64,000 nucleotides of DNA from an uncultured Bacteroidaceae bacterium (GTDB lineage Bacteria > Bacteroidota > Bacteroidia > Bacteroidales > Bacteroidaceae): contig CALUIR010000001.1 in the NCBI GenBank assembly GCA_944320785.1, positions 1-64,000 on the forward strand, written 5' to 3'. The notes below the pieces were generated by a model, which made no database searches, had not been told where the DNA came from, and was given only the letters and a program-made list of their open reading frames with translations. A program made the translations under genes and the position numbers. Position 1 is the first letter of the stretch; every line of letters starts with the position of its first letter. Positions 1-64,000 of this stretch are shown here, in pieces.

Positions 1-1046
1 TGAGCATCGCTGCTGCTGTTGTCCCTGCCACGGTGAACATCAATGGCAAGGACTGCCCCGTCACCGCCATCGGCAGCACTGTTTTCTCTGGCTGCACTTC
101 GCTGGCGAGCATCGCCCTCCCCGAAGGGCTGCAATCCATCGGGGACTATGCTTTCTCTAACTGCTGGTCCTTGCAAAGCATCGCCCTGCCCCAAGGGCTG
201 CAAACCATCGGCAACGGTGCTTTCAATAGCTGCACGTCCTTGCAAAGCATCACCCTGCCCCAAGGGCTGGAGACCATCGGCAGCTATGCTTTTTATGGCT
301 GCACGGCCTTGGCAAGCATCGACCTGCCCGAAGGGCTGGAGACCATCGGCAGCTATGCTTTCTCTGAATGCACGTCCTTGGAAAGCATCGCCCTGCCTGA
401 AGGGCTGGAGACCATCGGCAGCTATGCTTTTTATGGCTGCACGGCCTTGGCAAGCATCGACCTGCCCGAAGGGCTGCAATCCATCGGGGACTATGCTTTC
501 TTTAACTGCTGGTCCTTGCAAAGCATCGCCCTGCCCGAAGGGCTGCAAACTATCAACGGGGGTACTTTCGCTGCATGCACGGCCCTGCAAAGCGTTGACC
601 TGCCTTCCACAATGCTGGAGATAGCCAGCGGTGTATTTGAAGATGCCGATCTGCGGGATGTGTATAGCCGTGCCGTGGCTCCGCCGTCCATCTATGACGA
701 CACATTCAGCCAAAGCACTTACCGGTTGGCTACGCTCCATGTCCCGGCAGAAGCAGTGGAGGACTACCGCAGTGCAACGGGATGGGTGCTTTTCGACCAT
801 ATTGAAAGCGAACTGCCCCCAAGCGGCATCGGCAGCGTGGCAGCGGATGCCTCCCTCGCCACCTATGCGGACGGCACAGTCACCACCACCAGCCCCGCCG
901 GCATCACGGTGTACGCACAATCCGGGGCAAAGGTGCTGCATGCCGAGGCTGCCACCTCGCTGTCGCTCGCAGGCTTGCCTCGCGGCATATATATAATAAA
1001 TGTAGAAATGGATGGCCAGCAACAGGTGATGAAGGTGATCCATTGA
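1..1046 (+). CDS. BspA-type leucine-rich-repeat surface protein with T9SS-like C-terminal domain, 5' partial
   Basis: The frame is open from the left edge of the window (reading S-I-A-A-A-V-V-P before the first possible GTG at 33), so the N terminus and signal peptide lie outside. Residues up to about 200 are tandem 23-residue LRR_5/BspA units of the type L-P-x-G-L-x-x-I-G-x-x-A-F-x-x-C-x-S-L-x-S-I. The last ~70 residues contain V-Y-A-Q-S-G-A-K and L-P-R-G-I-Y-I-I-N-V and end in K-V-I-H, which resembles the type A sorting domain that the type IX secretion system uses for export and cell-surface attachment. BspA repeats are usually surface exposed and implicated in adhesion; the ligand cannot be read from sequence. 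A strong bidirectional terminator follows the stop. Confidence 0.85.
   Translation, partial: SIAAAVVPATVNINGKDCPVTAIGSTVFSGCTSLASIALPEGLQSIGDYAFSNCWSLQSIALPQGLQTIGNGAFNSCTSLQSITLPQGLETIGSYAFYGCTALASIDLPEGLETIGSYAFSECTSLESIALPEGLETIGSYAFYGCTALASIDLPEGLQSIGDYAFFNCWSLQSIALPEGLQTINGGTFAACTALQSVDLPSTMLEIASGVFEDADLRDVYSRAVAPPSIYDDTFSQSTYRLATLHVPAEAVEDYRSATGWVLFDHIESELPPSGIGSVAADASLATYADGTVTTTSPAGITVYAQSGAKVLHAEAATSLSLAGLPRGIYIINVEMDGQQQVMKVIH
76..600 (+). repeat. 69-bp tandem repeats encoding 23-residue LRR units
   Basis: The coding sequence is built of 69-bp units. The 77 nt at 262-338 recur without a difference at 400-476 (offset 138 bp, two units). A segment starting at 129 recurs with about one change at 474 (offset 345 bp, five units). 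Such identity between non-adjacent units points to recent duplication or gene conversion. Confidence 0.85.
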
Positions 1047-1066
1047 CCTTGCCTTCGGACAAAAGG

Positions 1067-1097
1067 AAGGGGAGCGGCGCGCGCCGCTCCCCTTTTT
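1067..1097. terminator. Bidirectional intrinsic terminator
   Basis: A perfect palindrome with a 12-bp GC-rich arm (GGGGAGCGGCGC at 1069-1080 and its complement at 1081-1092) is flanked by A residues on the left and five T on the right. It separates the convergent LRR gene and the maf operon. Confidence 0.85.
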
Positions 1098-1133
1098 GCT
1101 TCCCCCAAGCCGCAGGCCGGGCAGGGCAGAAAG

Positions 1134-1739
1134 TCATTCCCCCTTGCCGGGGGCAGGCCACGGGGCGCACAACTCGCGGTAGAGCCGCTGCACGGGCAGC
1201 CCCATCACGTTGAAGTAGGAGCCACGTATGGACTCCACCCCGATGTAGCCAATCCATTCCTGGATGCCGTAAGCGCCGGCCTTGTCCAGCGGGCGGCACT
1301 CCGCCACGTAGCGGCGGATGTCCTCCTCCGCCAAGGGGGCGAACGCCACCTCGGTCATGGCGGCGAAGGAGCGGCATTCCCCGCCCCCGGCCAGCAGCGT
1401 CACGCCGGTATATACCTCGTGGGTGCGGCCGGAGAGCAGGCGCAGCATGCGGCGGGCATCCTCCTCGTCGCGGGGCTTGCCCAGCACCTGCCCGTCGAGC
1501 CACACGATGGTGTCGGCGGCAATCACCAGTTCGTCAGGACGCATGCCGGCCCGGTACGCCTCCGCCTTGAGGCGCGAGATGTGCAGGGGGATGTCGGCAC
1601 CACGCAGCGAGGCGGGGTAGGATTCGTCCACGCCGGGCAGCAGGCGCACCTCGAAGGCCACGCCCAGCCCGGCCAGCAGTTCGCGGCGGCGGGGCGACCC
1701 CGACGCCAGCACCAAACGGTAGTCAAACGCATTTCCCAT
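1134..1739 (-). CDS. maf: Maf family nucleotide pyrophosphatase
   Basis: This 201-residue cytoplasmic protein matches the Maf/YhdE family, which hydrolyses dTTP, UTP and modified nucleoside triphosphates to monophosphates. Visible motifs are L-A-S-G-S-P-R-R-R-E-L-L near residue 10, A-A-D-T-I-V with the catalytic Asp, L-G-K-P, and S-G-R-T-H-E-V-Y-T-G-V. I start at 1739 (M-G-N-A-F-D-Y-R) because the longer frame upstream overlaps the kdsC-like gene and has no Maf homology. It is the last gene of a four-gene minus-strand operon, 11 bp after the preceding stop, and is followed by the terminator at 1067-1097. Confidence 0.93.
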   Translation of the reverse strand: MGNAFDYRLVLASGSPRRRELLAGLGVAFEVRLLPGVDESYPASLRGADIPLHISRLKAEAYRAGMRPDELVIAADTIVWLDGQVLGKPRDEEDARRMLRLLSGRTHEVYTGVTLLAGGGECRSFAAMTEVAFAPLAEEDIRRYVAECRPLDKAGAYGIQEWIGYIGVESIRGSYFNVMGLPVQRLYRELCAPWPAPGKGE

Positions 1740-1750
1740 CGCACGTCCTC

Positions 1751-2272
1751 CTACCACCCGAAGGCTTCTTCGTCCATCCATTGGCCCTGCGCCTTCAGCA
1801 CCTGCTCCACCACGTCGCGGCAGCAGCCTTCGCCCCCGTTGCGCCGCGACACGTAACGGGCCACGCCGCGCACCTCCGGGGCGGCATCCGCCGGGCAGCA
1901 AGGCAAGCCGCACTGCCGCATCACCTCAATGTCGGGGATGTCATCGCCCATGTACAACACCTCGCCGTCGCCCAAGCCATGGCGTGACTTGAACAACGCA
2001 TATTCCCGCGTCTTCCGCGAAGCATCCATGAACACGTCACGGATGCCCAACTGCTCATAACGGCGGCGGATGGCCTCGCCCCTGCCGCCCGTGATGATGG
2101 CCACGTGCAGGCCGCGCTTCACGGCCAGTTGCAGGGCATAGCCGTCCTTCACGTTCATCGTGCGGACGGGATTGCCGTCATCGCCCACCGCCACCGTGAC
2201 GCGGCTCAGCACCCCGTCGATGTCGAAGGCCAAGGCCCGTATCTTCCGCAAATCGTAATCTATCGAACTCAT
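1751..2272 (-). CDS. KdsC-like HAD phosphatase (3-deoxy-D-manno-octulosonate 8-phosphate phosphatase family)
   Basis: A 173-residue HAD hydrolase of the KdsC/YrbI type. The nucleophile motif F-D-I-D-G-V-L-S lies at residues 16-23 (Asp17 and Asp19), Thr in I-I-T-G-G near 60, Lys near 85, and the metal-binding G-D-D-I-P-D near 108. The lack of a cap domain and this length fit KdsC, which removes phosphate from KDO-8-P in lipopolysaccharide core synthesis. The usual motif ends L-T-D-G, here L-S-R-V, a small deviation. It sits between the DUF2520 gene (9 bp gap) and maf, an order common in Bacteroidales. Confidence 0.85.
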
Positions 2273-2281
2273 CCTATACCT

Positions 2282-3103
2282 TTATATATTACATATGAAA
2301 CATTCTTCTCCCTCCTTTCCCCTGCCGTGCTGTATCTCCCGGCTCAGCAGTTCGTAAAGGCGTTGCCAGTCCGGGTGGGCAGAAAGCATCTCCCGGTGGC
2401 GGCGCATTACCTCCTCGTCGCCCCGTGCCGCCGGGCCGGTCTGCGCCAACGCAGGCGGCAGGCGATGGACCTTGGCCGCCGTCTCGTCTATCAGCGGCAG
2501 CAATGCCTCGAACGGCACGCCGCACTCCTCCAGAAGTTCCCCCGCCATGCGGTAGAGGCAGTTCGGGAAGTTGCAGGCGAACACCGCCGCCAAATGCAGT
2601 TGCCGCCTGCCCGCTGACGACAGCGGCATCACCCGCCGCGACAGGCGCGATGCCCATGCCGACAGGCGGGAAAGGGTGCCCGGGCTGTCGGCCTCCAAGA
2701 ACAGCGGCACAGCAGACATGTCCACCGCCTGCCCCTTGGTGAAGGTCTGCAGGGGATACACCACGCCGTAATGCGCCGCCCCCTGCCAAATGCCAAGAGG
2801 CAAGCTGCCCGCCGTATGGAGGTAGATAGCATCCGGGTTGCCGGCCTGCACCACTTGCGGCGCCAGCCCCGGCACCGCCGCATCCGCAACGGACAGGACG
2901 TAGATGTCGGCATCCGGGCAAAGTGCAGAAAGGTCCGACGTATGCGCCGCCCCCACCTTCCCTGCCAAAGCAGCAGCGGATGCCTCCGTGCGGCTCCACA
3001 CTTGCACGACCTGTTGCCCGTCGGCCCTCAAAGCCAAGGCCAAGGCGGTGGCCACATTGCCTGCGCCCACCAATACCACCTTCGTGCTGCTAACGTCCGC
3101 CAT
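2282..3103 (-). CDS. Rossmann-like and DUF2520 domain protein
   Basis: A 273-residue protein. V-V-L-V-G-A-G-N-V-A-T-A-L near the start is a Rossmann nucleotide-binding glycine motif, and the C-terminal half matches DUF2520, a helical domain like that of 6-phosphogluconate dehydrogenase or F420-dependent NADP reductase families. A dehydrogenase role is likely but the substrate is unknown. I start at 3103 (M-A-D-V-S-S-T-K): G-G-A-G-G is about 10 nt upstream and this leaves a short overlap with the nitroreductase stop at 3090. An alternative Met lies at 3118; the still longer frame runs antisense-like through the upstream gene. Confidence 0.82.
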   Translation of the reverse strand: MADVSSTKVVLVGAGNVATALALALRADGQQVVQVWSRTEASAAALAGKVGAAHTSDLSALCPDADIYVLSVADAAVPGLAPQVVQAGNPDAIYLHTAGSLPLGIWQGAAHYGVVYPLQTFTKGQAVDMSAVPLFLEADSPGTLSRLSAWASRLSRRVMPLSSAGRRQLHLAAVFACNFPNCLYRMAGELLEECGVPFEALLPLIDETAAKVHRLPPALAQTGPAARGDEEVMRRHREMLSAHPDWQRLYELLSREIQHGRGKEGEECFICNI

Positions 3104-3647
3104 CCTCACTTCCTCCATAACCGTTAAGATGCACCCGCTCCCAAAGAAGCTCCCGCTCCGGGCGGCAGGCCGCGTCCGGCTTGCGCCCAACGGCCACAAT
3201 GCACTCCACCTGGAGTTGCAAGGGTATCGACAGCACCTCGCGGACATACTCGCCGGCTGGCTCTCCCGATGGGGCAAAGCGTTCACGCACCTGTATCCAG
3301 CATGCGCCCAACCCCAAATCCTCGGCTTGCAGCAACAACATCATTGCCGCCGCAGAAGCATCCTCTATCCATACATCACTGGCCAAAGGGTCGGCCAGCA
3401 CCACCACCGCCAAGGCGGCATCCGCAAGGAACGAGGCTCCACGCTCCTTGCAACGCGACAGGCGTTGCAACAGGCCTTCATCGTCCACTGCCACAAATTG
3501 CCAGCAACGGCTGTTCTTCGAAGACGGCGCCTGAAGGGCGGCACCCAGCAGTGCCACGACCTCCTCTTGCCCCAACTCTCCCGGCGCGAACCGCCTCGTG
3601 CTGCGCCGCTCCCGTGCCAAATCACTGAAACTCTCCATATCCGTCAT
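3090..3647 (-). CDS. Nitroreductase family FMN-dependent oxidoreductase
   Basis: A 185-residue nitroreductase-fold flavoprotein. The FMN-phosphate motif R-R-S-T-R-R-F lies near residue 14, A-P-S-S-K-N-S-R-C-W-Q-F near 42, and the late G-L-G-A-C-W-I-Q segment near 111 is typical. Such enzymes use NAD(P)H to reduce nitro compounds or quinones; the natural substrate is not evident. It is the first gene of the minus-strand operon and its stop overlaps the DUF2520 start. Met4 is an alternative start. Confidence 0.85.
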   Translation of the reverse strand: MTDMESFSDLARERRSTRRFAPGELGQEEVVALLGAALQAPSSKNSRCWQFVAVDDEGLLQRLSRCKERGASFLADAALAVVVLADPLASDVWIEDASAAAMMLLLQAEDLGLGACWIQVRERFAPSGEPAGEYVREVLSIPLQLQVECIVAVGRKPDAACRPERELLWERVHLNGYGGSEDGGR

Positions 3648-3681
3648 TCATTTTGCGTTCATACATTATCCAATGGAAGGG

Positions 3682-3689
3682 CAAAGATA
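3682..3689 (-). promoter_or_regulatory. Bacteroidota -7 element for the nitroreductase operon
   Basis: Read on the minus strand this is TATCTTTG, an exact match to TAnnTTTG, about 35 nt upstream of the start at 3647. No good -33 TTG is seen at the usual spacing. Confidence 0.6.
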
Positions 3690-3752
3690 CAACAGATTGC
3701 CTGACTACACACGAAAATTCCTGAAAGTTCACCGAATATCCGGCAATTGTGG

Positions 3753-3760
3753 TATATTTG
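3753..3760 (+). promoter_or_regulatory. Bacteroidota -7 element for the acyltransferase gene
   Basis: TATATTTG matches TAnnTTTG exactly and ends 6 nt before the ATG at 3767. If used, the transcript would be nearly leaderless. Confidence 0.5.
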
Positions 3761-3766
3761 CCTGCC

Positions 3767-4744
3767 ATGAGCATACAGACTAAGATATATCGGCAGAGCG
3801 GCCAACTCCCCGACCTGCCTGAGGGGAGCCTGTTCCACTCCCGCCGCCTGTTCCTCATCTACGAGGCGACGGCGGGCTACACTCCTTTGATGGCAGTGGC
3901 TTTCGACAATGGCCGCCCTGTCGGCAAACTGTTGGCCGTCGTGCGCCGGTCGCAACGCATCCTTCCGCCATCATTCATCCGCCGTTGCGAAGTGTACGGC
4001 ACCGGTGAATATTTCGATGACAGAAAAGAGGAAATCTTTACCTGCATGCTGGAACGCCTCACACAAGAAGCCTTGCACAACGCATTCCTCATTGAATTCC
4101 GAAACCTTGATGATGCCATTTTCGGCTACAAAATCTTCCGCAAGAACCGCTACTTCCCCATGAACTGGCTACGGGTAAGAAATTCGCTCCACCGCAGCAA
4201 CCAACCCACTGTGTACATCAACCCGAACCGCCTCCGCCAAATCCGGAAAGGACTATCCAAAGGAGCCACCATCACCGCCGCCACCACCCCCGATGAAGTG
4301 GCCCGCTTCGCAAAGATGTTGGCCAAAAACTATTCCACGCATATACGAAGGCACTTCCCTGACTTCCGTTTCTTCCACGCAATCACCCAAAACAGCCAGC
4401 AGCCTGAAGCCGCCCGGATTTTCATCGTGAAGTATCATGGGAAAATCATCGGAGGTTCCGTATGCCTCTTCTCAAACGACAATGCCTATCTGCTTTTCTC
4501 CGGCGGACTGAGGAAAACATACGCCCAACTGTACCCTGGCATTCTGGCCGTCTGGGCAGCATTGGACTATGCCCATGCCCACGGTTACCGCCACCTTGAA
4601 TTCATGGATGCCGGGCTGCCGTTCAAAGAGTCTGGCTACCGCAACTTCATCCTCCGTTTCGGCGGAAAGCAAAGCAGCACCCGCCGCTGGTTCAGGCTGA
4701 GATGGAGTTTTTTCAATAAAATATGCGAAAGGATATACGTATAA
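3767..4744 (+). CDS. GNAT/FemAB-like N-acyltransferase
   Basis: A 325-residue cytoplasmic protein with the duplicated acyl-transferase layout of the FemAB/GNAT superfamily. The C-terminal half has K-Y-H-G-K-I-I-G-G-S-V (beta strands of the acyl-CoA-binding core), Y-L-L-F-S-G-G and H-G-Y-R-H-L-E-F-M-D-A-G, as in peptidoglycan-interpeptide or lipid/polysaccharide acyltransferases. The substrate is unknown. ATG at 3767 is preferred to a GTG at 3749, which falls on the -7 element. The TonB-dependent receptor starts 44 bp downstream on the same strand. Confidence 0.75.
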   Translation: MSIQTKIYRQSGQLPDLPEGSLFHSRRLFLIYEATAGYTPLMAVAFDNGRPVGKLLAVVRRSQRILPPSFIRRCEVYGTGEYFDDRKEEIFTCMLERLTQEALHNAFLIEFRNLDDAIFGYKIFRKNRYFPMNWLRVRNSLHRSNQPTVYINPNRLRQIRKGLSKGATITAATTPDEVARFAKMLAKNYSTHIRRHFPDFRFFHAITQNSQQPEAARIFIVKYHGKIIGGSVCLFSNDNAYLLFSGGLRKTYAQLYPGILAVWAALDYAHAHGYRHLEFMDAGLPFKESGYRNFILRFGGKQSSTRRWFRLRWSFFNKICERIYV

Positions 4745-4788
4745 GGCATTTTTCACGTTATATCACTGTCATTATTAAGCATACCATC

Positions 4789-7212
4789 ATGAAACTACGT
4801 GCATTCATCGCACTAGCCTTTATATACATAATATTAGGTGCCGCGACTGCTTTGGCGCAAGAACAGGCACGCATCACCGGGCTCATCACCGATGAGGAAG
4901 GAAGCCCGTTGGAAATCGTCAACGTACATGTAGAGAAACAATTAGTGGGAACAGTGAGCGACCTGCGAGGACATTATTCGCTCACCGTGGCCAGCCGCGA
5001 CTCTGTGGTCATCGTTTATTCCATGTTGGGCTACCAGACCCGGAAACGACTGTTGCGGAATCCACGGGGGAACATCACCTTGAACGTGACTCTTCCCAAC
5101 TCCAACTACGAATTAGGAGAAGTGACCATCACCGAAAGCCGGAGGCAGACCAGCACCACCACCCAACTCGACCTGAAGGACACGCGCCTCACGCCGGACG
5201 CTTCCGGGGGAAGCATCGAGTCGTTCATCGCCACACAGGCCGGGGTCAGTTCCAACAACGAACTGAGTTCGCAATACAACGTGCGGGGCGGCAGCTTCGA
5301 TGAGAACATCGTTTACGTGAACGGGGTGGAAGTGTACCGCCCCCTGCTCATCCGCTCCGGCCAGCAAGAAGGCCTCAGCTTCATCAATCCCGACATGGTG
5401 GAAAGCATCGGGTTCTCTGCTGGAGGATACGAAGCCAAATACGGCGACAAGATGGCCTCCGTGCTGGACATCACCTATAAAAAGCCAGAACGTTTCGAGG
5501 GGACAGCCTCTGTCAGCCTTTTGGGAGGCAACGCCTATGTAGGCTTCGCCACGAAGAAATTCTCCATGATCAACGGTGTGCGCTATAAGACCAACCGTTA
5601 CCTCTTGGGAAGCCTTGAAACAAAGGGGGAATACGACCCCAACTATGTGGACTACCAGACTTACCTCACCTATTCGCCCAGCAAACGTTGGGAAATCGGC
5701 TTCATCGGCAACTTCTCGCAAAACAGCTACCAGTTCCAGCCGGAAGACCGCACCACCAAGTTCGGCACGTTGGAGTCCCTCAAAGAGTTCAGGGTATATT
5801 TCGACGGGCAGGAGAAAGACCTGTTCCGCACTTATTTCGGCTCGTTCAACCTGACCCACCGCTTCAACAAAAGCCATGACCTCACGCTGCAAGTATCCGC
5901 CTTCAAGACCAAAGAGGAAGAAACCTACGACATCATGGGGCAATACTGGCTTAACTCGCTGGATGAGACTACTGAGGACGGCGAAGCCAGCAGCGACCAG
6001 ACCTTGGGCATCGGCACCTACATGGAGCATGCACGCAATTACCTCACCGCCAACGTTCAGAGTTATTCGCTGACCGGCAACCACGAAATCAAGCGCCACC
6101 GCATCAAGTGGGGGCTTGAACTGAAAGCCGAGAAAATCAACGAAAAGCTGCGCGAATGGGAAATGAGGGACTCTGCCGGATATTCCCTGCCCAACAACAA
6201 CTCACAGTCCGTGAACCTCATCTACAACCTGTCCTCACAGAACAAAATCAGCAGCAAGCGTTACTCGTTCTACGTGCAGGACACTTACAAATTCTCGTCC
6301 GGCATCGGCCTTGTCACCCTCATCGGAGGCATACGCGGCAGCTATTGGGACTGGAACAAGGAGTTCATCTTCAGCCCCCGCGCATCAGCCGCGCTGATAC
6401 CTAGCTTCAACGACCGGTTCACCTTCCGCGCCGCCACAGGCCTCTACTACCAGGCACCCTTCTACAAAGAATTCCGCGACACGACCAACGTGGGCGGCAA
6501 CGCCATCGTCACCCTGAACCGCAACATCAAATCACAGCAGTCCGTCCATTTCGTGCTGGCAGGCGACTACACTTTCCGTGCCATGAACCGCCCCTTCAAG
6601 TTCACCGCCGAGATCTACTACAAGCTCCTGAACAACCTTGTGCCTTACAACGTGGACAATGTGCGCATCAGTTACTACGGGCGCAACATGTCGCACGGCT
6701 ACGCCATGGGCATCGACATGAAACTCTTCGGCGAGTTCGTGCCTGGCACCGACTCATGGCTCAGCTTCAGCCTGATGCAGACCAAAGAGAAAATAAACGG
6801 CAAATGGGTGCCGCGCCCCACGGACCAGCGCTACAGCATCTCCTTCTACTTCACGGACTATTTCCCCCGAAGCGACCGATGGAAAATGAGCCTGAAAGCC
6901 ACCTTTGCCGACGGCCTGCCCTTCGGCCCCCCGCACACGGGGCGCGAAGAAGCCGTGTTCCGCTCGCCAGCCTACAAAAGGGTGGACATCGGCATGTCCT
7001 ACCGCCTGCTCGACAACGAAGACAAGAGCAACCACAAACCCGTGTGGCGCAGTTTCAGGAACATCTGGCTGGGCATCGACGTGTTCAACCTGCTCGACAT
7101 CCACAATGTCAACTCCTACTACTGGATTACGGACGTGTACAACCAGCAATATGCCGTACCTAATTACCTAACCTCGCGCCAAATCAACGCCCGCATCTTA
7201 GTAGAGTTCTAG
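4789..7212 (+). CDS. TonB-dependent receptor with carboxypeptidase-like N-terminal domain
   Basis: An 807-residue outer-membrane receptor. A signal peptide (M-K-L-R-A-F-I-A to A-L-A-Q, about 24 residues) precedes a CarboxypepD_reg-like domain (I-T-G-L-I-T-D-E-E-G-S-P-L to G-Y-Q-T-R). A plug follows (Q-Y-N-V-R-G-G-S-F-D-E-N-I-V-Y-V-N-G-V-E-V), then a ~600-residue beta-barrel ending in an aromatic-rich strand (R-I-L-V-E-F), with terminal Phe as usual for outer-membrane barrels. No SusD partner is adjacent, so it is not a classical glycan utilisation pair and the ligand is unknown. The start at 4789 gives the signal peptide; the 22-residue longer frame overlaps the acyltransferase stop. Confidence 0.92.
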   Translation: MKLRAFIALAFIYIILGAATALAQEQARITGLITDEEGSPLEIVNVHVEKQLVGTVSDLRGHYSLTVASRDSVVIVYSMLGYQTRKRLLRNPRGNITLNVTLPNSNYELGEVTITESRRQTSTTTQLDLKDTRLTPDASGGSIESFIATQAGVSSNNELSSQYNVRGGSFDENIVYVNGVEVYRPLLIRSGQQEGLSFINPDMVESIGFSAGGYEAKYGDKMASVLDITYKKPERFEGTASVSLLGGNAYVGFATKKFSMINGVRYKTNRYLLGSLETKGEYDPNYVDYQTYLTYSPSKRWEIGFIGNFSQNSYQFQPEDRTTKFGTLESLKEFRVYFDGQEKDLFRTYFGSFNLTHRFNKSHDLTLQVSAFKTKEEETYDIMGQYWLNSLDETTEDGEASSDQTLGIGTYMEHARNYLTANVQSYSLTGNHEIKRHRIKWGLELKAEKINEKLREWEMRDSAGYSLPNNNSQSVNLIYNLSSQNKISSKRYSFYVQDTYKFSSGIGLVTLIGGIRGSYWDWNKEFIFSPRASAALIPSFNDRFTFRAATGLYYQAPFYKEFRDTTNVGGNAIVTLNRNIKSQQSVHFVLAGDYTFRAMNRPFKFTAEIYYKLLNNLVPYNVDNVRISYYGRNMSHGYAMGIDMKLFGEFVPGTDSWLSFSLMQTKEKINGKWVPRPTDQRYSISFYFTDYFPRSDRWKMSLKATFADGLPFGPPHTGREEAVFRSPAYKRVDIGMSYRLLDNEDKSNHKPVWRSFRNIWLGIDVFNLLDIHNVNSYYWITDVYNQQYAVPNYLTSRQINARILVEF

Positions 7213-7626
7213 GCAGGCAGCATTCTCCCAAGCAGCGGCAGAATCCTCTCTCCCTCCTGCGCAGGAGTTCCAACGCACCCGTATAAGAACTTCATCTTTA
7301 GCTTAAGGATGCATATCCTCAGCCTAAGGATATGTATCTTTAGCCTAAAGATGCACATCCTTAGCCTAAAGACAAAGAATCTGCCCGCATGAACGGGATT
7401 TCCCATGCGGACAAACGGAAGTCCCCTCCCGCATGAACCGGGAAATCTGCCCGCGTCCTCCGGCATCCTTACCGTGAATTATTCCTAAAAAAACGGCAAA
7501 GAGGCACACTCCATGGAAAATTAAATGAAGAAAAATTTCCCTATTTACACTAAATTGATTTCCTTTGTGCTGATATTATAAGGCACACCATTGCCTTCAT
7601 GTTTTTATTAATTAATTGTAATTGCC
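7213..7626. other. Gene-free gap with short repeats
   Basis: No credible coding frame. It holds the 21-bp palindromic array at 7294-7377 and then two copies of CCCGCATGAAC (near 7383 and 7428) next to G+C-rich inverted segments. An imperfect -7 candidate TTCCTTTG at 7560-7567 precedes the epimerase gene. Confidence 0.6.
7294..7377. repeat. Four tandem 21-bp units, each a short palindrome
   Basis: Units start at 7294, 7315, 7336 and 7357. Each begins with a 17-nt inverted repeat of the form ATCTTTA-GCC-TAAAGAT plus a 4-nt linker. Arms vary between units (TTTA/TAAA versus CCT/AGG) but mostly keep their self-complementarity. Confidence 0.75.
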
Positions 7627-8031
7627 ATGAAAATCTCACACATTGAGCATTTAGGCATCGCTGTTGAAAGCATCGAAAAAGCCCTGCCTTACTATGAAAA
7701 CGTCTTAGGACTGAAGTGTTATAACATCGAAACCGTTGAAGACCAGAAAGTAAAAACCGCTTTCCTCAAGGTCGGAGACACTAAAATAGAATTGTTGGAA
7801 CCCACAAGCCCGGAAAGCACCATCGCCAAGTTCATCGAAAAAAGGGGGGAAGGGATACACCACCTTGCCTTCGCCATCGAAGACGGAGTGGCCCACGCGC
7901 TGGCCGAAGCCGAAGAAAAAGGAATACGACTCATCGACAAAGCCCCGCGTCTGGGAGCCGAAGGGCTGCACATCGCTTTCCTGCATCCCAAATCCACCAT
8001 CGGCGTGCTGACCGAACTCTGCGAGAAATAA
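7627..8031 (+). CDS. mce: Methylmalonyl-CoA epimerase
   Basis: A 134-residue vicinal-oxygen-chelate (glyoxalase-fold) protein of the usual length. It interconverts (R)- and (S)-methylmalonyl-CoA. H-L-G-I-A-V near residue 8 supplies a metal ligand, G-I-H-H-L-A-F-A near 77 a second, and the Glu in L-T-E-L-C-E-K at the C terminus a third. It is the first gene of the decarboxylase cluster, 38 bp upstream of the carboxyltransferase subunit. This fits the succinate-to-propionate route, in which the epimerase supplies the isomer used by the decarboxylase. Confidence 0.93.
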   Translation: MKISHIEHLGIAVESIEKALPYYENVLGLKCYNIETVEDQKVKTAFLKVGDTKIELLEPTSPESTIAKFIEKRGEGIHHLAFAIEDGVAHALAEAEEKGIRLIDKAPRLGAEGLHIAFLHPKSTIGVLTELCEK

Positions 8032-8069
8032 CCCCGACATCGTACCTAATCATATAAAACAATAAATTC

Positions 8070-9623
8070 ATGAGCAACCAACTTGAAAAGGTCAAAGAAC
8101 TGATCGAACTTCGCAACCAAGCCCGCATCGGCGGAGGCGAGAAAGCGATTGAAAAACAGCATGCCAAAGGCAAGTACACTGCAAGGGAACGCATCGCCAT
8201 GCTATTGGACGAAGGCAGTTTCGAGGAACTCGACATGTTCGTCAAACATAGATGCACCAACTTCGGGCAAGAAAAGAAATCTTTCTTGGGCGATGGCGTG
8301 GTCACCGGGTACGGCACCATCGAAGGAAGGCTCGTGTACGTCTTCGCACAGGATTTCACAGTGTTCGGAGGTTCCCTGTCGGAAACCATGGCACAGAAGA
8401 TATGCAAAGTCATGGACATGGCCATGAAGATGGGAGCGCCCTGCATCGGGCTCAATGACTCCGGCGGCGCACGCATCCAAGAAGGCATCAACGCGTTGGC
8501 CGGATACGCAGAAATATTCCAACGCAACATCTTGGCATCCGGCGTCATCCCGCAAATATCCGGGATATTCGGCCCTTGCGCAGGCGGCGCCGTTTACTCC
8601 CCCGCCCTCACCGACTTTATCCTGATGATGGAAGGCACCTCCTATATGTTCCTCACCGGGCCTAAAGTGGTAAAGACCGTCACCGGCGAAGACGTGACCC
8701 AAGAAAACTTGGGGGGCGCCAGCGTACATTCCACCAAATCCGGCGTGACGCACTTCACCGCCCAGACAGAAGAAGAAGGGCTCGCCCTCATCCGCAAGCT
8801 GCTGGGCTACATCCCGCAAAACAACTTGGAAGAACCGCCCTACGTGGATTGCACCGACCCGATAGACCGCTTGGAAGACTCGCTGAACGACATCATCCCC
8901 GACAGCCCCAACAAGCCGTACGACATGTACGAGGTAATCGGCGCTATCGTGGACAACGGCGAATTCCTCGAAATACAGCGTGACTATGCCAAGAACATCA
9001 TCATCGGGTTCGCCCGTTTCAACGGCCAGTCCGTCGGCATCGTGGCCAACCAGCCCAAATACTTGGCCGGCGTGCTTGACAGCAACGCTTCCCGCAAAGG
9101 CGCACGTTTTGTCCGCTTCTGCGACGCGTTCAACATCCCCATCGTGTCTTTAGTTGACGTCCCGGGATTCCTCCCCGGCACAGGGCAGGAATACAACGGC
9201 GTCATCCTGCACGGCGCCAAGCTGCTTTACGCGTACGGCGAAGCCACCGTGCCCAAAGTCACCGTCACCCTGCGCAAATCCTACGGAGGCTCCCACATCG
9301 TGATGAGCTGCAAGCAACTGCGCGGCGACATGAACTATGCATGGCCCACTGCCGAAATCGCCGTGATGGGCGGCGCAGGCGCAGTAGAGGTACTCTACGC
9401 AAAAGAGGCCAAAGAACATGAAAACCCGGCACAGTTCCTCGCTGAAAAAGAAGCCGAATACACCAAACTGTTCGCAAACCCGTACAATGCCGCCAAATAC
9501 GGCTACATTGATGACGTGATAGAACCGCGCAACACACGTTTCCGCATCATCAGGGCCTTGCAGCAACTACAGACCAAGAAACTGGCAAACCCGGCCAAGA
9601 AGCATGGGAACATCCCGTTATAA
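8070..9623 (+). CDS. mmdA: Methylmalonyl-CoA decarboxylase alpha subunit (carboxyltransferase)
   Basis: A 517-residue acyl-CoA carboxyltransferase. Two crotonase-fold halves are visible, with oxyanion-hole signatures G-G-A-R-I-Q-E-G and [12 protein letters not shown] in the N half and [11 protein letters not shown] near 370 in the C half. It transfers the carboxyl of methylmalonyl-CoA to the biotin carrier. Homologues serve propionyl-CoA carboxylase; the gene order with OadG-type, biotin-carrier and membrane beta subunits points to the sodium-pumping decarboxylase. It lies in a five-gene plus-strand operon. Confidence 0.93.
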
Positions 9624-9641
9624 TCCTTAAAGCAAAAGACT

Positions 9642-10571
9642 ATGGACAAAAACAAAATAGGAGTATTCTTGTCTTTGCTGCTGGCATTAGGGCTCACCGG
9701 GTGCAAAGAACACAAATCGAATTCCAAATTAGTCATCAACGAAGTATTGATCACCAACGAACACAACTTCCAAGACGACTACGGCGAACACAATGCCTGG
9801 GTGGAAATATTCAACCGTTCCTATGGGAGCAGCAACTTGGCGGCATGCCTGCTGAAAGCGAGCAACACGCCGGGCGACACGCTCACCTACTTCATCCCGA
9901 AAGGCGACGTGCTGACGGCCATCGCGCCGCGCCAGCATGCCTTGTTCTGGGCAGACGGGAAACCGAACCGGGGGACTTTCCACACCAACTTCACATTGGA
10001 CGCAACTGCCGACAATTGGATCGGGCTGTTCGATGCCGGCAACAACCTGTTGGACGAAGTGGTTATCCCTGCCAACACATTGGGGGCAGACAAATCATAC
10101 GCCCGTGTCAACGACGGCTCTGAAGAATGGGAAGTGAAAGGCGGAAGCGACGACAAGTACGTCACCCCCTGCACCAACAACCAGACCATCGACAACAATG
10201 CCAAGATGGAAAAGTTCCAGTTGCACGACAGCGCCGGCATCGGAATGGCCATCACAGCCATGTCGGTAGTGTTCATCGGGCTTATCCTGCTTTACATCTC
10301 TTTCCGGTTCATCGGCAAAGCATCCGTGGCACTTAGCCGCCGCAGGGCAATGGCCGTCAAAGGCATCACAGACAAGCAGGAAGCCAAAGAGAAAAAGCTA
10401 GGCGAAGCCCACGGCGAAGTGTTTGCCGCCATCGCGATGGCCATGCATGAGATGCAAAGCGATGTCCACGACGTGGAAGACACCGTGCTGACCATCACGC
10501 GGGTGAAACGGAGCTATTCCCCGTGGAGTTCGAAAATCTACACGTTGCGTGAAACCCCACATAAGAAATAA
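9642..10571 (+). CDS. OadG-type decarboxylase subunit with lipoprotein signal and lamin-tail domain
   Basis: A 309-residue protein in the mmdD/oadG position. The N terminus looks like a lipoprotein signal (L-T-G-C, Cys near residue 21). Residues about 30-165 (L-V-I-N-E-V-L-I-T-N-E, A-W-V-E-I-F-N-R, A-L-F-W-A-D-G, L-D-E-V-V-I-P) match a lamin-tail domain. A single membrane helix (G-I-G-M-A-I-T-A-M-S-V-V-F-I-G) follows near 205, then a charged cytoplasmic tail. The OadG-like helix would anchor the complex to the beta subunit. The extra extracytoplasmic domain is unlike the ~100-residue gamma subunits of model organisms. The gap to mmdA is 18 bp. Confidence 0.85.
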   Translation: MDKNKIGVFLSLLLALGLTGCKEHKSNSKLVINEVLITNEHNFQDDYGEHNAWVEIFNRSYGSSNLAACLLKASNTPGDTLTYFIPKGDVLTAIAPRQHALFWADGKPNRGTFHTNFTLDATADNWIGLFDAGNNLLDEVVIPANTLGADKSYARVNDGSEEWEVKGGSDDKYVTPCTNNQTIDNNAKMEKFQLHDSAGIGMAITAMSVVFIGLILLYISFRFIGKASVALSRRRAMAVKGITDKQEAKEKKLGEAHGEVFAAIAMAMHEMQSDVHDVEDTVLTITRVKRSYSPWSSKIYTLRETPHKK

Positions 10572-10592
10572 CCCTTTTAAAACAGAAAAGCA

Positions 10593-11024
10593 ATGAAAGA
10601 ATATAAATATAAAATCAACGGAAACATCTACAAAGTAGCCATCGGCGACATTGAAGACAACATCGCCCATGTGGAAGTGAACGGGACGCCTTACACCGTG
10701 GAAATGGAGAAAGCACCCCAACCGGCCAAACCCGTCGTCAAGCCTGTGGCCAACAAGCCGGCACCTGCCCCGGCTACGCCTGTCAGCAAACCGGCTGCCA
10801 CACCCAGTGGAAAATCGGGCGTGAAATCACCTTTGCCCGGTGTCATCCTTGAAATTAAAGTCAAGGTAGGCGATGTCGTCAAGAGAGGGCAGACAGTCAT
10901 CATCTTGGAAGCCATGAAAATGGAAAACAACATCAATGCCGACAAAGACGGCACAATCACAGCAATCAATGTCAACAAAGGGGATTCCGTATTGGAAGGT
11001 ACGGATCTCGTAATCATCGAATAA
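10593..11024 (+). CDS. mmdC: Biotin carboxyl-carrier subunit of methylmalonyl-CoA decarboxylase
   Basis: A 143-residue biotinyl-domain protein. An N-terminal ~38-residue segment is joined by a Pro/Ala/Lys-rich linker (about 41-78) to a biotinyl domain with the canonical E-A-M-K-M-E-N; Lys109 is the predicted biotin attachment site. It carries the carboxyl group from the alpha subunit to the membrane beta subunit. Spacing is 21 bp from the OadG-type gene and 1 bp to the beta-subunit gene. Confidence 0.93.
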   Translation: MKEYKYKINGNIYKVAIGDIEDNIAHVEVNGTPYTVEMEKAPQPAKPVVKPVANKPAPAPATPVSKPAATPSGKSGVKSPLPGVILEIKVKVGDVVKRGQTVIILEAMKMENNINADKDGTITAINVNKGDSVLEGTDLVIIE

Positions 11025-11025
11025 T

Positions 11026-12186
11026 ATGGGAGAATTCATTCATTTTCTAGGAGAAAACCTGTCCGATTTCTGGACCTACACGGGATTCGCCAACGCCACA
11101 GCGGGACATCTGGTGATGATTCTCGTCGGCCTGTTCTTCATCTACTTGGCCGTCAAGAAAGAATTTGAGCCGATGTTGCTCATCCCCATCGGGTTCGGCA
11201 TCCTGATAGGCAACATACCGTTCAACATGGAAGCCGGGTTGCAAGTAGGCATCTACGAGCAAGGTTCCGTGCTGAATATCCTCTACCAAGGCGTGACCTC
11301 TGGATGGTATCCGCCGCTCATTTTCTTGGGTATCGGCGCGATGACGGACTTTTCCGCCCTTATTTCCAATCCCAAGCTGATGTTGATTGGCGCTGCCGCG
11401 CAGTTTGGCATCTTCGGCGCTTACATGATTGCCCTGCAATGGGGATTCGACCCGATGCAGGCTGCAGCCATCGGCATCATCGGAGGCGCAGACGGCCCCA
11501 CGGCCATCTTCCTCTCCTCGAAGCTCGCGCCGAACCTGATGGGTGCCATTGCCGTGTCGGCGTATTCTTACATGGCATTGGTGCCGGTGATACAGCCGCC
11601 TGTCATGCGCCTGCTCACTACAAAGCATGAACGCCTCATCCGCATGAAGCCGCCACGCGTGGTATCGCACACGGAAAAGGTCATCTTTCCCATCGTGGGA
11701 CTGTTGCTCACGTGTTTCCTCGTGCCGTCTGGCTTGCCGCTATTGGGCATGTTGTTCTTCGGGAACTTGCTGAAAGAAAGCGGTGTGACCCGCCGTTTGG
11801 CAGAAACGGCACGCGGCCCGCTGATTGACACTATCACCATCCTGTTGGGCTTGACCGTGGGCGCATCCACCCAAGCGTCTGAATTCTTGACGATGAATTC
11901 GCTGAAGATATTCGGCTTGGGCGCCCTGTCCTTCATCATCGCCACGGCTTCCGGCGTGTTGTTCGTGAAGATTTTCAACCTTTTGCTTAAGAAAGAGAAC
12001 AAAATCAACCCGCTTATCGGCAACGCCGGCGTGTCCGCCGTTCCCGACTCGGCACGTATCTCGCAGATACTCGGCTTGGAATACGACCCCACCAACTACC
12101 TGTTGATGCACGCCATGGGCCCGAACGTGGCAGGCGTGATCGGCTCAGCCGTGGCCGCCGGTATCCTGTTGGGATTCCTGATTTAA
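11026..12186 (+). CDS. mmdB: Sodium-translocating decarboxylase beta subunit
   Basis: A 386-residue polytopic membrane protein of the OadB/MmdB/GcdB family. It decarboxylates carboxybiotin and couples this to sodium export. Characteristic segments are G-I-G-A-M-T-D-F (near 103), the conserved G-I-I-G-G-A-D-G-P-T-A-I-F (near 150, with the Asp needed for sodium and biotin chemistry) and N-A-G-V-S-A-V-P-D-S-A-R near the C terminus. It is the last gene of the operon and is followed by a strong terminator. The cluster lets the cell harvest decarboxylation energy as a sodium gradient during propionate formation. Confidence 0.95.
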   Translation: MGEFIHFLGENLSDFWTYTGFANATAGHLVMILVGLFFIYLAVKKEFEPMLLIPIGFGILIGNIPFNMEAGLQVGIYEQGSVLNILYQGVTSGWYPPLIFLGIGAMTDFSALISNPKLMLIGAAAQFGIFGAYMIALQWGFDPMQAAAIGIIGGADGPTAIFLSSKLAPNLMGAIAVSAYSYMALVPVIQPPVMRLLTTKHERLIRMKPPRVVSHTEKVIFPIVGLLLTCFLVPSGLPLLGMLFFGNLLKESGVTRRLAETARGPLIDTITILLGLTVGASTQASEFLTMNSLKIFGLGALSFIIATASGVLFVKIFNLLLKKENKINPLIGNAGVSAVPDSARISQILGLEYDPTNYLLMHAMGPNVAGVIGSAVAAGILLGFLI

Positions 12187-12206
12187 ACCCGCACCGACGG
12201 ATATGC

Positions 12207-12242
12207 AAAAAGGTTGCTCCCGCTATGGGAGCAACCTTTTTT
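12207..12242 (+). terminator. Intrinsic terminator of the decarboxylase operon
   Basis: The arms AAAAGGTTGCTCCC and GGGAGCAACCTTTT flank a 5-nt loop and run into a T tract. Confidence 0.9.
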
Positions 12243-12742
12243 GGTCCAAACCTCCAAAGAAAGTATCCAAAACCTTGGAAGGTTTTCGGAAAGCATTGGA
12301 TGGTTCTGCAAAATCATTGAAAAAATGCTCATCTTCTGACCCTGGGACATCTGCGACAAGCAATAAATTCGACATAAATGCCTTCATATTGACGGCAATT
12401 TATCAAACAGGCTGCTACTCCAGCACCTTTGGTTCATCAAGCACGTCACTACAAAGCTATTGCCGTTGCAACTTTCTTGATGACGGGGTACAATATATCC
12501 ATTTCAGAACAACACAAACAACTTCATCTTCCAGTTACTTGCAGAACATAACTGTTCATCGAAGTGTAAAAGGAACATCCTCCTCCAGAAAGACAATTTC
12601 TGTAACTGAAGTCAATAAGGATTGCCCAAGCCAAAAGATCGGTTTCGCACATGCGCACGCAACTTTTACTTTCAAATGCCTGCAAACCGTATTTCCAAGA
12701 TGCCTTATGGCCATCCATGACGCATACTACAAACCATCTTCC
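12243..12742. other. Gene-free gap
   Basis: Apart from the 21-bp-period array at 12259-12330 I see nothing recognisable. The remainder is less G+C-rich than its neighbours. The long plus-strand frame crossing it runs antisense through panD and panC and is not credible; a 64-codon minus frame resembles nothing I know. Confidence 0.55.
12259..12330 (+). repeat. 21-bp-period degenerate repeat, locus A
   Basis: Three units in exact 21-bp register (anchor C at 12273, 12294, 12315) of the form C-N-TTGGA-N-GGTT. The best unit holds the inverted repeat AAACCTTGGAAGGTTT. On the plus strand the frame reads K-T-L-E-G-F-R, K-A-L-D-G-S-A, K-S-L-K-K-C-S. Confidence 0.75.
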
Positions 12743-13096
12743 TCACTCCACCAACCGGTTCGTGGCAGAATCCGGGAAAACGACCGTGGGCGTGAAACGC
12801 TTCGCCTCCTCAAAATCCATCAAGGCATACGACATGATGATCACAATGTCGCCCACTTGCACCTTGCGCGCCGCCGCGCCATTCAGGCAAATCTTCCCGG
12901 AGCCGCGCTCACCTTTTATAATATAGGTTTCAAAACGCTCGCCATTGTTATTGTCCACAATATGGACCTTCTCGCCAGCAATCATATTGGCGGCATCCAT
13001 CAAGTCCTCGTCAATCGTCACGCTGCCCATGTAGTTCAGGTTGGCTTCCGTCACACGCACGCAGTGCAACTTCGATTTCAATACTTCTATCATCAT
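12743..13096 (-). CDS. panD: Aspartate 1-decarboxylase
   Basis: A 117-residue pyruvoyl-dependent enzyme making beta-alanine from aspartate for pantothenate synthesis. The self-cleavage site is visible as Y-M-G-S-V-T-I-D (Gly24-Ser25 counting from the first Met); Ser25 becomes the pyruvoyl group. N-G-A-A-A-R and D-I-V-I-I-M-S-Y are family hallmarks. Its ATG overlaps the panC stop by 4 bp (ATGA), so the two are translationally coupled. Confidence 0.95.
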
Positions 13097-13953
13097 AACT
13101 CTTTGCCCGGTTCTTTATATTTGATGTTGTCAATCAAGCGGACCTCGCCGCAGAACACCGTGATGCACCCCACGATGAAATCCGCATCGTCCCATGCGGC
13201 AACGGGCTGCAAAGTGTTCCCATCCACCACCTCGAAATACTCTAACCGCAGGCCATCGGCTTTCGCAATGGCATTTTCCACGAAAACCTTTGTATCAACC
13301 AAGGAATGTTCCTTGGCAAACTCCCGGCTGGCAAACAATGTTCTCGATATGCCCAACGCCCTTTCGCGTTCCTCAACTGACAAACGCGCATTGCGGCTGC
13401 TCAACGCCAAGCCGTCGGCTTCCCTCACGATGGGGCAACCCACGATGTCGATGGCATACCCCTGCTGTTTCACCAAAGCACGTATAATGGCCAATTGCTG
13501 GAAATCTTTCTCGCCGAAATAAGCCCTGTCCGGGCAGACCATCTCAAACAGTTTGCTCACAATCTGCGCCACGCCATTGAAATGCCCGGGGCGGTACTTG
13601 CCTTCCATCACCGTGTCAAGCGGCGCAAAGCTGAACACCCGCGTGTCAGGCTCCGGGTAGATTTCCTCCACAGAAGGGGCAAACACCACGGTCGTCCCCA
13701 TTTTTTCCAACAAAGCACAGTCGGCTTCCAATGTCCGGGGGTATTTCGCCAAATCCTCCTTATCATTAAACTGGGTAGGGTTCACAAAAACACTGACCAC
13801 CGTCACATCGTTTTCTTTCACGCTGCGTGCCACCAGCGAAGCATGCCCCGCATGCAACGCGCCCATCGTCGGCACCAAGCCTACCGTCTTGCCGGCTGCC
13901 TCAGCACGCTGCAATTCCTCGCGCAACTCTTTGATTGCATGTATCAATTTCAT
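13093..13953 (-). CDS. panC: Pantothenate synthetase
   Basis: A 286-residue enzyme of the nucleotidyl-transferase superfamily joining pantoate and beta-alanine with ATP. The ATP-binding [10 protein letters not shown] lies near residue 30, F-G-E-K-D-F-Q-Q-L near 148, and S-S-R-N near 185. I start at 13953 ([10 protein letters not shown]); a Met 30 bp further upstream adds a non-homologous leader. An imperfect -7 (TTATTTTG on the minus strand, 13981-13988) lies just upstream. With panD it supplies two steps of coenzyme A precursor synthesis. Confidence 0.95.
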
Positions 13954-14131
13954 TTTTCTGCTCGTTTTTGAAAAACGGTGCAAAATAAGCGATTATTTAT
14001 CACATAAAGAAAAAAGACACAAAATAAATGCCGAACAGGAAAAGATTTGCCCGAAAGATGCAATCACAACATTTTAACAATCCATTAGGATTTATTGAAC
14101 CGTCTGTCACACAGATATGTAGTTTTTTCCG

Positions 14132-14139
14132 TATATTTG
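14132..14139 (+). promoter_or_regulatory. Bacteroidota -7 element for the glycogen-synthase-like gene
   Basis: TATATTTG matches TAnnTTTG, 28 nt upstream of the ATG at 14168, in the divergent gap from panC. Confidence 0.6.
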
Positions 14140-14167
14140 CAAAATATTTAGAGAAAGACATTATTGA

Positions 14168-14998
14168 ATGATGAAAGCCAACAAAGTACTTTTTATTACC
14201 CAAGAAATCACTCCGTATGTATCTGAATCTGAAATGTCCAAAGTAGGACGCTATCTCCCGCAAGCCATCCAGGAACGCGGCAGGGAAATCCGGACATTCA
14301 TGCCGAAATGGGGAAACATCAACGAACGCAGGAACCAACTCCACGAAGTCATCCGCCTGTCGGGCATGAACCTCATTATTGACGACACAGACCATCCGTT
14401 GATTATAAAAGTGGCTTCCATACAATCTGCAAGGATGCAGGTCTATTTCATCGACAATGATGACTATTTCCAAAACAGGCTGCAAACCACGGATGAAAAC
14501 GGCGTGGAATACGATGACAACGACGCACGCGCCATTTTTTATGCAAGAGGCGTTTTGGAGACCGTAAAGAAACTCCGTTGGTGTCCTGACATCATCCACT
14601 GCCATGGATGGATTTCCGCCCTTGTCCCGCTCTATGTGAAAAAGGCTTATAAGGAAGAACCTTCGTTCCGCGACTCAAAAATCATTTACTCCATTTACAA
14701 CGACCAGTTTGCATCCTGCTTCAATGATGACTTCACCTCCAAACTGTTGATAAAGGGCATCAGCGAAGAAGACCTTCAGATGGTGAAACACCCCGTCAAC
14801 TACACGGAATTAATGAAATTAGCCTTGTCATACAGCGACGGGGTCATCCAAAACAGCCCCGACGTAAATGCAGAAGCAATGGCTTATGCCAAGGAATGCC
14901 AGTTGCCTGTCTTGGAATACCAAAGCCAAGAAGACTATTTCGACGCATTCAACCAATTCTATGACCAAGTGTGGGATGCAAAAAATAAGGAAGAATAA
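14168..14998 (+). CDS. Short glycogen/starch synthase-like protein (GT5 N-terminal domain only)
   Basis: A 276-residue protein resembling the starch synthase catalytic (GT5) N-terminal domain: V-L-F-I-T-Q-E-I-T-P-Y near the start, D-I-I-H-C-H-G-W near 160, and a C-terminal A-L-S-Y-S-D-G-V-I-Q-N-S-P. Bacterial GlgA is about 480 residues; the C-terminal half carrying the nucleotide-sugar and catalytic residues is absent. The first segment has E-S-E-M-S-K-V-G in place of the usual K-x-G-G-L ADP-glucose-binding motif. It may be catalytically reduced or regulatory. The DUF4270 lipoprotein gene follows 24 bp downstream. Met2 is an alternative start. Confidence 0.75.
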   Translation: MMKANKVLFITQEITPYVSESEMSKVGRYLPQAIQERGREIRTFMPKWGNINERRNQLHEVIRLSGMNLIIDDTDHPLIIKVASIQSARMQVYFIDNDDYFQNRLQTTDENGVEYDDNDARAIFYARGVLETVKKLRWCPDIIHCHGWISALVPLYVKKAYKEEPSFRDSKIIYSIYNDQFASCFNDDFTSKLLIKGISEEDLQMVKHPVNYTELMKLALSYSDGVIQNSPDVNAEAMAYAKECQLPVLEYQSQEDYFDAFNQFYDQVWDAKNKEE

Positions 14999-15022
14999 TT
15001 CCCATCCCCTATAAAGACAAAT

Positions 15023-16522
15023 ATGAAAATGAAATACTTGTGGAAAATCCTGCCCCTGTTCCTTTTTCCTGCAATATGCGGATGCGACGACAGTACCGGG
15101 ACATTAGGGGCAGGCATGATGCCCGATGAGGACAACATCACCGTAAAAACAAATACACTGGATGTCAAGACGCGCTCCCTGCTCGTTGATTCCGTTTACG
15201 CAAGGACAAGCACGGCCTACATCGGGAAGTACACTGACCCGGACTTCGGCGTGTTTGAAGCAGATTTCCTCACTCAATTCAACTGTACCGACAACTTGGT
15301 CATCAACGATGTGCCAGACAGCCTTATCATCAACAACTATGCCTCACTGAACCTGTTTTACGGAAAGAACGATTTCTACGGAGACTCACTGAACGTGAAC
15401 CAGATAAAGATATATGAACTCAGCCAAGACTTGGAGACCGCCGACAAAGAATATTGCTACACCTCCATCGACCCCCAAAACTATTACGATGAAGGCGGCT
15501 TGCTGGCCAGCAAGTTCTATTCCATCCGGAATATGGCCATGAACGACTCCACTTGGAACGAACAGGAACAACCCAGCATCAACGTGATATTGCCGGAGAG
15601 TTTCTTCGACAGAATCATCACGCTGAACAAAGAACACCCGGAATATTTTGAAAACTCGGAAACTTTCATCGACAATGTATTCAAAGGCATCTATGTGAGG
15701 CATGAAAGCGGCGAAGGCAGCGTGTTGTACCTGTCCGCCATCACGCTCAACCTGATATCCGTGCAATACATGACCGATGACAAGGGATGGATACAACGGG
15801 ACGAATACGGACAACCCCGCACGGATTCGGTCAGCGTGGCCACATTGGCTTCTTTCACTTCAACAAGGGAGGTCATACAAGCCAACCGGTTCCAAAACTC
15901 GGAACAATTGAAGCGCTTGTCTGAAGAAACGAACCATACTTACTTGAAAACACCTGCCGGGATATTCACGGAAGCCACATTGCCCATTGACGACATCACC
16001 GACGGGCATGCAAACGACACAATCAACTCCGTGCAATTGAGCTTCACGGCTTACAACCAAACGGGGAACAACAACACATCGTTCCAGATGCCCAAGCCGG
16101 AACAACTCCTCCTCGTGCGGAAGAAAGACATGTACTCCTTCTTTGAGGGAAGCGAACTGGCCGACAACATCACTTCCTACACCACGACCCTGCAAAGCAA
16201 CAATGAATACAAGTTCGACAACATCAACAATCTAATCAATGCCTGCATCCAAGAACGCAAAGAAGGGGAAAAGGAAGACCCGGAATGGATGGAGAAAAAC
16301 CCGGATTGGAACAAAGTCGTCCTCATCCCGGTCAACATCACAACCTCGACATCCAGCAGCAGCGGCAGCAGCACCGTTGTGAACATTGAACACAACTTGC
16401 GGCTGACAAGTGCAAAACTCTTGGGAGGCCCTGACGGGGAAGCGCTGAAACTTTACGTAGCTTACACCGCTTTCAACTGCTTCAACAACGTATCACAAGA
16501 TACAACCAACCGGCACAAATGA
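15023..16522 (+). CDS. DUF4270 domain lipoprotein
   Basis: A 499-residue predicted lipoprotein. The leader M-K-M-K-Y-L-W-K-I-L-P ends with a lipobox I-C-G-C (Cys21). The body matches the Bacteroidota-specific DUF4270 family (L-G-A-G-M-M-P-D-E-D, S-V-Y-A-R-T-S-T-A-Y-I-G-K-Y-T-D-P-D-F-G), which has no assigned function. It likely sits in the periplasm or on the outer membrane. The last codons and stop lie inside the hairpin at 16509-16541 shared with the convergent small ORF. Confidence 0.85.
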   Translation: MKMKYLWKILPLFLFPAICGCDDSTGTLGAGMMPDEDNITVKTNTLDVKTRSLLVDSVYARTSTAYIGKYTDPDFGVFEADFLTQFNCTDNLVINDVPDSLIINNYASLNLFYGKNDFYGDSLNVNQIKIYELSQDLETADKEYCYTSIDPQNYYDEGGLLASKFYSIRNMAMNDSTWNEQEQPSINVILPESFFDRIITLNKEHPEYFENSETFIDNVFKGIYVRHESGEGSVLYLSAITLNLISVQYMTDDKGWIQRDEYGQPRTDSVSVATLASFTSTREVIQANRFQNSEQLKRLSEETNHTYLKTPAGIFTEATLPIDDITDGHANDTINSVQLSFTAYNQTGNNNTSFQMPKPEQLLLVRKKDMYSFFEGSELADNITSYTTTLQSNNEYKFDNINNLINACIQERKEGEKEDPEWMEKNPDWNKVVLIPVNITTSTSSSSGSSTVVNIEHNLRLTSAKLLGGPDGEALKLYVAYTAFNCFNNVSQDTTNRHK

Positions 16523-16541
16523 ATCTGTCATTTGTGCCGGT
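16509..16541. terminator. Bidirectional terminator-like hairpin shared by two gene ends
   Basis: A 14-bp perfect inverted repeat (ACCGGCACAAATGA at 16509-16522 and its complement at 16528-16541) with a 5-nt loop. The stop codons of both convergent reading frames lie within the arms. T-rich sequence follows only weakly on the plus strand (CTCTTTT). Confidence 0.65.
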
Positions 16542-16710
16542 TAGCTCTTTTCCGGCGGTACTCCGCCCGCATCTTGGCGGCACCCGAGCCATGAGCGCCT
16601 GAGATATAAGACTTCTTTTTGGCTTTCGTCTTGACTTTCGTCCCTTTTTTCGCGACAGAGGATTTCCCTTTGAAGACAATCCCGTCTGTCATTGCTTTCT
16701 CTATGTCCAT
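16528..16710 (-). CDS. Small lysine-rich hypothetical protein
   Basis: A 60-residue, strongly basic ORF (M-D-I-E-K-A-M-T-D-G start; K-K-G-T-K-V-K-T-K-A-K-K-K in the middle; C terminus R-A-N-R-H-K). No domain is recognised; basic composition would suit nucleic-acid or ribosome binding, but that is only inference. It lies 78 bp downstream of the SDR gene and could be read through from that operon. Two further in-frame Met codons lie downstream. Its existence as a gene is uncertain. Confidence 0.45.
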   Translation of the reverse strand: MDIEKAMTDGIVFKGKSSVAKKGTKVKTKAKKKSYISGAHGSGAAKMRAEYRRKRANRHK

Positions 16711-16788
16711 ACTGCTATCAATTAAAATGCATATAGAAAAGCGAGGCAAATGCCACAAAACAGCCCTGCCCCGCCTTCGCGCTATTCA

Positions 16789-17601
16789 TCAAACGCCACT
16801 GAATGCACTGAATCCGCCATCAATAGGCATCACAATGCCCGTCACGAAACTGGCCGCGTCGCTGCAAAGGAACTGCACGGCTCCATTCAACTCATCGATG
16901 TCCCCGAAGCGGTTCATCGGCGTTTTCGCCAAAATCTTGCAGCTGCGCTCCGTGGGGCTGCCGTCAGGATGGAGAAGCATCGCACGGTTCTGCTCTCCGA
17001 TGAAGAAGCCCGGAGCAATGGCATTGACCCGTATCTTCTCGCTGAACTTCATGGCCATCTCCGTGGCCAGCCATTTCGTGAAGATGTCAATGCCGCTCTT
17101 TGCCACCGAATAACCCGGCACACGAGTCAAAGCAGAGATAGCCGACATGGAAGACACGTTCACGATGCTGCCCTGCCCTTGCTTGGCCATGACTTCGCCA
17201 AACACCAGGCACGGGTAAATAGAGCCATACAGGTTCAAGTCCACCACCTTCCCTAAGTCTTCCGTCTTCATGTCGAAGATGGTCTGCTCCGGTGTCAAAG
17301 TGCCGCCCGGGATGTTGCCGCCTGCCGCATTCACCAAGATGTCGATGCGCTGCCAACGGCTCAGCAATTCATCTTTCAGCGCACGCAAATCTTCCATCCG
17401 AAGCACATTGCAGGCTTTCCCGTCAATTTCCCCGCAGGGTTTCAAACGTGCCACCACGGCATCCACCTTTTCTTGGTGCGCGCCGACAACAAACACTTTC
17501 GCCCCGGCAGACAGAAAGCCTTTCGCAATGTTGCTGCCCAACACACCGGAACCACCGGTTATCACAGCCGTCTTCCCGGCTATGCTAAACATTTCATTCA
17601 T
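16789..17601 (-). CDS. SDR family oxidoreductase, probably D-mannonate/fructuronate oxidoreductase
   Basis: A 270-residue short-chain dehydrogenase. The dinucleotide motif T-G-G-S-G-V-L-G lies near residue 15, N-A-A-G-G near 91, the catalytic Ser in V-S-S-M-S-A, Y-S-V-A-K (Tyr and Lys) near 165, and a C-terminal V-M-P-I-D-G-G-F. It follows uxuA by 21 bp in the same operon. This context suggests the NAD(P)-dependent reduction of fructuronate to mannonate, which SDR proteins catalyse in many Bacteroidales in place of classical UxuB. The exact substrate is inferred. Confidence 0.82.
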   Translation of the reverse strand: MNEMFSIAGKTAVITGGSGVLGSNIAKGFLSAGAKVFVVGAHQEKVDAVVARLKPCGEIDGKACNVLRMEDLRALKDELLSRWQRIDILVNAAGGNIPGGTLTPEQTIFDMKTEDLGKVVDLNLYGSIYPCLVFGEVMAKQGQGSIVNVSSMSAISALTRVPGYSVAKSGIDIFTKWLATEMAMKFSEKIRVNAIAPGFFIGEQNRAMLLHPDGSPTERSCKILAKTPMNRFGDIDELNGAVQFLCSDAASFVTGIVMPIDGGFSAFSGV

Positions 17602-17622
17602 ATCTTGACTGCAATTAAATGA

Positions 17623-18804
17623 TTAAATTAAGTTGTTCTGCAATTCATCCCTCACCACGGCCATGATGCCTTCCACCTGTGCCAAGGCAAACATCCGCCC
17701 ATGGAAAGAATAACCGGCATTGTATTCTTCCGGCTTGTCGCCCAGCATCAGCCGCCCGTGGTCCACACGCATCGGCACATCCGGGCGTTCTTTCTCGAAA
17801 ATCCGTACCAAATCCACCAGATGGGCGCGCCCCTCCAGATGAGAAGCTTCAATGAAATCGCCGTTTGGCAGGACATTGGTGCTGCGCAGATGCACGAAAT
17901 GCGTGCGCGAAGCATACTTCCTCGCCAGTTGCGGCACATCGTTATGAATGCCTGCGCTGAGCGAACCGGCACAGAAAGTCAAGCCGTTGTGCGGGTTGTC
18001 CACGGCATGCAGGAACCAATCGATGTCTTCATCGCAGGTGACAATCCTCGGCAATCCGAACAGGGGGAATGGCGGGTCATCAGGATGCACGCACAAGTTG
18101 ATGCCGTAACGTTCGCAAACGGGCATGACGGCGGAGAGGAAATATTTCATGTTTTCGCGCAACGCATCGCGGCCGATGCCTGCATATTGCGCCAGCAAAG
18201 CCCGGAAAATGGAGACTGGGTCGCGGTCGTTCTCCGTGATGTTCCCGTTCACAAAGCCCTGGGTCTTCACGATGATGTTCTCTATCAGGCTTTTCTTCTC
18301 CGTATCGGTGATGGTCTTGTCCAATGCATCTACTGCCGCCAGCATGTCGGCATCGTAATCCTTTTCTGCACCTTCGCGTCGCAAGATGCGGCAGTCAAAG
18401 TAAGCGAAGCGCGTCCGGTCGAAATACAACGAACTGCTGCCGTCCGCCCAAGGATGCTGCAAATCAGTGCGCACCCAGTCAATCACGGGCATGAAGTTGT
18501 AACAGACCGTCTTCACGCCTGCTTTTCCCAGATTCTCCAAGCTCAAAATGTAGTTGCCTATCAATGCGTCACGGTCTGCGCCGGCATATTTCACCGCTTC
18601 GCAGACAGGCAGGCTCTCTACGACGGACCACCGCAAGCCTGCGCCCTCGATGAGACGTTTCAAGTCCATGACGGCATCATACGTCCACACTTCCCCATTC
18701 GGCACATCATGCAGGGCGGTCACAATGCCTTCCACCCCGATTTGCCGCAACATGGCAAGCGTGATGTTGTCCCGCTTGCCAAACCATCTCCAAGTTTTTT
18801 CCAT
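17623..18804 (-). CDS. uxuA: Mannonate dehydratase
   Basis: A 393-residue enzyme of the UxuA family (TIM-barrel, metal-dependent) that dehydrates D-mannonate to 2-keto-3-deoxygluconate in glucuronate breakdown. M-E-K-T-W-R-W-F-G near the start, C-V-H-P-D-D-P-P near 240, and H-L-R-S-T-N near 315 are recognisable; His and Cys/Asp residues here bind the metal. It is the first gene of the operon with the SDR gene and has a -7 element about 145 nt upstream. Confidence 0.94.
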   Translation of the reverse strand: MEKTWRWFGKRDNITLAMLRQIGVEGIVTALHDVPNGEVWTYDAVMDLKRLIEGAGLRWSVVESLPVCEAVKYAGADRDALIGNYILSLENLGKAGVKTVCYNFMPVIDWVRTDLQHPWADGSSSLYFDRTRFAYFDCRILRREGAEKDYDADMLAAVDALDKTITDTEKKSLIENIIVKTQGFVNGNITENDRDPVSIFRALLAQYAGIGRDALRENMKYFLSAVMPVCERYGINLCVHPDDPPFPLFGLPRIVTCDEDIDWFLHAVDNPHNGLTFCAGSLSAGIHNDVPQLARKYASRTHFVHLRSTNVLPNGDFIEASHLEGRAHLVDLVRIFEKERPDVPMRVDHGRLMLGDKPEEYNAGYSFHGRMFALAQVEGIMAVVRDELQNNLI

Positions 18805-18946
18805 TCTTCTTATTCTTTTAATTAGGTCACAATCTGTTTCGGACTCTGCTCACGCACGCCGCCAGTCCACCATCCGGCTTTCTTTGGCGCACATCCCGCT
18901 TCCTCCTTGAAAGAACGCAGGGAAAGCCTTTCATCCATTCACGAAG

Positions 18947-18954
18947 CAAATATA
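18947..18954 (-). promoter_or_regulatory. Bacteroidota -7 element for uxuA operon
   Basis: On the minus strand TATATTTG, exact TAnnTTTG, giving a leader of roughly 135 nt before the uxuA start. Confidence 0.55.
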
Positions 18955-19239
18955 CACCTTTCCGCCGCAACCCGGGAAACGGATGCCATAAAAAAAGGTA
19001 ATTCATCCGGCAGGGAAAAGTTCCCTTGCAGGCAGGAACCCGCACTCAAGGCTGCAACATCCGCCATCCAAGCAACAGGCGCACAGGCCCGAAACGCCGC
19101 CTTGCCGCAGGATAAGCCCAAGCAACCTGGCGCGGCAACGCCCGCACAGCTTCCGAAGCCCGCGCAGGAACAACCTGTTACCAACCCATATATCAAGATA
19201 AAAATATTAAAAACAGATACAAGCGTACCGTTAATTCAC

Positions 19240-19247
19240 TAAGTTTG
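19240..19247 (+). promoter_or_regulatory. Bacteroidota -7 element for the S41 peptidase gene
   Basis: TAAGTTTG matches TAnnTTTG, 20 nt before the ATG at 19268. Confidence 0.6.
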
Positions 19248-19267
19248 CTTCTTTATAAAAGGAAAAA

Positions 19268-20626
19268 ATGAAGAATACCTATTGGACAACCCTCCTGCTG
19301 GGCATGACCGCCTTTTTGAACATCGCCTGCGAGGACGAGACAGGCACCCCGGACGACAGCAACCTGACAACCGAAGAATGGATTGTGAACTTCCTCCATA
19401 CGGAGTATTTGTGGAACGGGGAAGCGAAAGAAAAGACACCCGACTACAGTTCGCCGGAAAACCTTTTCTACTCCCTGCTCTCGCTGAAAGACGGCAAGAC
19501 GGGCGCTGACGGCACGCACTACTACTACTCCTACATCGAAAAGAACAACGCCACCAAGGCCATCGACACGGAATCCACTTACGGCTTTGAGTTCGTGCTT
19601 TACAACATCGTGGACGATAGCGGCTCGCTGGGCTACTACTACGCACGCGTCCTCTACGTGCTGCCCGGCAGCCCGGCAGAAAAAGCGGGGCTGAAGCGTG
19701 GCGCGTGGATTACCGCCATCAACGGGCAGGAAATCACCAGCCAGAACTATGAAAGCCTGCTGAACGGCAACGGCATCAGCATAGAGACACATTCCAGCAA
19801 TTTCAACCTGCCCGGCACGACCCTCACCCTGCCCGCCTCCATCGCCATGGACGAGAATCCCCTGCTCTTGGACACCATCTTGCATGCCAACGGGCAAAGC
19901 ATCGGCTACCTCGTGTACAACCACTTCAAGACCGGCATAGGCGATGATGCCGACGACCATACCTATGACGACCAAATGGCCGATGCCTTCCGCCGCTTCA
20001 AGGAAGGCAACGTGACGGAATTTGTCCTCGACCTCCGCTACAACGGCGGAGGATACTTGAGCAGCGCACAGCAGTTAGGCAGCTACCTCGTGCCGGAAGA
20101 AAACAAGACGGACATCTTCTGCTACTTGGAAGACAACCGACAAAACAAGGACAGCTACCCTTTCATAAACCGTGGCTACAACTTAGGCCTCTCGCGGGTG
20201 TTCATCCTCGTCAGCGACCAGACGGCCTCGGCATCCGAAGCCATCATCAACGGCCTGCGACCCTACACCGAAGTGGTGCTGATAGGCAACACCACGGAAG
20301 GAAAGAACGTGGCCTCCATCCACGAAGAACACGGGGAATGGGCCATGCAGCCCATCGTGTCGAGAGTGTACAACTGCAACGAGGAATCCGGCTACGAGAA
20401 CGGCTTCACACCCGAAGCATCGTTGCTGTGCGATGAACTGGACCCCAACGAAAACAGCACACTGTTCCCCTTAGGCGACCAACGGGAATACATGCTCGCC
20501 AAAGCATTGGGCATCATCCAAGGCAGGACGCCCTCCGCACTTTCCACCAAAAGCCACGGCAAAGGAACACTGCCGGCCTACAATTCATTGGCACGGAAGC
20601 AGAGCAACGCCGTGCTGCTCCATTGA
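19268..20626 (+). CDS. S41 family (C-terminal processing) peptidase lipoprotein
   Basis: A 452-residue predicted lipoprotein (lipobox L-N-I-A-C, Cys21). A PDZ-like domain is seen near residues 110-165 (V-L-P-G-S-P-A-E-K-A-G-L-K-R-G-A-W-I-T-A-I-N-G). The S41 core follows, with L-D-L-R-Y-N-G-G-G-Y and the catalytic Ser in Q-T-A-S-A-S-E-A, with Lys in T-T-E-G-K-N. Such proteases cleave exposed C termini in the periplasm; the target is unknown. The DUF4251 gene follows 34 bp downstream. Confidence 0.88.
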   Translation: MKNTYWTTLLLGMTAFLNIACEDETGTPDDSNLTTEEWIVNFLHTEYLWNGEAKEKTPDYSSPENLFYSLLSLKDGKTGADGTHYYYSYIEKNNATKAIDTESTYGFEFVLYNIVDDSGSLGYYYARVLYVLPGSPAEKAGLKRGAWITAINGQEITSQNYESLLNGNGISIETHSSNFNLPGTTLTLPASIAMDENPLLLDTILHANGQSIGYLVYNHFKTGIGDDADDHTYDDQMADAFRRFKEGNVTEFVLDLRYNGGGYLSSAQQLGSYLVPEENKTDIFCYLEDNRQNKDSYPFINRGYNLGLSRVFILVSDQTASASEAIINGLRPYTEVVLIGNTTEGKNVASIHEEHGEWAMQPIVSRVYNCNEESGYENGFTPEASLLCDELDPNENSTLFPLGDQREYMLAKALGIIQGRTPSALSTKSHGKGTLPAYNSLARKQSNAVLLH

Positions 20627-20660
20627 CGACAGACCTGTACTTTATATAAACCAAAACCTT

Positions 20661-21245
20661 ATGACGATGAAAAAATTGTTTATCATGCTGGCCGTCATGG
20701 CCGCCGCCCTGTCCGTGCAAGCCCAAGCCCAAGACAGGAACGCCAAAGAAGAAAGAGCCGCCCGGAAAGCGGAACGCGAGGCACAAAAAGCGGAAGAAGA
20801 AAGAATCGGGCAAGCATTGTTCCAAGAAGCCCGCCAAGCATTGGAATCACAATCGTTCGTGCTGGAAGCCGACCGCATCATCTTCAAACACGGGCAATCC
20901 GCCCACGTCACGGCCGACCGCAATTTCGTGTCGTTGTCCGACGGGGAAGCCACCGTGCAAATTGCTTTCGACGGCCCTTACTCAGGACCGAACGGTGTGG
21001 GCGGCATCACCGTGGAAGGAATCCCTTCCAACATCAAGATGGAGGAAGATCGCCGTGGGAACATTTCCTTCACCATGAATGTGAATGGTGCTGCCGTATC
21101 CGCACAAATCGCCATCCGCCTGTTTGAAGGAACCAACGAAGCCTCTGTCACCGTCATTCCCACCTTCAGCGGCAACAACATGACCCTCAACGGCAAGCTC
21201 CTCCCTGCCGAAAAGTCGAAAGTGTTCAAAGGGCGGAGCCTGTAA
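20661..21245 (+). CDS. DUF4251 domain exported protein
   Basis: A 194-residue protein with a signal peptide (M-K-K-L-F-I-M-L-A-V from 20667, cleavage after A-Q-A-Q). A charged, alanine-rich helix (E-E-R-A-A-R-K-A-E-R-E-A-Q-K-A-E-E-E) near 30-50 precedes a beta-rich domain typical of DUF4251, a Bacteroidota family without known function. The start is either 20661 or 20667; the latter begins with M-K-K. It is likely cotranscribed with the peptidase gene. Confidence 0.82.
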   Translation: MTMKKLFIMLAVMAAALSVQAQAQDRNAKEERAARKAEREAQKAEEERIGQALFQEARQALESQSFVLEADRIIFKHGQSAHVTADRNFVSLSDGEATVQIAFDGPYSGPNGVGGITVEGIPSNIKMEEDRRGNISFTMNVNGAAVSAQIAIRLFEGTNEASVTVIPTFSGNNMTLNGKLLPAEKSKVFKGRSL

Positions 21246-21292
21246 GCCTCCTTTCCCCGGAAAGCAGCCGAAATTTAAGGATGCAAACATGC

Positions 21293-21370
21293 TTCACCCA
21301 ATAAAATCCGGAATTTTACAGGAAAAATGCACGCACTTTACCTGTAAAATTTGTGGTTTTATTGGGTGAA
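21293..21370. repeat. 78-nt near-perfect hairpin with conserved loop, copy 1
   Basis: The outer arms TTCACCCAATAAAA (21293-21306) and TTTTATTGGGTGAA (21357-21370) and inner arms GAATTTTACAGG (21311-21322) and CCTGTAAAATT (21341-21351) enclose the 18-nt loop AAAAATGCACGCACTTTA. The 25 nt at 21321-21345 recur unchanged at 56298-56322. Confidence 0.85.
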
Positions 21371-21452
21371 ATCCCGAAGGTTCCCGGTTTCAGGCTCCAG
21401 CGTCCGGCAAAAGCGCAAAACCTTGCCCCTCAATGGGTATGGCCAGCTCTAC

Positions 21453-21552
21453 GAACTTTTCCGAAAAGTTCAGCAACATTCCGCTGAAACCTTCCATAGT
21501 TTCATGCAAAACTTCCCAAGGTTTTTGAAAAGCCTTGGGAAGTTTTCCGGGA
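21453..21552 (-). repeat. 21-bp-period degenerate repeat, locus B
   Basis: Read on the minus strand, four to five consecutive 21-nt units of the form AAACNTNGGAAGGTTTNNC. The frame reads G-K-L-P-K-A-F, Q-K-P-W-E-V-L, H-E-T-M-E-G-F, S-G-M-L-L-N-F, S-E-K-F-V-E-L. It contains a 14-bp perfect hairpin (21508-21521 with 21533-21546, 11-nt loop). Confidence 0.75.
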
Positions 21553-21609
21553 AACGGCAGGAAAGCCCCAATGAAAGTTGCCACTGCAAAAAAACTGCCG
21601 CATGAAGCG

Positions 21610-21639
21610 TTGCCCATCCGCCCAAAAAGTTTATCTTTG
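21610..21639 (+). promoter_or_regulatory. Full Bacteroidota promoter of the yitT-like gene
   Basis: TTG at 21610-21612, a 19-nt spacer and TATCTTTG at 21632-21639 fit the -33/-7 consensus exactly, 17 nt before the ATG at 21657. Confidence 0.8.
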
Positions 21640-21656
21640 CGGAAAAAGGAACCGCT

Positions 21657-22619
21657 ATGAAAAAGTCATTACTCGGATGGGCCAACATCTTCCTTGGCTG
21701 CACCCTGCTGGCCGCAGGATTCGTATTCTTTATCAATCCCTACAACATTGTGCCGGGAGGCGTGTATGGTGCCAGCATCGTGCTTCACAACCTTTTCCCC
21801 AACATACAGGTGGGAACGTTCGGATACATGTTCGACATCCCTTTGCTCCTCTTGTCGGTCATCCTGTTGGGTGCCAAACTTGGCGTGCGGACCATCGTAG
21901 CCGCCCTGCTCACGCCGCTCATCATGAACGTCATGTCTATCATCGTCTATCCCGACCGCGCAGCACTTGACGCGCTCGATCCGGCTTTGCTATTGGGCGG
22001 CATGATGAACTTGTCCGACCACCTGATGCTGACCACCATCATCGGAGGGACGGTCATCGGCATCGGATGCGGCATTGTCGTGCGAAACCAAGCTACGACC
22101 GGGGGAAGCGACATCGTGGCCATGATTCTTCAAAAATATTGCCACATCCGTTTCTCGCACGCCATCCTGTTGGTGGATGCCGTCATCGTGCTTTTCGGGT
22201 TGGTGGTCATCGGCTTCGGAATAGGCAACGCCGATGATGTGACGCAACCTTCATGGCACCTTTCTTTCTATTCACTGATTGCCATCTTCGTTTCCTCACG
22301 GGTGCTGGCCTACGTCATCAACGGTGCCAAGGACGACAAGCTGATATTCGTCATCAGTGACAAGAAAATGACCGACCTCCACGACTATATCCTCAACAAG
22401 CTGGAACGCAGCGCCACCTATATCAAGAGCAGCGGCCTCTATACCGGCGAAGACAAGGAAATGCTCTTCCTCGTGGTCAGCTACAAAGAAGCAAACGGGC
22501 TGAAAGCAAAGATAAAAGAGGCCGACCCGCACGCTTTCGTCGTGGTGACCGATGCCTACGACACCTTTGGCGAAGGATGGAAACAACTGCCTTCGGCCAA
22601 TGAGCTGCAACCGGAGTAA
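21657..22619 (+). CDS. YitT family membrane protein (DUF2179 C-terminal domain)
   Basis: A 320-residue protein with about five to six membrane helices in the first 230 residues (starting W-A-N-I-F-L-G-C-T-L-L-A-A-G). G-G-V-Y-G-A-S-I-V-L and A-T-T-G-G-S-D-I-V-A-M-I-L are typical YitT segments. A soluble DUF2179 domain follows (I-F-V-I-S-D-K-K-M, S-G-L-Y-T-G-E-D-K-E-M-L). The transported substrate, if any, is not established. It has its own consensus promoter. Confidence 0.9.
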   Translation: MKKSLLGWANIFLGCTLLAAGFVFFINPYNIVPGGVYGASIVLHNLFPNIQVGTFGYMFDIPLLLLSVILLGAKLGVRTIVAALLTPLIMNVMSIIVYPDRAALDALDPALLLGGMMNLSDHLMLTTIIGGTVIGIGCGIVVRNQATTGGSDIVAMILQKYCHIRFSHAILLVDAVIVLFGLVVIGFGIGNADDVTQPSWHLSFYSLIAIFVSSRVLAYVINGAKDDKLIFVISDKKMTDLHDYILNKLERSATYIKSSGLYTGEDKEMLFLVVSYKEANGLKAKIKEADPHAFVVVTDAYDTFGEGWKQLPSANELQPE

Positions 22620-22723
22620 CCGCCCGAAAAAATGACAAATTGTCGGCATCCGCCTTCCCCGCATCAGAAAAGAAAAGTGAAGGGGAGGCCGGAATGTTTA
22701 AAAGAAGGCAGGCATCGCTTAAT

Positions 22724-22748
22724 ATTGTTTTCAACGTATTAAAACAAT
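22724..22748. promoter_or_regulatory. Inverted repeat upstream of hsp20
   Basis: ATTGTTTT and AAAACAAT form perfect 8-nt arms separated by 9 nt, about 125 nt upstream of the Hsp20 start. It could be an operator or a weak hairpin after the yitT-like gene; it is not a CIRCE element. Confidence 0.3.
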
Positions 22749-22871
22749 CCTGACAAAATGCCACGCGGCACATCGTTTGCAATTTCTTAGTCGAACCGCG
22801 AAGCCGGAAGGCGGAGAGGTTCAAAAAAGAATTTGATTCATAAACAATTTAAAGAATAGGAGATTACAACT

Positions 22872-23306
22872 ATGATGCCGAGTAGAAAAAACAACCAGAA
22901 CTGGTTACCGAGTTTCTTCAATGATTTCTTTGACAACGACTGGATGATACGGACCAACGCCACAGCACCTGCCATCAATGTCATCGAAAGTGACAAAGAC
23001 TACAAAGTGGAAGTGGCTGCCCCGGGCATGACGAAAGACGACTTCAACATCCATTTGACCGAGGACAATGAACTGGTCATCACGATGGAGAAGAAAAACG
23101 AAACGAAAGAAGAAGACAAGCAGAACAAGAAATACTTGCGCCGCGAGTTCTCTTACTCGAAATTTGAACAAGCTTTCGTGCTTCCCGACGATGTGGAGAA
23201 AGAGAAAATCAACGCCGGCGTGAACGACGGCGTGCTGACCATCGAACTCCCGAAACGCACGGCGGAAGAAAAAGCCAAAGTGAACCGCGTTATCGAAATC
23301 CATTAA
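22872..23306 (+). CDS. Hsp20/alpha-crystallin small heat shock protein
   Basis: A 144-residue chaperone of normal length. The alpha-crystallin domain covers about residues 35-144: Y-K-V-E-V-A-A-P-G-M-T-K-D-D-F, R-E-F-S-Y-S-K-F-E-Q-A-F-V-L-P, and the A-G-V-N-D-G-V-L-T-I-E-L-P-K signature. A C-terminal V-I-E-I-H replaces the usual I-x-I tail. It binds unfolded proteins without ATP. No clear heat-shock promoter is visible. A terminator follows directly. Confidence 0.93.
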   Translation: MMPSRKNNQNWLPSFFNDFFDNDWMIRTNATAPAINVIESDKDYKVEVAAPGMTKDDFNIHLTEDNELVITMEKKNETKEEDKQNKKYLRREFSYSKFEQAFVLPDDVEKEKINAGVNDGVLTIELPKRTAEEKAKVNRVIEIH

Positions 23307-23318
23307 GGATAACCGTAC

Positions 23319-23359
23319 AAACAAGAAAGGCTGCCCCATGTGGGCAGCCTTTCTTGTTT
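23319..23359. terminator. Bidirectional intrinsic terminator
   Basis: AAACAAGAAAGGCTGCCC pairs with GGGCAGCCTTTCTTGTTT around a CATGT loop, between the convergent Hsp20 and lipoprotein genes, with A and T tracts on either side. Confidence 0.88.
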
Positions 23360-23376
23360 CTGCATTTTGTGCCGGC

Positions 23377-24201
23377 TTAATCGAAGATATCCGTATCCTC
23401 CCGGTCTTTGTAATACGTGCCTTCCAAAATACCCGTCAGCGTAAGCCTGCATTTGGACGGCGAGAACGGTTCTTCAATCGTGATGCTACCTTTGTAATTG
23501 GTGTCGAAATAGGTATCGTGCCACTCCCATTCGCCCATTCCCATATACATTTCTTCACGCCCTTTCCACCTGAGTTGATAAGAATAAGTGCCTTTCTCCA
23601 CATCGGTAGAAAGAAGCACATTGGCATAAAGATACCTTCTGCTTGATGTATTCTGCGGCTTTTCAGGAAGCTTGTTTCCGTAAATACCGCCCGAATAAGC
23701 AATGGACAAGGAATCCTCATTTTCTGTGGACCGCCATTTACCATCTGACATAACCAAATAAAGCACATCCCACGCAAGATTGTTTTTCGTGAATGCCACC
23801 GTTTCTTGGTTGGCAATGTTGACACCCAGCAGCGAAGCGTCATCAAACAATGTAATCAAGAACGTCTGGTTTGTGGCGGTGTTCGACAAATAGCGGGTCT
23901 CAGGGTCGTATGCCCACCTTCCCGCGCTGCGCTGGTTGCCGTCCGAAGGATGGGGCGAAAAACAAGTCCCGTCATCATAAAACAGGAAGTCGCGGGCATT
24001 GTTGTTGCTCGATTCCCAATAACCCACCAAAGGCATCAATTCGTCATCTACAATTTCACCTTGGCTGCCAGAACCGTTGCCACCACCGTTTCCGCCCTTG
24101 CCGTCGTCTTCGCTGTCGCTGCAAGAAAACATCAGGATGCCCATCAGGAAGATGCCTGACCAACGCATCCAATCTCTGAATAAATACTTTCTCATCTTCA
24201 T
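23377..24201 (-). CDS. Predicted lipoprotein of unknown function
   Basis: A 274-residue protein whose leader ends with a lipobox-like M-F-S-C (Cys27), followed by an Asp/Gly-rich linker (D-D-G-K-G-G-N-G-G-G-N-G-S-G). The mature part is Trp- and Tyr-rich and probably beta (L-V-G-Y-W-E-S-S, G-R-W-A-Y-D-P-E-T-R-Y-L, K-W-R-S-T-E-N), loosely resembling lipocalin-like lipoproteins of Bacteroides. I do not recognise a specific family. It is a single transcription unit with its own -7 element. Confidence 0.75.
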   Translation of the reverse strand: MKMRKYLFRDWMRWSGIFLMGILMFSCSDSEDDGKGGNGGGNGSGSQGEIVDDELMPLVGYWESSNNNARDFLFYDDGTCFSPHPSDGNQRSAGRWAYDPETRYLSNTATNQTFLITLFDDASLLGVNIANQETVAFTKNNLAWDVLYLVMSDGKWRSTENEDSLSIAYSGGIYGNKLPEKPQNTSSRRYLYANVLLSTDVEKGTYSYQLRWKGREEMYMGMGEWEWHDTYFDTNYKGSITIEEPFSPSKCRLTLTGILEGTYYKDREDTDIFD

Positions 24202-24228
24202 TCTAATTCGTTAGATAAAACAATGCCA

Positions 24229-24236
24229 CAAAAATA
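24229..24236 (-). promoter_or_regulatory. Bacteroidota -7 element for the lipoprotein gene
   Basis: TATTTTTG on the minus strand, 27 nt upstream of the start at 24201. Confidence 0.6.
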
Positions 24237-24310
24237 TGCAAATCCGCCTTATCTTGTTCACCCGAACCAAGAAAAAACGTACCTTTACCGCACAAAACAG
24301 CGAAACGATC

Positions 24311-24466
24311 ATGGCAGACAATTATTTAGAAAAGCAATATGAGCAATACGAAGCCCGGAAAGCAGCTTGGGAAAAGCTGAAGAAGTCCGGGAAAAAGAAG
24401 GCCAACCCTTCTTCAAAACCCAACCATACGACCCATTATCCTAAATCAAAAGAAGAAAACGCATGA
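24311..24466 (+). CDS. Small conserved hypothetical protein
   Basis: A 51-residue charged protein (M-A-D-N-Y-L-E-K-Q-Y-E-Q-Y-E-A-R-K-A-A-W-E-K), probably a single helix followed by a Ser/Lys-rich tail. Proteins of this type occur widely in Bacteroidales and some carry the doubtful label dehydrogenase; nothing here supports catalysis. The start at 24311 excludes 25 upstream codons lying over a possible -7 (TACCTTTA, 24280-24287). Its stop overlaps the GH28 ATG by 4 bp, so the two genes are coupled. Confidence 0.7.
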   Translation: MADNYLEKQYEQYEARKAAWEKLKKSGKKKANPSSKPNHTTHYPKSKEENA

Positions 24467-25773
24467 AGAAAATCATCCTTTTAACAGCCTGCATGGCATG
24501 CCTGGCAGCATCTGCCAAAGAGACGTTCCCCGACGGGACACCCATACCCGAATGGTTCAACAACAATGCGCCCACGGACATCCAGGCATTGGGCAAGCAA
24601 TACGTCATCACCGACTACGGCATCGTCAACGACAGCACTTTGCTGCAAACCGGCAAGATACAGGCCGTCATTGACCGTGCCGCCCGCGAAGGCGGAGGAA
24701 CCATCGTCATCCCGGAAGGCACTTACTTGAGCGGTGCCTTGTTCTTCAAGCCCGGCACGCACCTGCACCTGGAAGAAAACGCCACTTTGAAAGGAAGCGA
24801 CGACATCAGCAACTTCCCCGTTGTGGACACACGGATGGAAGGGCAATCCCTGAAATATTTTGCCGCATTGGTCAATGCCGACAAGGTGGACGGCTTCACC
24901 CTCTCCGGGAAAGGCACCATCAACGGCAACGGCCTGCGCTACTGGAAATCGTTCTGGCTCCGCAGGGAGGTGAACCCGGATTGCACCAACATGGACGAAC
25001 TGCGCCCACGGCTGATATACATCTCCAACAGCAACGACGTGCAACTATCCGGCGTGCGGCTGGTGAACTCCCCTTTCTGGACCACGCACCTTTACCGTTG
25101 CCAACGGGTGAAACTGCTCAGCCTGCACATCTTCTCGCCAGCCGAGCCGGTAAAAGCTCCCAGCACCGATGCCATCGACATTGATGCCTGCACCGATGTG
25201 TTGGTGAAAGGCTGCTACATGTCGGTGAACGATGACGCTGTGGCACTGAAAGGCGGCAAAGGCCCGTATGCCGACAAAGACCCGGACAACGGAGCCAACC
25301 GCAACATCATCATCGAGGATTGCACCTACGGCTTCTGCCACAGCGCACTGACTTGCGGAAGCGAAGCCATACACTGCCGCAACATCATCCTGCGGAATTG
25401 CCATATCGACAACGCCAACCGCCTCCTGTGGCTGAAGATGCGCCCCGACACCCCGCAAAACTATGAATACATCCGCGTGGAGGGCATCACTGGGAATGCC
25501 AAAAGTTTCCTTTACATCAAGCCTTGGACACAGTTCTTCGACCTGAAGGGGCGGAAAGATATCCCGCTTTCTTACGGAAGCCATGTCACCATGCAGGACA
25601 TCGACTTTGAATGTGATGTGTTCTTCAACGTGGAAGCATCCGACCAATACCGGCTCAGTGACTTCCTGTTCAAGGACCTGCACATCACCGTGCATGAAAA
25701 GGCTGCATGTGACACCGCCATCATTAAGAACTTCACCTTTGAAAATGTGGTCAGGGAAAAGATCTTGAAATAA
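24463..25773 (+). CDS. Glycoside hydrolase family 28 (polygalacturonase-like) enzyme
   Basis: A 436-residue exported enzyme with a signal peptide (M-K-K-I-I-L-L-T-A-C to A-S-A). The right-handed beta-helix of GH28 is visible: G-G-G-T-I-V-I-P-E-G-T-Y near 77, the N-D-D catalytic region in V-N-D-D-A-V-A-L-K, a G-S-E segment in T-C-G-S-E-A-I where classical enzymes have G-H-G, and R-L-L-W-L-K near the usual R-I-K. These changes suggest an exo- or rhamnogalacturonan-type specificity rather than endo-polygalacturonase. The nearby uxuA/SDR genes act on the downstream uronates but are not adjacent. Confidence 0.88.
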   Translation: MKKIILLTACMACLAASAKETFPDGTPIPEWFNNNAPTDIQALGKQYVITDYGIVNDSTLLQTGKIQAVIDRAAREGGGTIVIPEGTYLSGALFFKPGTHLHLEENATLKGSDDISNFPVVDTRMEGQSLKYFAALVNADKVDGFTLSGKGTINGNGLRYWKSFWLRREVNPDCTNMDELRPRLIYISNSNDVQLSGVRLVNSPFWTTHLYRCQRVKLLSLHIFSPAEPVKAPSTDAIDIDACTDVLVKGCYMSVNDDAVALKGGKGPYADKDPDNGANRNIIIEDCTYGFCHSALTCGSEAIHCRNIILRNCHIDNANRLLWLKMRPDTPQNYEYIRVEGITGNAKSFLYIKPWTQFFDLKGRKDIPLSYGSHVTMQDIDFECDVFFNVEASDQYRLSDFLFKDLHITVHEKAACDTAIIKNFTFENVVREKILK

Positions 25774-25782
25774 AATGCCGCC

Positions 25783-27441
25783 ATGGACTGCCTGCACAGA
25801 GAAGAAAAAGGAGAAAGGCTCCATTGGTTCAAAAGGGATATCACGGGAATGCCTTTGCCCGAAAAGTTCACGAATCCTTTCCGCTACACCCCGCATCCTT
25901 TGGCAAAAATGGCCGCCGAAGAAGTGCAGGACTTCCTGTCGCAACAGGAAGAATGGCAAGAAGAACTCCGGCAAGGGAAGATGTTCGGTGTGTTGGTGGT
26001 GCAAACGGAAAGGGGAAAAATAGGCTACTTGACGGCATTTTCCGGCCTTCTTGCGGGAAGCGCCAACCATCCGTTCTTCGTCCCGCCCGTTTATGATTTA
26101 CTGAACCCGGCAGGATTCTTCAAAACGGAAGAAAGAAACATCGACCACATCAATGCCGACATCCGCCGCATGCAGGACAGCGACATTTACCGCAATCTTC
26201 AGAAACAATTAGAAGAATCGCGGCTGAGAGCCCATGCCACCTTGGAAAAAGCCAAAATGCAGTTCAAAGAGGCCAAACAAAAAAGAGACCTCATACGGGC
26301 AGCTTCGCCCGATGACCCAGCTTGCGCAGAAGCCCTCATCAAGGAAAGCCAGTACCAAAAAGCTGAATTCAAGCGGCTGAAAGCTCGTTTGGAAAGAGAA
26401 TTATCTGCCCTGCAAGCAAAGTTGGATGCAATCAACCAAGAAATCGAGACAAGGAAAACAGAACGGAAAGCCCGCTCTGCCGCTCTGCAAGAAAAAATAT
26501 TCAGGCAGTTCCAACTGCTCAACGGAAAAGGCGAATGCAAAGATGTCTTCTCCATCTTCCAAGAAGCCGGGGCAGGCATCCCGCCATCGGGCAGCGGGGA
26601 ATGTGCCGCACCCAAACTCCTGCAACATGCTTTCCTTCACCGCTTGAAACCTATCACCATGGCTGAATTCTGGTGGGGCGACTCCCCTCGCCATGAAATC
26701 CGCCGACACGGTTACTTCTACCCAGCCTGCCAAAGCAAATGCAAACCTCTGTTGCACCACATGCTGCAAGGCATAGAAATTGACCTGCCGGCATCGCCTG
26801 CAAACGGCCACCGCAACATGCCTTTGGAGATACTTTACGAAGACCCTTGGCTGATTGCTGTCCACAAACCGGCAGGCATGCTCTCCGTTCCCGGGAAAAT
26901 CAGCGTGGAGTCTGTGTCCGAACGCCTGCATGCCCTGCTTCCTGAAGCGGAAGCCCCCCTGCTCGTCCACCGGTTAGACATGGAAACATCCGGCATCTTG
27001 TTGGCGGCCAAGACAAAAAGTGCTTACAAAAACCTGCAAGCGCAATTCCGCAAACATGAGATACGGAAAAGGTACATCGCCATCCTCGATGGCAACATCA
27101 CCTCACAAGAAGGTGCAATTGAACTGCCCATCCGCCCCGACCCGGCAGACAGGCCACGACAAACCGTGGATCATCAATGGGGAAAATCTTCCACCACCCG
27201 GTACCAAGTATTGGAACGCCGCAACGGGAAAACCATTGTTGCCTTCTATCCCATCACCGGGCGTACACATCAAATCAGGGTGCATGCCGCTCATCCAGAA
27301 GGATTAGATACGCCCATCCTCGGCGATGAGCTTTACGGAAGAAAAGCAGAACGTCTGTTCCTGCATGCCGAAGCCTTGCAATTCCGCCACCCCGTCACCG
27401 GGGAAACCATAAGCATCGAAAAGAAAGCCGACTTCTACTGA
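25783..27441 (+). CDS. RluA family pseudouridine synthase with long N-terminal coiled-coil extension
   Basis: A 552-residue protein. The last ~220 residues are an RluA-type domain: I-L-Y-E-D-P-W-L-I-A-V-H-K-P-A-G-M-L-S-V-P-G, the catalytic H-R-L-D-M-E-T-S-G, and G-R-T-H-Q-I-R-V-H-A-A-H-P. The first ~320 residues include a charged coiled coil (about 135-250, rich in Lys/Glu/Arg) instead of an S4 domain. Stand-alone RluA proteins have 220-330 residues, so the RNA target may be set by this extension. Its stop overlaps the convergent MATE stop by 7 bp. Confidence 0.87.
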   Translation: MDCLHREEKGERLHWFKRDITGMPLPEKFTNPFRYTPHPLAKMAAEEVQDFLSQQEEWQEELRQGKMFGVLVVQTERGKIGYLTAFSGLLAGSANHPFFVPPVYDLLNPAGFFKTEERNIDHINADIRRMQDSDIYRNLQKQLEESRLRAHATLEKAKMQFKEAKQKRDLIRAASPDDPACAEALIKESQYQKAEFKRLKARLERELSALQAKLDAINQEIETRKTERKARSAALQEKIFRQFQLLNGKGECKDVFSIFQEAGAGIPPSGSGECAAPKLLQHAFLHRLKPITMAEFWWGDSPRHEIRRHGYFYPACQSKCKPLLHHMLQGIEIDLPASPANGHRNMPLEILYEDPWLIAVHKPAGMLSVPGKISVESVSERLHALLPEAEAPLLVHRLDMETSGILLAAKTKSAYKNLQAQFRKHEIRKRYIAILDGNITSQEGAIELPIRPDPADRPRQTVDHQWGKSSTTRYQVLERRNGKTIVAFYPITGRTHQIRVHAAHPEGLDTPILGDELYGRKAERLFLHAEALQFRHPVTGETISIEKKADFY

Positions 27442-28796
27442 AGCAATGCTGCCGGGCGGCGAACCTTGCACAACCGCCCATACACATAAATGAACGCAGG
27501 CACCAAAAAAAGAACCGCTGCCAACCAAGCCGTGGAATCGCCCAAGCAAACCGCAATATAACCGAACGCAGGCACCGCAAAGACACTGACCAAAGTACGT
27601 GCAATCATCTCTGAAACACCTGACAGCATGGCCAAATTCGTGAAACCGACACCTTGAATCGTATAGCGGAGAATGCAAAGCAACCCCAACAAAGGAAAGA
27701 AGGTACAAGAAATACGCATGAACAGTTCTGTGTCATCCAAGACCTCCACTTCCGAAGCGTCCACAAACAAAAGAGCCAACGTGCGTGCGCCAAACCAAAG
27801 AACAAACCAGTTGGCCGCCGTATAGGCCAGCATCATCAGCGTGCTCGACTTGATGCCCTGCCATACTCGCTCCGGCTTTCCCGCACCATAGTTCTGCCCC
27901 GCATAAGTAGCCATCGCCAAGCCCAAACTCTCTAACGGACACATGAAGAACGCCTTGATGCGCATAGCTGCCGTAAAGGCGGCTACACAAGCCGTACCTA
28001 AAGCATTGTTCGCACTTTGCAGCATGATGCTGCCTATCGCCGTGATGGAGAACTGCAACCCCATGGGAACGCCGGCCAGCAATAAAGTCTTCACCAACCT
28101 CGGCTGCATCTTGCGTTCGCTTGCCTCCCCCTGCAAAATAGGAAAATGCCGCCACATGTAACGGTAGCACAAAACAGCCGACACGCCTTGCGACACCAAT
28201 GTGGCAATAGCCGCGCCCGCTACGCCCCAACCCAAGAAAAGAATACAGAAAAGGTCGAGAACCACGTTCAACGCCGCCGAGAACAGCAAGAACCAGAATG
28301 GTGTCTTGCTGTCACCCAAAGCACGGATGACACTCGATAAAAGGTTGTAAAAGAAGGTACAAGGGATGCCAATAAACGTCACCAACAGGTATTGGTAAGC
28401 ACCCTCGAAGATATTTTCCGGCGTGCGCATCGTGCGAAGGATGAAAGCACACAGGAATCCTGTCACAATAGCAATAGAAAAGGACAGGACGAAAGCCAAC
28501 TTCAAGCTAGCATAAACATAACGGCGCATCGTAGAATAATCACGCGCCCCGAACTTCTGCGCCACCGGGATACCGAACCCTGCGCAGCAACCGTTGCAAA
28601 AGCCCAATATCAGGAACACCACCGACGTGCTGGCACCCACAGAAGCCAAGGCGTTAATGCCTAGAAACTTCCCCACAATAGCCGCATCAATCATCGAATA
28701 AGTCTGCTGGAGCAAGTTGCCTAAAAGCAAAGGCAAGGTGAAATTGAATATCAACGGCATCGGCGCACCCGATGTCATCTCCTTGTAATTTGCCAT
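27435..28796 (-). CDS. MATE family multidrug/sodium antiporter
   Basis: A 453-residue inner-membrane protein with 12 predicted helices in two halves. P-L-L-L-G-N-L-L-Q-Q-T-Y-S-M-I-D near the start and the paired A-L-G-D-S-K-T-P-F and Y-A-G-Q-N-Y-G-A-G motifs are typical of the NorM/DinF branch. It likely exports cationic compounds in exchange for sodium or protons. I start at 28796 (M-A-N-Y-K-E-M-T-S-G-A-P); the frame extends 93 codons further but across the promoter region and the start of prmA. Confidence 0.9.
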   Translation of the reverse strand: MANYKEMTSGAPMPLIFNFTLPLLLGNLLQQTYSMIDAAIVGKFLGINALASVGASTSVVFLILGFCNGCCAGFGIPVAQKFGARDYSTMRRYVYASLKLAFVLSFSIAIVTGFLCAFILRTMRTPENIFEGAYQYLLVTFIGIPCTFFYNLLSSVIRALGDSKTPFWFLLFSAALNVVLDLFCILFLGWGVAGAAIATLVSQGVSAVLCYRYMWRHFPILQGEASERKMQPRLVKTLLLAGVPMGLQFSITAIGSIMLQSANNALGTACVAAFTAAMRIKAFFMCPLESLGLAMATYAGQNYGAGKPERVWQGIKSSTLMMLAYTAANWFVLWFGARTLALLFVDASEVEVLDDTELFMRISCTFFPLLGLLCILRYTIQGVGFTNLAMLSGVSEMIARTLVSVFAVPAFGYIAVCLGDSTAWLAAVLFLVPAFIYVYGRLCKVRRPAALLQ

Positions 28797-28824
28797 ATCG
28801 CACGATCTTTTTGAAAAAGCCGCG

Positions 28825-28832
28825 CAAAAGTA
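28825..28832 (-). promoter_or_regulatory. Bacteroidota -7 element for the MATE gene
   Basis: TACTTTTG on the minus strand, about 29 nt upstream of the start codon. Confidence 0.6.
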
Positions 28833-28933
28833 GGGAAAAGCATCCAAACCGCCCCGCAGGCATAGTTTAAATAAATCTAAGAACAATTCCATTGTTTTTC
28901 CCGCCATAACGCCTTGCATGTCCCGCAAATCAC

Positions 28934-28941
28934 TATTTTTG
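28934..28941 (+). promoter_or_regulatory. Bacteroidota -7 element for prmA
   Basis: TATTTTTG, with TTG at 28914-28916 (17-nt spacer) as a possible -33, ending 12 nt before the ATG at 28954. Confidence 0.6.
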
Positions 28942-28953
28942 CCGGAAAAAAGC

Positions 28954-29799
28954 ATGAAATACTTAGAATTCACTTTCCACACCCTGCCCTGCACGGAGAC
29001 AGTGAATGACGTGCTGGCCGCCGTATTGGGCGACATCGGATTCGAGAGCTTCACCGAGGCTGAAGAAGGCATCAAAGCCTATATCCAAGAAAAACTGTTT
29101 GACGAAGAAGCCCTGAAAACCGCATTGGACGACTTCCCCATCAGCGACACACGCATCACTTATGCCGCAACGGAGGCGGAAGACAAAGACTGGAACGAGG
29201 AATGGGAAAAGAACTTCTTCCAGCCCATCGTCATTGGCCACCGTTGCGTCATCCATAGCACATTCCACAAAAATGTGCCACAAGCCGAATACGACATTAT
29301 CATCAACCCGCAAATGGCTTTCGGCACCGGCCATCACCAAACTACCAGCCTCATCATTGAAGCGCTGCTTGATGCGGACGTGGAAGGGAAAACAGTTCTC
29401 GACATGGGATGCGGCACCTCCATCCTCGCCATCCTCGCCGCCATGCGCGGCGCACGTTCCGTCACTGCTGTCGACATTGATGACTGGTGCGTGGAAAACT
29501 CCAAGGACAACGTGCGGCTGAACAACATCCGCAACATCTCCATCGAGCAAGGTGATGCTTCCTCCTTAGAGGGAAAACCACCTTTCGACCTCCTCATCGC
29601 CAACATCAACCGCAACGTGTTGCTGAACGACATGCCTGCCTACATCCGTGCCATGCATCCCGGCTCTGAAATCTACATGAGCGGTTTCTATACCGACGAT
29701 ATCCCCCTCCTGCAAGAAAAAGCGCGGGAACTCGGCCTGCAATTTATGGAAGCCAAAGAAAAGGAACACTGGGCCATGGCCAAGTTCATCCTGCCCTGA
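28954..29799 (+). CDS. prmA: Ribosomal protein L11 methyltransferase
   Basis: A 281-residue class I SAM-dependent methyltransferase. N-P-Q-M-A-F-G-T-G-H-H-Q-T-T near 125, the SAM motif V-L-D-M-G-C-G-T-S near 152, and D-L-L-I-A-N-I-N-R-N-V-L (N-x-x-x motif IV) near 215 identify PrmA, which trimethylates ribosomal protein L11. The start at 28954 follows the -7 element; 12 extra upstream codons would cover the promoter. Confidence 0.93.
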   Translation: MKYLEFTFHTLPCTETVNDVLAAVLGDIGFESFTEAEEGIKAYIQEKLFDEEALKTALDDFPISDTRITYAATEAEDKDWNEEWEKNFFQPIVIGHRCVIHSTFHKNVPQAEYDIIINPQMAFGTGHHQTTSLIIEALLDADVEGKTVLDMGCGTSILAILAAMRGARSVTAVDIDDWCVENSKDNVRLNNIRNISIEQGDASSLEGKPPFDLLIANINRNVLLNDMPAYIRAMHPGSEIYMSGFYTDDIPLLQEKARELGLQFMEAKEKEHWAMAKFILP

Positions 29800-29916
29800 A
29801 GCCTCTTGCCACCAAGAAACCCACTGAGACATGTCCGTTATGTCATGCCTCTTTTCTGCGTTTTTCCCCAAAGCAGCACGGGCAATTGTGGGAATTTGCC
29901 CACTTCGGACATGAAA

Positions 29917-29943
29917 AAGCCCCGGAATTAACAACCGGGGCTT
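29917..29943. terminator. Intrinsic terminator-like hairpin
   Basis: AAGCCCCGG and CCGGGGCTT flank a 9-nt loop, with five A before the left arm, so it serves best as the minus-strand terminator of the HIT gene and may also end prmA. Confidence 0.75.
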
Positions 29944-29966
29944 AAGCCTTTCAATCCTCAGGCGCA

Positions 29967-30392
29967 TCAAAGGTTCGCCTTGATGGCATCTATCATCTCC
30001 TGATATTCGGCATCCGTCAAGTAAACCTTTCCGGGGTTCATCGTGAAAGTACCTCCATAGTCGGGACCATCCACATACTTCGGTGCAAGATGGAAATGAA
30101 GATGCGACAACTTGTCGGAATAAGCGCCGTAATTGATTTTCACCGGATGGAAAGCTTTGTCCATCGCCCGTGTCACACGCACCACATCCGCCATGAAAGC
30201 ATTGCGTTCCTCATCGCTCAATTCAAACAAGTCGTTCACATGGTCTTTGTAAGCCACCAAACAACGCCCGCGATAAGTCTGCTCCTTGAACAGGAACACG
30301 CGTGACACACTCAAAGGCGCGATTTCAATCATCAGGTTATGCAAATTCTCGTTGTTCTGGCAATACAGGCAATCTTTAGGATCTGTTCTCAT
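29967..30392 (-). CDS. HIT family protein
   Basis: A 141-residue histidine-triad protein. The catalytic triad appears as L-H-F-H-L-A-P near 98 (H-x-H-x-H with the preceding H-L-H). An N-terminal C-L-Y-C pair may bind zinc with a later residue. HIT proteins hydrolyse nucleotide phosphoramidates or dinucleoside polyphosphates. It lies alone between prmA (convergent) and the antiporter gene upstream on the same strand, with an imperfect -7 (TATATTTA on the minus strand) at 30421-30428. Confidence 0.88.
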   Translation of the reverse strand: MRTDPKDCLYCQNNENLHNLMIEIAPLSVSRVFLFKEQTYRGRCLVAYKDHVNDLFELSDEERNAFMADVVRVTRAMDKAFHPVKINYGAYSDKLSHLHFHLAPKYVDGPDYGGTFTMNPGKVYLTDAEYQEMIDAIKANL

Positions 30393-30432
30393 GATATCTC
30401 TATTTTAAAATTAAACCGGGTAAATATACACA

Positions 30433-32712
30433 TTATTCTTCATCTGCCGCCACATTTGTCTCCTTTTTTTGTGAGACCAATGCGTACACGTTGTCGGCCT
30501 CGCCTACCACCCATACAATATCCCCCTCCTCCAAAGGCGCGTCAAGGTCGGGTGTCTTCATGCCGTTATTGCCATGTTCCACCGCCACCACCAAGCAATT
30601 ATATCGGTCGCGGATACCTGAATTACGGATGCTGCACCCGCAAAAAGCCGAGTCGGGCGACACCACAAGCTGCCTCATCACCATCTCATGCTTCGCCATA
30701 TCCGGCTCCACGCCCGCATCAACCCGAAGCAAAGCCGTGCTGAAGCGCGACAATTGCTCATCCGTGCCAATCACCTGCAGCTTGTCGCCCGGATAAATAC
30801 GGCATGAAGCATCCGGGATATTGATGCGCCTGCTCCCCCTCAAAATGGAGGCCACACGCACGCCATACAATTTCCCTATTGCCAGTTCCTTCAGCGACTT
30901 GTCAACGCACGGGCAATCTCCCGACACCTCAAAGTCCGCCAAATGAAGGTCACGCGACAACAATTTGCCCGCATATTCCGGCTTCTGCTTCCCCAAGTAC
31001 ACCGCCCGCATGTCCCTCGAACGAAGGTTCTGGATGAAAGTACGTTCCATCAGGATGGACTGTTTCTTCAAACGGCGGGAATAGACCATCAGGCACACCA
31101 ACAAAAAAGCAATGCCTAACAACAACCCCACCGATGCTTCAAACAGGCTGCTGATGACAAACATCACGAACCCCATCGCAATGACCAAGCGCAAAAGGAT
31201 GGTAGCGACCAATGGGACACGGTTCACACGACTGTCCGCCCACAAGGCAATAAACTCCGGTGAATGATTCTTCTTGACCACAATGGCACGCAGAAAAGGC
31301 GAAAGGCATAGCACAGTCGCTACCGTTCCCAATAAATCAGCCCAAAATTCCGGCAAACTTTCTTCCAACAAAGGAATAAGGATTTGGAAAGACAACACCA
31401 CCACTGCAACCGACAAGATGGAATACACTGCCACAATGCGCACAATAGCCTTCAGCAACTTCCGCCAGTTTGTCTCATGGTTGGCGGCCTGCACGCCGGA
31501 ACAATAACGGTCAATGAACCGCTGCCACCGTGCCGGGATACGCGCCTCCACCCATGCCGAAGCCGGTGCCGCCAAACGTATCATGTAAGGAGTCAGGAAA
31601 GTCGTGATGACCGACACGGCAATGACAATCGGGTACAGGAAATGGCTGGTCACCTTCAAGCTGACTCCCAATGAAGCGATGATAAAAGCGAACTCCCCAA
31701 TCTGCATCAAGCTGAAACTGCACTGCATGGAGGTCTTCAACGGTTGGCCTCCTAAAAGCACACCGAACGTGCCAAACACTGCCTGTCCCACGATAACCGC
31801 TAAAGTTATGGCCAAGATGGGTCCCCAATACGCAACAATCATGGCAGGATCCACCATCATGCCCACCGACACGAAAAAGATGGCCCCAAACAAATCTTTC
31901 AACGGCTTCACCAAACGGTCAATTTGCTCAGCTTCCACCGTCTCTGCCAGTATCGAACCCATGATGAACGCCCCGAATGCCGGAGAGAACCCTACCTTCG
32001 ATGCCAGCACCACCATAGCCAGGCACAAACCCACGGCCACGATGAGGAGGGTCTCGTCACTCATGTACCGTTTCATCCGCTTCAGGAAAAGCGGTATCAC
32101 ATAGATGCCCACCACGAACCACAGCACCAAGAAGAACACCAGCTTGCCGATGCTGCCTGCCAACTCCATGCCCTCGATGTTCTGGCTCACGGCAAGAGTG
32201 GAAAGCAACACCATCAAGACAATGGCCAAAATATCCTCCAAGACCAGAATGCCCAGCACAATACCAGCGAAACGCTGTTGCCGCAGGCCAAGGTCATCGA
32301 ATGCTTTATAGATAATCGTCGTGGACGACATGGCCAGCATGCCCCCCAAAAAGATGCAATCCATCCGCTTCCATCCGAACATCATGCCCACCATCATGCC
32401 CACCAGAATCATGGAAAAAATGATGGCCACCGCCGATATGGCTGCCGAACTGCCTGCCTTGACAATCTTCTTGAAACTGAATTCCAATCCCAAAGCAAAG
32501 AGCAGGAAAATGACACCAATGTCGGCCCACGTCTGGATATTGGCCGTATCGGCTACGGAAGGAGTCAAAGGCATGTGCGGGCTGGCCAAGAAACCAGCCA
32601 CGATATAGCCCAGCACCAAAGGCTGCTTCAGCCGTTTGAACACAAGGGTCATAATCCCGGCGCAACCTAATATCAGCGCCAAGTCGGCAATAAGGGGAGC
32701 TAATTCAGACAT
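30433..32712 (-). CDS. Cation:proton antiporter (CPA2/KefB-like) with TrkA-C domains
   Basis: A 759-residue inner-membrane protein. About 12 helices in the first ~400 residues carry the CPA2 signatures F-A-L-G-L-E-F-S near 77 and F-G-A-F-I-M-G-S near 240. A second group of helices lies at about 420-550, and two TrkA-C-like regulatory domains follow (I-L-R-G-S-R-R-I-N-I-P, G-D-K-L-Q-V-I-G and E-E-G-D-I-V-W-V-V-G-E). It probably exchanges K+ or Na+ for protons under ligand control. It has its own -7 element. Confidence 0.88.
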   Translation of the reverse strand: MSELAPLIADLALILGCAGIMTLVFKRLKQPLVLGYIVAGFLASPHMPLTPSVADTANIQTWADIGVIFLLFALGLEFSFKKIVKAGSSAAISAVAIIFSMILVGMMVGMMFGWKRMDCIFLGGMLAMSSTTIIYKAFDDLGLRQQRFAGIVLGILVLEDILAIVLMVLLSTLAVSQNIEGMELAGSIGKLVFFLVLWFVVGIYVIPLFLKRMKRYMSDETLLIVAVGLCLAMVVLASKVGFSPAFGAFIMGSILAETVEAEQIDRLVKPLKDLFGAIFFVSVGMMVDPAMIVAYWGPILAITLAVIVGQAVFGTFGVLLGGQPLKTSMQCSFSLMQIGEFAFIIASLGVSLKVTSHFLYPIVIAVSVITTFLTPYMIRLAAPASAWVEARIPARWQRFIDRYCSGVQAANHETNWRKLLKAIVRIVAVYSILSVAVVVLSFQILIPLLEESLPEFWADLLGTVATVLCLSPFLRAIVVKKNHSPEFIALWADSRVNRVPLVATILLRLVIAMGFVMFVISSLFEASVGLLLGIAFLLVCLMVYSRRLKKQSILMERTFIQNLRSRDMRAVYLGKQKPEYAGKLLSRDLHLADFEVSGDCPCVDKSLKELAIGKLYGVRVASILRGSRRINIPDASCRIYPGDKLQVIGTDEQLSRFSTALLRVDAGVEPDMAKHEMVMRQLVVSPDSAFCGCSIRNSGIRDRYNCLVVAVEHGNNGMKTPDLDAPLEEGDIVWVVGEADNVYALVSQKKETNVAADEE

Positions 32713-32735
32713 CCTGTTCGTTCATAAATCGAACG

Positions 32736-32743
32736 CAAAGGTA
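32736..32743 (-). promoter_or_regulatory. Bacteroidota -7 element for the antiporter gene
   Basis: TACCTTTG on the minus strand, 24 nt before the start at 32712. Confidence 0.65.
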
Positions 32744-32885
32744 CGCATTTTCCAGCCGAAGCACAAGGGCAAGTCGAGAAGAATCCGGGTTCCCCATTAT
32801 AAAAGGCTGCCCCTACTCACTTCATGCGGCGTTTCGGGTTCCTCCGCAGTGCCAATAGATTATGTAGGAAGTAAAATACGCACAT

Positions 32886-33096
32886 AAAAAAGCGCGGCAC
32901 TTTTGTTTATTCCCATCCAGAGGTGTTTGGCGTAACCCGATCGACAGAATGCACAAAAGCCCACGCATATACGTGAGCATTTCCGCTATATTCCTATCGA
33001 TCTTTTTTCAAGTCGCCAAACTTTCTGGATGACAGAATAAAGCTAAAAACGCTTTTCCAATATGTTAAGATGCGCGTATCAATTCACGCTAATGCT
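32886..33096 (-). ncRNA. Candidate rod-shaped structured RNA (6S-like?)
   Basis: On the minus strand, nested stems pair 33025-33030 with 32915-32920 (ATCCAG/CTGGAT), 33014-33021 with 32925-32932 (GTTTGGCG/CGCCAAAC), 32994-33002 with 32939-32947 (GATCGATAG/CTGTCGATC, nine pairs with one U-G) and 32977-32981 with 32948-32952 (AATGC/GCATT), closing on CACG-CGTG. The U-G pair forms only on the minus strand (C-A on the other). A -7-like element TGTATTTG (33096-33103) with TTG 18 nt further upstream, or TATTTTTG at 33130-33137, could start it; AAAAGTG-CCG-CGCTTTTTT at 32886-32904 could end it. The long rod with internal loops recalls 6S RNA, but I cannot confirm the family. Confidence 0.5.
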
Positions 33097-33170
33097 TCAT
33101 AGGCAAATACATTTTTTATGTTACTCCCGCAAAAATAGCAACTATTTCCATACAGCCAACCTTTCCCGCA

Positions 33171-33210
33171 CAAAAAAAAATGGATGCGCCACGCAAGCAG
33201 TGCATCCATT
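33171..33210 (-). terminator. Intrinsic terminator of the POT transporter gene
   Basis: On the minus strand AATGGATGC and GCATCCATT pair around a 14-nt loop and are followed by a long T tract. Confidence 0.88.
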
Positions 33211-33233
33211 CCTTATCAGATTACATCTGAGGC

Positions 33234-34760
33234 TTACTTCGCCACTCTCTCCAAACGCTTCATCACGGAGAAAATGAACAATGCTGCCAAGAAGCAAAGC
33301 ACCATCAGCACGCCCCAAACCACCCACAACGGGAGGTCGCCCCACAGGGCAGAAGCCACAGAAGTCAGGTAATTGCCGATGGCCGTAGCCACAAACCATC
33401 CACCCATCATCATGCCTTTGTATTTAGGAGGAGCCACTTTCGACACGAAAGAGATGCCCATCGGCGAAAGCAACAATTCGCCGAATGTCAGCACCAGATA
33501 AGTGGAAACCAACCAATTCGGGGAAACAAACGAAGCGGCCTCGCCTGCCACTGCCTGCTCATTCGGGGTCAACAGGCCAATGGAAGCAAATATCATCAGC
33601 ACATAGCCGCAGGCTGCCACCAGCATGCCCAAGCCAATCTTGCGGGGAGCGGATGGTTCTTTGCCACGGCGTGCCAGCGCGCCGAAGATGGCCATCGACA
33701 CCGGGGTCAAAGCCACCACAAAGCAAGGATTGAATTGCTGGAAGATGGGCGCATCCACCGGCGTGGATTCCGGAAGCACCGTATATTGATACCCCAAGAA
33801 TGCCAAAGCCGCCACAATCACCACGCCGGAAACCAGCTTTCCACGGGAGGTTTTCGACTGGAACAAAGAGAAAAGCGCATACACGATGAAGATGACGGCC
33901 AGCAGGTTCCACACGTTGAACATCATGCTCTCCACACCGCTGGAACTCTTTGCCGTGAACTCATCCGCAAAATACGTCAGCGTCAACCCGTTCTGATGGA
34001 AAGCCATCCAGAAGAAGATGACCACTGCAAAGACAAGGCAAAGGGCGACAATGCGGTCTTTCGTCTCTTTCGGGGAAAGTTCCTCTGCCGCATGTTCCGC
34101 CTTGTTGCCCGCAGCAACAGATTTCGTGCTGCCTTCCACATGCTTGAATGTCTTTCGGAAACCGTAATAAATGGCCATTGAAACAATCAGGGAAACACAA
34201 GCCACGGCGAAAGCAAAATGGTAAGAATCGTTCACGCTGACGCCCCAATGGTTTTGGGCATAGTTCATGATGCCCACGGCTGCCGATGGCGCAAACAATG
34301 CGCCCACGTTGATGGCCATATAAAAGATGCTGAAAGCAGAATCCCGCTTGGAAGCATATTCGGGCGCGTCATAAAGGTTGCCCACCATTACCTGCAAGTT
34401 GCCTTTAAACAGGCCGGTACCCGTAGCAATCACAACCAACGCCGCAAACATGCAGGCCATGCCCAATGCGCCTGTGCCTGCGGGCAACGCCAACAACACA
34501 TACCCCACAAACATGGCAAGGATGCCGATGGTGACCATCTTCCCATAACCGAACTTGTCGGCAAGGATGCCGCCTATGAACGGCAGGAAATAAACTAAAG
34601 CAAGAAATGCGCCGTAAATGGTGCCGGCATCAGCCGCCGACAAGCCAAAGTTCGCTTTCAAGAACAAAACAAAAACGGCAAGCATCGTGTAATAGCCGAA
34701 ACGTTCGCCGGTATTGGCAAGCGCCAGCGCATAAAGACCTTTCGGTTGTCCTTCAAACAT
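33234..34760 (-). CDS. Proton-dependent oligopeptide transporter (POT/PTR2, MFS)
   Basis: A 508-residue major-facilitator protein with about 12-14 helices. The N terminus has the POT pattern A-N-T-G-E-R-F-G-Y-Y-T-M-L (near 16; E-R-F-x-Y-Y is the E-x-x-E-R/F-Y-Y-like proton and peptide site) and G-G-I-L-A-D-K-F-G-Y-G near 62. F-K-G-N-L-Q-V-M-V-G-N-L-Y near 118 is the second family signature. It likely imports di- and tripeptides. It is monocistronic, with a -7 element 41 nt upstream and a terminator downstream. Confidence 0.92.
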   Translation of the reverse strand: MFEGQPKGLYALALANTGERFGYYTMLAVFVLFLKANFGLSAADAGTIYGAFLALVYFLPFIGGILADKFGYGKMVTIGILAMFVGYVLLALPAGTGALGMACMFAALVVIATGTGLFKGNLQVMVGNLYDAPEYASKRDSAFSIFYMAINVGALFAPSAAVGIMNYAQNHWGVSVNDSYHFAFAVACVSLIVSMAIYYGFRKTFKHVEGSTKSVAAGNKAEHAAEELSPKETKDRIVALCLVFAVVIFFWMAFHQNGLTLTYFADEFTAKSSSGVESMMFNVWNLLAVIFIVYALFSLFQSKTSRGKLVSGVVIVAALAFLGYQYTVLPESTPVDAPIFQQFNPCFVVALTPVSMAIFGALARRGKEPSAPRKIGLGMLVAACGYVLMIFASIGLLTPNEQAVAGEAASFVSPNWLVSTYLVLTFGELLLSPMGISFVSKVAPPKYKGMMMGGWFVATAIGNYLTSVASALWGDLPLWVVWGVLMVLCFLAALFIFSVMKRLERVAK

Positions 34761-34800
34761 AAATTCCAGATTTAAGTAATTAATAATTTTCCTATGCGTG

Positions 34801-34808
34801 CAAAGATA
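34801..34808 (-). promoter_or_regulatory. Bacteroidota -7 element for the POT gene
   Basis: TATCTTTG on the minus strand; a TTG (plus-strand CAA at 34826-34828) lies 17 nt upstream. Confidence 0.65.
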
Positions 34809-34847
34809 GAATAATATTAAAGAAACAAGGCGGGCTTGCCCATCTTT

Positions 34848-35324
34848 TCATCCATACAGGGCGCAAATTTCCGCTTTTGCCTCCCGCACCAAGTCCGTCG
34901 GCGACAATTTCACCTGCAGTCCCCGCATCCCGGCGCTTACATAGATATAAGGAAACGACAGGCAAGTCTCATGGATATAAGTCGGGAAATGCTTCTTCAT
35001 GCCTATCGGCGAACAGCCCCCACGGATGTAGCCCGTCAGCGGGAGCAACTCTTTCACCGGTATCAGGTCGCACTTCTTGTTGCCCGACACTTTTGCCGCC
35101 ATCTTCAGGTCCACCTCATGTTCCCCCGGCACCACGCAGACGAAATAGCCTGTCTTGTCGCCATGAAGCACCAAGGTCTTGAATACTCTTTCGATGTCCT
35201 CGCCCAAACTGGCCGCCACATGCACGGCGGAAAGGTCGGATTCATCCACCTCATAAGGTATCAGTTCGTAAGCCACCTTCGCTTTGTCCAGCAAACGGGC
35301 CACATTCGTTTTGCTTATCTTCAT
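34848..35324 (-). CDS. ybaK: Cys-tRNA(Pro)/Cys-tRNA deacylase YbaK-like
   Basis: A 158-residue protein of the YbaK/ProX editing-domain family, which hydrolyses mischarged Cys-tRNA(Pro). A-R-L-L-D-K-A-K-V-A-Y near the start, F-K-T-L-V-L-H-G-D near 48, V-S-G-N-K-K-C-D near 79, and G-Y-I-R-G-G-C-S-P-I-G near 98 are diagnostic. Its ATG overlaps the uvrA stop by 4 bp, so it is translated in the same minus-strand operon. Confidence 0.92.
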   Translation of the reverse strand: MKISKTNVARLLDKAKVAYELIPYEVDESDLSAVHVAASLGEDIERVFKTLVLHGDKTGYFVCVVPGEHEVDLKMAAKVSGNKKCDLIPVKELLPLTGYIRGGCSPIGMKKHFPTYIHETCLSFPYIYVSAGMRGLQVKLSPTDLVREAKAEICALYG

Positions 35325-38149
35325 AATCCCAATTCTTCTTTTAAGAAACGCGACGTATAGCCTGCCCCGCTCAATGCCACTTCTTCCGGCGTGCCTGCCA
35401 CCAACACCTCGCCCCCGTTGCGCCCGCCTTCCGGCCCCATGTCGATGACATAATCCGCCATCTTGATGACATCCAGGTTATGTTCGATGACAATCACCGT
35501 GTTCCCTTTGGCAACCAGCCGGTCCAGCACGTTCATCAGCACGCGGATATCCTCAAAGTGCAACCCGGTGGTCGGTTCATCCAATATATATAGCGTCTTG
35601 CCCGTGTCCCGCTTGGAGAGTTCGGCTGAAAGCTTCACGCGCTGGCTTTCACCGCCCGACAACGTGGTGGAAGGTTGCCCCAAGCGGATGTAGCCCAACC
35701 CCACTTCCTGCAACACCTTTATCTTGTTCAATATCTGAGGCACATTCTCGAAGAACTCCACCGCCCGGTTGATGGTCATGTCCAGCACATCGGCGATGGA
35801 TTTCCCTTTGTAACGCACTTCCAGCGTCTCCCGGTTGTAGCGTTTGCCATGGCACACCTCGCAAGGCACATACACATCCGGCAGGAAGTTCATCTCAATC
35901 GTCTTGTAGCCGTTTCCCTGGCAAGCCTCGCAACGCCCGCCTTTCACGTTGAAAGAAAAACGTCCCGGCTTGTATCCCCGTATCTTCGCCTCCGGCAAAC
36001 CGACGAAAAGGTTGCGTATGTCGGAAAAGACCCCGGTGTAAGTGGCCGGGTTCGACCGTGGCGTCCTGCCCAACGGCGACTGGTCCACATTGACCACCTT
36101 GTCGATATGTTCCAACCCTTCCACGGACGAATACGGCAAAGGGTCTTGGAGCGAGCGGTAGAACTTCTGCGACAAGATGGGCTGCAACGTGTCGTTCACG
36201 AGCGTGGACTTGCCGCTGCCCGACACGCCCGTCACGCAAATCAGCCGTCCCAACGGGAACTCCACGTCCACGTTCTTCAGGTTGTTGCCCGCAGCGCCTC
36301 TCAGCCACAGCGAATGGCCGTTGCCTTTCCTCCGTTCCTTGGGAACTTCAATCTGCTTCTCCCCGTTCAGGTACTGCGAAGTCAGCGTCTGCGTCTTCAG
36401 CATTTCCTGCGGCGTCCCGGCAAACACCACTTCCCCGCCCAAGCGTCCGGCCTTCGGGCCCAAGTCCACCACATAATCGGCCGCCAGCATCATGTCTTTG
36501 TCATGCTCCACCACAACCACCGTGTTCCCGGTGTCGCGCAGTTCTTTCAAGGAATGAATCAGGCGAAGGTTGTCGCGCTGGTGGAGGCCGATGCTCGGTT
36601 CGTCCAATATGTACAACACATTCACCAGTTGCGAACCGATTTGCGTGGCCAGCCGGATGCGCTGGCTCTCCCCGCCCGACAAGGAAGCCGACGAACGATT
36701 CAGCGACAAATAATCCAGCCCCACATCCAGAAGGAACTTCAGGCGGGTGCGGATTTCTTTCAATATCTCCGCTGCGATTTTCTGCTGCTTGCCCGACAGG
36801 AACGGGTCCACCTGGCTCAACCATCCATACAGTTCCGAAATGTCCATCACAGACAGTTCATGAATGTTCTTGTCGTGGATGCGGAAATGCAGGGCTTCCT
36901 TGTTCAGCCGTGCGCCGTGGCACTCCGGGCAAACGTCCGTGCAGGCAAACTGTTCCGCCCATTTCTGCGCCGTGGCCGAAGCATCCTTCTCCTGCATCAT
37001 CTGGATGTACTTCACGATGCCCTCATAAGGCACGTAATAATCCGATGAAGTGTGGATTAGCGCCGCCTTTATCCGGATGCGTTCATCCGAGCCATACAGT
37101 ATTTCCTCTATCAAATCGTCCGGGAAGTCCTTGACCGGCTGCCGGATGTCCATTTCATGCCGTTCAAGCAAAGCGTCTATCTGCCAGAAAATCATCGTGC
37201 TTTTGTATTTCCCCAACGGGACGATGGCGCCATCATGGATGGACAGTTCCCGGTTTGGAATGACCTTGTCCACGTCAATGCGGTTCACATAGCCCAAACC
37301 TTTGCAGCGCGGGCATGCCCCCTGCGGTGAATTGAACGAAAAGTTGTGGGGCGCCGGCTCGCGGTAAGAAAGTCCCGTGACGGGACACATCAGCCTCCGG
37401 CTGTAATGCCTCGCTTCCATCGTGGCGGCATCCAATATCAGCATCAGGCCGTCGCCCTGCGTCATCGCCGTGTTCACGCTTTGCTTCAAGCGCTTGTCGT
37501 CAGGGTCGTCAGACACTTTCATCTTGTCCACCACCACTTCCACGTCGTGGTTCTTGTAACGGTCCAGCTTCATGCCCGGAACGATTTCACGAATCTCCCC
37601 GTCCACCCTCACATGCAGGTATCCTTTCTTGCGCACCTGCTCGAACAGTTCCTTGTAATGCCCTTTCCGGTTCCTCACCAAGGGGGCAAGCAAGAAAATC
37701 TTCTTCCCGGCATACTCGTGGATAATCAGGTCCAATATCTGCTCATCGGTGTAACGCACCATCTTTTCGCCCGACAGGTAAGAATAAGCCTCTCCCGCCC
37801 GCGCAAAAAGCAAACGGAGGTAATCGTATATCTCCGTCGTCGTCCCCACGGTGGAACGCGGGTTCTTGTTCGTGGTTTTCTGTTCGATGGAAATAACCGG
37901 GCTCAATCCTGTGATTTCATCCACATCCGGGCGTTCCAAGTTGCCCAGGAAATTCCTTGCATAGGCCGAGAATGTCTCGATGTAGCGGCGTTGCCCTTCG
38001 GCAAATATCGTGTCGAAAGCAAGGGATGACTTCCCGCTCCCGCTCAGCCCGGTAATCACCGTCAGGCTGTTGCGGGGAATCTTCACATCGATGTTCTTCA
38101 GGTTATGGACACGCGCCCCGTATATGCTGATTTGTTCTGTATCTTCCAT
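35321..38149 (-). CDS. uvrA: Excinuclease ABC subunit A
   Basis: A 942-residue ABC-type DNA damage sensor of nucleotide excision repair, full length for the family. Walker A motifs are G-L-S-G-S-G-K-S-S near 33 and G-V-S-G-S-G-K-S-T near 645. Zinc-binding pairs appear in C-P-R-C-K-G and C-E-A-C-Q-G to C-E-V-C-H-G, and two L-S-G-G-E-S-Q-R signatures are present. UvrA loads UvrB (44028-46058, opposite strand) at lesions. It follows the T9SS type B gene by 19 bp and precedes ybaK with a 4-bp overlap. Confidence 0.96.
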
Positions 38150-38168
38150 GCTTGCTGTTTCCTCCTTT

Positions 38169-38918
38169 TTACTCTGTCACTGCCGTCGAGCCTCCCTCTG
38201 TGTAGCCCCGCAGCACCGTGATGTCGCCTTTGTGCTTGTACTGTATGCCGTCCGAGCCTTCGGCCTCCACCACAATGAAATACACGCCGTCCTTCACTTG
38301 CTTCCCTTTGTACGTCCCGTCCCATCCGTTGTCGATGTCCTCCAGGCCCCAATGGTAAATCTGCTGCCCCCATCGGTTGAACACATACGCGTTGAAGCGC
38401 ACCAACGACTGGTAGGTCACTTTGAACACATCGTTGATGCCGTCGCCGTTCGGGGAGAAAGCATTCGGCACGTGCAGTTCCGACTCGCTGACGCGCACGA
38501 TGTAAGGTTCCGACTCATCGGTCACTTCCCTCCCGTCGGCATACGTGTAAGTCACCAGCAAGCGGATATAATAAGCGCCTGAATCATAGAAATCCATCTC
38601 CGTGTCGTCCTCGAAGCGCACCAGTTCGTTGTCGGAAAAGTCCGGCTGCTTCGACATGTTCCATTCGCAACGCCACGTCATCCCTTCCGGTCCTTCAATG
38701 TGTGCCTCGCACACCACGGACAATGGCGCCGAGCCCACATATTCCACGCTTGCTTCCAAGGTGTCGGCCGGTTCCACGGGCTGGCCGTTGGCCTCCACGC
38801 AATAGATTCTCACGTTATGGCTGCCATACTGGCTCTGCGCCCGCAGGCCAAAGGCTGACAACAGGCAGGCGCACAGCACAATAAGCCTTACTTTTCCCAA
38901 CATGCTACTCTGCTTCAT
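38169..38918 (-). CDS. Exported protein with gliding-motility/T9SS type B C-terminal domain
   Basis: A 249-residue secreted protein (signal peptide M-K-Q-S-S-M-L-G-K to L-R-A-Q). The C-terminal ~85 residues match the type B sorting domain: [32 protein letters not shown] and D-G-V-Y-F-I-V-V. The N part is probably an Ig-like or PKD-like beta fold. Type B cargo is usually bound to a PorP/SprF-like protein at the surface. I prefer 38918; a Met at 38930 is possible. Confidence 0.87.
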
Positions 38919-38963
38919 GACAATTTCCAAGTATGTTCACACAATATGTAACGGCAATGGCCG

Positions 38964-38971
38964 CAAAATTA
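38964..38971 (-). promoter_or_regulatory. Bacteroidota -7 element for the T9SS cargo-uvrA-ybaK operon
   Basis: TAATTTTG on the minus strand, 46 nt upstream of the start at 38918. Confidence 0.6.
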
Positions 38972-39248
38972 ATGCATCGGCGGGAGATTTCATAGCATCA
39001 TTTATGCATTTCCAAGAAATTTATGCTCGCTGGAATGCACCAGATGCCTAAGGCATGCCGCCCTTCAAGACAAGAATGGCCGGACACATGACACCCCACT
39101 ACAAAGGGGGGGCAAAACCGTTGCTGCTTCCATCATCCTTCATTTTACGGCAAAAATAATCATTTTGTTCATCATAAAAGGAAAAAAAGGCAAACGATGC
39201 GCCGCATGCCATCAATATTCCAGGACATCAAAACGAGCTTGCTTTTAT

Positions 39249-39332
39249 ACGATTACTAATCGTCAAGCGATACGATTACTAATCGTCAAGCGATACGATT
39301 ACTAATCGTCACGCATTACGATTACTAATCGT
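39249..39332. repeat. Four-copy palindrome array at 23-bp spacing
   Basis: The 15-nt palindrome ACGATTACTAATCGT (7-nt arms around a central C) occurs without change at 39249, 39272, 39295 and 39318, each followed by an 8-nt linker close to CAAGCGAT. Confidence 0.92.
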
Positions 39333-39339
39333 GCGGAAA

Positions 39340-39424
39340 ACTGTTCCTGAAAAATCAGGAAAACTTCATGGAAGATTCCGAAAAACCTTTGAAGGTTTCC
39401 GCCAAAACATCAGAGGGCTCCCAA
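39340..39424 (+). repeat. 21-bp-period degenerate repeat, locus C
   Basis: Directly follows the palindrome array. Units ATGGAAGATTCCGAAAAAC, TTTGAAGGTTTCCGCCAAAAC and ATCAGAGGGCTCCCAAAG are in 21-bp register. The plus-strand frame reads G-K-L-H-G-R-F, R-K-T-F-E-G-F, R-Q-N-I-R-G-L. Confidence 0.7.
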
Positions 39425-39492
39425 AGCCCGCGCTCAAGGGATGCCCCATGTTTTTCTTGCGGGATTATGCCCCGCAAATGAATTTGTTTTTG

Positions 39493-39500
39493 TACTTTTG
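39493..39500 (+). promoter_or_regulatory. Bacteroidota -7 element for the LysM gene
   Basis: TACTTTTG matches TAnnTTTG, 35 nt before the ATG at 39536. Confidence 0.6.
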
Positions 39501-39535
39501 TTCGATATTAAGTTTTCTCACACAAAAAAGCATCT

Positions 39536-41356
39536 ATGAAACTGATAAACCGCCTGCTCCTCTTGCTGCTTCTGGCAAGCATGCCGCACGGGCGCGCCCT
39601 TGCGCAAAGCAACGGCGGCCCAAACCCTGCCTGCTTCCTCCACACGGTGCAGAAAGGGCAAAGCCTCTACTCCATTTCCAGCATCTACCAAGTGAGCCAG
39701 GACGACATCATCCGCCTCAACCCCGGATGCGAAACGAGGATATATGCCGGGCAAACGTTGAAAATCCCGCAGGCACAGGGGCAAAGCATGCCGCAATACC
39801 ATACCATACAGGCGCACGAAACGCTCTACCAGTTGACCGTGAAATACGGCGTGCCCGCGCAAAGGATTTGCCAGGCCAACCCCGGGCTGAGCGCGCAAAA
39901 CTTCAAAATCGGCCAAGTCATCCTCATCCCGGTTGCGGAAAAAGAAAACCCGGCCTCCACACAGTCCGCACAACCCGAAAGGGAAACCACGGCGCAACAA
40001 CCCGCCGGTGGCGGCAGCCCGTCCCGGTGCCGCGACATGCACAAGGTGAAAAGGAAAGAAACCATCTACAGCATCAGCCGCCAATACGGCATCAGCAAGG
40101 AGGAACTCATCGCCGCCAACCCGGAACTGAAGAAAGGGCTGAAACGCGGGAGCTTCCTTTGCATCCCCTACCCCAAAGAGGAAGAATCCATCCAGTTCGT
40201 GGAACAACCCCGGCAACAGCCGCAAGAAAAGGAAACCGGCAACCGGGAACTGTTTGCCGCCAACAAGGAAAAGGGAGAGAGGCCGGCAACCATAAAAGCG
40301 GCCATCGTCCTCCCCTTCCTCCCGCAAGGGAACAACGCAGCCACTTCATCCAAAATGGTGGAGTACTACGAAGGATTCCTCATCGCGGCGGACAGCCTGA
40401 AGAAACAGGGCGTCTCCATCGACCTGCATGTCTATGACTCCGGCAACAATGAAAGCACATTGTCCGCCGTGCTGAACCGCGAGGAACTGAAAGACATGCA
40501 CATCATCTTCGGCCCGATGCACGCCTCCCACATACAACCCTTGGCCAGCTTCGCGCACAAGCACGGGATCCACCTGGTCATCCCCTTCTCGTCAAAGGAC
40601 GACGAGGTGTTCCACAACCCGGAAATCTTCCAAATCAACACCCCGCAATCGTACCTCTATTCCGAAGTGTACGAACACTTCCTCCGCAAGTTCCCCAACG
40701 CCAACGTCGTGTTCCTGGAGAACAAAAGCGACACGAAAGGCAAAGCGCAGTTCATCGAAGGGCTGAAAGAAGAACTGGATGCGCACGCCATCCCCTATGC
40801 CACGGCCAGCGCCAGCAGCACGTCCGCAGCATTGAAGCCGCTGCTCCGGGCCGGGAAAGACAACATTTTCATCCCCGCCTCCGGCTCGAACGCCATCCTC
40901 ATCAACCTGTTGCCGCAACTGACCGTGCTGAAAAGGGAAAATGCAGGGGAAAGCATCAGCCTGTTCGGCTATCCCGAATGGCAGACGTACACGAAGGACC
41001 ACCTCGAACGCTTCTACGAACTGGACACTTATTTCTATTCTTCGTTCTACACCAACAACCTCTTCCCCGCCGCAGTCCAGTTCACTGCCAGCTACCGCAA
41101 CTGGTACGGGAAGGACATGGTCAACAGCTACCCGAAATTCGGAATGCTGGGATTCGACACCGGCTACTTTTTCCTGAAAGCCTTGTCGCAATACGGCACC
41201 GGCTTTGAAAGCAACTTGGGCGACATCCGCGTGCATCCCATCCAGACGGGTTTCAAGTTCGAGCGGGCAAGCAACTGGGGCGGGTTCATCAACCGGAAAG
41301 TGTTCTTCGTGCATTTCACGAAAGACTATGAACTGATAAAACTTGACTTTGAATAA
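39536..41356 (+). CDS. Three-LysM protein with periplasmic-binding-protein-like domain
   Basis: A 606-residue exported protein with a signal peptide (24 residues, ending A-L-A-Q). Three LysM peptidoglycan-binding repeats are seen near residues 36-78, 86-128 and 165-207 (H-T-V-Q-K-G-Q-S-L-Y-S-I, H-T-I-Q-A-H-E-T-L-Y-Q-L, H-K-V-K-R-K-E-T-I-Y-S-I). After a Gln/Glu-rich linker, residues from about 255 resemble a type I periplasmic ligand-binding fold (I-K-A-A-I-V-L-P-F-L-P, I-I-F-G-P-M-H-A-S-H, F-I-P-A-S-G-S-N-A). It probably sits in the periplasm bound to peptidoglycan. The ligand is unknown. The barrel gene follows 3 bp downstream. Confidence 0.85.
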   Translation: MKLINRLLLLLLLASMPHGRALAQSNGGPNPACFLHTVQKGQSLYSISSIYQVSQDDIIRLNPGCETRIYAGQTLKIPQAQGQSMPQYHTIQAHETLYQLTVKYGVPAQRICQANPGLSAQNFKIGQVILIPVAEKENPASTQSAQPERETTAQQPAGGGSPSRCRDMHKVKRKETIYSISRQYGISKEELIAANPELKKGLKRGSFLCIPYPKEEESIQFVEQPRQQPQEKETGNRELFAANKEKGERPATIKAAIVLPFLPQGNNAATSSKMVEYYEGFLIAADSLKKQGVSIDLHVYDSGNNESTLSAVLNREELKDMHIIFGPMHASHIQPLASFAHKHGIHLVIPFSSKDDEVFHNPEIFQINTPQSYLYSEVYEHFLRKFPNANVVFLENKSDTKGKAQFIEGLKEELDAHAIPYATASASSTSAALKPLLRAGKDNIFIPASGSNAILINLLPQLTVLKRENAGESISLFGYPEWQTYTKDHLERFYELDTYFYSSFYTNNLFPAAVQFTASYRNWYGKDMVNSYPKFGMLGFDTGYFFLKALSQYGTGFESNLGDIRVHPIQTGFKFERASNWGGFINRKVFFVHFTKDYELIKLDFE

Positions 41357-41359
41357 CGC

Positions 41360-42037
41360 ATGAGACACAAATCCTTTCTTCTCGCCATAGCCTTGCTGTG
41401 CTGCCTGCCCGCCTTTTCCCAAGTGGGAGAGCTAAGGAACAACTGGGCCATCGGCGTGCATGGCGGCGTCAACCTCAACAAAGTGTCTTTCACCTCCGAT
41501 GTCCGTGTCAAGGAAAAAATGCAAGTGGCGCCTGCCTGCGGGATAATGGTGCGCTACCTTTCCGAAAAATACTTCGCCATGCTCTGCGCCCTGCAAGTGG
41601 AAGTGAACTATTCGCAGAAAGGATGGCTGGAAGACCCGGACGGGAACCCATACACCTACGAACGGAAGATGCACTACCTGGACGTGCCTTTCCTCGTGCA
41701 TCTAGCCTACGGCAAGGAAGAACGCGGCGTGCAAGTGTTCCTCAACCTCGGCCCGCAAGTGAGTTTCTTGGTGAAGGAAAAGGAAATATACGGCGGCCAA
41801 TGGCAGGACTTCCCCTATGAACAACACGGGAAACTGGCCGACCGCAGCGTGGACTACGGCCTCACGGGCGGCGCAGGCATGGAGGTACGAACCGGCATCG
41901 GCCACTTCCAGATAGAAGGAAGATACTACTTCGGCCTGAATGACTTCTACAACAATTCCAAACGTGATTACTTCTCACGCTCTGCCCACAGCACCATCTC
42001 CGTGCGCCTCGCCTACCTGTTTGACATCACCAAGTAA
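41360..42037 (+). CDS. Outer-membrane beta-barrel protein (PorT/OMP_b-brl_2-like)
   Basis: A 225-residue protein with a signal peptide (M-R-H-K-S-F-L-L-A-I to A-F-S-Q). The mature part is a small beta-barrel: alternating strands such as A-I-G-V-H-G-G-V-N-L-N-K-V, V-E-V-N-Y-S-Q-K-G-W, F-Q-I-E-G-R-Y-Y-F-G-L and the final V-R-L-A-Y-L-F. It fits the PorT family of the T9SS in size and pattern, but family-level assignment from sequence alone is uncertain. It is coupled to the LysM gene, and a terminator follows at 42043-42066. Confidence 0.78.
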   Translation: MRHKSFLLAIALLCCLPAFSQVGELRNNWAIGVHGGVNLNKVSFTSDVRVKEKMQVAPACGIMVRYLSEKYFAMLCALQVEVNYSQKGWLEDPDGNPYTYERKMHYLDVPFLVHLAYGKEERGVQVFLNLGPQVSFLVKEKEIYGGQWQDFPYEQHGKLADRSVDYGLTGGAGMEVRTGIGHFQIEGRYYFGLNDFYNNSKRDYFSRSAHSTISVRLAYLFDITK

Positions 42038-42042
42038 ACAAA

Positions 42043-42066
42043 AAGCCTGCAAGTCCTTGCAGGCTT
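42043..42066 (+). terminator. Terminator-like hairpin
   Basis: AAGCCTGCAA and TTGCAGGCTT flank a 4-nt loop after the barrel gene; the T tract is short. Confidence 0.7.
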
Positions 42067-42090
42067 CGCCGTATTTCTTGGGAAAGTTGC

Positions 42091-42543
42091 TCAACGAAGG
42101 CGGTCGGCGGCACGCACCAGCACTTCGTCCTTGCCGATGGCGCGGATGGCCAGATAGTTCAGCACCAAAGAGACAAAGGGCAGGCAAAGCCCCCACGACA
42201 GGTGGAACGAGGCATCCAAACGGCTCCTGAACACAAACAGGAAGGCCACGAACGCCAAATAGTAACCCAACAGCAACAGGCTGTTGAAGATGGTCATGCG
42301 GATTTGCAGGACACGGTTGCGGAAAAGGAAAATGGTGCCCAAGGCCACGATGGCGGAAAACAGCAGAAGGGCAAACATCCCCCACGAGGAAAGAAGGCGG
42401 CCGTCCTCCATCCGCACGCCAAGGTTCGTGAAGCCGGCCTCGAAACCGTTCGGGCAAAGGTAGCTGCCCACCGGGATGCACAAAGCCACCACCAGCAGGA
42501 TGGCCACCAACAATAGGTAAACACTCTGTATTCGCTGTATCAT
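42091..42543 (-). CDS. DUF4293 membrane protein
   Basis: A 150-residue protein with four predicted membrane helices (starting M-I-Q-R-I-Q-S-V-Y-L-L-L-V-A-I-L), matching the Bacteroidota-specific DUF4293 family. Function unknown. It follows rpoZ in the minus-strand bamD-rpoZ order often seen in Bacteroidales, but a strong terminator-like hairpin at 42567-42604 lies between the two. Confidence 0.87.
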   Translation of the reverse strand: MIQRIQSVYLLLVAILLVVALCIPVGSYLCPNGFEAGFTNLGVRMEDGRLLSSWGMFALLLFSAIVALGTIFLFRNRVLQIRMTIFNSLLLLGYYLAFVAFLFVFRSRLDASFHLSWGLCLPFVSLVLNYLAIRAIGKDEVLVRAADRLR

Positions 42544-42566
42544 GATTCTTCGTCTTTTTCGGTTAC

Positions 42567-42604
42567 AAAAAAGGCCGCCAATGCACCGGCAATGGCAGGC
42601 CTTT
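42567..42604 (-). terminator. Intrinsic terminator-like hairpin between rpoZ and DUF4293
   Basis: On the minus strand AAAGGCC-t-GCCATTGC pairs imperfectly with GCATTGGC-GGCCTTT, followed by T residues. It would limit read-through into the DUF4293 gene, whose ATG is 24 nt further on. Confidence 0.7.
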
Positions 42605-42616
42605 CCATGCTAATGG

Positions 42617-42952
42617 TTATTGCAGTTTATCTTTCTCCTTTGCCGGGTTGCGGAAATACACTTTCCCCTCAACATATTCCTGCGTGGCAATCAAGGTGGG
42701 TTTCGGAAGTTTCTCGTAATAGCGGGAGATTTCTATCTGTTCCCTGTTCTCGAACACCTCCTCCAGATTGTCGTTGTAGGAAGCAAATTCCTGGAGTTTC
42801 TTCGACAAGTCGTTCTTGATTTCCTGGCTGATCTGGTTGGCACGCTTGGAAATGATGGCCACCGTCTCGTAAATGTTGCCGGTATCGGCGCACAATTCCA
42901 TCAAGTCACGCGTCACCGTGTTGGTAGGAGCATTTGTCTTTTTATAATCCAT
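42617..42952 (-). CDS. rpoZ: DNA-directed RNA polymerase omega subunit (Bacteroidota type)
   Basis: A 111-residue omega/RPB6-like protein. T-R-D-L-M-E-L-C near 14 and the conserved helix I-Y-E-T-V-A-I-I-S-K-R-A-N-Q-I-S near 27 place it with the Bacteroidota omega family. It helps fold and assemble the beta-prime subunit. It starts 16 bp after bamD and lies in the same operon. Confidence 0.9.
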   Translation of the reverse strand: MDYKKTNAPTNTVTRDLMELCADTGNIYETVAIISKRANQISQEIKNDLSKKLQEFASYNDNLEEVFENREQIEISRYYEKLPKPTLIATQEYVEGKVYFRNPAKEKDKLQ

Positions 42953-42968
42953 AGTCCTCTTTTATAAA

Positions 42969-43781
42969 TTATTCTTTGATGTTTTTCCTTGAGTTTTCAA
43001 ATATCTCGTCCGCTTCTTTCTTGTACTTGCTGTCCGGGAACTCGTTGGTGAACGCGTAATACTCGTCCACTGTCTCGCGGTAGCGTTCCTGCTGCTTTTC
43101 ATAAACGCTCTGCACGGCCATCTGGTACCTCGCCCGGAGAATCAGGATGGAAAGGTCCTCGCGCAAGGCCGTGTAAGGGTAATCCTTCAAGGCGTTCTGC
43201 GCCGTCACCACGCACGACAAGTAGTTGTTTCCCATATAGTTGCCCAAATCGTAATACAATTTGGCGGCATAATAGTCTTTCCACACCAGCTTGTCCTGCA
43301 ACTGGAAAATCATCTCCTGCGCATCGTCCTTCTTGTCGCTCAGGGGGTAATACTCCATGAACAGTTGCAATTCCTGGATGGCAGCATACGTGCCTGACTG
43401 GTCCAGACGCGGTTCGGGCGAATCCAGGAACAAGGCCCGGCCCGCATTGAAACGTGAAAGTTCCGCATACGTGCCGCGAGGGTACGTGTTGTAATACGTG
43501 GTGAAATAATGGGAAGAAGTGGTGTAATCTTCTTGGCTGAAGTAAGTCATGCCCAGCATGAACAGGGACTCTTCCGCCTTGTCCGTGCCTTTCATGATGG
43601 TAATCAACTCTTCCAGCAAAGTGGCCGCCTTGGAGTATTTCCCGCTCATGTAGTAAGCCTTGGCCACCTCGTATTTGTATTCATAATCCGTGCATTTCAC
43701 AATCCGGTTGTATTCCCCGCAGGAGGAGAACAGCAACGCCATTGCCAGCACGATAACGACACTCCACTTCATTTTATTCAA
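42969..43781 (-). CDS. bamD: Outer-membrane assembly lipoprotein BamD
   Basis: A 270-residue lipoprotein (lipobox F-S-S-C, Cys21). Five TPR-like repeats follow, with A-K-A-Y-Y-M-S-G-K-Y-S-K-A-A-T-L-L-E near 42 and S-L-F-M-L-G-M-T-Y-F near 77, the layout of BamD/YfiO. It forms the essential core of the BAM complex that inserts outer-membrane barrels. A start three codons later (43772, M-K-W-S-V-V) is equally possible, since the -7 element ends only about 11 nt upstream of 43781. Confidence 0.9.
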   Translation of the reverse strand: MNKMKWSVVIVLAMALLFSSCGEYNRIVKCTDYEYKYEVAKAYYMSGKYSKAATLLEELITIMKGTDKAEESLFMLGMTYFSQEDYTTSSHYFTTYYNTYPRGTYAELSRFNAGRALFLDSPEPRLDQSGTYAAIQELQLFMEYYPLSDKKDDAQEMIFQLQDKLVWKDYYAAKLYYDLGNYMGNNYLSCVVTAQNALKDYPYTALREDLSILILRARYQMAVQSVYEKQQERYRETVDEYYAFTNEFPDSKYKKEADEIFENSRKNIKE

Positions 43782-43791
43782 AAATAGTGTG

Positions 43792-43799
43792 CAAATGTA
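43792..43799 (-). promoter_or_regulatory. Bacteroidota -7 element for the bamD operon
   Basis: TACATTTG on the minus strand, immediately upstream of bamD; it implies a very short leader. Confidence 0.55.
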
Positions 43800-44027
43800 C
43801 GGATAGGAATTGAATCATGCAACGAATCGCGCCTTTTTAATACTATTTACCAAGGGAAACCGGGAGTTGGCCGCAGCAAAGCACGAGTTTGTCACGCCAA
43901 AATGGGAATTGGAGGGGGCGGCAAACCAAGGGCATCACCGGGAAATGGCCGGAAAAGCAAGCAAGCAGGGCCGCACATCCAAGAAAAATGCGTAATTTTA
44001 CGGCGGAAAACCAAAACAGGATACAGG

Positions 44028-46058
44028 ATGGACTTTGAACTGACCTCTGAATACAAGCCCACCGGCGACCAGCCGGAAGCCATTGCCCAACTGACAGAAG
44101 GCGTGCTGCACGGCATGCCGGCACAGACTTTATTGGGCGTGACCGGCTCCGGGAAGACATTCACCATCGCCAACGTCATCGCCAACGTCAACAAGCCCAC
44201 TTTGGTGCTGAGCCACAACAAGACGCTGGCCGCCCAGCTGTACAGCGAGTTCAAGGGATTCTTCCCGCACAACGAGGTGGAATACTACGTGTCCTACTAC
44301 GACTATTACCAGCCGGAGGCGTACATTCCCTCCACCGACACCTACATCGAAAAGGACCTTTCCATCAACGATGAGATTGACAAGCTGCGGCTGGCCACCA
44401 CCTCCGCCCTGCTCACCGGGCGAAAGGACGTGGTGGTCATCTCGTCCGTGTCCTGCATCTACGGCATGGGCAACCCCGCCGACTTCTACGAGAACGTCAT
44501 CGAGATTGAACAAGGGCGCCCATTGAGCCGCAACGTGTTCCTCCGCCGCTTGGTGGAATGCCTCTACCTGCGCAACGACATCGACCTGCAGCGCGGGAAC
44601 TTCCGCGTGAAGGGCGACACGATTGACGTGTATCTCGCCTACGCCGACACCGTCATCCGCGTGACGTTCTGGGGAGACGAGATAGACAGCATCGAGGAAA
44701 TAGACCCGCTGAGCGGCCTGCGCACCGCATCTTTCAGCCAATACAAGATTTACCCCGCCAACCTTTTCATGACCACCAAGGACAAAACCCTGCGGGCCAT
44801 CCGGGGAATAGAAGACGACCTGGCCAAACAGGTGGAATACTTCCGCTCCATCGGAAAGGAGATGGAAGCCAAAAGGCTCTATGAACGGGTGTCCTACGAC
44901 CTGGAGATGATACGCGAGTTAGGCCATTGCGCGGGCATCGAGAATTATTCGCGCTACTTCGACGGACGCGAGGCAGGCACGCGCCCTTACTGCCTGCTCG
45001 ATTTCTTCCCCGAAGACTTCCTCCTCGTCATCGATGAAAGCCACGTCACCGTCCCCCAACTGCAGGGCATGTATGCAGGCGACCGCGCCCGCAAGATCAA
45101 CCTTGTGGAATACGGCTTCCGCCTTCCCGCCGCCTTGGACAACCGCCCGCTCACGTTCGACGAGTTCAACAAAATGGCCAAACAAATCATCTATGTCAGC
45201 GCCACGCCCGCCGACTACGAACTGATGCAAAGCGAGGGCATCGTGGTGGAACAGGTCATCCGGCCCACCGGCCTGTTAGACCCCGTCATCGAAGTGCGCC
45301 CCAGCCTCAACCAGATTGACGACCTCATGGAGGAAATCCAACAACGCATCGAGAAAGATGAACGGACGTTGGTCACCACCCTCACCAAGCGGATGGCCGA
45401 AGAACTGACGGACTACCTGCTGAAGAACGGGGTGCGCTGCAACTACATCCACAGCGATGTGGACACCTTGGAGCGGGTGAAAATCATGAACGACCTCCGC
45501 GAAGGGCTTTACGATGTGCTGGTGGGCGTCAATTTGTTGAGGGAAGGGCTGGACCTCCCCGAAGTGTCGCTCGTGGCCATCTTGGATGCCGACAAGGAAG
45601 GCTTCCTGCGCTCCCACCGCTCCCTGACGCAAACGGCAGGCCGCGCCGCCCGCAACATCAACGGGAAAGTCATCATGTATGCCGACCGCATCACGGAAAG
45701 CATGCAGAAAACCATCGATGAAACCAACCGCCGCCGCGAGAAGCAACTGGCCTACAACGAAGCGCACGGCATCACGCCCCGGCAGATACACAAGAAACGC
45801 CAAGCAGCGCTTCTCCCCAACGAAGCGGAAAACCGCCCCGCCGAACCGAAAGCTTATGTGGAGCCGGACGGCATCAACGTGGCCGCCGACCCCGTGGTGC
45901 AGTACATGACCCGCCCCCAACTGGAAAAGAACATCGAGGCCGTGCGGAAAAGCATGTACGAAGCCGCCAAGAAACTGGACTTCATCGAGGCGGCACGCTA
46001 CCGCGACGAACTGCAGAAATTAGAGGACCTGCTGAAAGAAAAGTTCCCGGCAACTTGA
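44028..46058 (+). CDS. uvrB: Excinuclease ABC subunit B
   Basis: A 676-residue helicase-like repair protein of normal length. Walker A G-V-T-G-S-G-K-T lies at 37-44, the beta-hairpin segment Y-Y-D-Y-Y-Q-P-E-A-Y near 95, Walker B V-I-D-E-S-H near 340, helicase motif VI Q-T-A-G-R-A-A-R-N near 540, and a C-terminal UVR motif for UvrC binding (A-A-R-Y-R-D-E-L-Q-K-L). I start at 44028 (M-D-F-E-L-T-S-E-Y-K-P-T-G-D-Q-P); upstream codons in frame are not homologous. A weak -7 (TAATTTTA, 43993-44000) precedes it. Confidence 0.95.
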   Translation: MDFELTSEYKPTGDQPEAIAQLTEGVLHGMPAQTLLGVTGSGKTFTIANVIANVNKPTLVLSHNKTLAAQLYSEFKGFFPHNEVEYYVSYYDYYQPEAYIPSTDTYIEKDLSINDEIDKLRLATTSALLTGRKDVVVISSVSCIYGMGNPADFYENVIEIEQGRPLSRNVFLRRLVECLYLRNDIDLQRGNFRVKGDTIDVYLAYADTVIRVTFWGDEIDSIEEIDPLSGLRTASFSQYKIYPANLFMTTKDKTLRAIRGIEDDLAKQVEYFRSIGKEMEAKRLYERVSYDLEMIRELGHCAGIENYSRYFDGREAGTRPYCLLDFFPEDFLLVIDESHVTVPQLQGMYAGDRARKINLVEYGFRLPAALDNRPLTFDEFNKMAKQIIYVSATPADYELMQSEGIVVEQVIRPTGLLDPVIEVRPSLNQIDDLMEEIQQRIEKDERTLVTTLTKRMAEELTDYLLKNGVRCNYIHSDVDTLERVKIMNDLREGLYDVLVGVNLLREGLDLPEVSLVAILDADKEGFLRSHRSLTQTAGRAARNINGKVIMYADRITESMQKTIDETNRRREKQLAYNEAHGITPRQIHKKRQAALLPNEAENRPAEPKAYVEPDGINVAADPVVQYMTRPQLEKNIEAVRKSMYEAAKKLDFIEAARYRDELQKLEDLLKEKFPAT

Positions 46059-46065
46059 AAAACAT

Positions 46066-46095
46066 TTGCTTTTAAACAGAAAAAACTTATCTTTG
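46066..46095 (+). promoter_or_regulatory. Full Bacteroidota promoter upstream of two small membrane-protein genes
   Basis: TTG at 46066-46068, a 19-nt spacer and TATCTTTG at 46088-46095. It starts 8 nt after the uvrB stop and drives the small ORFs at 46113 and 46230. Confidence 0.8.
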
Positions 46096-46112
46096 CATCC
46101 CTCGCCGACATC

Positions 46113-46226
46113 ATGAAACATGAAAGCATAAATCCGAAACTGCTGTATTGGATTGGAGGAACTGTTGTACTTTTTTGCTTCATCGTTGGATTAATATTTA
46201 TAGCATTCTCCAAAAAAGTAAAATAA
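46113..46226 (+). CDS. 37-residue single-helix membrane microprotein
   Basis: The ORF reads M-K-H-E-S-I-N-P-K-L-L-Y-W-I-G-G then one hydrophobic helix (about residues 11-32) and ends S-K-K-V-K. The charges suggest a helix with a basic C-terminal end on the cytoplasmic side. A consensus promoter ends 17 nt upstream. Too short for most gene callers. I do not recognise a family; it might be an accessory subunit of a membrane complex. Confidence 0.65.
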   Translation: MKHESINPKLLYWIGGTVVLFCFIVGLIFIAFSKKVK

Positions 46227-46229
46227 AAT

Positions 46230-46331
46230 ATGGAACTGATTATCTTTTTAGCCGTTGTTGGCGTTATTGCAGCTTGCATGGGAGTATGGACGCTTGTCCA
46301 GATGCACAAGGAATCGAAGTCCGCGCATTGA
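46230..46331 (+). CDS. 33-residue single-helix membrane microprotein
   Basis: Starts 3 bp after the previous stop: M-E-L-I-I-F-L-A-V-V-G-V-I-A-A-C-M-G-V-W-T-L-V then a polar tail Q-M-H-K-E-S-K-S-A-H. One membrane helix, N terminus probably outside, short basic cytoplasmic tail. The tight spacing, shared promoter and following terminator make a two-gene operon likely. Function unknown. Confidence 0.6.
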   Translation: MELIIFLAVVGVIAACMGVWTLVQMHKESKSAH

Positions 46332-46364
46332 ACGGATCTCCGCCCTGCCGTGGAAACAACGCCA

Positions 46365-46402
46365 AGAAAAAAAGGGATACGCTGCCATGCGTATCCCTTT
46401 CT
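46365..46402. terminator. Bidirectional intrinsic terminator
   Basis: AAAGGGATACGC (46371-46382) pairs with GCGTATCCCTTT (46389-46400) around a 6-nt loop, with an A tract on the left. It separates the small-protein operon from the convergent surface-protein gene. Confidence 0.88.
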
Positions 46403-46423
46403 TGCATCTTGCACGGCCTGTGC

Positions 46424-48022
46424 TTACCGCACCAGTACCTTGCGGCCCTTCGCCACATAAATGCCGCGTGCAAGCCCTTCAAAGGCTTCCGCGCCGACGC
46501 CTTCTTTCACAAAACGGCCATCAACGCCATAGACCTTCACCACTTCATCTGATGCCACGTCCAGATGCTCAATGCTGTTGGGACGGGAATTGAACGTGCC
46601 GGTAATCGTCACTGCGTCGCCATTCATCAAATAGGCATCCAAAACGGTGACCGTCACCGGCTGGATGTTGTAGGAAATGCCCGAAAGAGGCACGTAGGCC
46701 ACATAGCCTTCGTAGTCGCTGTCCCATTCAAACGGTATCTCTTCCGCCGTCCAGCTGCGCATCTGCTGTCCGCCCCTCGCGTCAAACCACTGGAGTTGCA
46801 CGCCGCTGTACAGTATCGGGTTGTTCAGCCATATCAAGATTTCCTTGTAACCCTCCAACGATTCGCTGCCGCTTTGAGGGTCAAAGTCGTAAATGAAGCT
46901 GATTTCCTGCTTCACCACCCCGTAGAAAGCCAAGATGGCACTCGTCCCGGCGTTCTCATAATTGGGCGAAACGCTGCGGCCGTCCGTTGTCTTCAGCCCG
47001 CTGATGGAGAGCGACACGCGGGTGGCGCCGCCGCTTCCGCGCCCGCCTTCCACTTCTTCCGGAATACGGATGCCCCGGATATCCACCGTCACTACGCTGC
47101 CTTCAATGGCAAATGCCGGATGATAAACCTCATAGGAACCGGCTTCTTGGTCGCCCCATGACAACACGGCATCCACGCCTTCCAGGCTTTCGTCCAACGC
47201 TTCCGAGAAAGTGAAGGTAATGAACCCTTCTTCGCCACCCTCCGGATAATAGGTATAAAGGTTGGAACCATCGGCCGGGTCAACGCTCACCAAAGTGGCA
47301 GGCATCTCGTCCAACTCAAGCGTAACGGCATACGTGCCGTCCGTGCCATACACCACAGAGGGGTCTGCGGCATCCGCAATGCCTTCCAGGCGGATGGTGA
47401 AGCGGTCGCCCACGGCAATTTTCCCGCCGTCCATCAGATAATCCACAAGGGCGCGGAGGTCAATCGTGTAATAATACTGCGTCACATAAATGGCATTGAT
47501 GTAGCCCGTCGGAACGTCTTCCTGCTGCCCTTCGCCATATTCCACCAGCGTCCGTTCAATCGTGACCGGGCGATCGATGGTAATTTCAAGGTTGCTCCCC
47601 GTCATGGTGTACACTTCACCGTCCGCATAATTGGAAGAAAGCTGTATCGCGTTGTCGCCGCTTCCGTAAGCCACGGACATGGTCACCGGATCCACCACAA
47701 GGCTGGTACAGAAATAATACAACGTGCCTTCCTCCACCGGCAGGCTATATACATTGCCATTGCCCGTTGTTGACTTCGCAAGAACCACCTTGCTGTCTTC
47801 GCTGCCTGCCCGGTCGCATTGGTAAATCATCGTGCTGGACCACCCCACGCTAAACTCCAGTGTCCCCGTCTCTGGCGCCGTGAATTGGAAATAATTGACC
47901 CCCATGTCGAGGGAGAACGTGGCCTGCCCTTCCGCATCCAACGCAATCTCTTTGAATTGCTGCGCCGAAAGCGGCAGCAAGCCGGCCAGCACAGCCATCA
48001 GAATAAACAATGTCCTTTTCAT
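46424..48022 (-). CDS. Large exported protein with T9SS-like C-terminal domain
   Basis: A 532-residue protein with a signal peptide (M-K-R-T-L-F-I-L-M-A-V to L-S-A-Q). The body is beta-rich, with a repeated pattern of bacterial Ig-like surface domains (V-D-P-A-D-G-S-N-L, F-I-T-F-T-F-S-E-A-L-D). The C terminus (S-I-E-H-L-D-V-A-S-D-E-V-V-K-V-Y-G-V-D-G-R to G-I-Y-V-A-K-G-R-K-V-L-V-R) resembles a type A sorting domain. I start at 48022; 16 more codons upstream precede the signal peptide without homology. It is the last of three similar genes on this strand. Confidence 0.78.
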   Translation of the reverse strand: MKRTLFILMAVLAGLLPLSAQQFKEIALDAEGQATFSLDMGVNYFQFTAPETGTLEFSVGWSSTMIYQCDRAGSEDSKVVLAKSTTGNGNVYSLPVEEGTLYYFCTSLVVDPVTMSVAYGSGDNAIQLSSNYADGEVYTMTGSNLEITIDRPVTIERTLVEYGEGQQEDVPTGYINAIYVTQYYYTIDLRALVDYLMDGGKIAVGDRFTIRLEGIADAADPSVVYGTDGTYAVTLELDEMPATLVSVDPADGSNLYTYYPEGGEEGFITFTFSEALDESLEGVDAVLSWGDQEAGSYEVYHPAFAIEGSVVTVDIRGIRIPEEVEGGRGSGGATRVSLSISGLKTTDGRSVSPNYENAGTSAILAFYGVVKQEISFIYDFDPQSGSESLEGYKEILIWLNNPILYSGVQLQWFDARGGQQMRSWTAEEIPFEWDSDYEGYVAYVPLSGISYNIQPVTVTVLDAYLMNGDAVTITGTFNSRPNSIEHLDVASDEVVKVYGVDGRFVKEGVGAEAFEGLARGIYVAKGRKVLVR

Positions 48023-48118
48023 ACAAAACCGTTTTAAAGAAATGGAAGGAGGCCGTGGCACTGCCACCACGGTCTCCCCCGCTCATACTGATTTATAACC
48101 AAACAATGGAAGGATGCC

Positions 48119-50560
48119 TCATTTCACCACGGCCACTTTCTGTCCGTCCATGATATAGATGCCCGCAGGCAACAGGTCTTTCAGTTCGGCCATAGTGCCT
48201 TCGCCCACGCAAATGCCGCTTACGGTGTAAGCCTTCACCACGCGGTTTTCATCTGCAGCCACGCTGTCGATGCCGTCCGGGTTGCCAATCCTGAACGTAT
48301 AGGTCAGTTCCGGGTTGTAATAATCCCCTTCCGGATTGCCATATTCATCCACAAAGCCGAAATTCGAATCCATGCTGTAAATGGTGCCTTCCGGTATCAC
48401 CAAGGTATAAATGCCTTCTTCGGTGATGGGTTCATCCAAAGTAATGATTGCGGCTTCCATTACACTCCAATCATAATCCATTGAACAAACGGTTTCCGTT
48501 CCGGCTTGGTCGGTCACAACCACACGCTGGCTCATGTCAATCGTGCCTACATATTCGCTCATGAGCAGCGTGATGGTTTCAAGGCTTTCCACCGTTCCTT
48601 CCGCCGGATCCACCGATACCGGGACAAGCGTTGCGCGGTCGGTCTGGTAGGTCAGGATAATCAGGCTCAGCCCTTCTTCCGCATCCGCGCCGTACACAAT
48701 CGGGGCGCCGTCCGCAGACACTGCGCTGACCATCACCGTTGCTTGCCCTGCATTGCGTGCCTCCTCGCTGATGCCGGAGACGGTCAATACGTTGCCTTCC
48801 ACGGATACTTGCGCAATTTCCATGGTGTTCATGCCGTAGCGCACCGTGGCATCTCCCTGCACCGTGAAGTTCTCCGAACTCATCGTAATCTTCACTTCTG
48901 CCGGTATTTCGCTGTTGAACACGCCGCCGTTCGTGTTATAAGGTGCAGGATCCACGTTCGTCACTTCCACGATTTCGCTTACCACATTGAATGTCCATGC
49001 GATTTCCGGATTGCAACGTCCCTGCACGCCGCCCAAATCGCCCAGCCAAGGTGCGTTGGGGTCGAAGTTCCCGTCGCCGATGGATTGCTCGTCTATTTTC
49101 AAAGTATAAGTACCTGACTCAGTGATGGATGCCGGAACGGCTGCCTCCACATTGTCGTAATCCACCGAGTTCAATTCGCAAACCGTGGCAATGAAATAGC
49201 CGGTCGTTCCGGCGATGTAGTTCGGGTCTTCTTCCGCAGCCCTTTCATCATCCTGCGTGAGCAGCACGTCATACACTTTCACATCATCCTTATAGATGCC
49301 GGCATTAGCCTTGGAAGTGCGGCCATAGAAACCGTCTTGGTCTCCAGCGCCCGTCATGGTGAACGTCACTTTTTCAAGTGAAGACACATAACCGCCGTCT
49401 GCAGGCGCCACATCCGTGGCTTCCAATGACGTATCTGCCGTGCGGCCGTCTGCCACCGGCATGTCAAAGGAATAAGAATTGTTCCAGAACATCACGCCGT
49501 CCACAGCCGGGTTCTCGTCATTGAGGAGAAGGCCTTCCGTGTCCGTCACTTGCAACACGATGGCCAAAGAATAGTCGCTGGAACCAACAGGAGGCGTGCA
49601 GGTTATCGTAGCTGTGCCATTACCCTCGGTCGGCACATCGATGCTGCCTCCCGAACCCAACGCGATGGTGCAAGACACCACGTTGACTGCACCGCTGAAA
49701 GTGACGGTGAAACTCGGGTTCGCCACGCTCAACATATCCTCCAGTTCGGTGACGTTCGGGTCGGGCGAGATGCTCACCAGCTTCACGTCTGAATATTGGA
49801 TGGCTTCAGAAGCCCCGTTATAGGTGATTGTCGTGGTCTCTGCCGGGGTTGCTTCCGGGTTTCCTTCCTGCAACCAATCCTCTTCGGTGGCATATGCCTT
49901 GAGGGTCACCGTGTAAACAATGCCTTCATACAGCGTGATGTCCACATAAGGCACCAAGTTCCATGTGGCCGACGTTGCCGGGGCTTCTTCGCCCGTTTCG
50001 CTTCCTTCCGTCACCATCACGGCCTCAAACGAACTCCATTCCTCGCCGCCTTGGATTTCGGCCATCACATAGCCCACCTCTTTATTGAAAGTGATTTGAA
50101 CCGGTGAAGCCTCTGTGATGGAAGCAACGTCCGAACCTTCTGCCGGATTGGCAGACACCACATCAAGGGCATCCCCTGCGGCAGCAACAAAGCGCACGGT
50201 TATCTCATCTGCGGACCACGCAGAGACATTCGTCATAAATTCGTAGGTCCGTCCCTCCTCAAGGGCATAAGTTCCCGTATTTGTCCCATTATAATCAAAA
50301 TTCGCCGCAGCCTGCCAAACGCCGTTCGCGTCCTTCACCATGAAAGCATGGCTCAGGTAAGTCACGCTTTGCAAGAAATCCACGGTGCCATTGGCAGGTG
50401 CCGTGAAATTGAACCAAACCTTTTGGTTTGCCGGAATGGAGAACGTCTCGCCATCCGCCACCACATAAGGTTCCGCTTCCGTGCCTGCGCCGGAAAGCGC
50501 CCAAACGTTCGTCGCGCAGCACATCACTGCCGCAACAAGCAAAAGTAAAGTTTTCCTCAT
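48119..50560 (-). CDS. Multi-domain Ig-like (SbsA-type) surface protein with T9SS-like CTD
   Basis: An 813-residue exported protein (signal peptide M-R-K-T-L-L-L-L-V-A-A-V to V-W-A). At least four bacterial Ig-like domains are seen, each opening with a motif like V-N-P-A-E-G-S-D-V-A-S-I-T or V-D-P-A-E-G-T-V-E-S-L-E-T-I-T-L. The C-terminal segment G-I-D-S-V-A-A-D-E-N-R-V-V-K-A-Y-T-V-S-G to G-I-Y-I-M-D-G-Q-K-V-A-V-V-K is a type A sorting domain. Probably surface displayed; binding partner unknown. Gaps to its neighbours are about 90 bp. Confidence 0.8.
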   Translation of the reverse strand: MRKTLLLLVAAVMCCATNVWALSGAGTEAEPYVVADGETFSIPANQKVWFNFTAPANGTVDFLQSVTYLSHAFMVKDANGVWQAAANFDYNGTNTGTYALEEGRTYEFMTNVSAWSADEITVRFVAAAGDALDVVSANPAEGSDVASITEASPVQITFNKEVGYVMAEIQGGEEWSSFEAVMVTEGSETGEEAPATSATWNLVPYVDITLYEGIVYTVTLKAYATEEDWLQEGNPEATPAETTTITYNGASEAIQYSDVKLVSISPDPNVTELEDMLSVANPSFTVTFSGAVNVVSCTIALGSGGSIDVPTEGNGTATITCTPPVGSSDYSLAIVLQVTDTEGLLLNDENPAVDGVMFWNNSYSFDMPVADGRTADTSLEATDVAPADGGYVSSLEKVTFTMTGAGDQDGFYGRTSKANAGIYKDDVKVYDVLLTQDDERAAEEDPNYIAGTTGYFIATVCELNSVDYDNVEAAVPASITESGTYTLKIDEQSIGDGNFDPNAPWLGDLGGVQGRCNPEIAWTFNVVSEIVEVTNVDPAPYNTNGGVFNSEIPAEVKITMSSENFTVQGDATVRYGMNTMEIAQVSVEGNVLTVSGISEEARNAGQATVMVSAVSADGAPIVYGADAEEGLSLIILTYQTDRATLVPVSVDPAEGTVESLETITLLMSEYVGTIDMSQRVVVTDQAGTETVCSMDYDWSVMEAAIITLDEPITEEGIYTLVIPEGTIYSMDSNFGFVDEYGNPEGDYYNPELTYTFRIGNPDGIDSVAADENRVVKAYTVSGICVGEGTMAELKDLLPAGIYIMDGQKVAVVK

Positions 50561-50647
50561 AATACAAACATTTTAAATTAACAATAAAAATATCGGGAGG
50601 GAGCATGTGCGGAACCGCCCGCCCATGCATCCCTTGTTTTATCCTGC

Positions 50648-53600
50648 TTAACGCAACATCACTTTCCGCACCACGGAAGCATTGGCGGTGTTCACCCGGA
50701 CGATGTACAGGCCCTTGCCGCCGCTTACCGGCACCATTACCGTGCCGTTGCCGCTCGCTGCGCCCGCCATCTGGCCATTCAAGCTGTAAACGGCCACGTC
50801 CATCGGCTCATCGCAAGCCACTTGCACTGCGCCGCCTGCCGCCATGACCTGTATGTCCGACTCGGCCGCCACTTCATCGATGCCCACGCCATCCACCGTG
50901 AACGGCACGATGTTGGCATTCACCACCCGGCCGCTATTGGCATCCACCAGCATGGCCACCAGTTCGCAGTTGCCCCAGTTGGAGATGTTGTCGTAGGCCG
51001 TGCGGGTGATGCTGAACGGCACCGGCTCGTCGGCGGCCACCTCCACGGGAATGATGCCCGACAAGCCCCTGTAAGCCTCGTCCACGACACGGCGGGCCAC
51101 ATGGTTATACACGCAAGACACAATCGGCTGGCCGTAATCGCCGCCTTGGCCCCACTCGCCAAGCAAGGGGTCGTCATTGCTGGTGAAATAGTTATGTTGC
51201 TGTCCCGGAAGGTTGTTTTCCGTGATGACCAACACGAGGGTATGGTTCAAGGAACTCATGTTGACCGCATAGTTGACGTTGCCTTCCAGCACCACTTGCT
51301 TGGAGCCCGTCAACATGTCGGCCTTCGTGATGTTGACATCGGCATCGGCCACCGGGTTCTGCTCGAACTCACGCTGCACGATGTCGAGCCACGTTTCGTT
51401 GCCCGCCTCGCTGTTGAAGCGGTAGCGCATGGCGTTGGCTTCCGCGTCATACACCTGCACGGCATCGGCATAAATCGTGTCAATGCGGTTGATGCGCCCG
51501 CTCGGCAGGCCGGTGGTACCCACATAGTTGTTGTATTCATCGTAGGCGTACGGGTCGGCCCCCATCGACACGCTGTGGATGGCGATGGGGATAAAACGGT
51601 CGCCGAACAGGGTTTGCAGGTTCTCGATGGCCAACATGCCGCGCGGGCAGTTGCCGCATCCCTGTCCCGTGCCTTCCTCCAGCACGACGCGCTTGGTGGT
51701 GGCAAAGGCCAAGTTGCGCACCACGCCGCTTTGCGACAACTGGTTGCCGTCCATGTTGACGGTAATCGTGTAGCGGGTTTCCTCGCCCACCTCCAACGGA
51801 AGTTCTTCGGGGAACTCGAAGCGGTAGGCATCGCTTCCGCTGGTCAGGCCCAGTCCTGTGGCTGTGTAGGTGGAAGTGAAGCTTCCATCCGCACTGACAC
51901 ACGTGGCCGTCAGGTCGTTGTAGGTATCATCGCCAGTGATGAGCAACGCAGCCGACACCGTGGCCGACGGCTGGTTCACGACGGAAGCCTCCGTGGTGTT
52001 GGTCAGCACGAAGTCGCCCCGGTAATGCACCCTCACGTTGTCCAGGAAGATGACGCTTTCGTCCTCGTTCCGATTGACGAAAGCAATGTAGATGCTCTTG
52101 CCGGAAAACTCCGCCAAGGACACTTCATACGAGGTCCAGTCATCATAAAGCCCGTCCTGCGAACCGCCGGGCGACAGCTGTTCTGCAAACACCGTCTTGC
52201 CCTCCGCCATGAAACGGTCGTAGAGGTCCTTCGTGAACGTGGTGTAGCCTTCTTCGGCTTCCAGCACGATGACTTCCAGCACATCCGTCTTTGTGAAAAT
52301 GTAGGATTGCGCGTCGAACGTGAGATAATAGTCCGGGTTCTCGATAATAAGTTGCGGCAAAGCCATCCAGTCGTCCGACTTGCCTGCGGGATTGTACATG
52401 GAATGCGAGGCGGCAAAATAGTCGGTATCCTCCAAGCTTTCGCGCAACGTGAAGTTCCACGGATGGTTGTCGGCGTCGAACTCCCACTCCGCCGGAACGG
52501 AAGCGGGCGTGTTGTGGTCGCCTTCATAGAGCAGGTAGGTGGCCATCGACACGGACGGGTCATTGAAGTCGTCGAAGAAAAGGTCGGCATTGGAACTCGG
52601 TTCCTGCACATAAATGCCGTGGTAGGTGACGGTGATTTCCTCGTTGCCGCAGTCGCCCATGATGTCGGTCACGGATTCGGCCGGCAACACCACGCGGTAA
52701 TCAATGCCGTTGCGCAGATAGCGGCGGAGCGCCGGTGCCAGGGCAATCCGGTTATCCACGACGGTGATGACCAGTTCGCACAGGGGCGATTCGCTGTCGG
52801 CTTCATACAAATAGCCCACGGCAGCCTGGTTGTCCTCCCCTGTTGCCACTTGCACGTTCATGTCGAACGTGATGGTCACGGCATTGCTCGTGCTGATTTC
52901 CGACACATTTGCGCCGTCTGCCGGCGATATGTTGGTCGCTTGGGCCGGCGTGTTCTCGCGCCCCACGTAACGAATGCGGATGTCATGGTTGGTGAAACTC
53001 TCGTCTGCAGCCAGGCAGAAGGTTCCCGCCGGGAAATAGAGCGTGTACTCCTTGCCCGCCTCCAGCGTCGTAGGCATGCCTCCTGCGTTGAAGCTCAACC
53101 CGTCGGCATTGGCCGATATGGTGAGCGAACGTACCGATTTGCCGCTTTCATCCAGCAGTTGCGCCTGCTTCCCGCTGACCAGCTTGGCCGGCTTCGTGAA
53201 AGCGATGGTGGCGGAACGGAAACGCGCGAACGCAGAACCCTCCGCAGGACTCACGGCATAAGCGGCCAGCGGATCGATGTTTGCAGCCGCTTCAGCGAAT
53301 GTCTCCGGCAAGCGGACGATGTAGCCGCTTCCTGTGGACATGGACATGCCGGCAATGACACGCCCGTCGTCCGACACGTCGGTGACGGTTCCCGTTGTTT
53401 CCGAATTCAGGCGTTCTGCGATGTTCATGTTGTATCGCTCGCTCATGATTTCATCCAGGCCGAACCACAGGTTGCCGACCCGCACATAGGCATAACGCAA
53501 CGGGTTGACCGCCGGAGAACAGGCGAACAACGTGCCGTCATTGGCAACGGCCTTGCCCGCACGGTCCATCTCGTCGTTGTAGGTGTTATACAATTCAAAA

Positions 53601-54472
53601 GCCTTTTCCTTTATATTATAACGGTAAGCCGACGTGTATTCTTCCGCGCCTATCACCACGTATGCGCTGCCGGTGATGTAAGCGCCGTCGTTGCTCATGT
53701 TGGACTGGTCGATGAACGACCCGGCTTGGCAGCCGTATTTCTCCATATAGTTGTCGATGTAAACCGTCTCGTGCGTGGTGCAATCATAGATATAGTAGCA
53801 GGCCTGTTGCGGGTAAACGAAATTCATCGCCCCGGCCAGCAGGTTGCCGTCCGCGCTCATGTTCTCAATGCGCACCATGCCGGTCAGCGCATCGTTCTTG
53901 TCGCGGATGGGAAAGCCTTCCAACTCTTCCGCCACGTCTATCTGCCGGTACGTGCCATCATCCTGCCGTTCCCACAGCAAGGCCATTTCCGCATAGTCGT
54001 CCGCGCCGAAATTTCCTCTGAATCCATAGCCTGCGATGCGCTTCCCGTCGGGTGTCACGCACCAAGCCTCCCCGGAAACACCAGTATCCGCCATAGGCAA
54101 CTTGACCCAGGCTTTTGCATCCACATCGTAATAGGCCGCGCCGTCCGGGCTGCTTCCCACTACCGTTTTGCCATCATCTGTCACATCGTTGGCCGTATAG
54201 CCGGAATAATTCCCGCCTTCCCACAGTTCCGTCACTTCGCCGGTCGTGGCATTCACGAGAGAGGGATACGCGCTGGTCAGCGTGTTTTCTTCTTCCGTTC
54301 CCGCCGCAGCAATCCAAAGGCCGTTGTCGGACATTGCTGTGAAATAACTGGAAGAATAAGTGAAGTTGACAGGAATCACCTGCGCCTCCGCCGCTGCTTC
54401 TTGCGCCTTCAGGCCCGAACTGCACAGAAGCCCCAGCATGAGGACGGAAAGAGACAATTTCTTCTTTAACAT
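50648..54472 (-). CDS. Giant Omp28-related surface protein with T9SS type A domain
   Basis: A 1274-residue exported protein (signal peptide ending L-K-A-Q near 24). Residues to about 400 resemble beta-propeller-like surface repeats, then an Ig-like region (A-V-S-P-A-E-G-S-A-F). A jelly-roll, cleaved-adhesin-like region lies near 600-790 (F-F-D-D-F-N-D-P-S, D-D-W-M-A-L-P). An Omp28-type thioredoxin-like domain follows with G-C-G-N-C-P-R-G (C-x-x-C) near 935, then a C-terminal sorting domain (G-I-D-E-V-A-A-E to K-G-L-Y-I-V-R-V). The antisense strand is also open for 1215 codons, which I treat as a codon-bias shadow. Confidence 0.8.
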   Translation of the reverse strand: MLKKKLSLSVLMLGLLCSSGLKAQEAAAEAQVIPVNFTYSSSYFTAMSDNGLWIAAAGTEEENTLTSAYPSLVNATTGEVTELWEGGNYSGYTANDVTDDGKTVVGSSPDGAAYYDVDAKAWVKLPMADTGVSGEAWCVTPDGKRIAGYGFRGNFGADDYAEMALLWERQDDGTYRQIDVAEELEGFPIRDKNDALTGMVRIENMSADGNLLAGAMNFVYPQQACYYIYDCTTHETVYIDNYMEKYGCQAGSFIDQSNMSNDGAYITGSAYVVIGAEEYTSAYRYNIKEKAFELYNTYNDEMDRAGKAVANDGTLFACSPAVNPLRYAYVRVGNLWFGLDEIMSERYNMNIAERLNSETTGTVTDVSDDGRVIAGMSMSTGSGYIVRLPETFAEAAANIDPLAAYAVSPAEGSAFARFRSATIAFTKPAKLVSGKQAQLLDESGKSVRSLTISANADGLSFNAGGMPTTLEAGKEYTLYFPAGTFCLAADESFTNHDIRIRYVGRENTPAQATNISPADGANVSEISTSNAVTITFDMNVQVATGEDNQAAVGYLYEADSESPLCELVITVVDNRIALAPALRRYLRNGIDYRVVLPAESVTDIMGDCGNEEITVTYHGIYVQEPSSNADLFFDDFNDPSVSMATYLLYEGDHNTPASVPAEWEFDADNHPWNFTLRESLEDTDYFAASHSMYNPAGKSDDWMALPQLIIENPDYYLTFDAQSYIFTKTDVLEVIVLEAEEGYTTFTKDLYDRFMAEGKTVFAEQLSPGGSQDGLYDDWTSYEVSLAEFSGKSIYIAFVNRNEDESVIFLDNVRVHYRGDFVLTNTTEASVVNQPSATVSAALLITGDDTYNDLTATCVSADGSFTSTYTATGLGLTSGSDAYRFEFPEELPLEVGEETRYTITVNMDGNQLSQSGVVRNLAFATTKRVVLEEGTGQGCGNCPRGMLAIENLQTLFGDRFIPIAIHSVSMGADPYAYDEYNNYVGTTGLPSGRINRIDTIYADAVQVYDAEANAMRYRFNSEAGNETWLDIVQREFEQNPVADADVNITKADMLTGSKQVVLEGNVNYAVNMSSLNHTLVLVITENNLPGQQHNYFTSNDDPLLGEWGQGGDYGQPIVSCVYNHVARRVVDEAYRGLSGIIPVEVAADEPVPFSITRTAYDNISNWGNCELVAMLVDANSGRVVNANIVPFTVDGVGIDEVAAESDIQVMAAGGAVQVACDEPMDVAVYSLNGQMAGAASGNGTVMVPVSGGKGLYIVRVNTANASVVRKVMLR

Positions 54473-54528
54473 AGTTACTGTTTTTTAGATTAAACAAACG
54501 TTTGCACGCAACAAGGTATTATCGCATA

Positions 54529-54551
54529 TTGTTGCAAGAAACATGCAACAA
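54529..54551 (-). promoter_or_regulatory. Hairpin in the leader of the giant surface protein
   Basis: TTGTTGCA and TGCAACAA form 8-bp arms around a 7-nt loop between the -7 element and the start at 54472. GTTGCA-like words recur on either side (54512-54568), and a 10-nt palindrome CAAACGTTTG lies at 54495-54504. Confidence 0.45.
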
Positions 54552-54574
54552 CCTTCTTTGCAACAAACCGCGTC

Positions 54575-54582
54575 CAAATGTA
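54575..54582 (-). promoter_or_regulatory. Bacteroidota -7 element for the giant surface protein
   Basis: TACATTTG on the minus strand gives a leader of about 97 nt. Confidence 0.55.
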
Positions 54583-54835
54583 ATAATATCTGTTAAACCG
54601 CAGCAAGACATTGGCGGGGAAAAAGCAAACAGTTAGAATCTTTTAACAAAGCAGGCATTCTGCTTAAAAAGGCGGGAAATGTTTTTAAAAACGTTGGAAA
54701 AGATGGACGGAAAATGGCAGGCAGCAGCCTGAATGAAGGAGCCAAGGAAGATTCCAGGTTCCAGAGTTCTGATTGCAAAGTTCAGGTTTCAGGTTGCAAG
54801 AGCCTGGATGCAGAAGCCATGCAGAACCGCAAAAC

Positions 54836-55006
54836 CTTGCAGTCCCTCCAAAAAGAATGCACAGAACTTTTCAAAAAAAGTCCAGCAACAATTGCATGAA
54901 AGTTCAGGAACTTTTTCTAAAAACTTCATAGAAGAATTCCAAGATCCTCCCAAAGGTTCTTGAAAATCCTTCCAAGGTTTTGCCCCAAACCTTGGAAGGT
55001 TTCAGG
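54836..55006 (-). repeat. 21-bp-period degenerate repeat, locus D (largest)
   Basis: On the minus strand at least six consecutive units keep 21-nt spacing (one step is 22), of the form AAACCTTNGGAAGGNTTT. The best part reads G-K-T-L-E-G-F, S-R-T-F-G-R-I, L-E-F-F-Y-E-V, F-R-K-S-S before a stop. It contains a 13-bp perfect hairpin (54968-54980 with 54987-54999). Confidence 0.75.
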
Positions 55007-55058
55007 CAACGCCCGACACGCTTCCCCAGCGACCCTCCGGGGGATGAGAAGCCACAAT

Positions 55059-55116
55059 CCGCCAAATTCCTACCGAATTTGGCGGTTACACTCTCCAAAT
55101 TTGGCAGAATTTGGAG
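55059..55116 (+). promoter_or_regulatory. Twin palindromes overlapping the ATPase promoter
   Basis: CCGCCAAATTC/GAATTTGGCGG (55059-55069, 55075-55085, 11-bp arms) and CTCCAAATT/AATTTGGAG (55093-55101, 55108-55116, 9-bp arms). Both share the word CCAAATT, and the second covers the -33 TTG, as expected for an operator. Confidence 0.65.
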
Positions 55117-55131
55117 GATTCACTATATTTG
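55101..55131 (+). promoter_or_regulatory. Bacteroidota promoter of the ATPase gene
   Basis: TTG at 55101-55103, a 20-nt spacer and TATATTTG at 55124-55131; the ATG is 13 nt further at 55145. Confidence 0.7.
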
Positions 55132-55144
55132 CAAACAAAAAAAC

Positions 55145-56266
55145 ATGATCAGCCGCATCATTAAAAACTCCATCTTGGCCGACTACCGCCGCAAAAAAGT
55201 CATCGTATTATTAGGCGCAAGGCAAGTAGGCAAAACCACGTTGCTCTCCGAATTGCAAGAAGGAAACGAGAAAACGCTTTTCCTGAACTGCGATAACATA
55301 GACGATGTTCTGGCACTGGAAGGAAAAACATCCACGGAACTGAAACAATTGTTGATGCCCTACCAATTAGTGTTCATTGACGAAGGCCAAAGAGTGAAGA
55401 ACATCGGGCTGACGCTGAAGATGATAGGCGACCTGAAACTGCAAACACAAGTTATCGTGACCGGCTCTTCCTCTCTCGACATGGCGAACGAAATCAACGA
55501 ACCGGCCACGGGAAGGCTGATTGAATACAACCTCTTCCCCTTTTCCTTGGCGGAATTGGCTCTGAACAGTTCGGAAAGAGAAGAAAACAGGCTGATAGAA
55601 AGCCGCATGATTTACGGCCTGTACCCAGAAGTAGTGACGGAACCCGGCGATGCGAAGCGCACTTTAATGTCACTGACCAACAACTATTTATACAAAGACC
55701 TGTTCGCTTACAAAGGCATCAAGAAACCCGAACTAATCCAAAAGCTGGCAAGGGCGTTGGCATTGCAGTTAGGCAGCGAAGTGTCCTACAACGAATTAAG
55801 CAACTTGCTGGGCGTGGACAAAAGCACGGTGGAAAGTTACATCAACCTGTTAGAGAAATGTTTTGTCGTGTTCAAGTTGGATTCCTTCAGCCGGAACCTT
55901 CGGAATGAGATAAAAAAGGGAAAGAAAATCTACTTTTACGACAACGGCGTGAGAAATGCCATCCTGTCCAACTTCGCTCCCTTGGAACTGAGGAACGATG
56001 CCGGGGCATTGTGGGAAAATCTCATGGTGATCGAAAGGGTGAAACGCAATGCCTATTCCGGCAATTTCGCGCAATTGTTCTTTTGGCGAACGCACGAACA
56101 GCAAGAGATTGACTTGATTGAGGAAGAAGACGGCATGCTGCACGCCTTTGAATTCAAATGGAACGGAAAAGCAAAAAGCAGCCAACCCAAAACATTTGCG
56201 AACTCTTACCCCAACTCCACTTATGAAATCATCACGCCGGAGCATTATTGGAGATTTGTGAGATAA
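55145..56266 (+). CDS. AAA ATPase with DUF4143 domain
   Basis: A 373-residue protein of the AAA_14/DUF4143 family. Walker A G-A-R-Q-V-G-K-T-T lies at 24-32, Walker B L-V-F-I-D-E-G-Q near 75-82, sensor-like V-T-G-S-S-S near 100, a winged-helix segment (V-S-Y-N-E-L-S-N-L-L-G-V-D-K-S-T-V) near 218-235, and a C-terminal nuclease-like core F-W-R-T-H-E-Q-Q-E-I-D-L-I-E to A-F-E-F-K-W. Such stand-alone ATPases are frequent in Bacteroidales and of unclear role. It is flanked by repeats and stands alone under its own palindromic promoter. Confidence 0.88.
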   Translation: MISRIIKNSILADYRRKKVIVLLGARQVGKTTLLSELQEGNEKTLFLNCDNIDDVLALEGKTSTELKQLLMPYQLVFIDEGQRVKNIGLTLKMIGDLKLQTQVIVTGSSSLDMANEINEPATGRLIEYNLFPFSLAELALNSSEREENRLIESRMIYGLYPEVVTEPGDAKRTLMSLTNNYLYKDLFAYKGIKKPELIQKLARALALQLGSEVSYNELSNLLGVDKSTVESYINLLEKCFVVFKLDSFSRNLRNEIKKGKKIYFYDNGVRNAILSNFAPLELRNDAGALWENLMVIERVKRNAYSGNFAQLFFWRTHEQQEIDLIEEEDGMLHAFEFKWNGKAKSSQPKTFANSYPNSTYEIITPEHYWRFVR

Positions 56267-56280
56267 AAAACAACGTGTAA

Positions 56281-56359
56281 TTCCCTAAAATTTTATGGGA
56301 AAAATGCACGCACTTTACCTGTGAAATCATGAATTTTATGCAGTAAAATCCATGATTTT
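56281..56359. repeat. Palindromic element sharing the 25-nt core, copy 2
   Basis: The 25 nt at 56298-56322 are identical to 21321-21345. The flanking arms are degenerate (TTTTATGGG versus CCTGTGAAA), but a second inverted repeat follows at 56324-56359 (AAATCATGAATTTTA with one mismatch to its partner). Confidence 0.8.
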
Positions 56360-56510
56360 GCAAGAACTGCTTTGCGAACCGCCCTGAAAAGCCCGCACGG
56401 CCTTTGCGACAACGCTATCCAAAGTTTTCGATTGCTCCATCTTTACAAAGCGGGAGTCCCGCCATGATTTTCATGCATAGTTATGCAACATGTATGCAAC
56501 GCATGCGCAC

Positions 56511-56553
56511 AAAAAAACTCCGGTCATGCGGGACGTTTCCCGCATGACCGGAG
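56511..56553 (-). terminator. Intrinsic terminator of the TlpA-Omp28 operon
   Basis: CTCCGGTCATGCGGGA and TCCCGCATGACCGGAG pair perfectly around a 4-nt loop, followed on the minus strand by seven T. Confidence 0.92.
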
Positions 56554-56589
56554 AGATGAAAAAGAAAAAGTTGAGATCGTTCCTTGAAA

Positions 56590-57285
56590 TTAACGAACCA
56601 CGCACTTGTGGGCTGCCACACGTTCGCCGTTCTCCACCACTTCGTAGAGGTAAATGCCTTTGCCCAAAGCGTTGAGCGAAACGGTGCCTGCCGTTTCCAA
56701 TACTTCTTGCTTCACCAAAGCGCCCGTCACGCTATACACATTCAACTGCCGCGCTGCCGGTACATCGAAGCTATACACCACTTGGTTGCCGGCCACGAAC
56801 ACGGACTTTTCCGCATTCACATCGTCGATGGAGACGGAAGCATCATAATTGATTTCCGCCGTCACCGTTTTCGTCACGTCACCATACGAAAGTTCAAAAC
56901 GAACTACGCTGTGACCCGTATCCTCCGTCCAAGCATACAACGAATGCACTTGAGGATCTATCTCCATTCCCGGCCCAGCCGTACTCGATTTCACCATTGG
57001 AATACCTAATTTTGGAAATATGCAACTGCCATCTACGCCACAATAAGGGAGTAATTCTCCTTCTAATATTGTAACGGACAATTCATAATCCAAAACTTCC
57101 GTTCCTGTATTGCGCAACATTATTGCCGGACTCAAATAAGAATTATGAAGTTCTGTAACTTCAATTTCCGCACCATTCTCCAATATCTTATCATTATGCA
57201 CAAACTCCATGTCCTGTGCATTTACGCCCAATACCCCAAAGGCTAAAGTTGCCAAAAAAGTAAATTTTCTCATAAGCATATTCAT
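56590..57285 (-). CDS. Small exported protein with T9SS type A C-terminal domain
   Basis: A 231-residue protein with a signal peptide (M-L-M-R-K-F-T-F-L-A-T-L to V-N-A-Q). The middle is a short beta domain (A-I-M-L-R-N-T-G-T-E-V-L-D-Y-E-L-S-V). The last ~75 residues form a type A sorting domain (S-I-D-D-V-N-A-E-K-S-V-F-V, L-N-V-Y-S-V-T-G-A-L-V, G-K-G-I-Y-L-Y-E-V). It is the last gene of a four-gene operon; the Omp28 stop lies 19 bp upstream. Several Met codons (1, 3, 5) could start it. Confidence 0.82.
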   Translation of the reverse strand: MNMLMRKFTFLATLAFGVLGVNAQDMEFVHNDKILENGAEIEVTELHNSYLSPAIMLRNTGTEVLDYELSVTILEGELLPYCGVDGSCIFPKLGIPMVKSSTAGPGMEIDPQVHSLYAWTEDTGHSVVRFELSYGDVTKTVTAEINYDASVSIDDVNAEKSVFVAGNQVVYSFDVPAARQLNVYSVTGALVKQEVLETAGTVSLNALGKGIYLYEVVENGERVAAHKCVVR

Positions 57286-57304
57286 CGTTTAAATTAAAAA
57301 AACT

Positions 57305-58150
57305 CTATTCCGTCTCACCGTCTTCTGCGGAAGATGCCGCCACGAGCGGCACTTCTTCCACCTGAAGCACCTCGTAAGTGGCGGCATCATACAGGATTCC
57401 CACCACGTTCATATTCTCGGCCACCCATTCTTCAGGCAACACGTAGGGCTGCGACACCACTTCTGTAGCATCGGGATAACCAATCTCCACGTCCACGCCC
57501 CAGTAGTTCGGCTCGGCATCCTGGTCGCCGATTGCCCCACGCAACACATGGTCATGCACATAGTTCTCTATCAACTGGCCATTACTGTTTTGGAAACTCA
57601 CTATGCCATTCTCAGTAAGCAGCAACAACAACTTAACAGACTCATCTGTCTGTATTGTAGATTTGCCCAACAATGAAGCAACCGTCAGCGAACGGGTGGC
57701 TTCATCGTAAACCGTGGCCAAAGACAATTCATAATAGGTAGGCAATTGCACGGCAGAAGCCACCCATGAAGCCCATTGCTGCTGATAACCTGTGGAAACG
57801 TTGCCGTCACGGTTAATCATCGCAGCCGGATATCCTCTTTGGTTCCCGTCTGAATAAAAATGCTCCCAATATTCATTGCCTGCATCCGTCACAAAGGCTG
57901 AACGCCCCGCAAAAACACCGGCATGAATGCCTACAACTACTAAACCGAAATAGGTTTCCTGCAAACGATGCGCTTCCCTTGCTCCCTCAGGGCAATTTGG
58001 GCAATCCTGTCCTGTAAATTCTTCAAGCAAGACATTACGCTCGCCTGTGGGAGGCGTGTAGTCCAACAAGCGGTCGGCCTCGTCGATTTCATTGCACGCG
58101 CCCAACGCGAGCGCGGCCATCATCATCGTATAGATTCCAAACTTCTTCAT
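57305..58150 (-). CDS. Omp28-related lipoprotein with thioredoxin-like motif
   Basis: A 281-residue predicted lipoprotein (lipobox A-L-G-A-C, Cys19). R-N-V-L-L-E-E-F-T-G-Q-D-C-P-N-C-P-E-G carries a C-x-x-C at Cys50/Cys53 and marks the Omp28 family, named after a P. gingivalis outer-membrane protein and having a thioredoxin-like fold. Whether it acts in redox chemistry or adhesion is not settled. It follows the DUF6029-like gene by 3 bp. Confidence 0.87.
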   Translation of the reverse strand: MKKFGIYTMMMAALALGACNEIDEADRLLDYTPPTGERNVLLEEFTGQDCPNCPEGAREAHRLQETYFGLVVVGIHAGVFAGRSAFVTDAGNEYWEHFYSDGNQRGYPAAMINRDGNVSTGYQQQWASWVASAVQLPTYYELSLATVYDEATRSLTVASLLGKSTIQTDESVKLLLLLTENGIVSFQNSNGQLIENYVHDHVLRGAIGDQDAEPNYWGVDVEIGYPDATEVVSQPYVLPEEWVAENMNVVGILYDAATYEVLQVEEVPLVAASSAEDGETE

Positions 58151-58153
58151 CCC

Positions 58154-59899
58154 TTAGAAATTAAATGTGTAAGAAACCGTGCAGCCTTTGCTGGCCGGCA
58201 CTTCGCGGCACACGCCGCCCGTACAGGTATATCCCTTGCGGGTGCGTCCGTAGCCCACCTGCAAACGATGGGAACGGTGCGTATAGACCGCCGTCACGTT
58301 GTAGTAATGTTCCTTGGTGGCCTCGATGTTGTACATGTCGGACACGGAGAACATCAGCGACGGCGCCACGGCCAGTTCCACCAAGCCGTACACCCAGTCG
58401 CCTTGGTTGGAGCGTTCCAACGGGGGAACTTCTTGCCCGCTATACGTCTCATACTTGTTGGCCAACAGGTATTGCACCTCGGCGCGCAGGGAGAGTTTCT
58501 GGTTGATTTGGTATTTTCCCTCCGCAATGAAGATGTTGGAATGCACCAACTTCTCGTCGGCATGGTTGTTGGCAGCAGGATTATACAACTGGTTGATGTA
58601 CATCAGGTTCAACTTGAAATCCTTGGTGAGCTTCTTCTCCATGGCAATGTGCGCGTCCTGGTAGTAAAGGCCGCCCTTCATATCGAAGAAGTTGGCTTTC
58701 GGCCCTTCCTGCCCGCGCAGCATCAGCACGTTGTCAAACTGCCCATAGATGGAGCGGATGTGGGAGAAGTTGGCCTTGATGGTGGTTCCATAACGGCCAC
58801 CGAGCGGCGTGCGCCGCTTGAAGTTGTAGCTGAACTCTCCTTGGAACGCCCACTCCCCTGCCGCCTGCGTGGAATAAGGATAGAGGGTGGCCAGGCTGTA
58901 CGTATGCTGGTAAGCAAACACCGGCAAGTTGTTGATGAACGATGCCGTGCTGACCCCGTTCATGGTCCTGCGGCTGCGGAACGACATGTTGTCGCTTCGC
59001 TTGGCCTGAAGCAACAGGCTCATGCCGCGCTTGGAATAGGTGCCTGACACCATGAACGCGCTCCCGTTCTTATATACATAGTAATTGTCGCTGGAAGGGT
59101 CGCAACCCTTCAGCGCATAGTTCACCATGAAGTTGTAGTCGCCTTTCTGCAACTGCGCCCGGAAGTCGTAGGCATTGACCACGCCCGGCAGGTTGAGCCG
59201 CTTGCCGGGTGTCATCACTTCCACCACTTCATCGTCTTCCTGGCGGCCCACATAAGAGAGGCCCAAGGTGAGATACGTGTTGCTTTCCTGCATGCGCTTG
59301 AACCATTGTTCCACATTGAGTTCGGCATCCGCGCCAAACACGTAGCTGCTGTACGTGTCCTTGCTCCAGTAACGCTTTTGCCACAGATAGCCGTCGTGCC
59401 GCCAGTAATATCGCTGCTTTCCGCCCAACACTTTGATGCTGATGCCCTTGAACGGGCGGACCACCAAGCGCGCGCCGCGCAAAGAGTTGTCCACGCCCAA
59501 GCTGCGTTCCTCGTACGTGCGGTAAATGAAGCCGTTGCCGAACTGGTCGTAGAAGTCGCCCACTGTGAGTTCCACGCCCTTGTATTTCCCGGTGACATAG
59601 ATATGGGGAACGCCCCATCCGGCAAAATCACGCTCAAAACCGGGCAGCGGATGCTCCAGATATTCAAAACGCGCTCCCGCCATTACGTATTTGCTCAGGA
59701 AGTTCACGTCCAAATACGTGTTGGTCAAGCCCCATTCATCGTAAGTCCCCGTGCCGATGGATTCATCTTCCTGCGGGAAAAGGATGTCGCTTTGCAGGCT
59801 TCCGCTGAGGTACATTTCGTTCCCCAACTGGATTTGCGCCCCCGCAGTTGCCGCGCATGCCGCAAAAGCACACCCCAACAAATATCTCTTGATTTTCAT
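58154..59899 (-). CDS. Predicted outer-membrane beta-barrel protein (DUF6029-like)
   Basis: A 581-residue exported protein (signal peptide M-K-I-K-R-Y-L-L-G-C-A to A-G-A). The mature part is dense in amphipathic aromatic strands (Y-L-S-G-S-L-Q-S-D-I-L-F, V-E-L-T-V-G-D-F-Y-D-Q-F-G, G-Y-G-R-T-R-K-G) and ends in a terminal aromatic (V-S-Y-T-F-N-F), as barrels do. A Cys pair near the end (C-T-G-G-V-C) may form a disulfide. I assign it to DUF6029 from gene context and pattern, with moderate certainty. Confidence 0.65.
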   Translation of the reverse strand: MKIKRYLLGCAFAACAATAGAQIQLGNEMYLSGSLQSDILFPQEDESIGTGTYDEWGLTNTYLDVNFLSKYVMAGARFEYLEHPLPGFERDFAGWGVPHIYVTGKYKGVELTVGDFYDQFGNGFIYRTYEERSLGVDNSLRGARLVVRPFKGISIKVLGGKQRYYWRHDGYLWQKRYWSKDTYSSYVFGADAELNVEQWFKRMQESNTYLTLGLSYVGRQEDDEVVEVMTPGKRLNLPGVVNAYDFRAQLQKGDYNFMVNYALKGCDPSSDNYYVYKNGSAFMVSGTYSKRGMSLLLQAKRSDNMSFRSRRTMNGVSTASFINNLPVFAYQHTYSLATLYPYSTQAAGEWAFQGEFSYNFKRRTPLGGRYGTTIKANFSHIRSIYGQFDNVLMLRGQEGPKANFFDMKGGLYYQDAHIAMEKKLTKDFKLNLMYINQLYNPAANNHADEKLVHSNIFIAEGKYQINQKLSLRAEVQYLLANKYETYSGQEVPPLERSNQGDWVYGLVELAVAPSLMFSVSDMYNIEATKEHYYNVTAVYTHRSHRLQVGYGRTRKGYTCTGGVCREVPASKGCTVSYTFNF

Positions 59900-59913
59900 G
59901 CAGGCTGTGGTGG

Positions 59914-60402
59914 TTATTCAGCAATCAATTCGCGGACTTTCTCAATCAGATGGCTCTCGGAACCGTCGGTGTAGCCGCTGCGGCTCTCTGCAATCTTGCC
60001 ATCGCCGTCGATGATGAACACGGCGGGTATCATGTTGACACCCATCGCACGCTTGAAATCACCATTCGGGTCGAGCAACACTTCGTATTCCCACCCGTAA
60101 CCATCCACCAAAGGTTTCACTTTGGCCACGTTCTGCGCCTGGTCAATGGAGATGGCCACCACCTTCACGCCCGTCTCATCCTGCCAATCGGGATACACTT
60201 CATGAATGGCGTTCAGCTCTCGGTTGCAAGGCTTGCACCATGTGGCAAAGAAACTGATGATAAACGGCTTTCCATCATTGTTCAATTTAGCCGTATCCAC
60301 CACCTTGCCGGAAATATCTTTCAAGGTCACAGAAGGCAATTGCGCGTAGGATGCCACGAAACCCATGAGCAGCAACGCAACAAAGAATAGTCTTTTTCCC
60401 AT
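59914..60402 (-). CDS. TlpA-like thioredoxin-family protein
   Basis: A 162-residue periplasmic protein (signal peptide to about A-S-Y-A-Q, residue 21). The redox motif A-T-W-C-K-P-C (Cys56/Cys59) is of TlpA/ResA type, with V-V-A-I-S-I-D and a later cis-Pro region M-I-P-A-V-F-I-I-D-G-D-G. It likely reduces disulfides in exported proteins; its operon partners include a C-x-x-C Omp28 lipoprotein and a barrel with a C-terminal Cys pair, which are plausible clients. First gene of the operon. Confidence 0.88.
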   Translation of the reverse strand: MGKRLFFVALLLMGFVASYAQLPSVTLKDISGKVVDTAKLNNDGKPFIISFFATWCKPCNRELNAIHEVYPDWQDETGVKVVAISIDQAQNVAKVKPLVDGYGWEYEVLLDPNGDFKRAMGVNMIPAVFIIDGDGKIAESRSGYTDGSESHLIEKVRELIAE

Positions 60403-60431
60403 CTTTAAATCGAATTAACTTGTTTTCAGCG

Positions 60432-60439
60432 CAAAAATA
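60432..60439 (-). promoter_or_regulatory. Bacteroidota -7 element for the TlpA operon
   Basis: TATTTTTG on the minus strand, 29 nt upstream of the start at 60402. Confidence 0.6.
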
Positions 60440-60610
60440 TGCAAATGTCACGAAAAGCCGCACAAAAGGGAGTTAAAATTTTACAATGCAAGCATTTCAT
60501 ATAAATATTCATCTATACAAACGGCCAAGAATCCCGGATTTGAAGCACAAAACGCAAGCAAACCACGCGACGAAAAGGCAGCAGAAGGTGCAAATGGATG
60601 ACAAAACGTT

Positions 60611-61213
60611 TCAATCCACCAGCCTCAACGTTGCCACTTTCAGGAGGCGTTCACGCAGCCGCCCCATCAGGGAACGGCGGATGCGCAGCTTCATCAGGCA
60701 ATCCATGTCGTAGGACTGCTCCACAATGACGGGATTCTCCTCCTTGACAATCCGCATCACATCGTTGAGGAACGGGTACTCAAAAGCCACCGCCACTTCT
60801 TCGTCCACCGTTTTCTCCACGATTTCCGCATGGGCAATGGCCTCGGCCGCCGCCGCACGGTAAGCGACAATCAGCCCGCTCGTCCCCAACTTGATGCCGC
60901 CGAAATAGCGCACCACGACAATCAGGATGTCTGTCAACTCGTTGGAATTGATTTGCCCCAGGATGGGTTTCCCGGCAGTGCCGGAGGGTTCGCCATTGTC
61001 GTTGGCGCGGAAATCCTTGCGCTCAGGACCCAGCATATAGGCATAACACACGTGGCGGGCATCGTAATATTGCTTCTGGCACCGCTCCAAATGGGATTTA
61101 ATTTCTTCATGCGAGGAAACAGGCAAGGCCAAGGCGATGAACTTGCTGCGCTTTTCCGTGTAAACGCCTTCGGAAAGGGAACGGACAGTGCGATATGTGT
61201 CGGTCTGCTGCAT
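60611..61213 (-). CDS. IMPACT/YigZ family protein
   Basis: A 200-residue protein. The N-terminal UPF0029/IMPACT domain is clear: S-K-F-I-A-L-A near 23, A-R-H-V-C-Y-A-Y near 50, N-D-N-G-E-P-S-G-T-A-G-K-P-I-L near 67 and V-V-V-R-Y-F-G-G-I-K-L-G near 95. A smaller DUF1949-like domain follows. The family is linked to translation control in eukaryotes; the bacterial role is unclear. The start at 61213 (M-Q-Q-T-D-T-Y-R) is chosen since 34 further upstream codons overlap the DUF1015 gap. Probably last gene of the serC operon. Confidence 0.88.
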   Translation of the reverse strand: MQQTDTYRTVRSLSEGVYTEKRSKFIALALPVSSHEEIKSHLERCQKQYYDARHVCYAYMLGPERKDFRANDNGEPSGTAGKPILGQINSNELTDILIVVVRYFGGIKLGTSGLIVAYRAAAAEAIAHAEIVEKTVDEEVAVAFEYPFLNDVMRIVKEENPVIVEQSYDMDCLMKLRIRRSLMGRLRERLLKVATLRLVD

Positions 61214-61330
61214 GGGGCAAAGATACTGCTTCTTACGGGAAAAATCCCGCCCGTCCTCAAAAAAAGCGGGGAAATGCACTCCAAAAGGAATGCACTTCCC
61301 CGCCCAAAAGCCCAAGCCGACCCGTTTCTT

Positions 61331-62578
61331 TCACGACAACTTATGGATGACCAAGCCGGAACGGAGCTTCGGCTCGAACCAAGTTGTCTTGGGCGGCATG
61401 ATGTTGCCCGTGTCGGCAATGTCCATCAATTGCTTCATCGACACGGGATACAACGCCAAAGCCACTTTCATCTCGCCGGAATCCACGCGCCTTTTCAGTT
61501 CCCCCAAGCCACGGATGCCTCCTACGAAGTCGATGCGTTTGTCGGAACGCAAGTCCTTGATGCCCAATATTTCATCCAAGATAAGGTTGGAAGAAATGGT
61601 GACATCCAGCACGCCGATGGGGTCGTTGTCGTCATACGTTCCCGGACGCGCCGTCAAGCTGTACCATTTTCCCTCAAGGTAGAGGGAGAAATTGTGCAAA
61701 GCCGCCGGTTTGTAAACCTCCGCGCCTTTCTCCTCCACGATGAAATTTTTCTGCAAGGCATCCAGGAACTGCTGCGGCGACAATCCGTTCAAGTCCTTCA
61801 CCACACGGTTGTAGTCGATAATCGTCAACTGGTTGGCCGGGAAACACACCGCCATGAAGTAGTTGTACTCTTCATCGCCCCGGTGGTGAGGGTTCTGGCG
61901 TGCCTTCTCTGCGCCTACCAATGCCGCCGCCGCAGAACGGTGATGCCCATCGGCAATATACAAAGACGGGATGGACGCAAATGCCTTGGTGATGGCATCG
62001 ATGTCTTTCTCGTCCCCAATGACCCAGAATGTGTGGCGGAAGCCGTCACCCGGCGCCACGAAATCGTATTCAGGTTCGGCCGCTGCATACTTCGCCACGA
62101 TGGCATCCAATGCCGCATTGTCCGGGTAAGCAAAAAAAACAGGTTCAATGTTGGCATTGTTCACGCGGACATGCTTCATGCGGTCCTCTTCCTTGTCACG
62201 GCGCGTCAGTTCATGCTTCTTAATCACGCCGTTCATGTAGTCCGGCACATAGGCACACACGACCAATCCGTATTGCGTTTTGCCGTTCATGGTCTGGGCA
62301 TACACATAATAGCAATCCTTTTTGTCCTGCACCAACCACCCTTTGTCCTGGAACTTCTGGAAGTTTTCAGCAGCCTTGGCATACACTCTCTCGTCATGCT
62401 CGTCCGTTCCTTCCGGAAAGTCAATCTCCGGCTTGATGATATGATACAATGATTTCTCATTGCCCGTCGCTTCGGCGCGGGCTTCGTCAGAGTTCAACAC
62501 GTCATACGGACGGGAAGCGACTTCCTCCACCATTTCTTTCGGCGGACGAATGCCTTTAAAAGGTTTTATTACAGCCAT
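61331..62578 (-). CDS. DUF1015 family protein
   Basis: A 415-residue protein of the DUF1015 family, often next to serine-biosynthesis genes in Bacteroidales. I-K-P-F-K-G-I-R-P-P near the start, S-R-P-Y-D-V-L-N near 22, and I-A-D-G-H-H-R-S-A-A-A near 225 are the hallmark segments; the last suggests a catalytic or metal-binding centre. Function is unassigned. It follows serA by 14 bp. Confidence 0.92.
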   Translation of the reverse strand: MAVIKPFKGIRPPKEMVEEVASRPYDVLNSDEARAEATGNEKSLYHIIKPEIDFPEGTDEHDERVYAKAAENFQKFQDKGWLVQDKKDCYYVYAQTMNGKTQYGLVVCAYVPDYMNGVIKKHELTRRDKEEDRMKHVRVNNANIEPVFFAYPDNAALDAIVAKYAAAEPEYDFVAPGDGFRHTFWVIGDEKDIDAITKAFASIPSLYIADGHHRSAAAALVGAEKARQNPHHRGDEEYNYFMAVCFPANQLTIIDYNRVVKDLNGLSPQQFLDALQKNFIVEEKGAEVYKPAALHNFSLYLEGKWYSLTARPGTYDDNDPIGVLDVTISSNLILDEILGIKDLRSDKRIDFVGGIRGLGELKRRVDSGEMKVALALYPVSMKQLMDIADTGNIMPPKTTWFEPKLRSGLVIHKLS

Positions 62579-62592
62579 TTCATGTATCAGAT

Positions 62593-63519
62593 TTAGAGTT
62601 TGGCGTTTACACGGAACTTCTCACATCCTTCGGTGAAGTAACCCACAATCTGCTTGGCCGCAGCAATGCCTGCATTGATGTTGGCCTCTGCAGTCTGTGC
62701 GCCCATCTTCTTGGGAGTAGAAAAATACCTTCCTTCCAATTGGGAGAATCCGGCATGGTTCACCGGCATGATGTCCGTGACATACTTCAAGTCCGTGCGT
62801 TCTTCCATCAGTTTCAGCAGTCCGGCCTCGTCAATCACCTCTTTGCGGGCTGTGTTGACCAGCAGGCCGCCTTTCGGCATCTTCCCGACCAGGTCATAGC
62901 CGATGGAGTTTCTCGTCTCTGCCGTGGCCGGAATGTGCAACGACACGACTTGGCACGTGGCATACAATTCTTCTGCGGAATCCAGCGCCTTCACGCCGTC
63001 TTTCTCCATTACCTCCTTCGGGCAGAAAGCGTCGTAAGCATAGATTTCCATGCCAAAGCCTTTTGCAATGCGGGCCACGTTGCGCCCTACGTTGCCATAA
63101 GCATGGATACCCAGCTTCTTCCCTTTCAATTCCGTGCCGGAAGTGCCGTTATAGAAGTTGCGCACGGCCATGACCATCAAGCCAAATGCCAGTTCGGCCA
63201 CAGCGTTGGAGTTTTGCCCCGGCGTGTTCATCACACAAACATTGTGAGCGGTTGCAGCGGCCAAATCCACATTATCATAACCAGCCCCTGCCCGTACCAC
63301 AATCTTCAATTGCCGGGCAGCATCCAAGACTTCCGCGTCCACCACGTCGCTACGGATAATCAAAGCATCCGCCTCTTTCACGGCTTCCAACAGTTTTGCT
63401 TTCTCTCCGTATTTTTCCAACAACGCCAGTTCATAGCCTGCTGCTTCTACTTCTTTACGAATGCCATCTACCGCCACTTTGGCAAAAGGTTTATCTGTGG
63501 CTACCAATATTCTTTTCAT
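62593..63519 (-). CDS. serA: D-3-phosphoglycerate dehydrogenase (D-2-hydroxyacid dehydrogenase family)
   Basis: A 308-residue NAD-dependent dehydrogenase, the short form without a C-terminal ACT domain. The substrate motif R-A-G-A-G-Y-D-N-V-D lies near 77, the NAD-binding G-N-V-G-R-N-V-A-R near 147, the catalytic Arg region V-N-T-A-R-K-E-V-I near 227, and P-V-N-H-A-G-F near 265 supplies the catalytic His. It oxidises 3-phosphoglycerate in the first step of serine synthesis; serC upstream catalyses the next. Confidence 0.92.
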   Translation of the reverse strand: MKRILVATDKPFAKVAVDGIRKEVEAAGYELALLEKYGEKAKLLEAVKEADALIIRSDVVDAEVLDAARQLKIVVRAGAGYDNVDLAAATAHNVCVMNTPGQNSNAVAELAFGLMVMAVRNFYNGTSGTELKGKKLGIHAYGNVGRNVARIAKGFGMEIYAYDAFCPKEVMEKDGVKALDSAEELYATCQVVSLHIPATAETRNSIGYDLVGKMPKGGLLVNTARKEVIDEAGLLKLMEERTDLKYVTDIMPVNHAGFSQLEGRYFSTPKKMGAQTAEANINAGIAAAKQIVGYFTEGCEKFRVNAKL

Positions 63520-63574
63520 GACTTTTTCATTTTAACCGAAGAAAGGGGAATGCCGCCTTTCTCCTTTATTATAC

Positions 63575-64000
63575 TTAATGTGCTTTCTCAAACTCCTGCA
63601 TGCAGCCAATCAAAGCCTGCACACTTTCTTTCGGCAACGCGTTGTAGCAGGATGCGCGGAAACCGCCCACCGAACGATGCCCCTTGATGCCGACCATGCC
63701 CCTTTCTGTGGCAAACTTCAGGAAGTCAGCTTCCAAGTCCTTGTATTCATCCTTCATGACAAAGCAGATGTTCATGTAAGAACGGTCGCCCTTGTCAGTC
63801 ACGGTGCCACGGAACAAGCGGTTACGGTCAATCTCCGCATAAAGCATGTCGGCTCTTTCCTTGGCACGGCGCGCCATTTCCTCCACGCCTCCTTGCGCTT
63901 TCAGCCAACGCAACGTTTGCAACGCTGCATAAATGGGAACGACAGGAGGGGTGTTGAACATGGAGCCGCCATCGATATGGGTCTGATAGTTCAGCATCGT
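63575..64000 (-). CDS. serC: Phosphoserine aminotransferase, N-terminal part missing at window edge
   Basis: The C-terminal ~140 residues of a PLP-dependent class V aminotransferase; the frame is open to the right edge. [18 protein letters not shown] near the edge and [15 protein letters not shown] near the C terminus are diagnostic of SerC; the PLP lysine lies outside the window. It converts 3-phosphohydroxypyruvate to phosphoserine and is upstream of serA by 55 bp in the same operon. Confidence 0.93.

Follow-up and report, generated by a model that had tools for sequence, protein, structure and literature searches.

Near-palindromic DNA units, spaced by close to two turns of the helix, form arrays dispersed through the intergenic DNA of an uncultured Bacteroidaceae bacterium from the gut and of its relatives, and, as far as sequence can tell, these arrays point to what may be a system for binding or copying DNA that has not been described before. 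On balance, if only just, we read them as composite miniature mobile elements that carry no genes, in which the dyads would be sites for a dimer and the cores would be copied or exchanged by a candidate trans-acting protein. The arrays came to notice at four gaps between genes (loci 1 to 4) in the window, a stretch of 64,000 nucleotides analysed as a whole. A preliminary description of the window had claimed a dispersed, intergenic and palindromic family with a pitch near two helical turns, all of which was borne out.

The word that the four gaps were said to share, AAACCTTNGAAGGTTT, is present in each of them, exactly at 12270, 39383 and 54987, and with 2 mismatches at 21487 and 21509. Allowing up to 3 mismatches on both strands, the window holds 14 matches, whereas 100 shuffles averaged 1.87 and never gave more than 7. 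When the whole genome (G000; 2.57 Mb in 50 contigs, a metagenome assembly that is ~84–85% complete) was searched on both strands with up to 2 mismatches, 135 matches were returned and 12 for a reversed-pattern control; AAACCTTNGAAGGTTT is nearly palindromic, so that a single place is often counted on both strands. The preliminary description had named the lack of a genome-wide excess as its own refutation, and the excess is there. Alignment of up to 8 kb around the matches listed (about 100 of the 135) gave 39 stretches. The A unit has a 16-bp near-palindrome and a 6-bp spacer, often TGCCCC, TGCATG or the reverse, and units stand in both orientations inside a single array. Neighbouring A units in 40 sequences lie 22 bp apart in 54 of 69 spacings, the others being 21 (10), 20 (1), 23 (1) and 43 bp (3). 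The tandem repetition first described therefore stands, while its 21-nt register gives way to one of mainly 22 bp; the copy at 12259..12330 keeps, by eye, a register of 21.

The units are near-palindromes in mosaics with unrelated words, which include ACGATTASTAATCGT (pitch 23) and ATCYYYARSYTRRRGAT (pitch 21). A units frequently adjoin, without a break in register, B units (GTTCATAGAAC type) and an end unit, CCTCCCAAAGGTT, and at part of the places C units (ACGATTACTAATCGT or its complement, at an exact 23-bp pitch). Genome-wide, the C word has 123 matches per strand with at most one mismatch, and its reversed control none. Locus 1 (12259..12330, plus strand) is an A-type array of ~3 units behind an intrinsic-terminator-like hairpin (~12207–12242), and the orthologous site in the sister species (G001) has a related, partly conserved array. 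Locus 2 (21453..21552, minus strand) has A-type units 22 bp apart; its counterpart in G001 combines A units with two C units, and C units occur there in G001 only. Near it, at 21293..21371, lies an inverted-repeat stretch of the AAAATTCCGGATTTTACCTG type (F-type units) with dyads ~11 bp apart. At locus 3, a C-type core of four ACGATTACTAATCGT units at exact 23-bp pitch (39247..39332, plus strand; 95% matches in TRF) is joined to B-type and A-type units (39333..39424, plus strand). Locus 4, on the minus strand, consists of B-type units (GTTCATAGAAC-like, pitch ~22) at 54836..54945, followed at 54946..55006 by the end unit CCTCCCAAAGGTT and two A-type units 22 bp apart. A further array, at 7294..7373 (plus strand), is of the same class as the four noted places. 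It is a D-type core of four units, each ATCYYYARSYTRRRGAT plus a purine-pyrimidine-purine-pyrimidine (RYRY) spacer, at an exact 21-bp pitch, and it is absent from the orthologous G001 site. One outer arm of CCCGCATG-type 22-bp units follows at 7374..7440 (plus strand, end approximate), and the opposite, degenerate arm lies at 7250..7293 (minus strand, ends approximate). No Rfam family reached its gathering score in the window. Elsewhere in G000, C1:154746-154870 (L085) carries six ACCCATGCATGGGT-type units at pitch 23, an unrelated word that occurs once in the 460 kb scanned. The window also has 69-bp tandem repeats at 67–605, within the ORF 33–1046, which resemble leucine-rich protein repeats of 23 residues, presumably of the BspA-type family.

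The pitch was measured by a lag spectrum, chosen to avoid picking words beforehand. Genes called by a home-made program based on codon usage were masked, and direct repeats agreeing in 12 of 16 bases were counted in non-coding DNA at lags of 10–60. The G000 sample was 849 kb read contiguously (about a third of the genome), of which 149 kb is non-coding. Lags 21, 22, 23 and 24 yielded 991, 427, 668 and 111 direct repeats, against a mean of 13 per lag in shuffled DNA. Near the doubles there were 541 at lag 42, 160 at 44 and 323 at 46, and the remaining lags from 10 to 41 gave 4 to 43. In G001 the counts at lags 21, 22 and 23 were 189, 448 and 479, the next lag besides doubles being 14 (107). Four further genomes of the family behaved similarly, with peaks at lag 23 (104) and 21 (46) in G324, where lags other than doubles reached up to 33–34, at lag 22 in G023 (105) and G033 (43, next 13), and at lags 44 (236) and 22 (92) in G003. 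The array words of these five further genomes (GAATATATACTGCA, TTGCGCAAGAC, GAGTATATATGG, TGAACATGCCATTCA, GCAACGTTCGTTGC and others) are mutually unrelated; the word list behind the lag peaks also includes a few stretches that resemble low complexity or missed coding. Among 20 other genera of the family, sampled at 0.2–5.7 kb of non-coding DNA each with a simpler gene mask, the top lag was 22 (117 hits; next lag 14, 64 hits), and 11 of the 20 genomes contribute at lags 21–23. For 20 other families of the order the top lag was 23 (114), nearly all from one genome, followed by lags 10 (85), 46 (77) and 16 (68). E. coli K-12, sampled over 100 kb of which only 8.6 kb is non-coding, has no lag above 6 hits, the value reached at lag 21. 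Arrays at lags 21–23 make up 4.4% of the non-coding DNA in the G000 sample and 6.1% in G001.

A nearly common pitch of unrelated words suggests one physical rule, probably helical phasing, acting on a whole bacterial repeat class. One reading of this, possible but in our judgement doubtful, is that the arrays are a family-wide, satellite-like DNA of the Bacteroidaceae, in which words may change freely while the pitch stays close to two helical turns, because each word would be read by a rapidly changing dimeric protein forming a phased filament. Newly arisen words would then spread over the chromosome and take over the sites of older ones, a turnover like that of eukaryotic centromeric satellites, and the D word would be read mainly as purine and pyrimidine. 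The D units had been selected by purine/pyrimidine pattern with 1–2 mismatches, so that the ratio of 142 transitions to 1 transversion, counted away from the unit centre, is biased by the selection.

The comparison of sister species bears on how words replace one another. It rests on one sister genome, and both G000 and G001 are incomplete metagenome assemblies (~85% complete); they are collinear over long stretches, mostly at 79–98% identity. D is present at none of the eight comparable orthologous G001 sites, which may reflect either a gain by G000 or a loss by G001. At one of them, C1:93455, G001 is 262 bases shorter than G000, at a zero-length gap. Inspection by eye of one clean filled/empty pair (C1:93358-93621) revealed neither a target duplication nor a sharp terminus. 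At three of the eight D sites (C1:74620, C1:163084 and C5:70954) the G001 core is instead a Q array (CTGTACARAYGNCGNCG type, pitch 21), with arms that are clearly alike on one side at C1:74620 and C5:70954 and partially alike at C1:163084. At C1:229525, G001 has another array, GCAACGTTCGTTGC, at pitch 22. A different core in the same place is thus seen for a minority only, since G001 shows no clear array at the remaining four. The converse case is a Q array of G001 (K11b 33664) whose G000 site is without an array. Cores that differ at the same place while their arms stay similar would record, naturally and in a bacterial chromosome, a competition among repeat words, and would offer a way towards the protein responsible for reading or copying these words.

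The C units differ between the species in another manner. Of 49 G000 units, 48 have G or C at the centre, where all 81 units of the G001 set have A or T. At six C sites both flanks could be compared; five have C units in both species and show the centre change in every case, and the sixth (C1:256718) has no C unit in G001. The change is also seen at C1:177450. In a separate observation, the stretch from 46100 to the window's end at 64000, and on to C1:74611, matches G001 at 92.4% and the adjoining 39272–46097 at 91.3%, while other long collinear stretches of the same G001 contig match at 81.7–85.8%; the 260-base upstream region of the gene at 55145 is identical in both species. Taken together, the higher match over 39272 to C1:74611 and these identical bases suggest that there may have been recent exchange between the species.

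Among genomes, the words are patchily distributed. With at most one mismatch, the A word is found 67 times in G000, 155 times in G001 and no more than 5 times, near control, in each of the other 59 genomes. At the same threshold, the Q word (CTGTACARAYGNCGNCG type) is found once in G000 (control 0) and 52 times in G001 (control 1). The sole Q-type array seen in G000, at C4:58940 (L201), may be what is left of this core, which G001 commonly carries, or a newcomer. The D pair pattern (up to 3 mismatches, per strand) was found 154 times in G000, 11 times in G023, twice in G014 and once in G001, with no match in the other 57 of the 61 genomes. The C pair pattern occurs in 6 of 399 genomes of the family, and a C scan of genome_contigs returned 62 stretches, all from records labelled Bacteroides, Phocaeicola or Paraprevotella. 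Cultured carriers of C pairs include Bacteroides sp. An322 and Phocaeicola intestinalis Sa1CVN1. Carriage by phages or plasmids was rejected, as the C and D pair patterns have no exact match in viral_contigs and the stretch 39200–39420 has no match to plasmids and phages at 1e-5. A search of E. coli genomes with locus 4 found no match.

These data also weigh on the idea that the arrays are host chromosome sites for a nucleoid or segregation protein whose specificity shifts between species, the sites following by selection and gene conversion. The nearly constant pitch, the dyad half-sites, the chromosome-wide dispersal and the C centre change at shared sites would all suit such a protein. However, the patchy occurrence among relatives (the 6 of 399 genomes above), the lack of a whole element at the orthologous C1:93455 site and the presence of several unrelated cores in one genome all suit selfish elements better; we regard this explanation as unlikely.

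Of the 23 D chains in the 849 kb (two of them single words), 19 are precisely four units long, and the D place C1:149651 has one unit only, with the usual ends kept. Although the spacers were not selected for it, all 59 are RYRY. Outward arms on both sides of 20 D arrays follow one consensus, AAAGAATTTGCCCG..TGAACCGGATTTCCC, which has CCCG-like words near positions 10, 32, 54 and 77, i.e. ~22 apart, and the body of the element is therefore roughly symmetric, with arms of pitch ~22 facing a core of pitch 21. The inverted arms extend ~60 bases around the D cores, and a sharp terminus was not found. C cores in G000 likewise have flanks that resemble each other on both sides, more weakly than those of D. 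In other genera the C core stands between different arms, roughly ATATAACTGC...GCAGTTATAT, and three D loci examined in G023 and G014 are without the CCCGCATG arms. Since the same cores thus occur with other arms or without the usual ones, cores and arms look like modules that may be separable.

The arrays might also be neutral minisatellites that arise by replication slippage, their pitch set by a ~22-base polymerase or repair step. Tandem units, the variable number of A and C units and the one single-unit D element fit this explanation, and the preliminary description had considered a minisatellite lineage. A classical minisatellite, however, is a head-to-tail repeat of one word with free copy number, while here units lie in both orientations, most D chains hold to four units and the D spacers are all RYRY. 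The same words also recur at dozens of places, and slippage leaves unexplained both the unrelated words at one pitch and the different cores of the sister species at the same place. We therefore think it rather improbable.

Strong paired dyads at the pitch were detected in 52 of 109 arrays of G000, against 22 of 545 control intervals, and in 24 of 50 arrays of G001, against 11 of 250; about half of the lag-detected G000 arrays (57 of 109) fall below the strong-dyad threshold. One might regard these dyads as RNA or cruciform hairpins that act as terminators or 3′ ends, and terminator arrays had been among the first suggestions. RNA folding does exceed that of shuffles (median z of −6.3 for C, −7.9 for D and −3.5 for A), as would be expected because palindromes do so in any case, and locus 1 lies behind its terminator-like hairpin. 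A check for the compensatory change that the preliminary description had proposed to look for in the palindromes, however, showed that the paired positions of the D units vary independently: the four variable pairs are Watson-Crick in 37, 62, 62 and 54 of 79 units, and 39.6, 63.3, 60.8 and 55.1 are expected without pairing. C variants are mostly asymmetric: in the G001 set 18 are so and only 1 is symmetric, and in G000 both of 2 are asymmetric. Changes at pair 5/12 of the A units are mostly single, with A-T double changes in 7 of 112, where ~2 are expected from column counts. Since the D halves are independent, duplex half-sites that would be read by the subunits of a dimer fit better than hairpins, and these sequence patterns favour a dimeric protein as the probable reader.

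The position of the arrays relative to genes, as called by our home-made, codon-usage based procedure, does not support terminators either. Within 460 kb, 27 of 28 A, C or D places are intergenic; at the other one, a lone C-like word falls inside a gene. In the 849 kb, the 15 C and 21 D arrays lie in 16 same-direction, 14 divergent and 4 convergent gaps and at 2 edges, for a background of 56% of bases in same-direction gaps, 26% in divergent and 13% in convergent ones and 4% at edges. There is a mild excess in divergent gaps and none in convergent gaps. The distance to gene starts is at least 197 bases for C (median 291) and 61 for D (median 164), with a median of 439 for A; the distance to stops is at least 70 (median 134) for C and 81 (median 141) for D. 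Hairpins are, on this evidence, a decidedly improbable explanation.

The heptapeptide reading of the first description, as the relic of a coding (coiled-coil) repeat, has short open stretches in one frame to recommend it and is almost certainly wrong, because the 22-bp pitch of the A units shifts the reading frame at each unit, other units of unrelated words keep pitches of 21 and 23, and dyad symmetry and units in both orientations contradict it.

We thus return to composite miniature mobile elements. Each has a core of mostly 2–5 dyad-symmetric units, flanked on one or both sides by arms in which other units follow one another at about 22 bp. Most probably, every dyad serves a dimeric protein as a site in duplex DNA, and a spacing near two helical turns would place neighbouring dimers on nearly the same face, where they could cooperate as in the synaptic array of a transposase or recombinase. 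A putative trans-acting protein would copy or exchange cores between elements and, if copying is indeed the cause, one core type would come to replace the others in each species. The protein-binding arrays that the preliminary description thought possible are part of this reading. Among the candidates tested, no transposase, recombinase or binding protein could be linked to the arrays.

We read the arrays as BIME/BrickBuilt-like in behaviour. BrickBuilt is the nearest known system in behaviour, and REP/BIME the nearest in mosaic design. BrickBuilt is a MITE of Porphyromonas gingivalis, itself a member of the Bacteroidales. According to the accessible part of its description, it comprises 23-nt tandem units in 19 intergenic copies bordered by a leader and a tail, with sites that are filled in some strains and empty in others, and with predicted stem loops; there is one unit family, with up to 22.8 copies, and 12-nt IS5-like ends, and 22- and 41-nt repeats are also mentioned for strain W83 (PMC4596501). 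On that partial account, the intergenic tandem 23-nt units, the bordering sequences, the filled and empty sites and the stem loops resemble our arrays, in which C units are 23 bp (others 21 or mainly 22), but here many unrelated units keep nearly one pitch, cores are mostly of 2–5 units, and differing cores lie between similar arms. The IS5-like ends, GAGACCTTTGCA, were found with at most one mismatch neither in the window nor within 250 bp of any of the 15 C and 21 D arrays. MITEs in general share with our arrays presence or absence at orthologous sites, as all eight comparable D sites differ.

REP/BIME elements are intergenic mosaics of short palindromic units in both orientations, with species-specific words, and are associated with RAYT (Y1) transposases. 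The palindromic A, B and C units in intergenic mosaics resemble them, whereas the pitch near two helical turns and the unrelated words in one array do not. The mosaics and their RAYT transposases are treated in PMC2817692 and PMC3733652. REP units are described as bearing a GTAG or CGTC tag at one end. A RAYT/Y1 transposase was rejected as the partner: four of six array-bearing genomes (G000, G001, G163 and G191, the first two only ~85% complete, so that a copy could have escaped there) have no match to Y1_Tnp (PF01797), and G126 and G324 have one each. Iterons and other phased protein-binding arrays have repeats about two helical turns apart that are bound cooperatively, iterons being located at replication origins. 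Their pitch is like that of our arrays; unlike these, iterons are not dispersed mosaics. TAACTGA heptamer direct repeats are patchy and mostly intergenic in Beggiatoaceae, Cyanobacteria and some Bacteroidetes and, in their main species, lie mostly within several nucleotides of a start codon, as far as the available text of PMC4679880 goes. Patchy, mostly intergenic tandem repeats that include Bacteroidetes are a likeness to our arrays, but on the same partial account the unit is a 7-nt direct repeat near starts, while C, D and A lie at the medians given above. None of the known elements compared fits exactly, in agreement with the preliminary description, which knew of no named element. Although they occupy ~4–6% of the sampled non-coding DNA in two species, no description of the arrays was found in the literature searched (most subscription papers and preprints lay outside the search), and the accessible parts of PMC4060949 and PMC5771137 do not mention the class.

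DUF4143/AAA ATPases were considered as proteins that read the arrays and rejected, as their promoter palindromes are, by eye, unlike the dispersed words, and such genes number only 2 in G000. At 12 DUF4143 loci of G000 and G001, 260 upstream bases were inspected by eye and held neither the C nor the D word. The orthologous pair L213/L214 (locus 4) alone has an A array there, which lies upstream of the palindromes on the promoter side. In the window, these palindromes (CGCCAAATT..AATTTGGCGG and TCCAAATTTGGCAGAATTTGGA, at 55055–55115) lie directly upstream of the DUF4143 ATPase gene at 55145–56266, and several other DUF4143 genes of G001 have, by eye, short repeats at their promoters. Finally, in uncultured Bacteroides SI.O39 (L107, L120, L136, L161 and others) the C core lies within a longer inverted element, the outer part of which, GCAACCGG..TTTTCAGACTGACCC, recurs at many loci and is a candidate lead to a partner insertion sequence.
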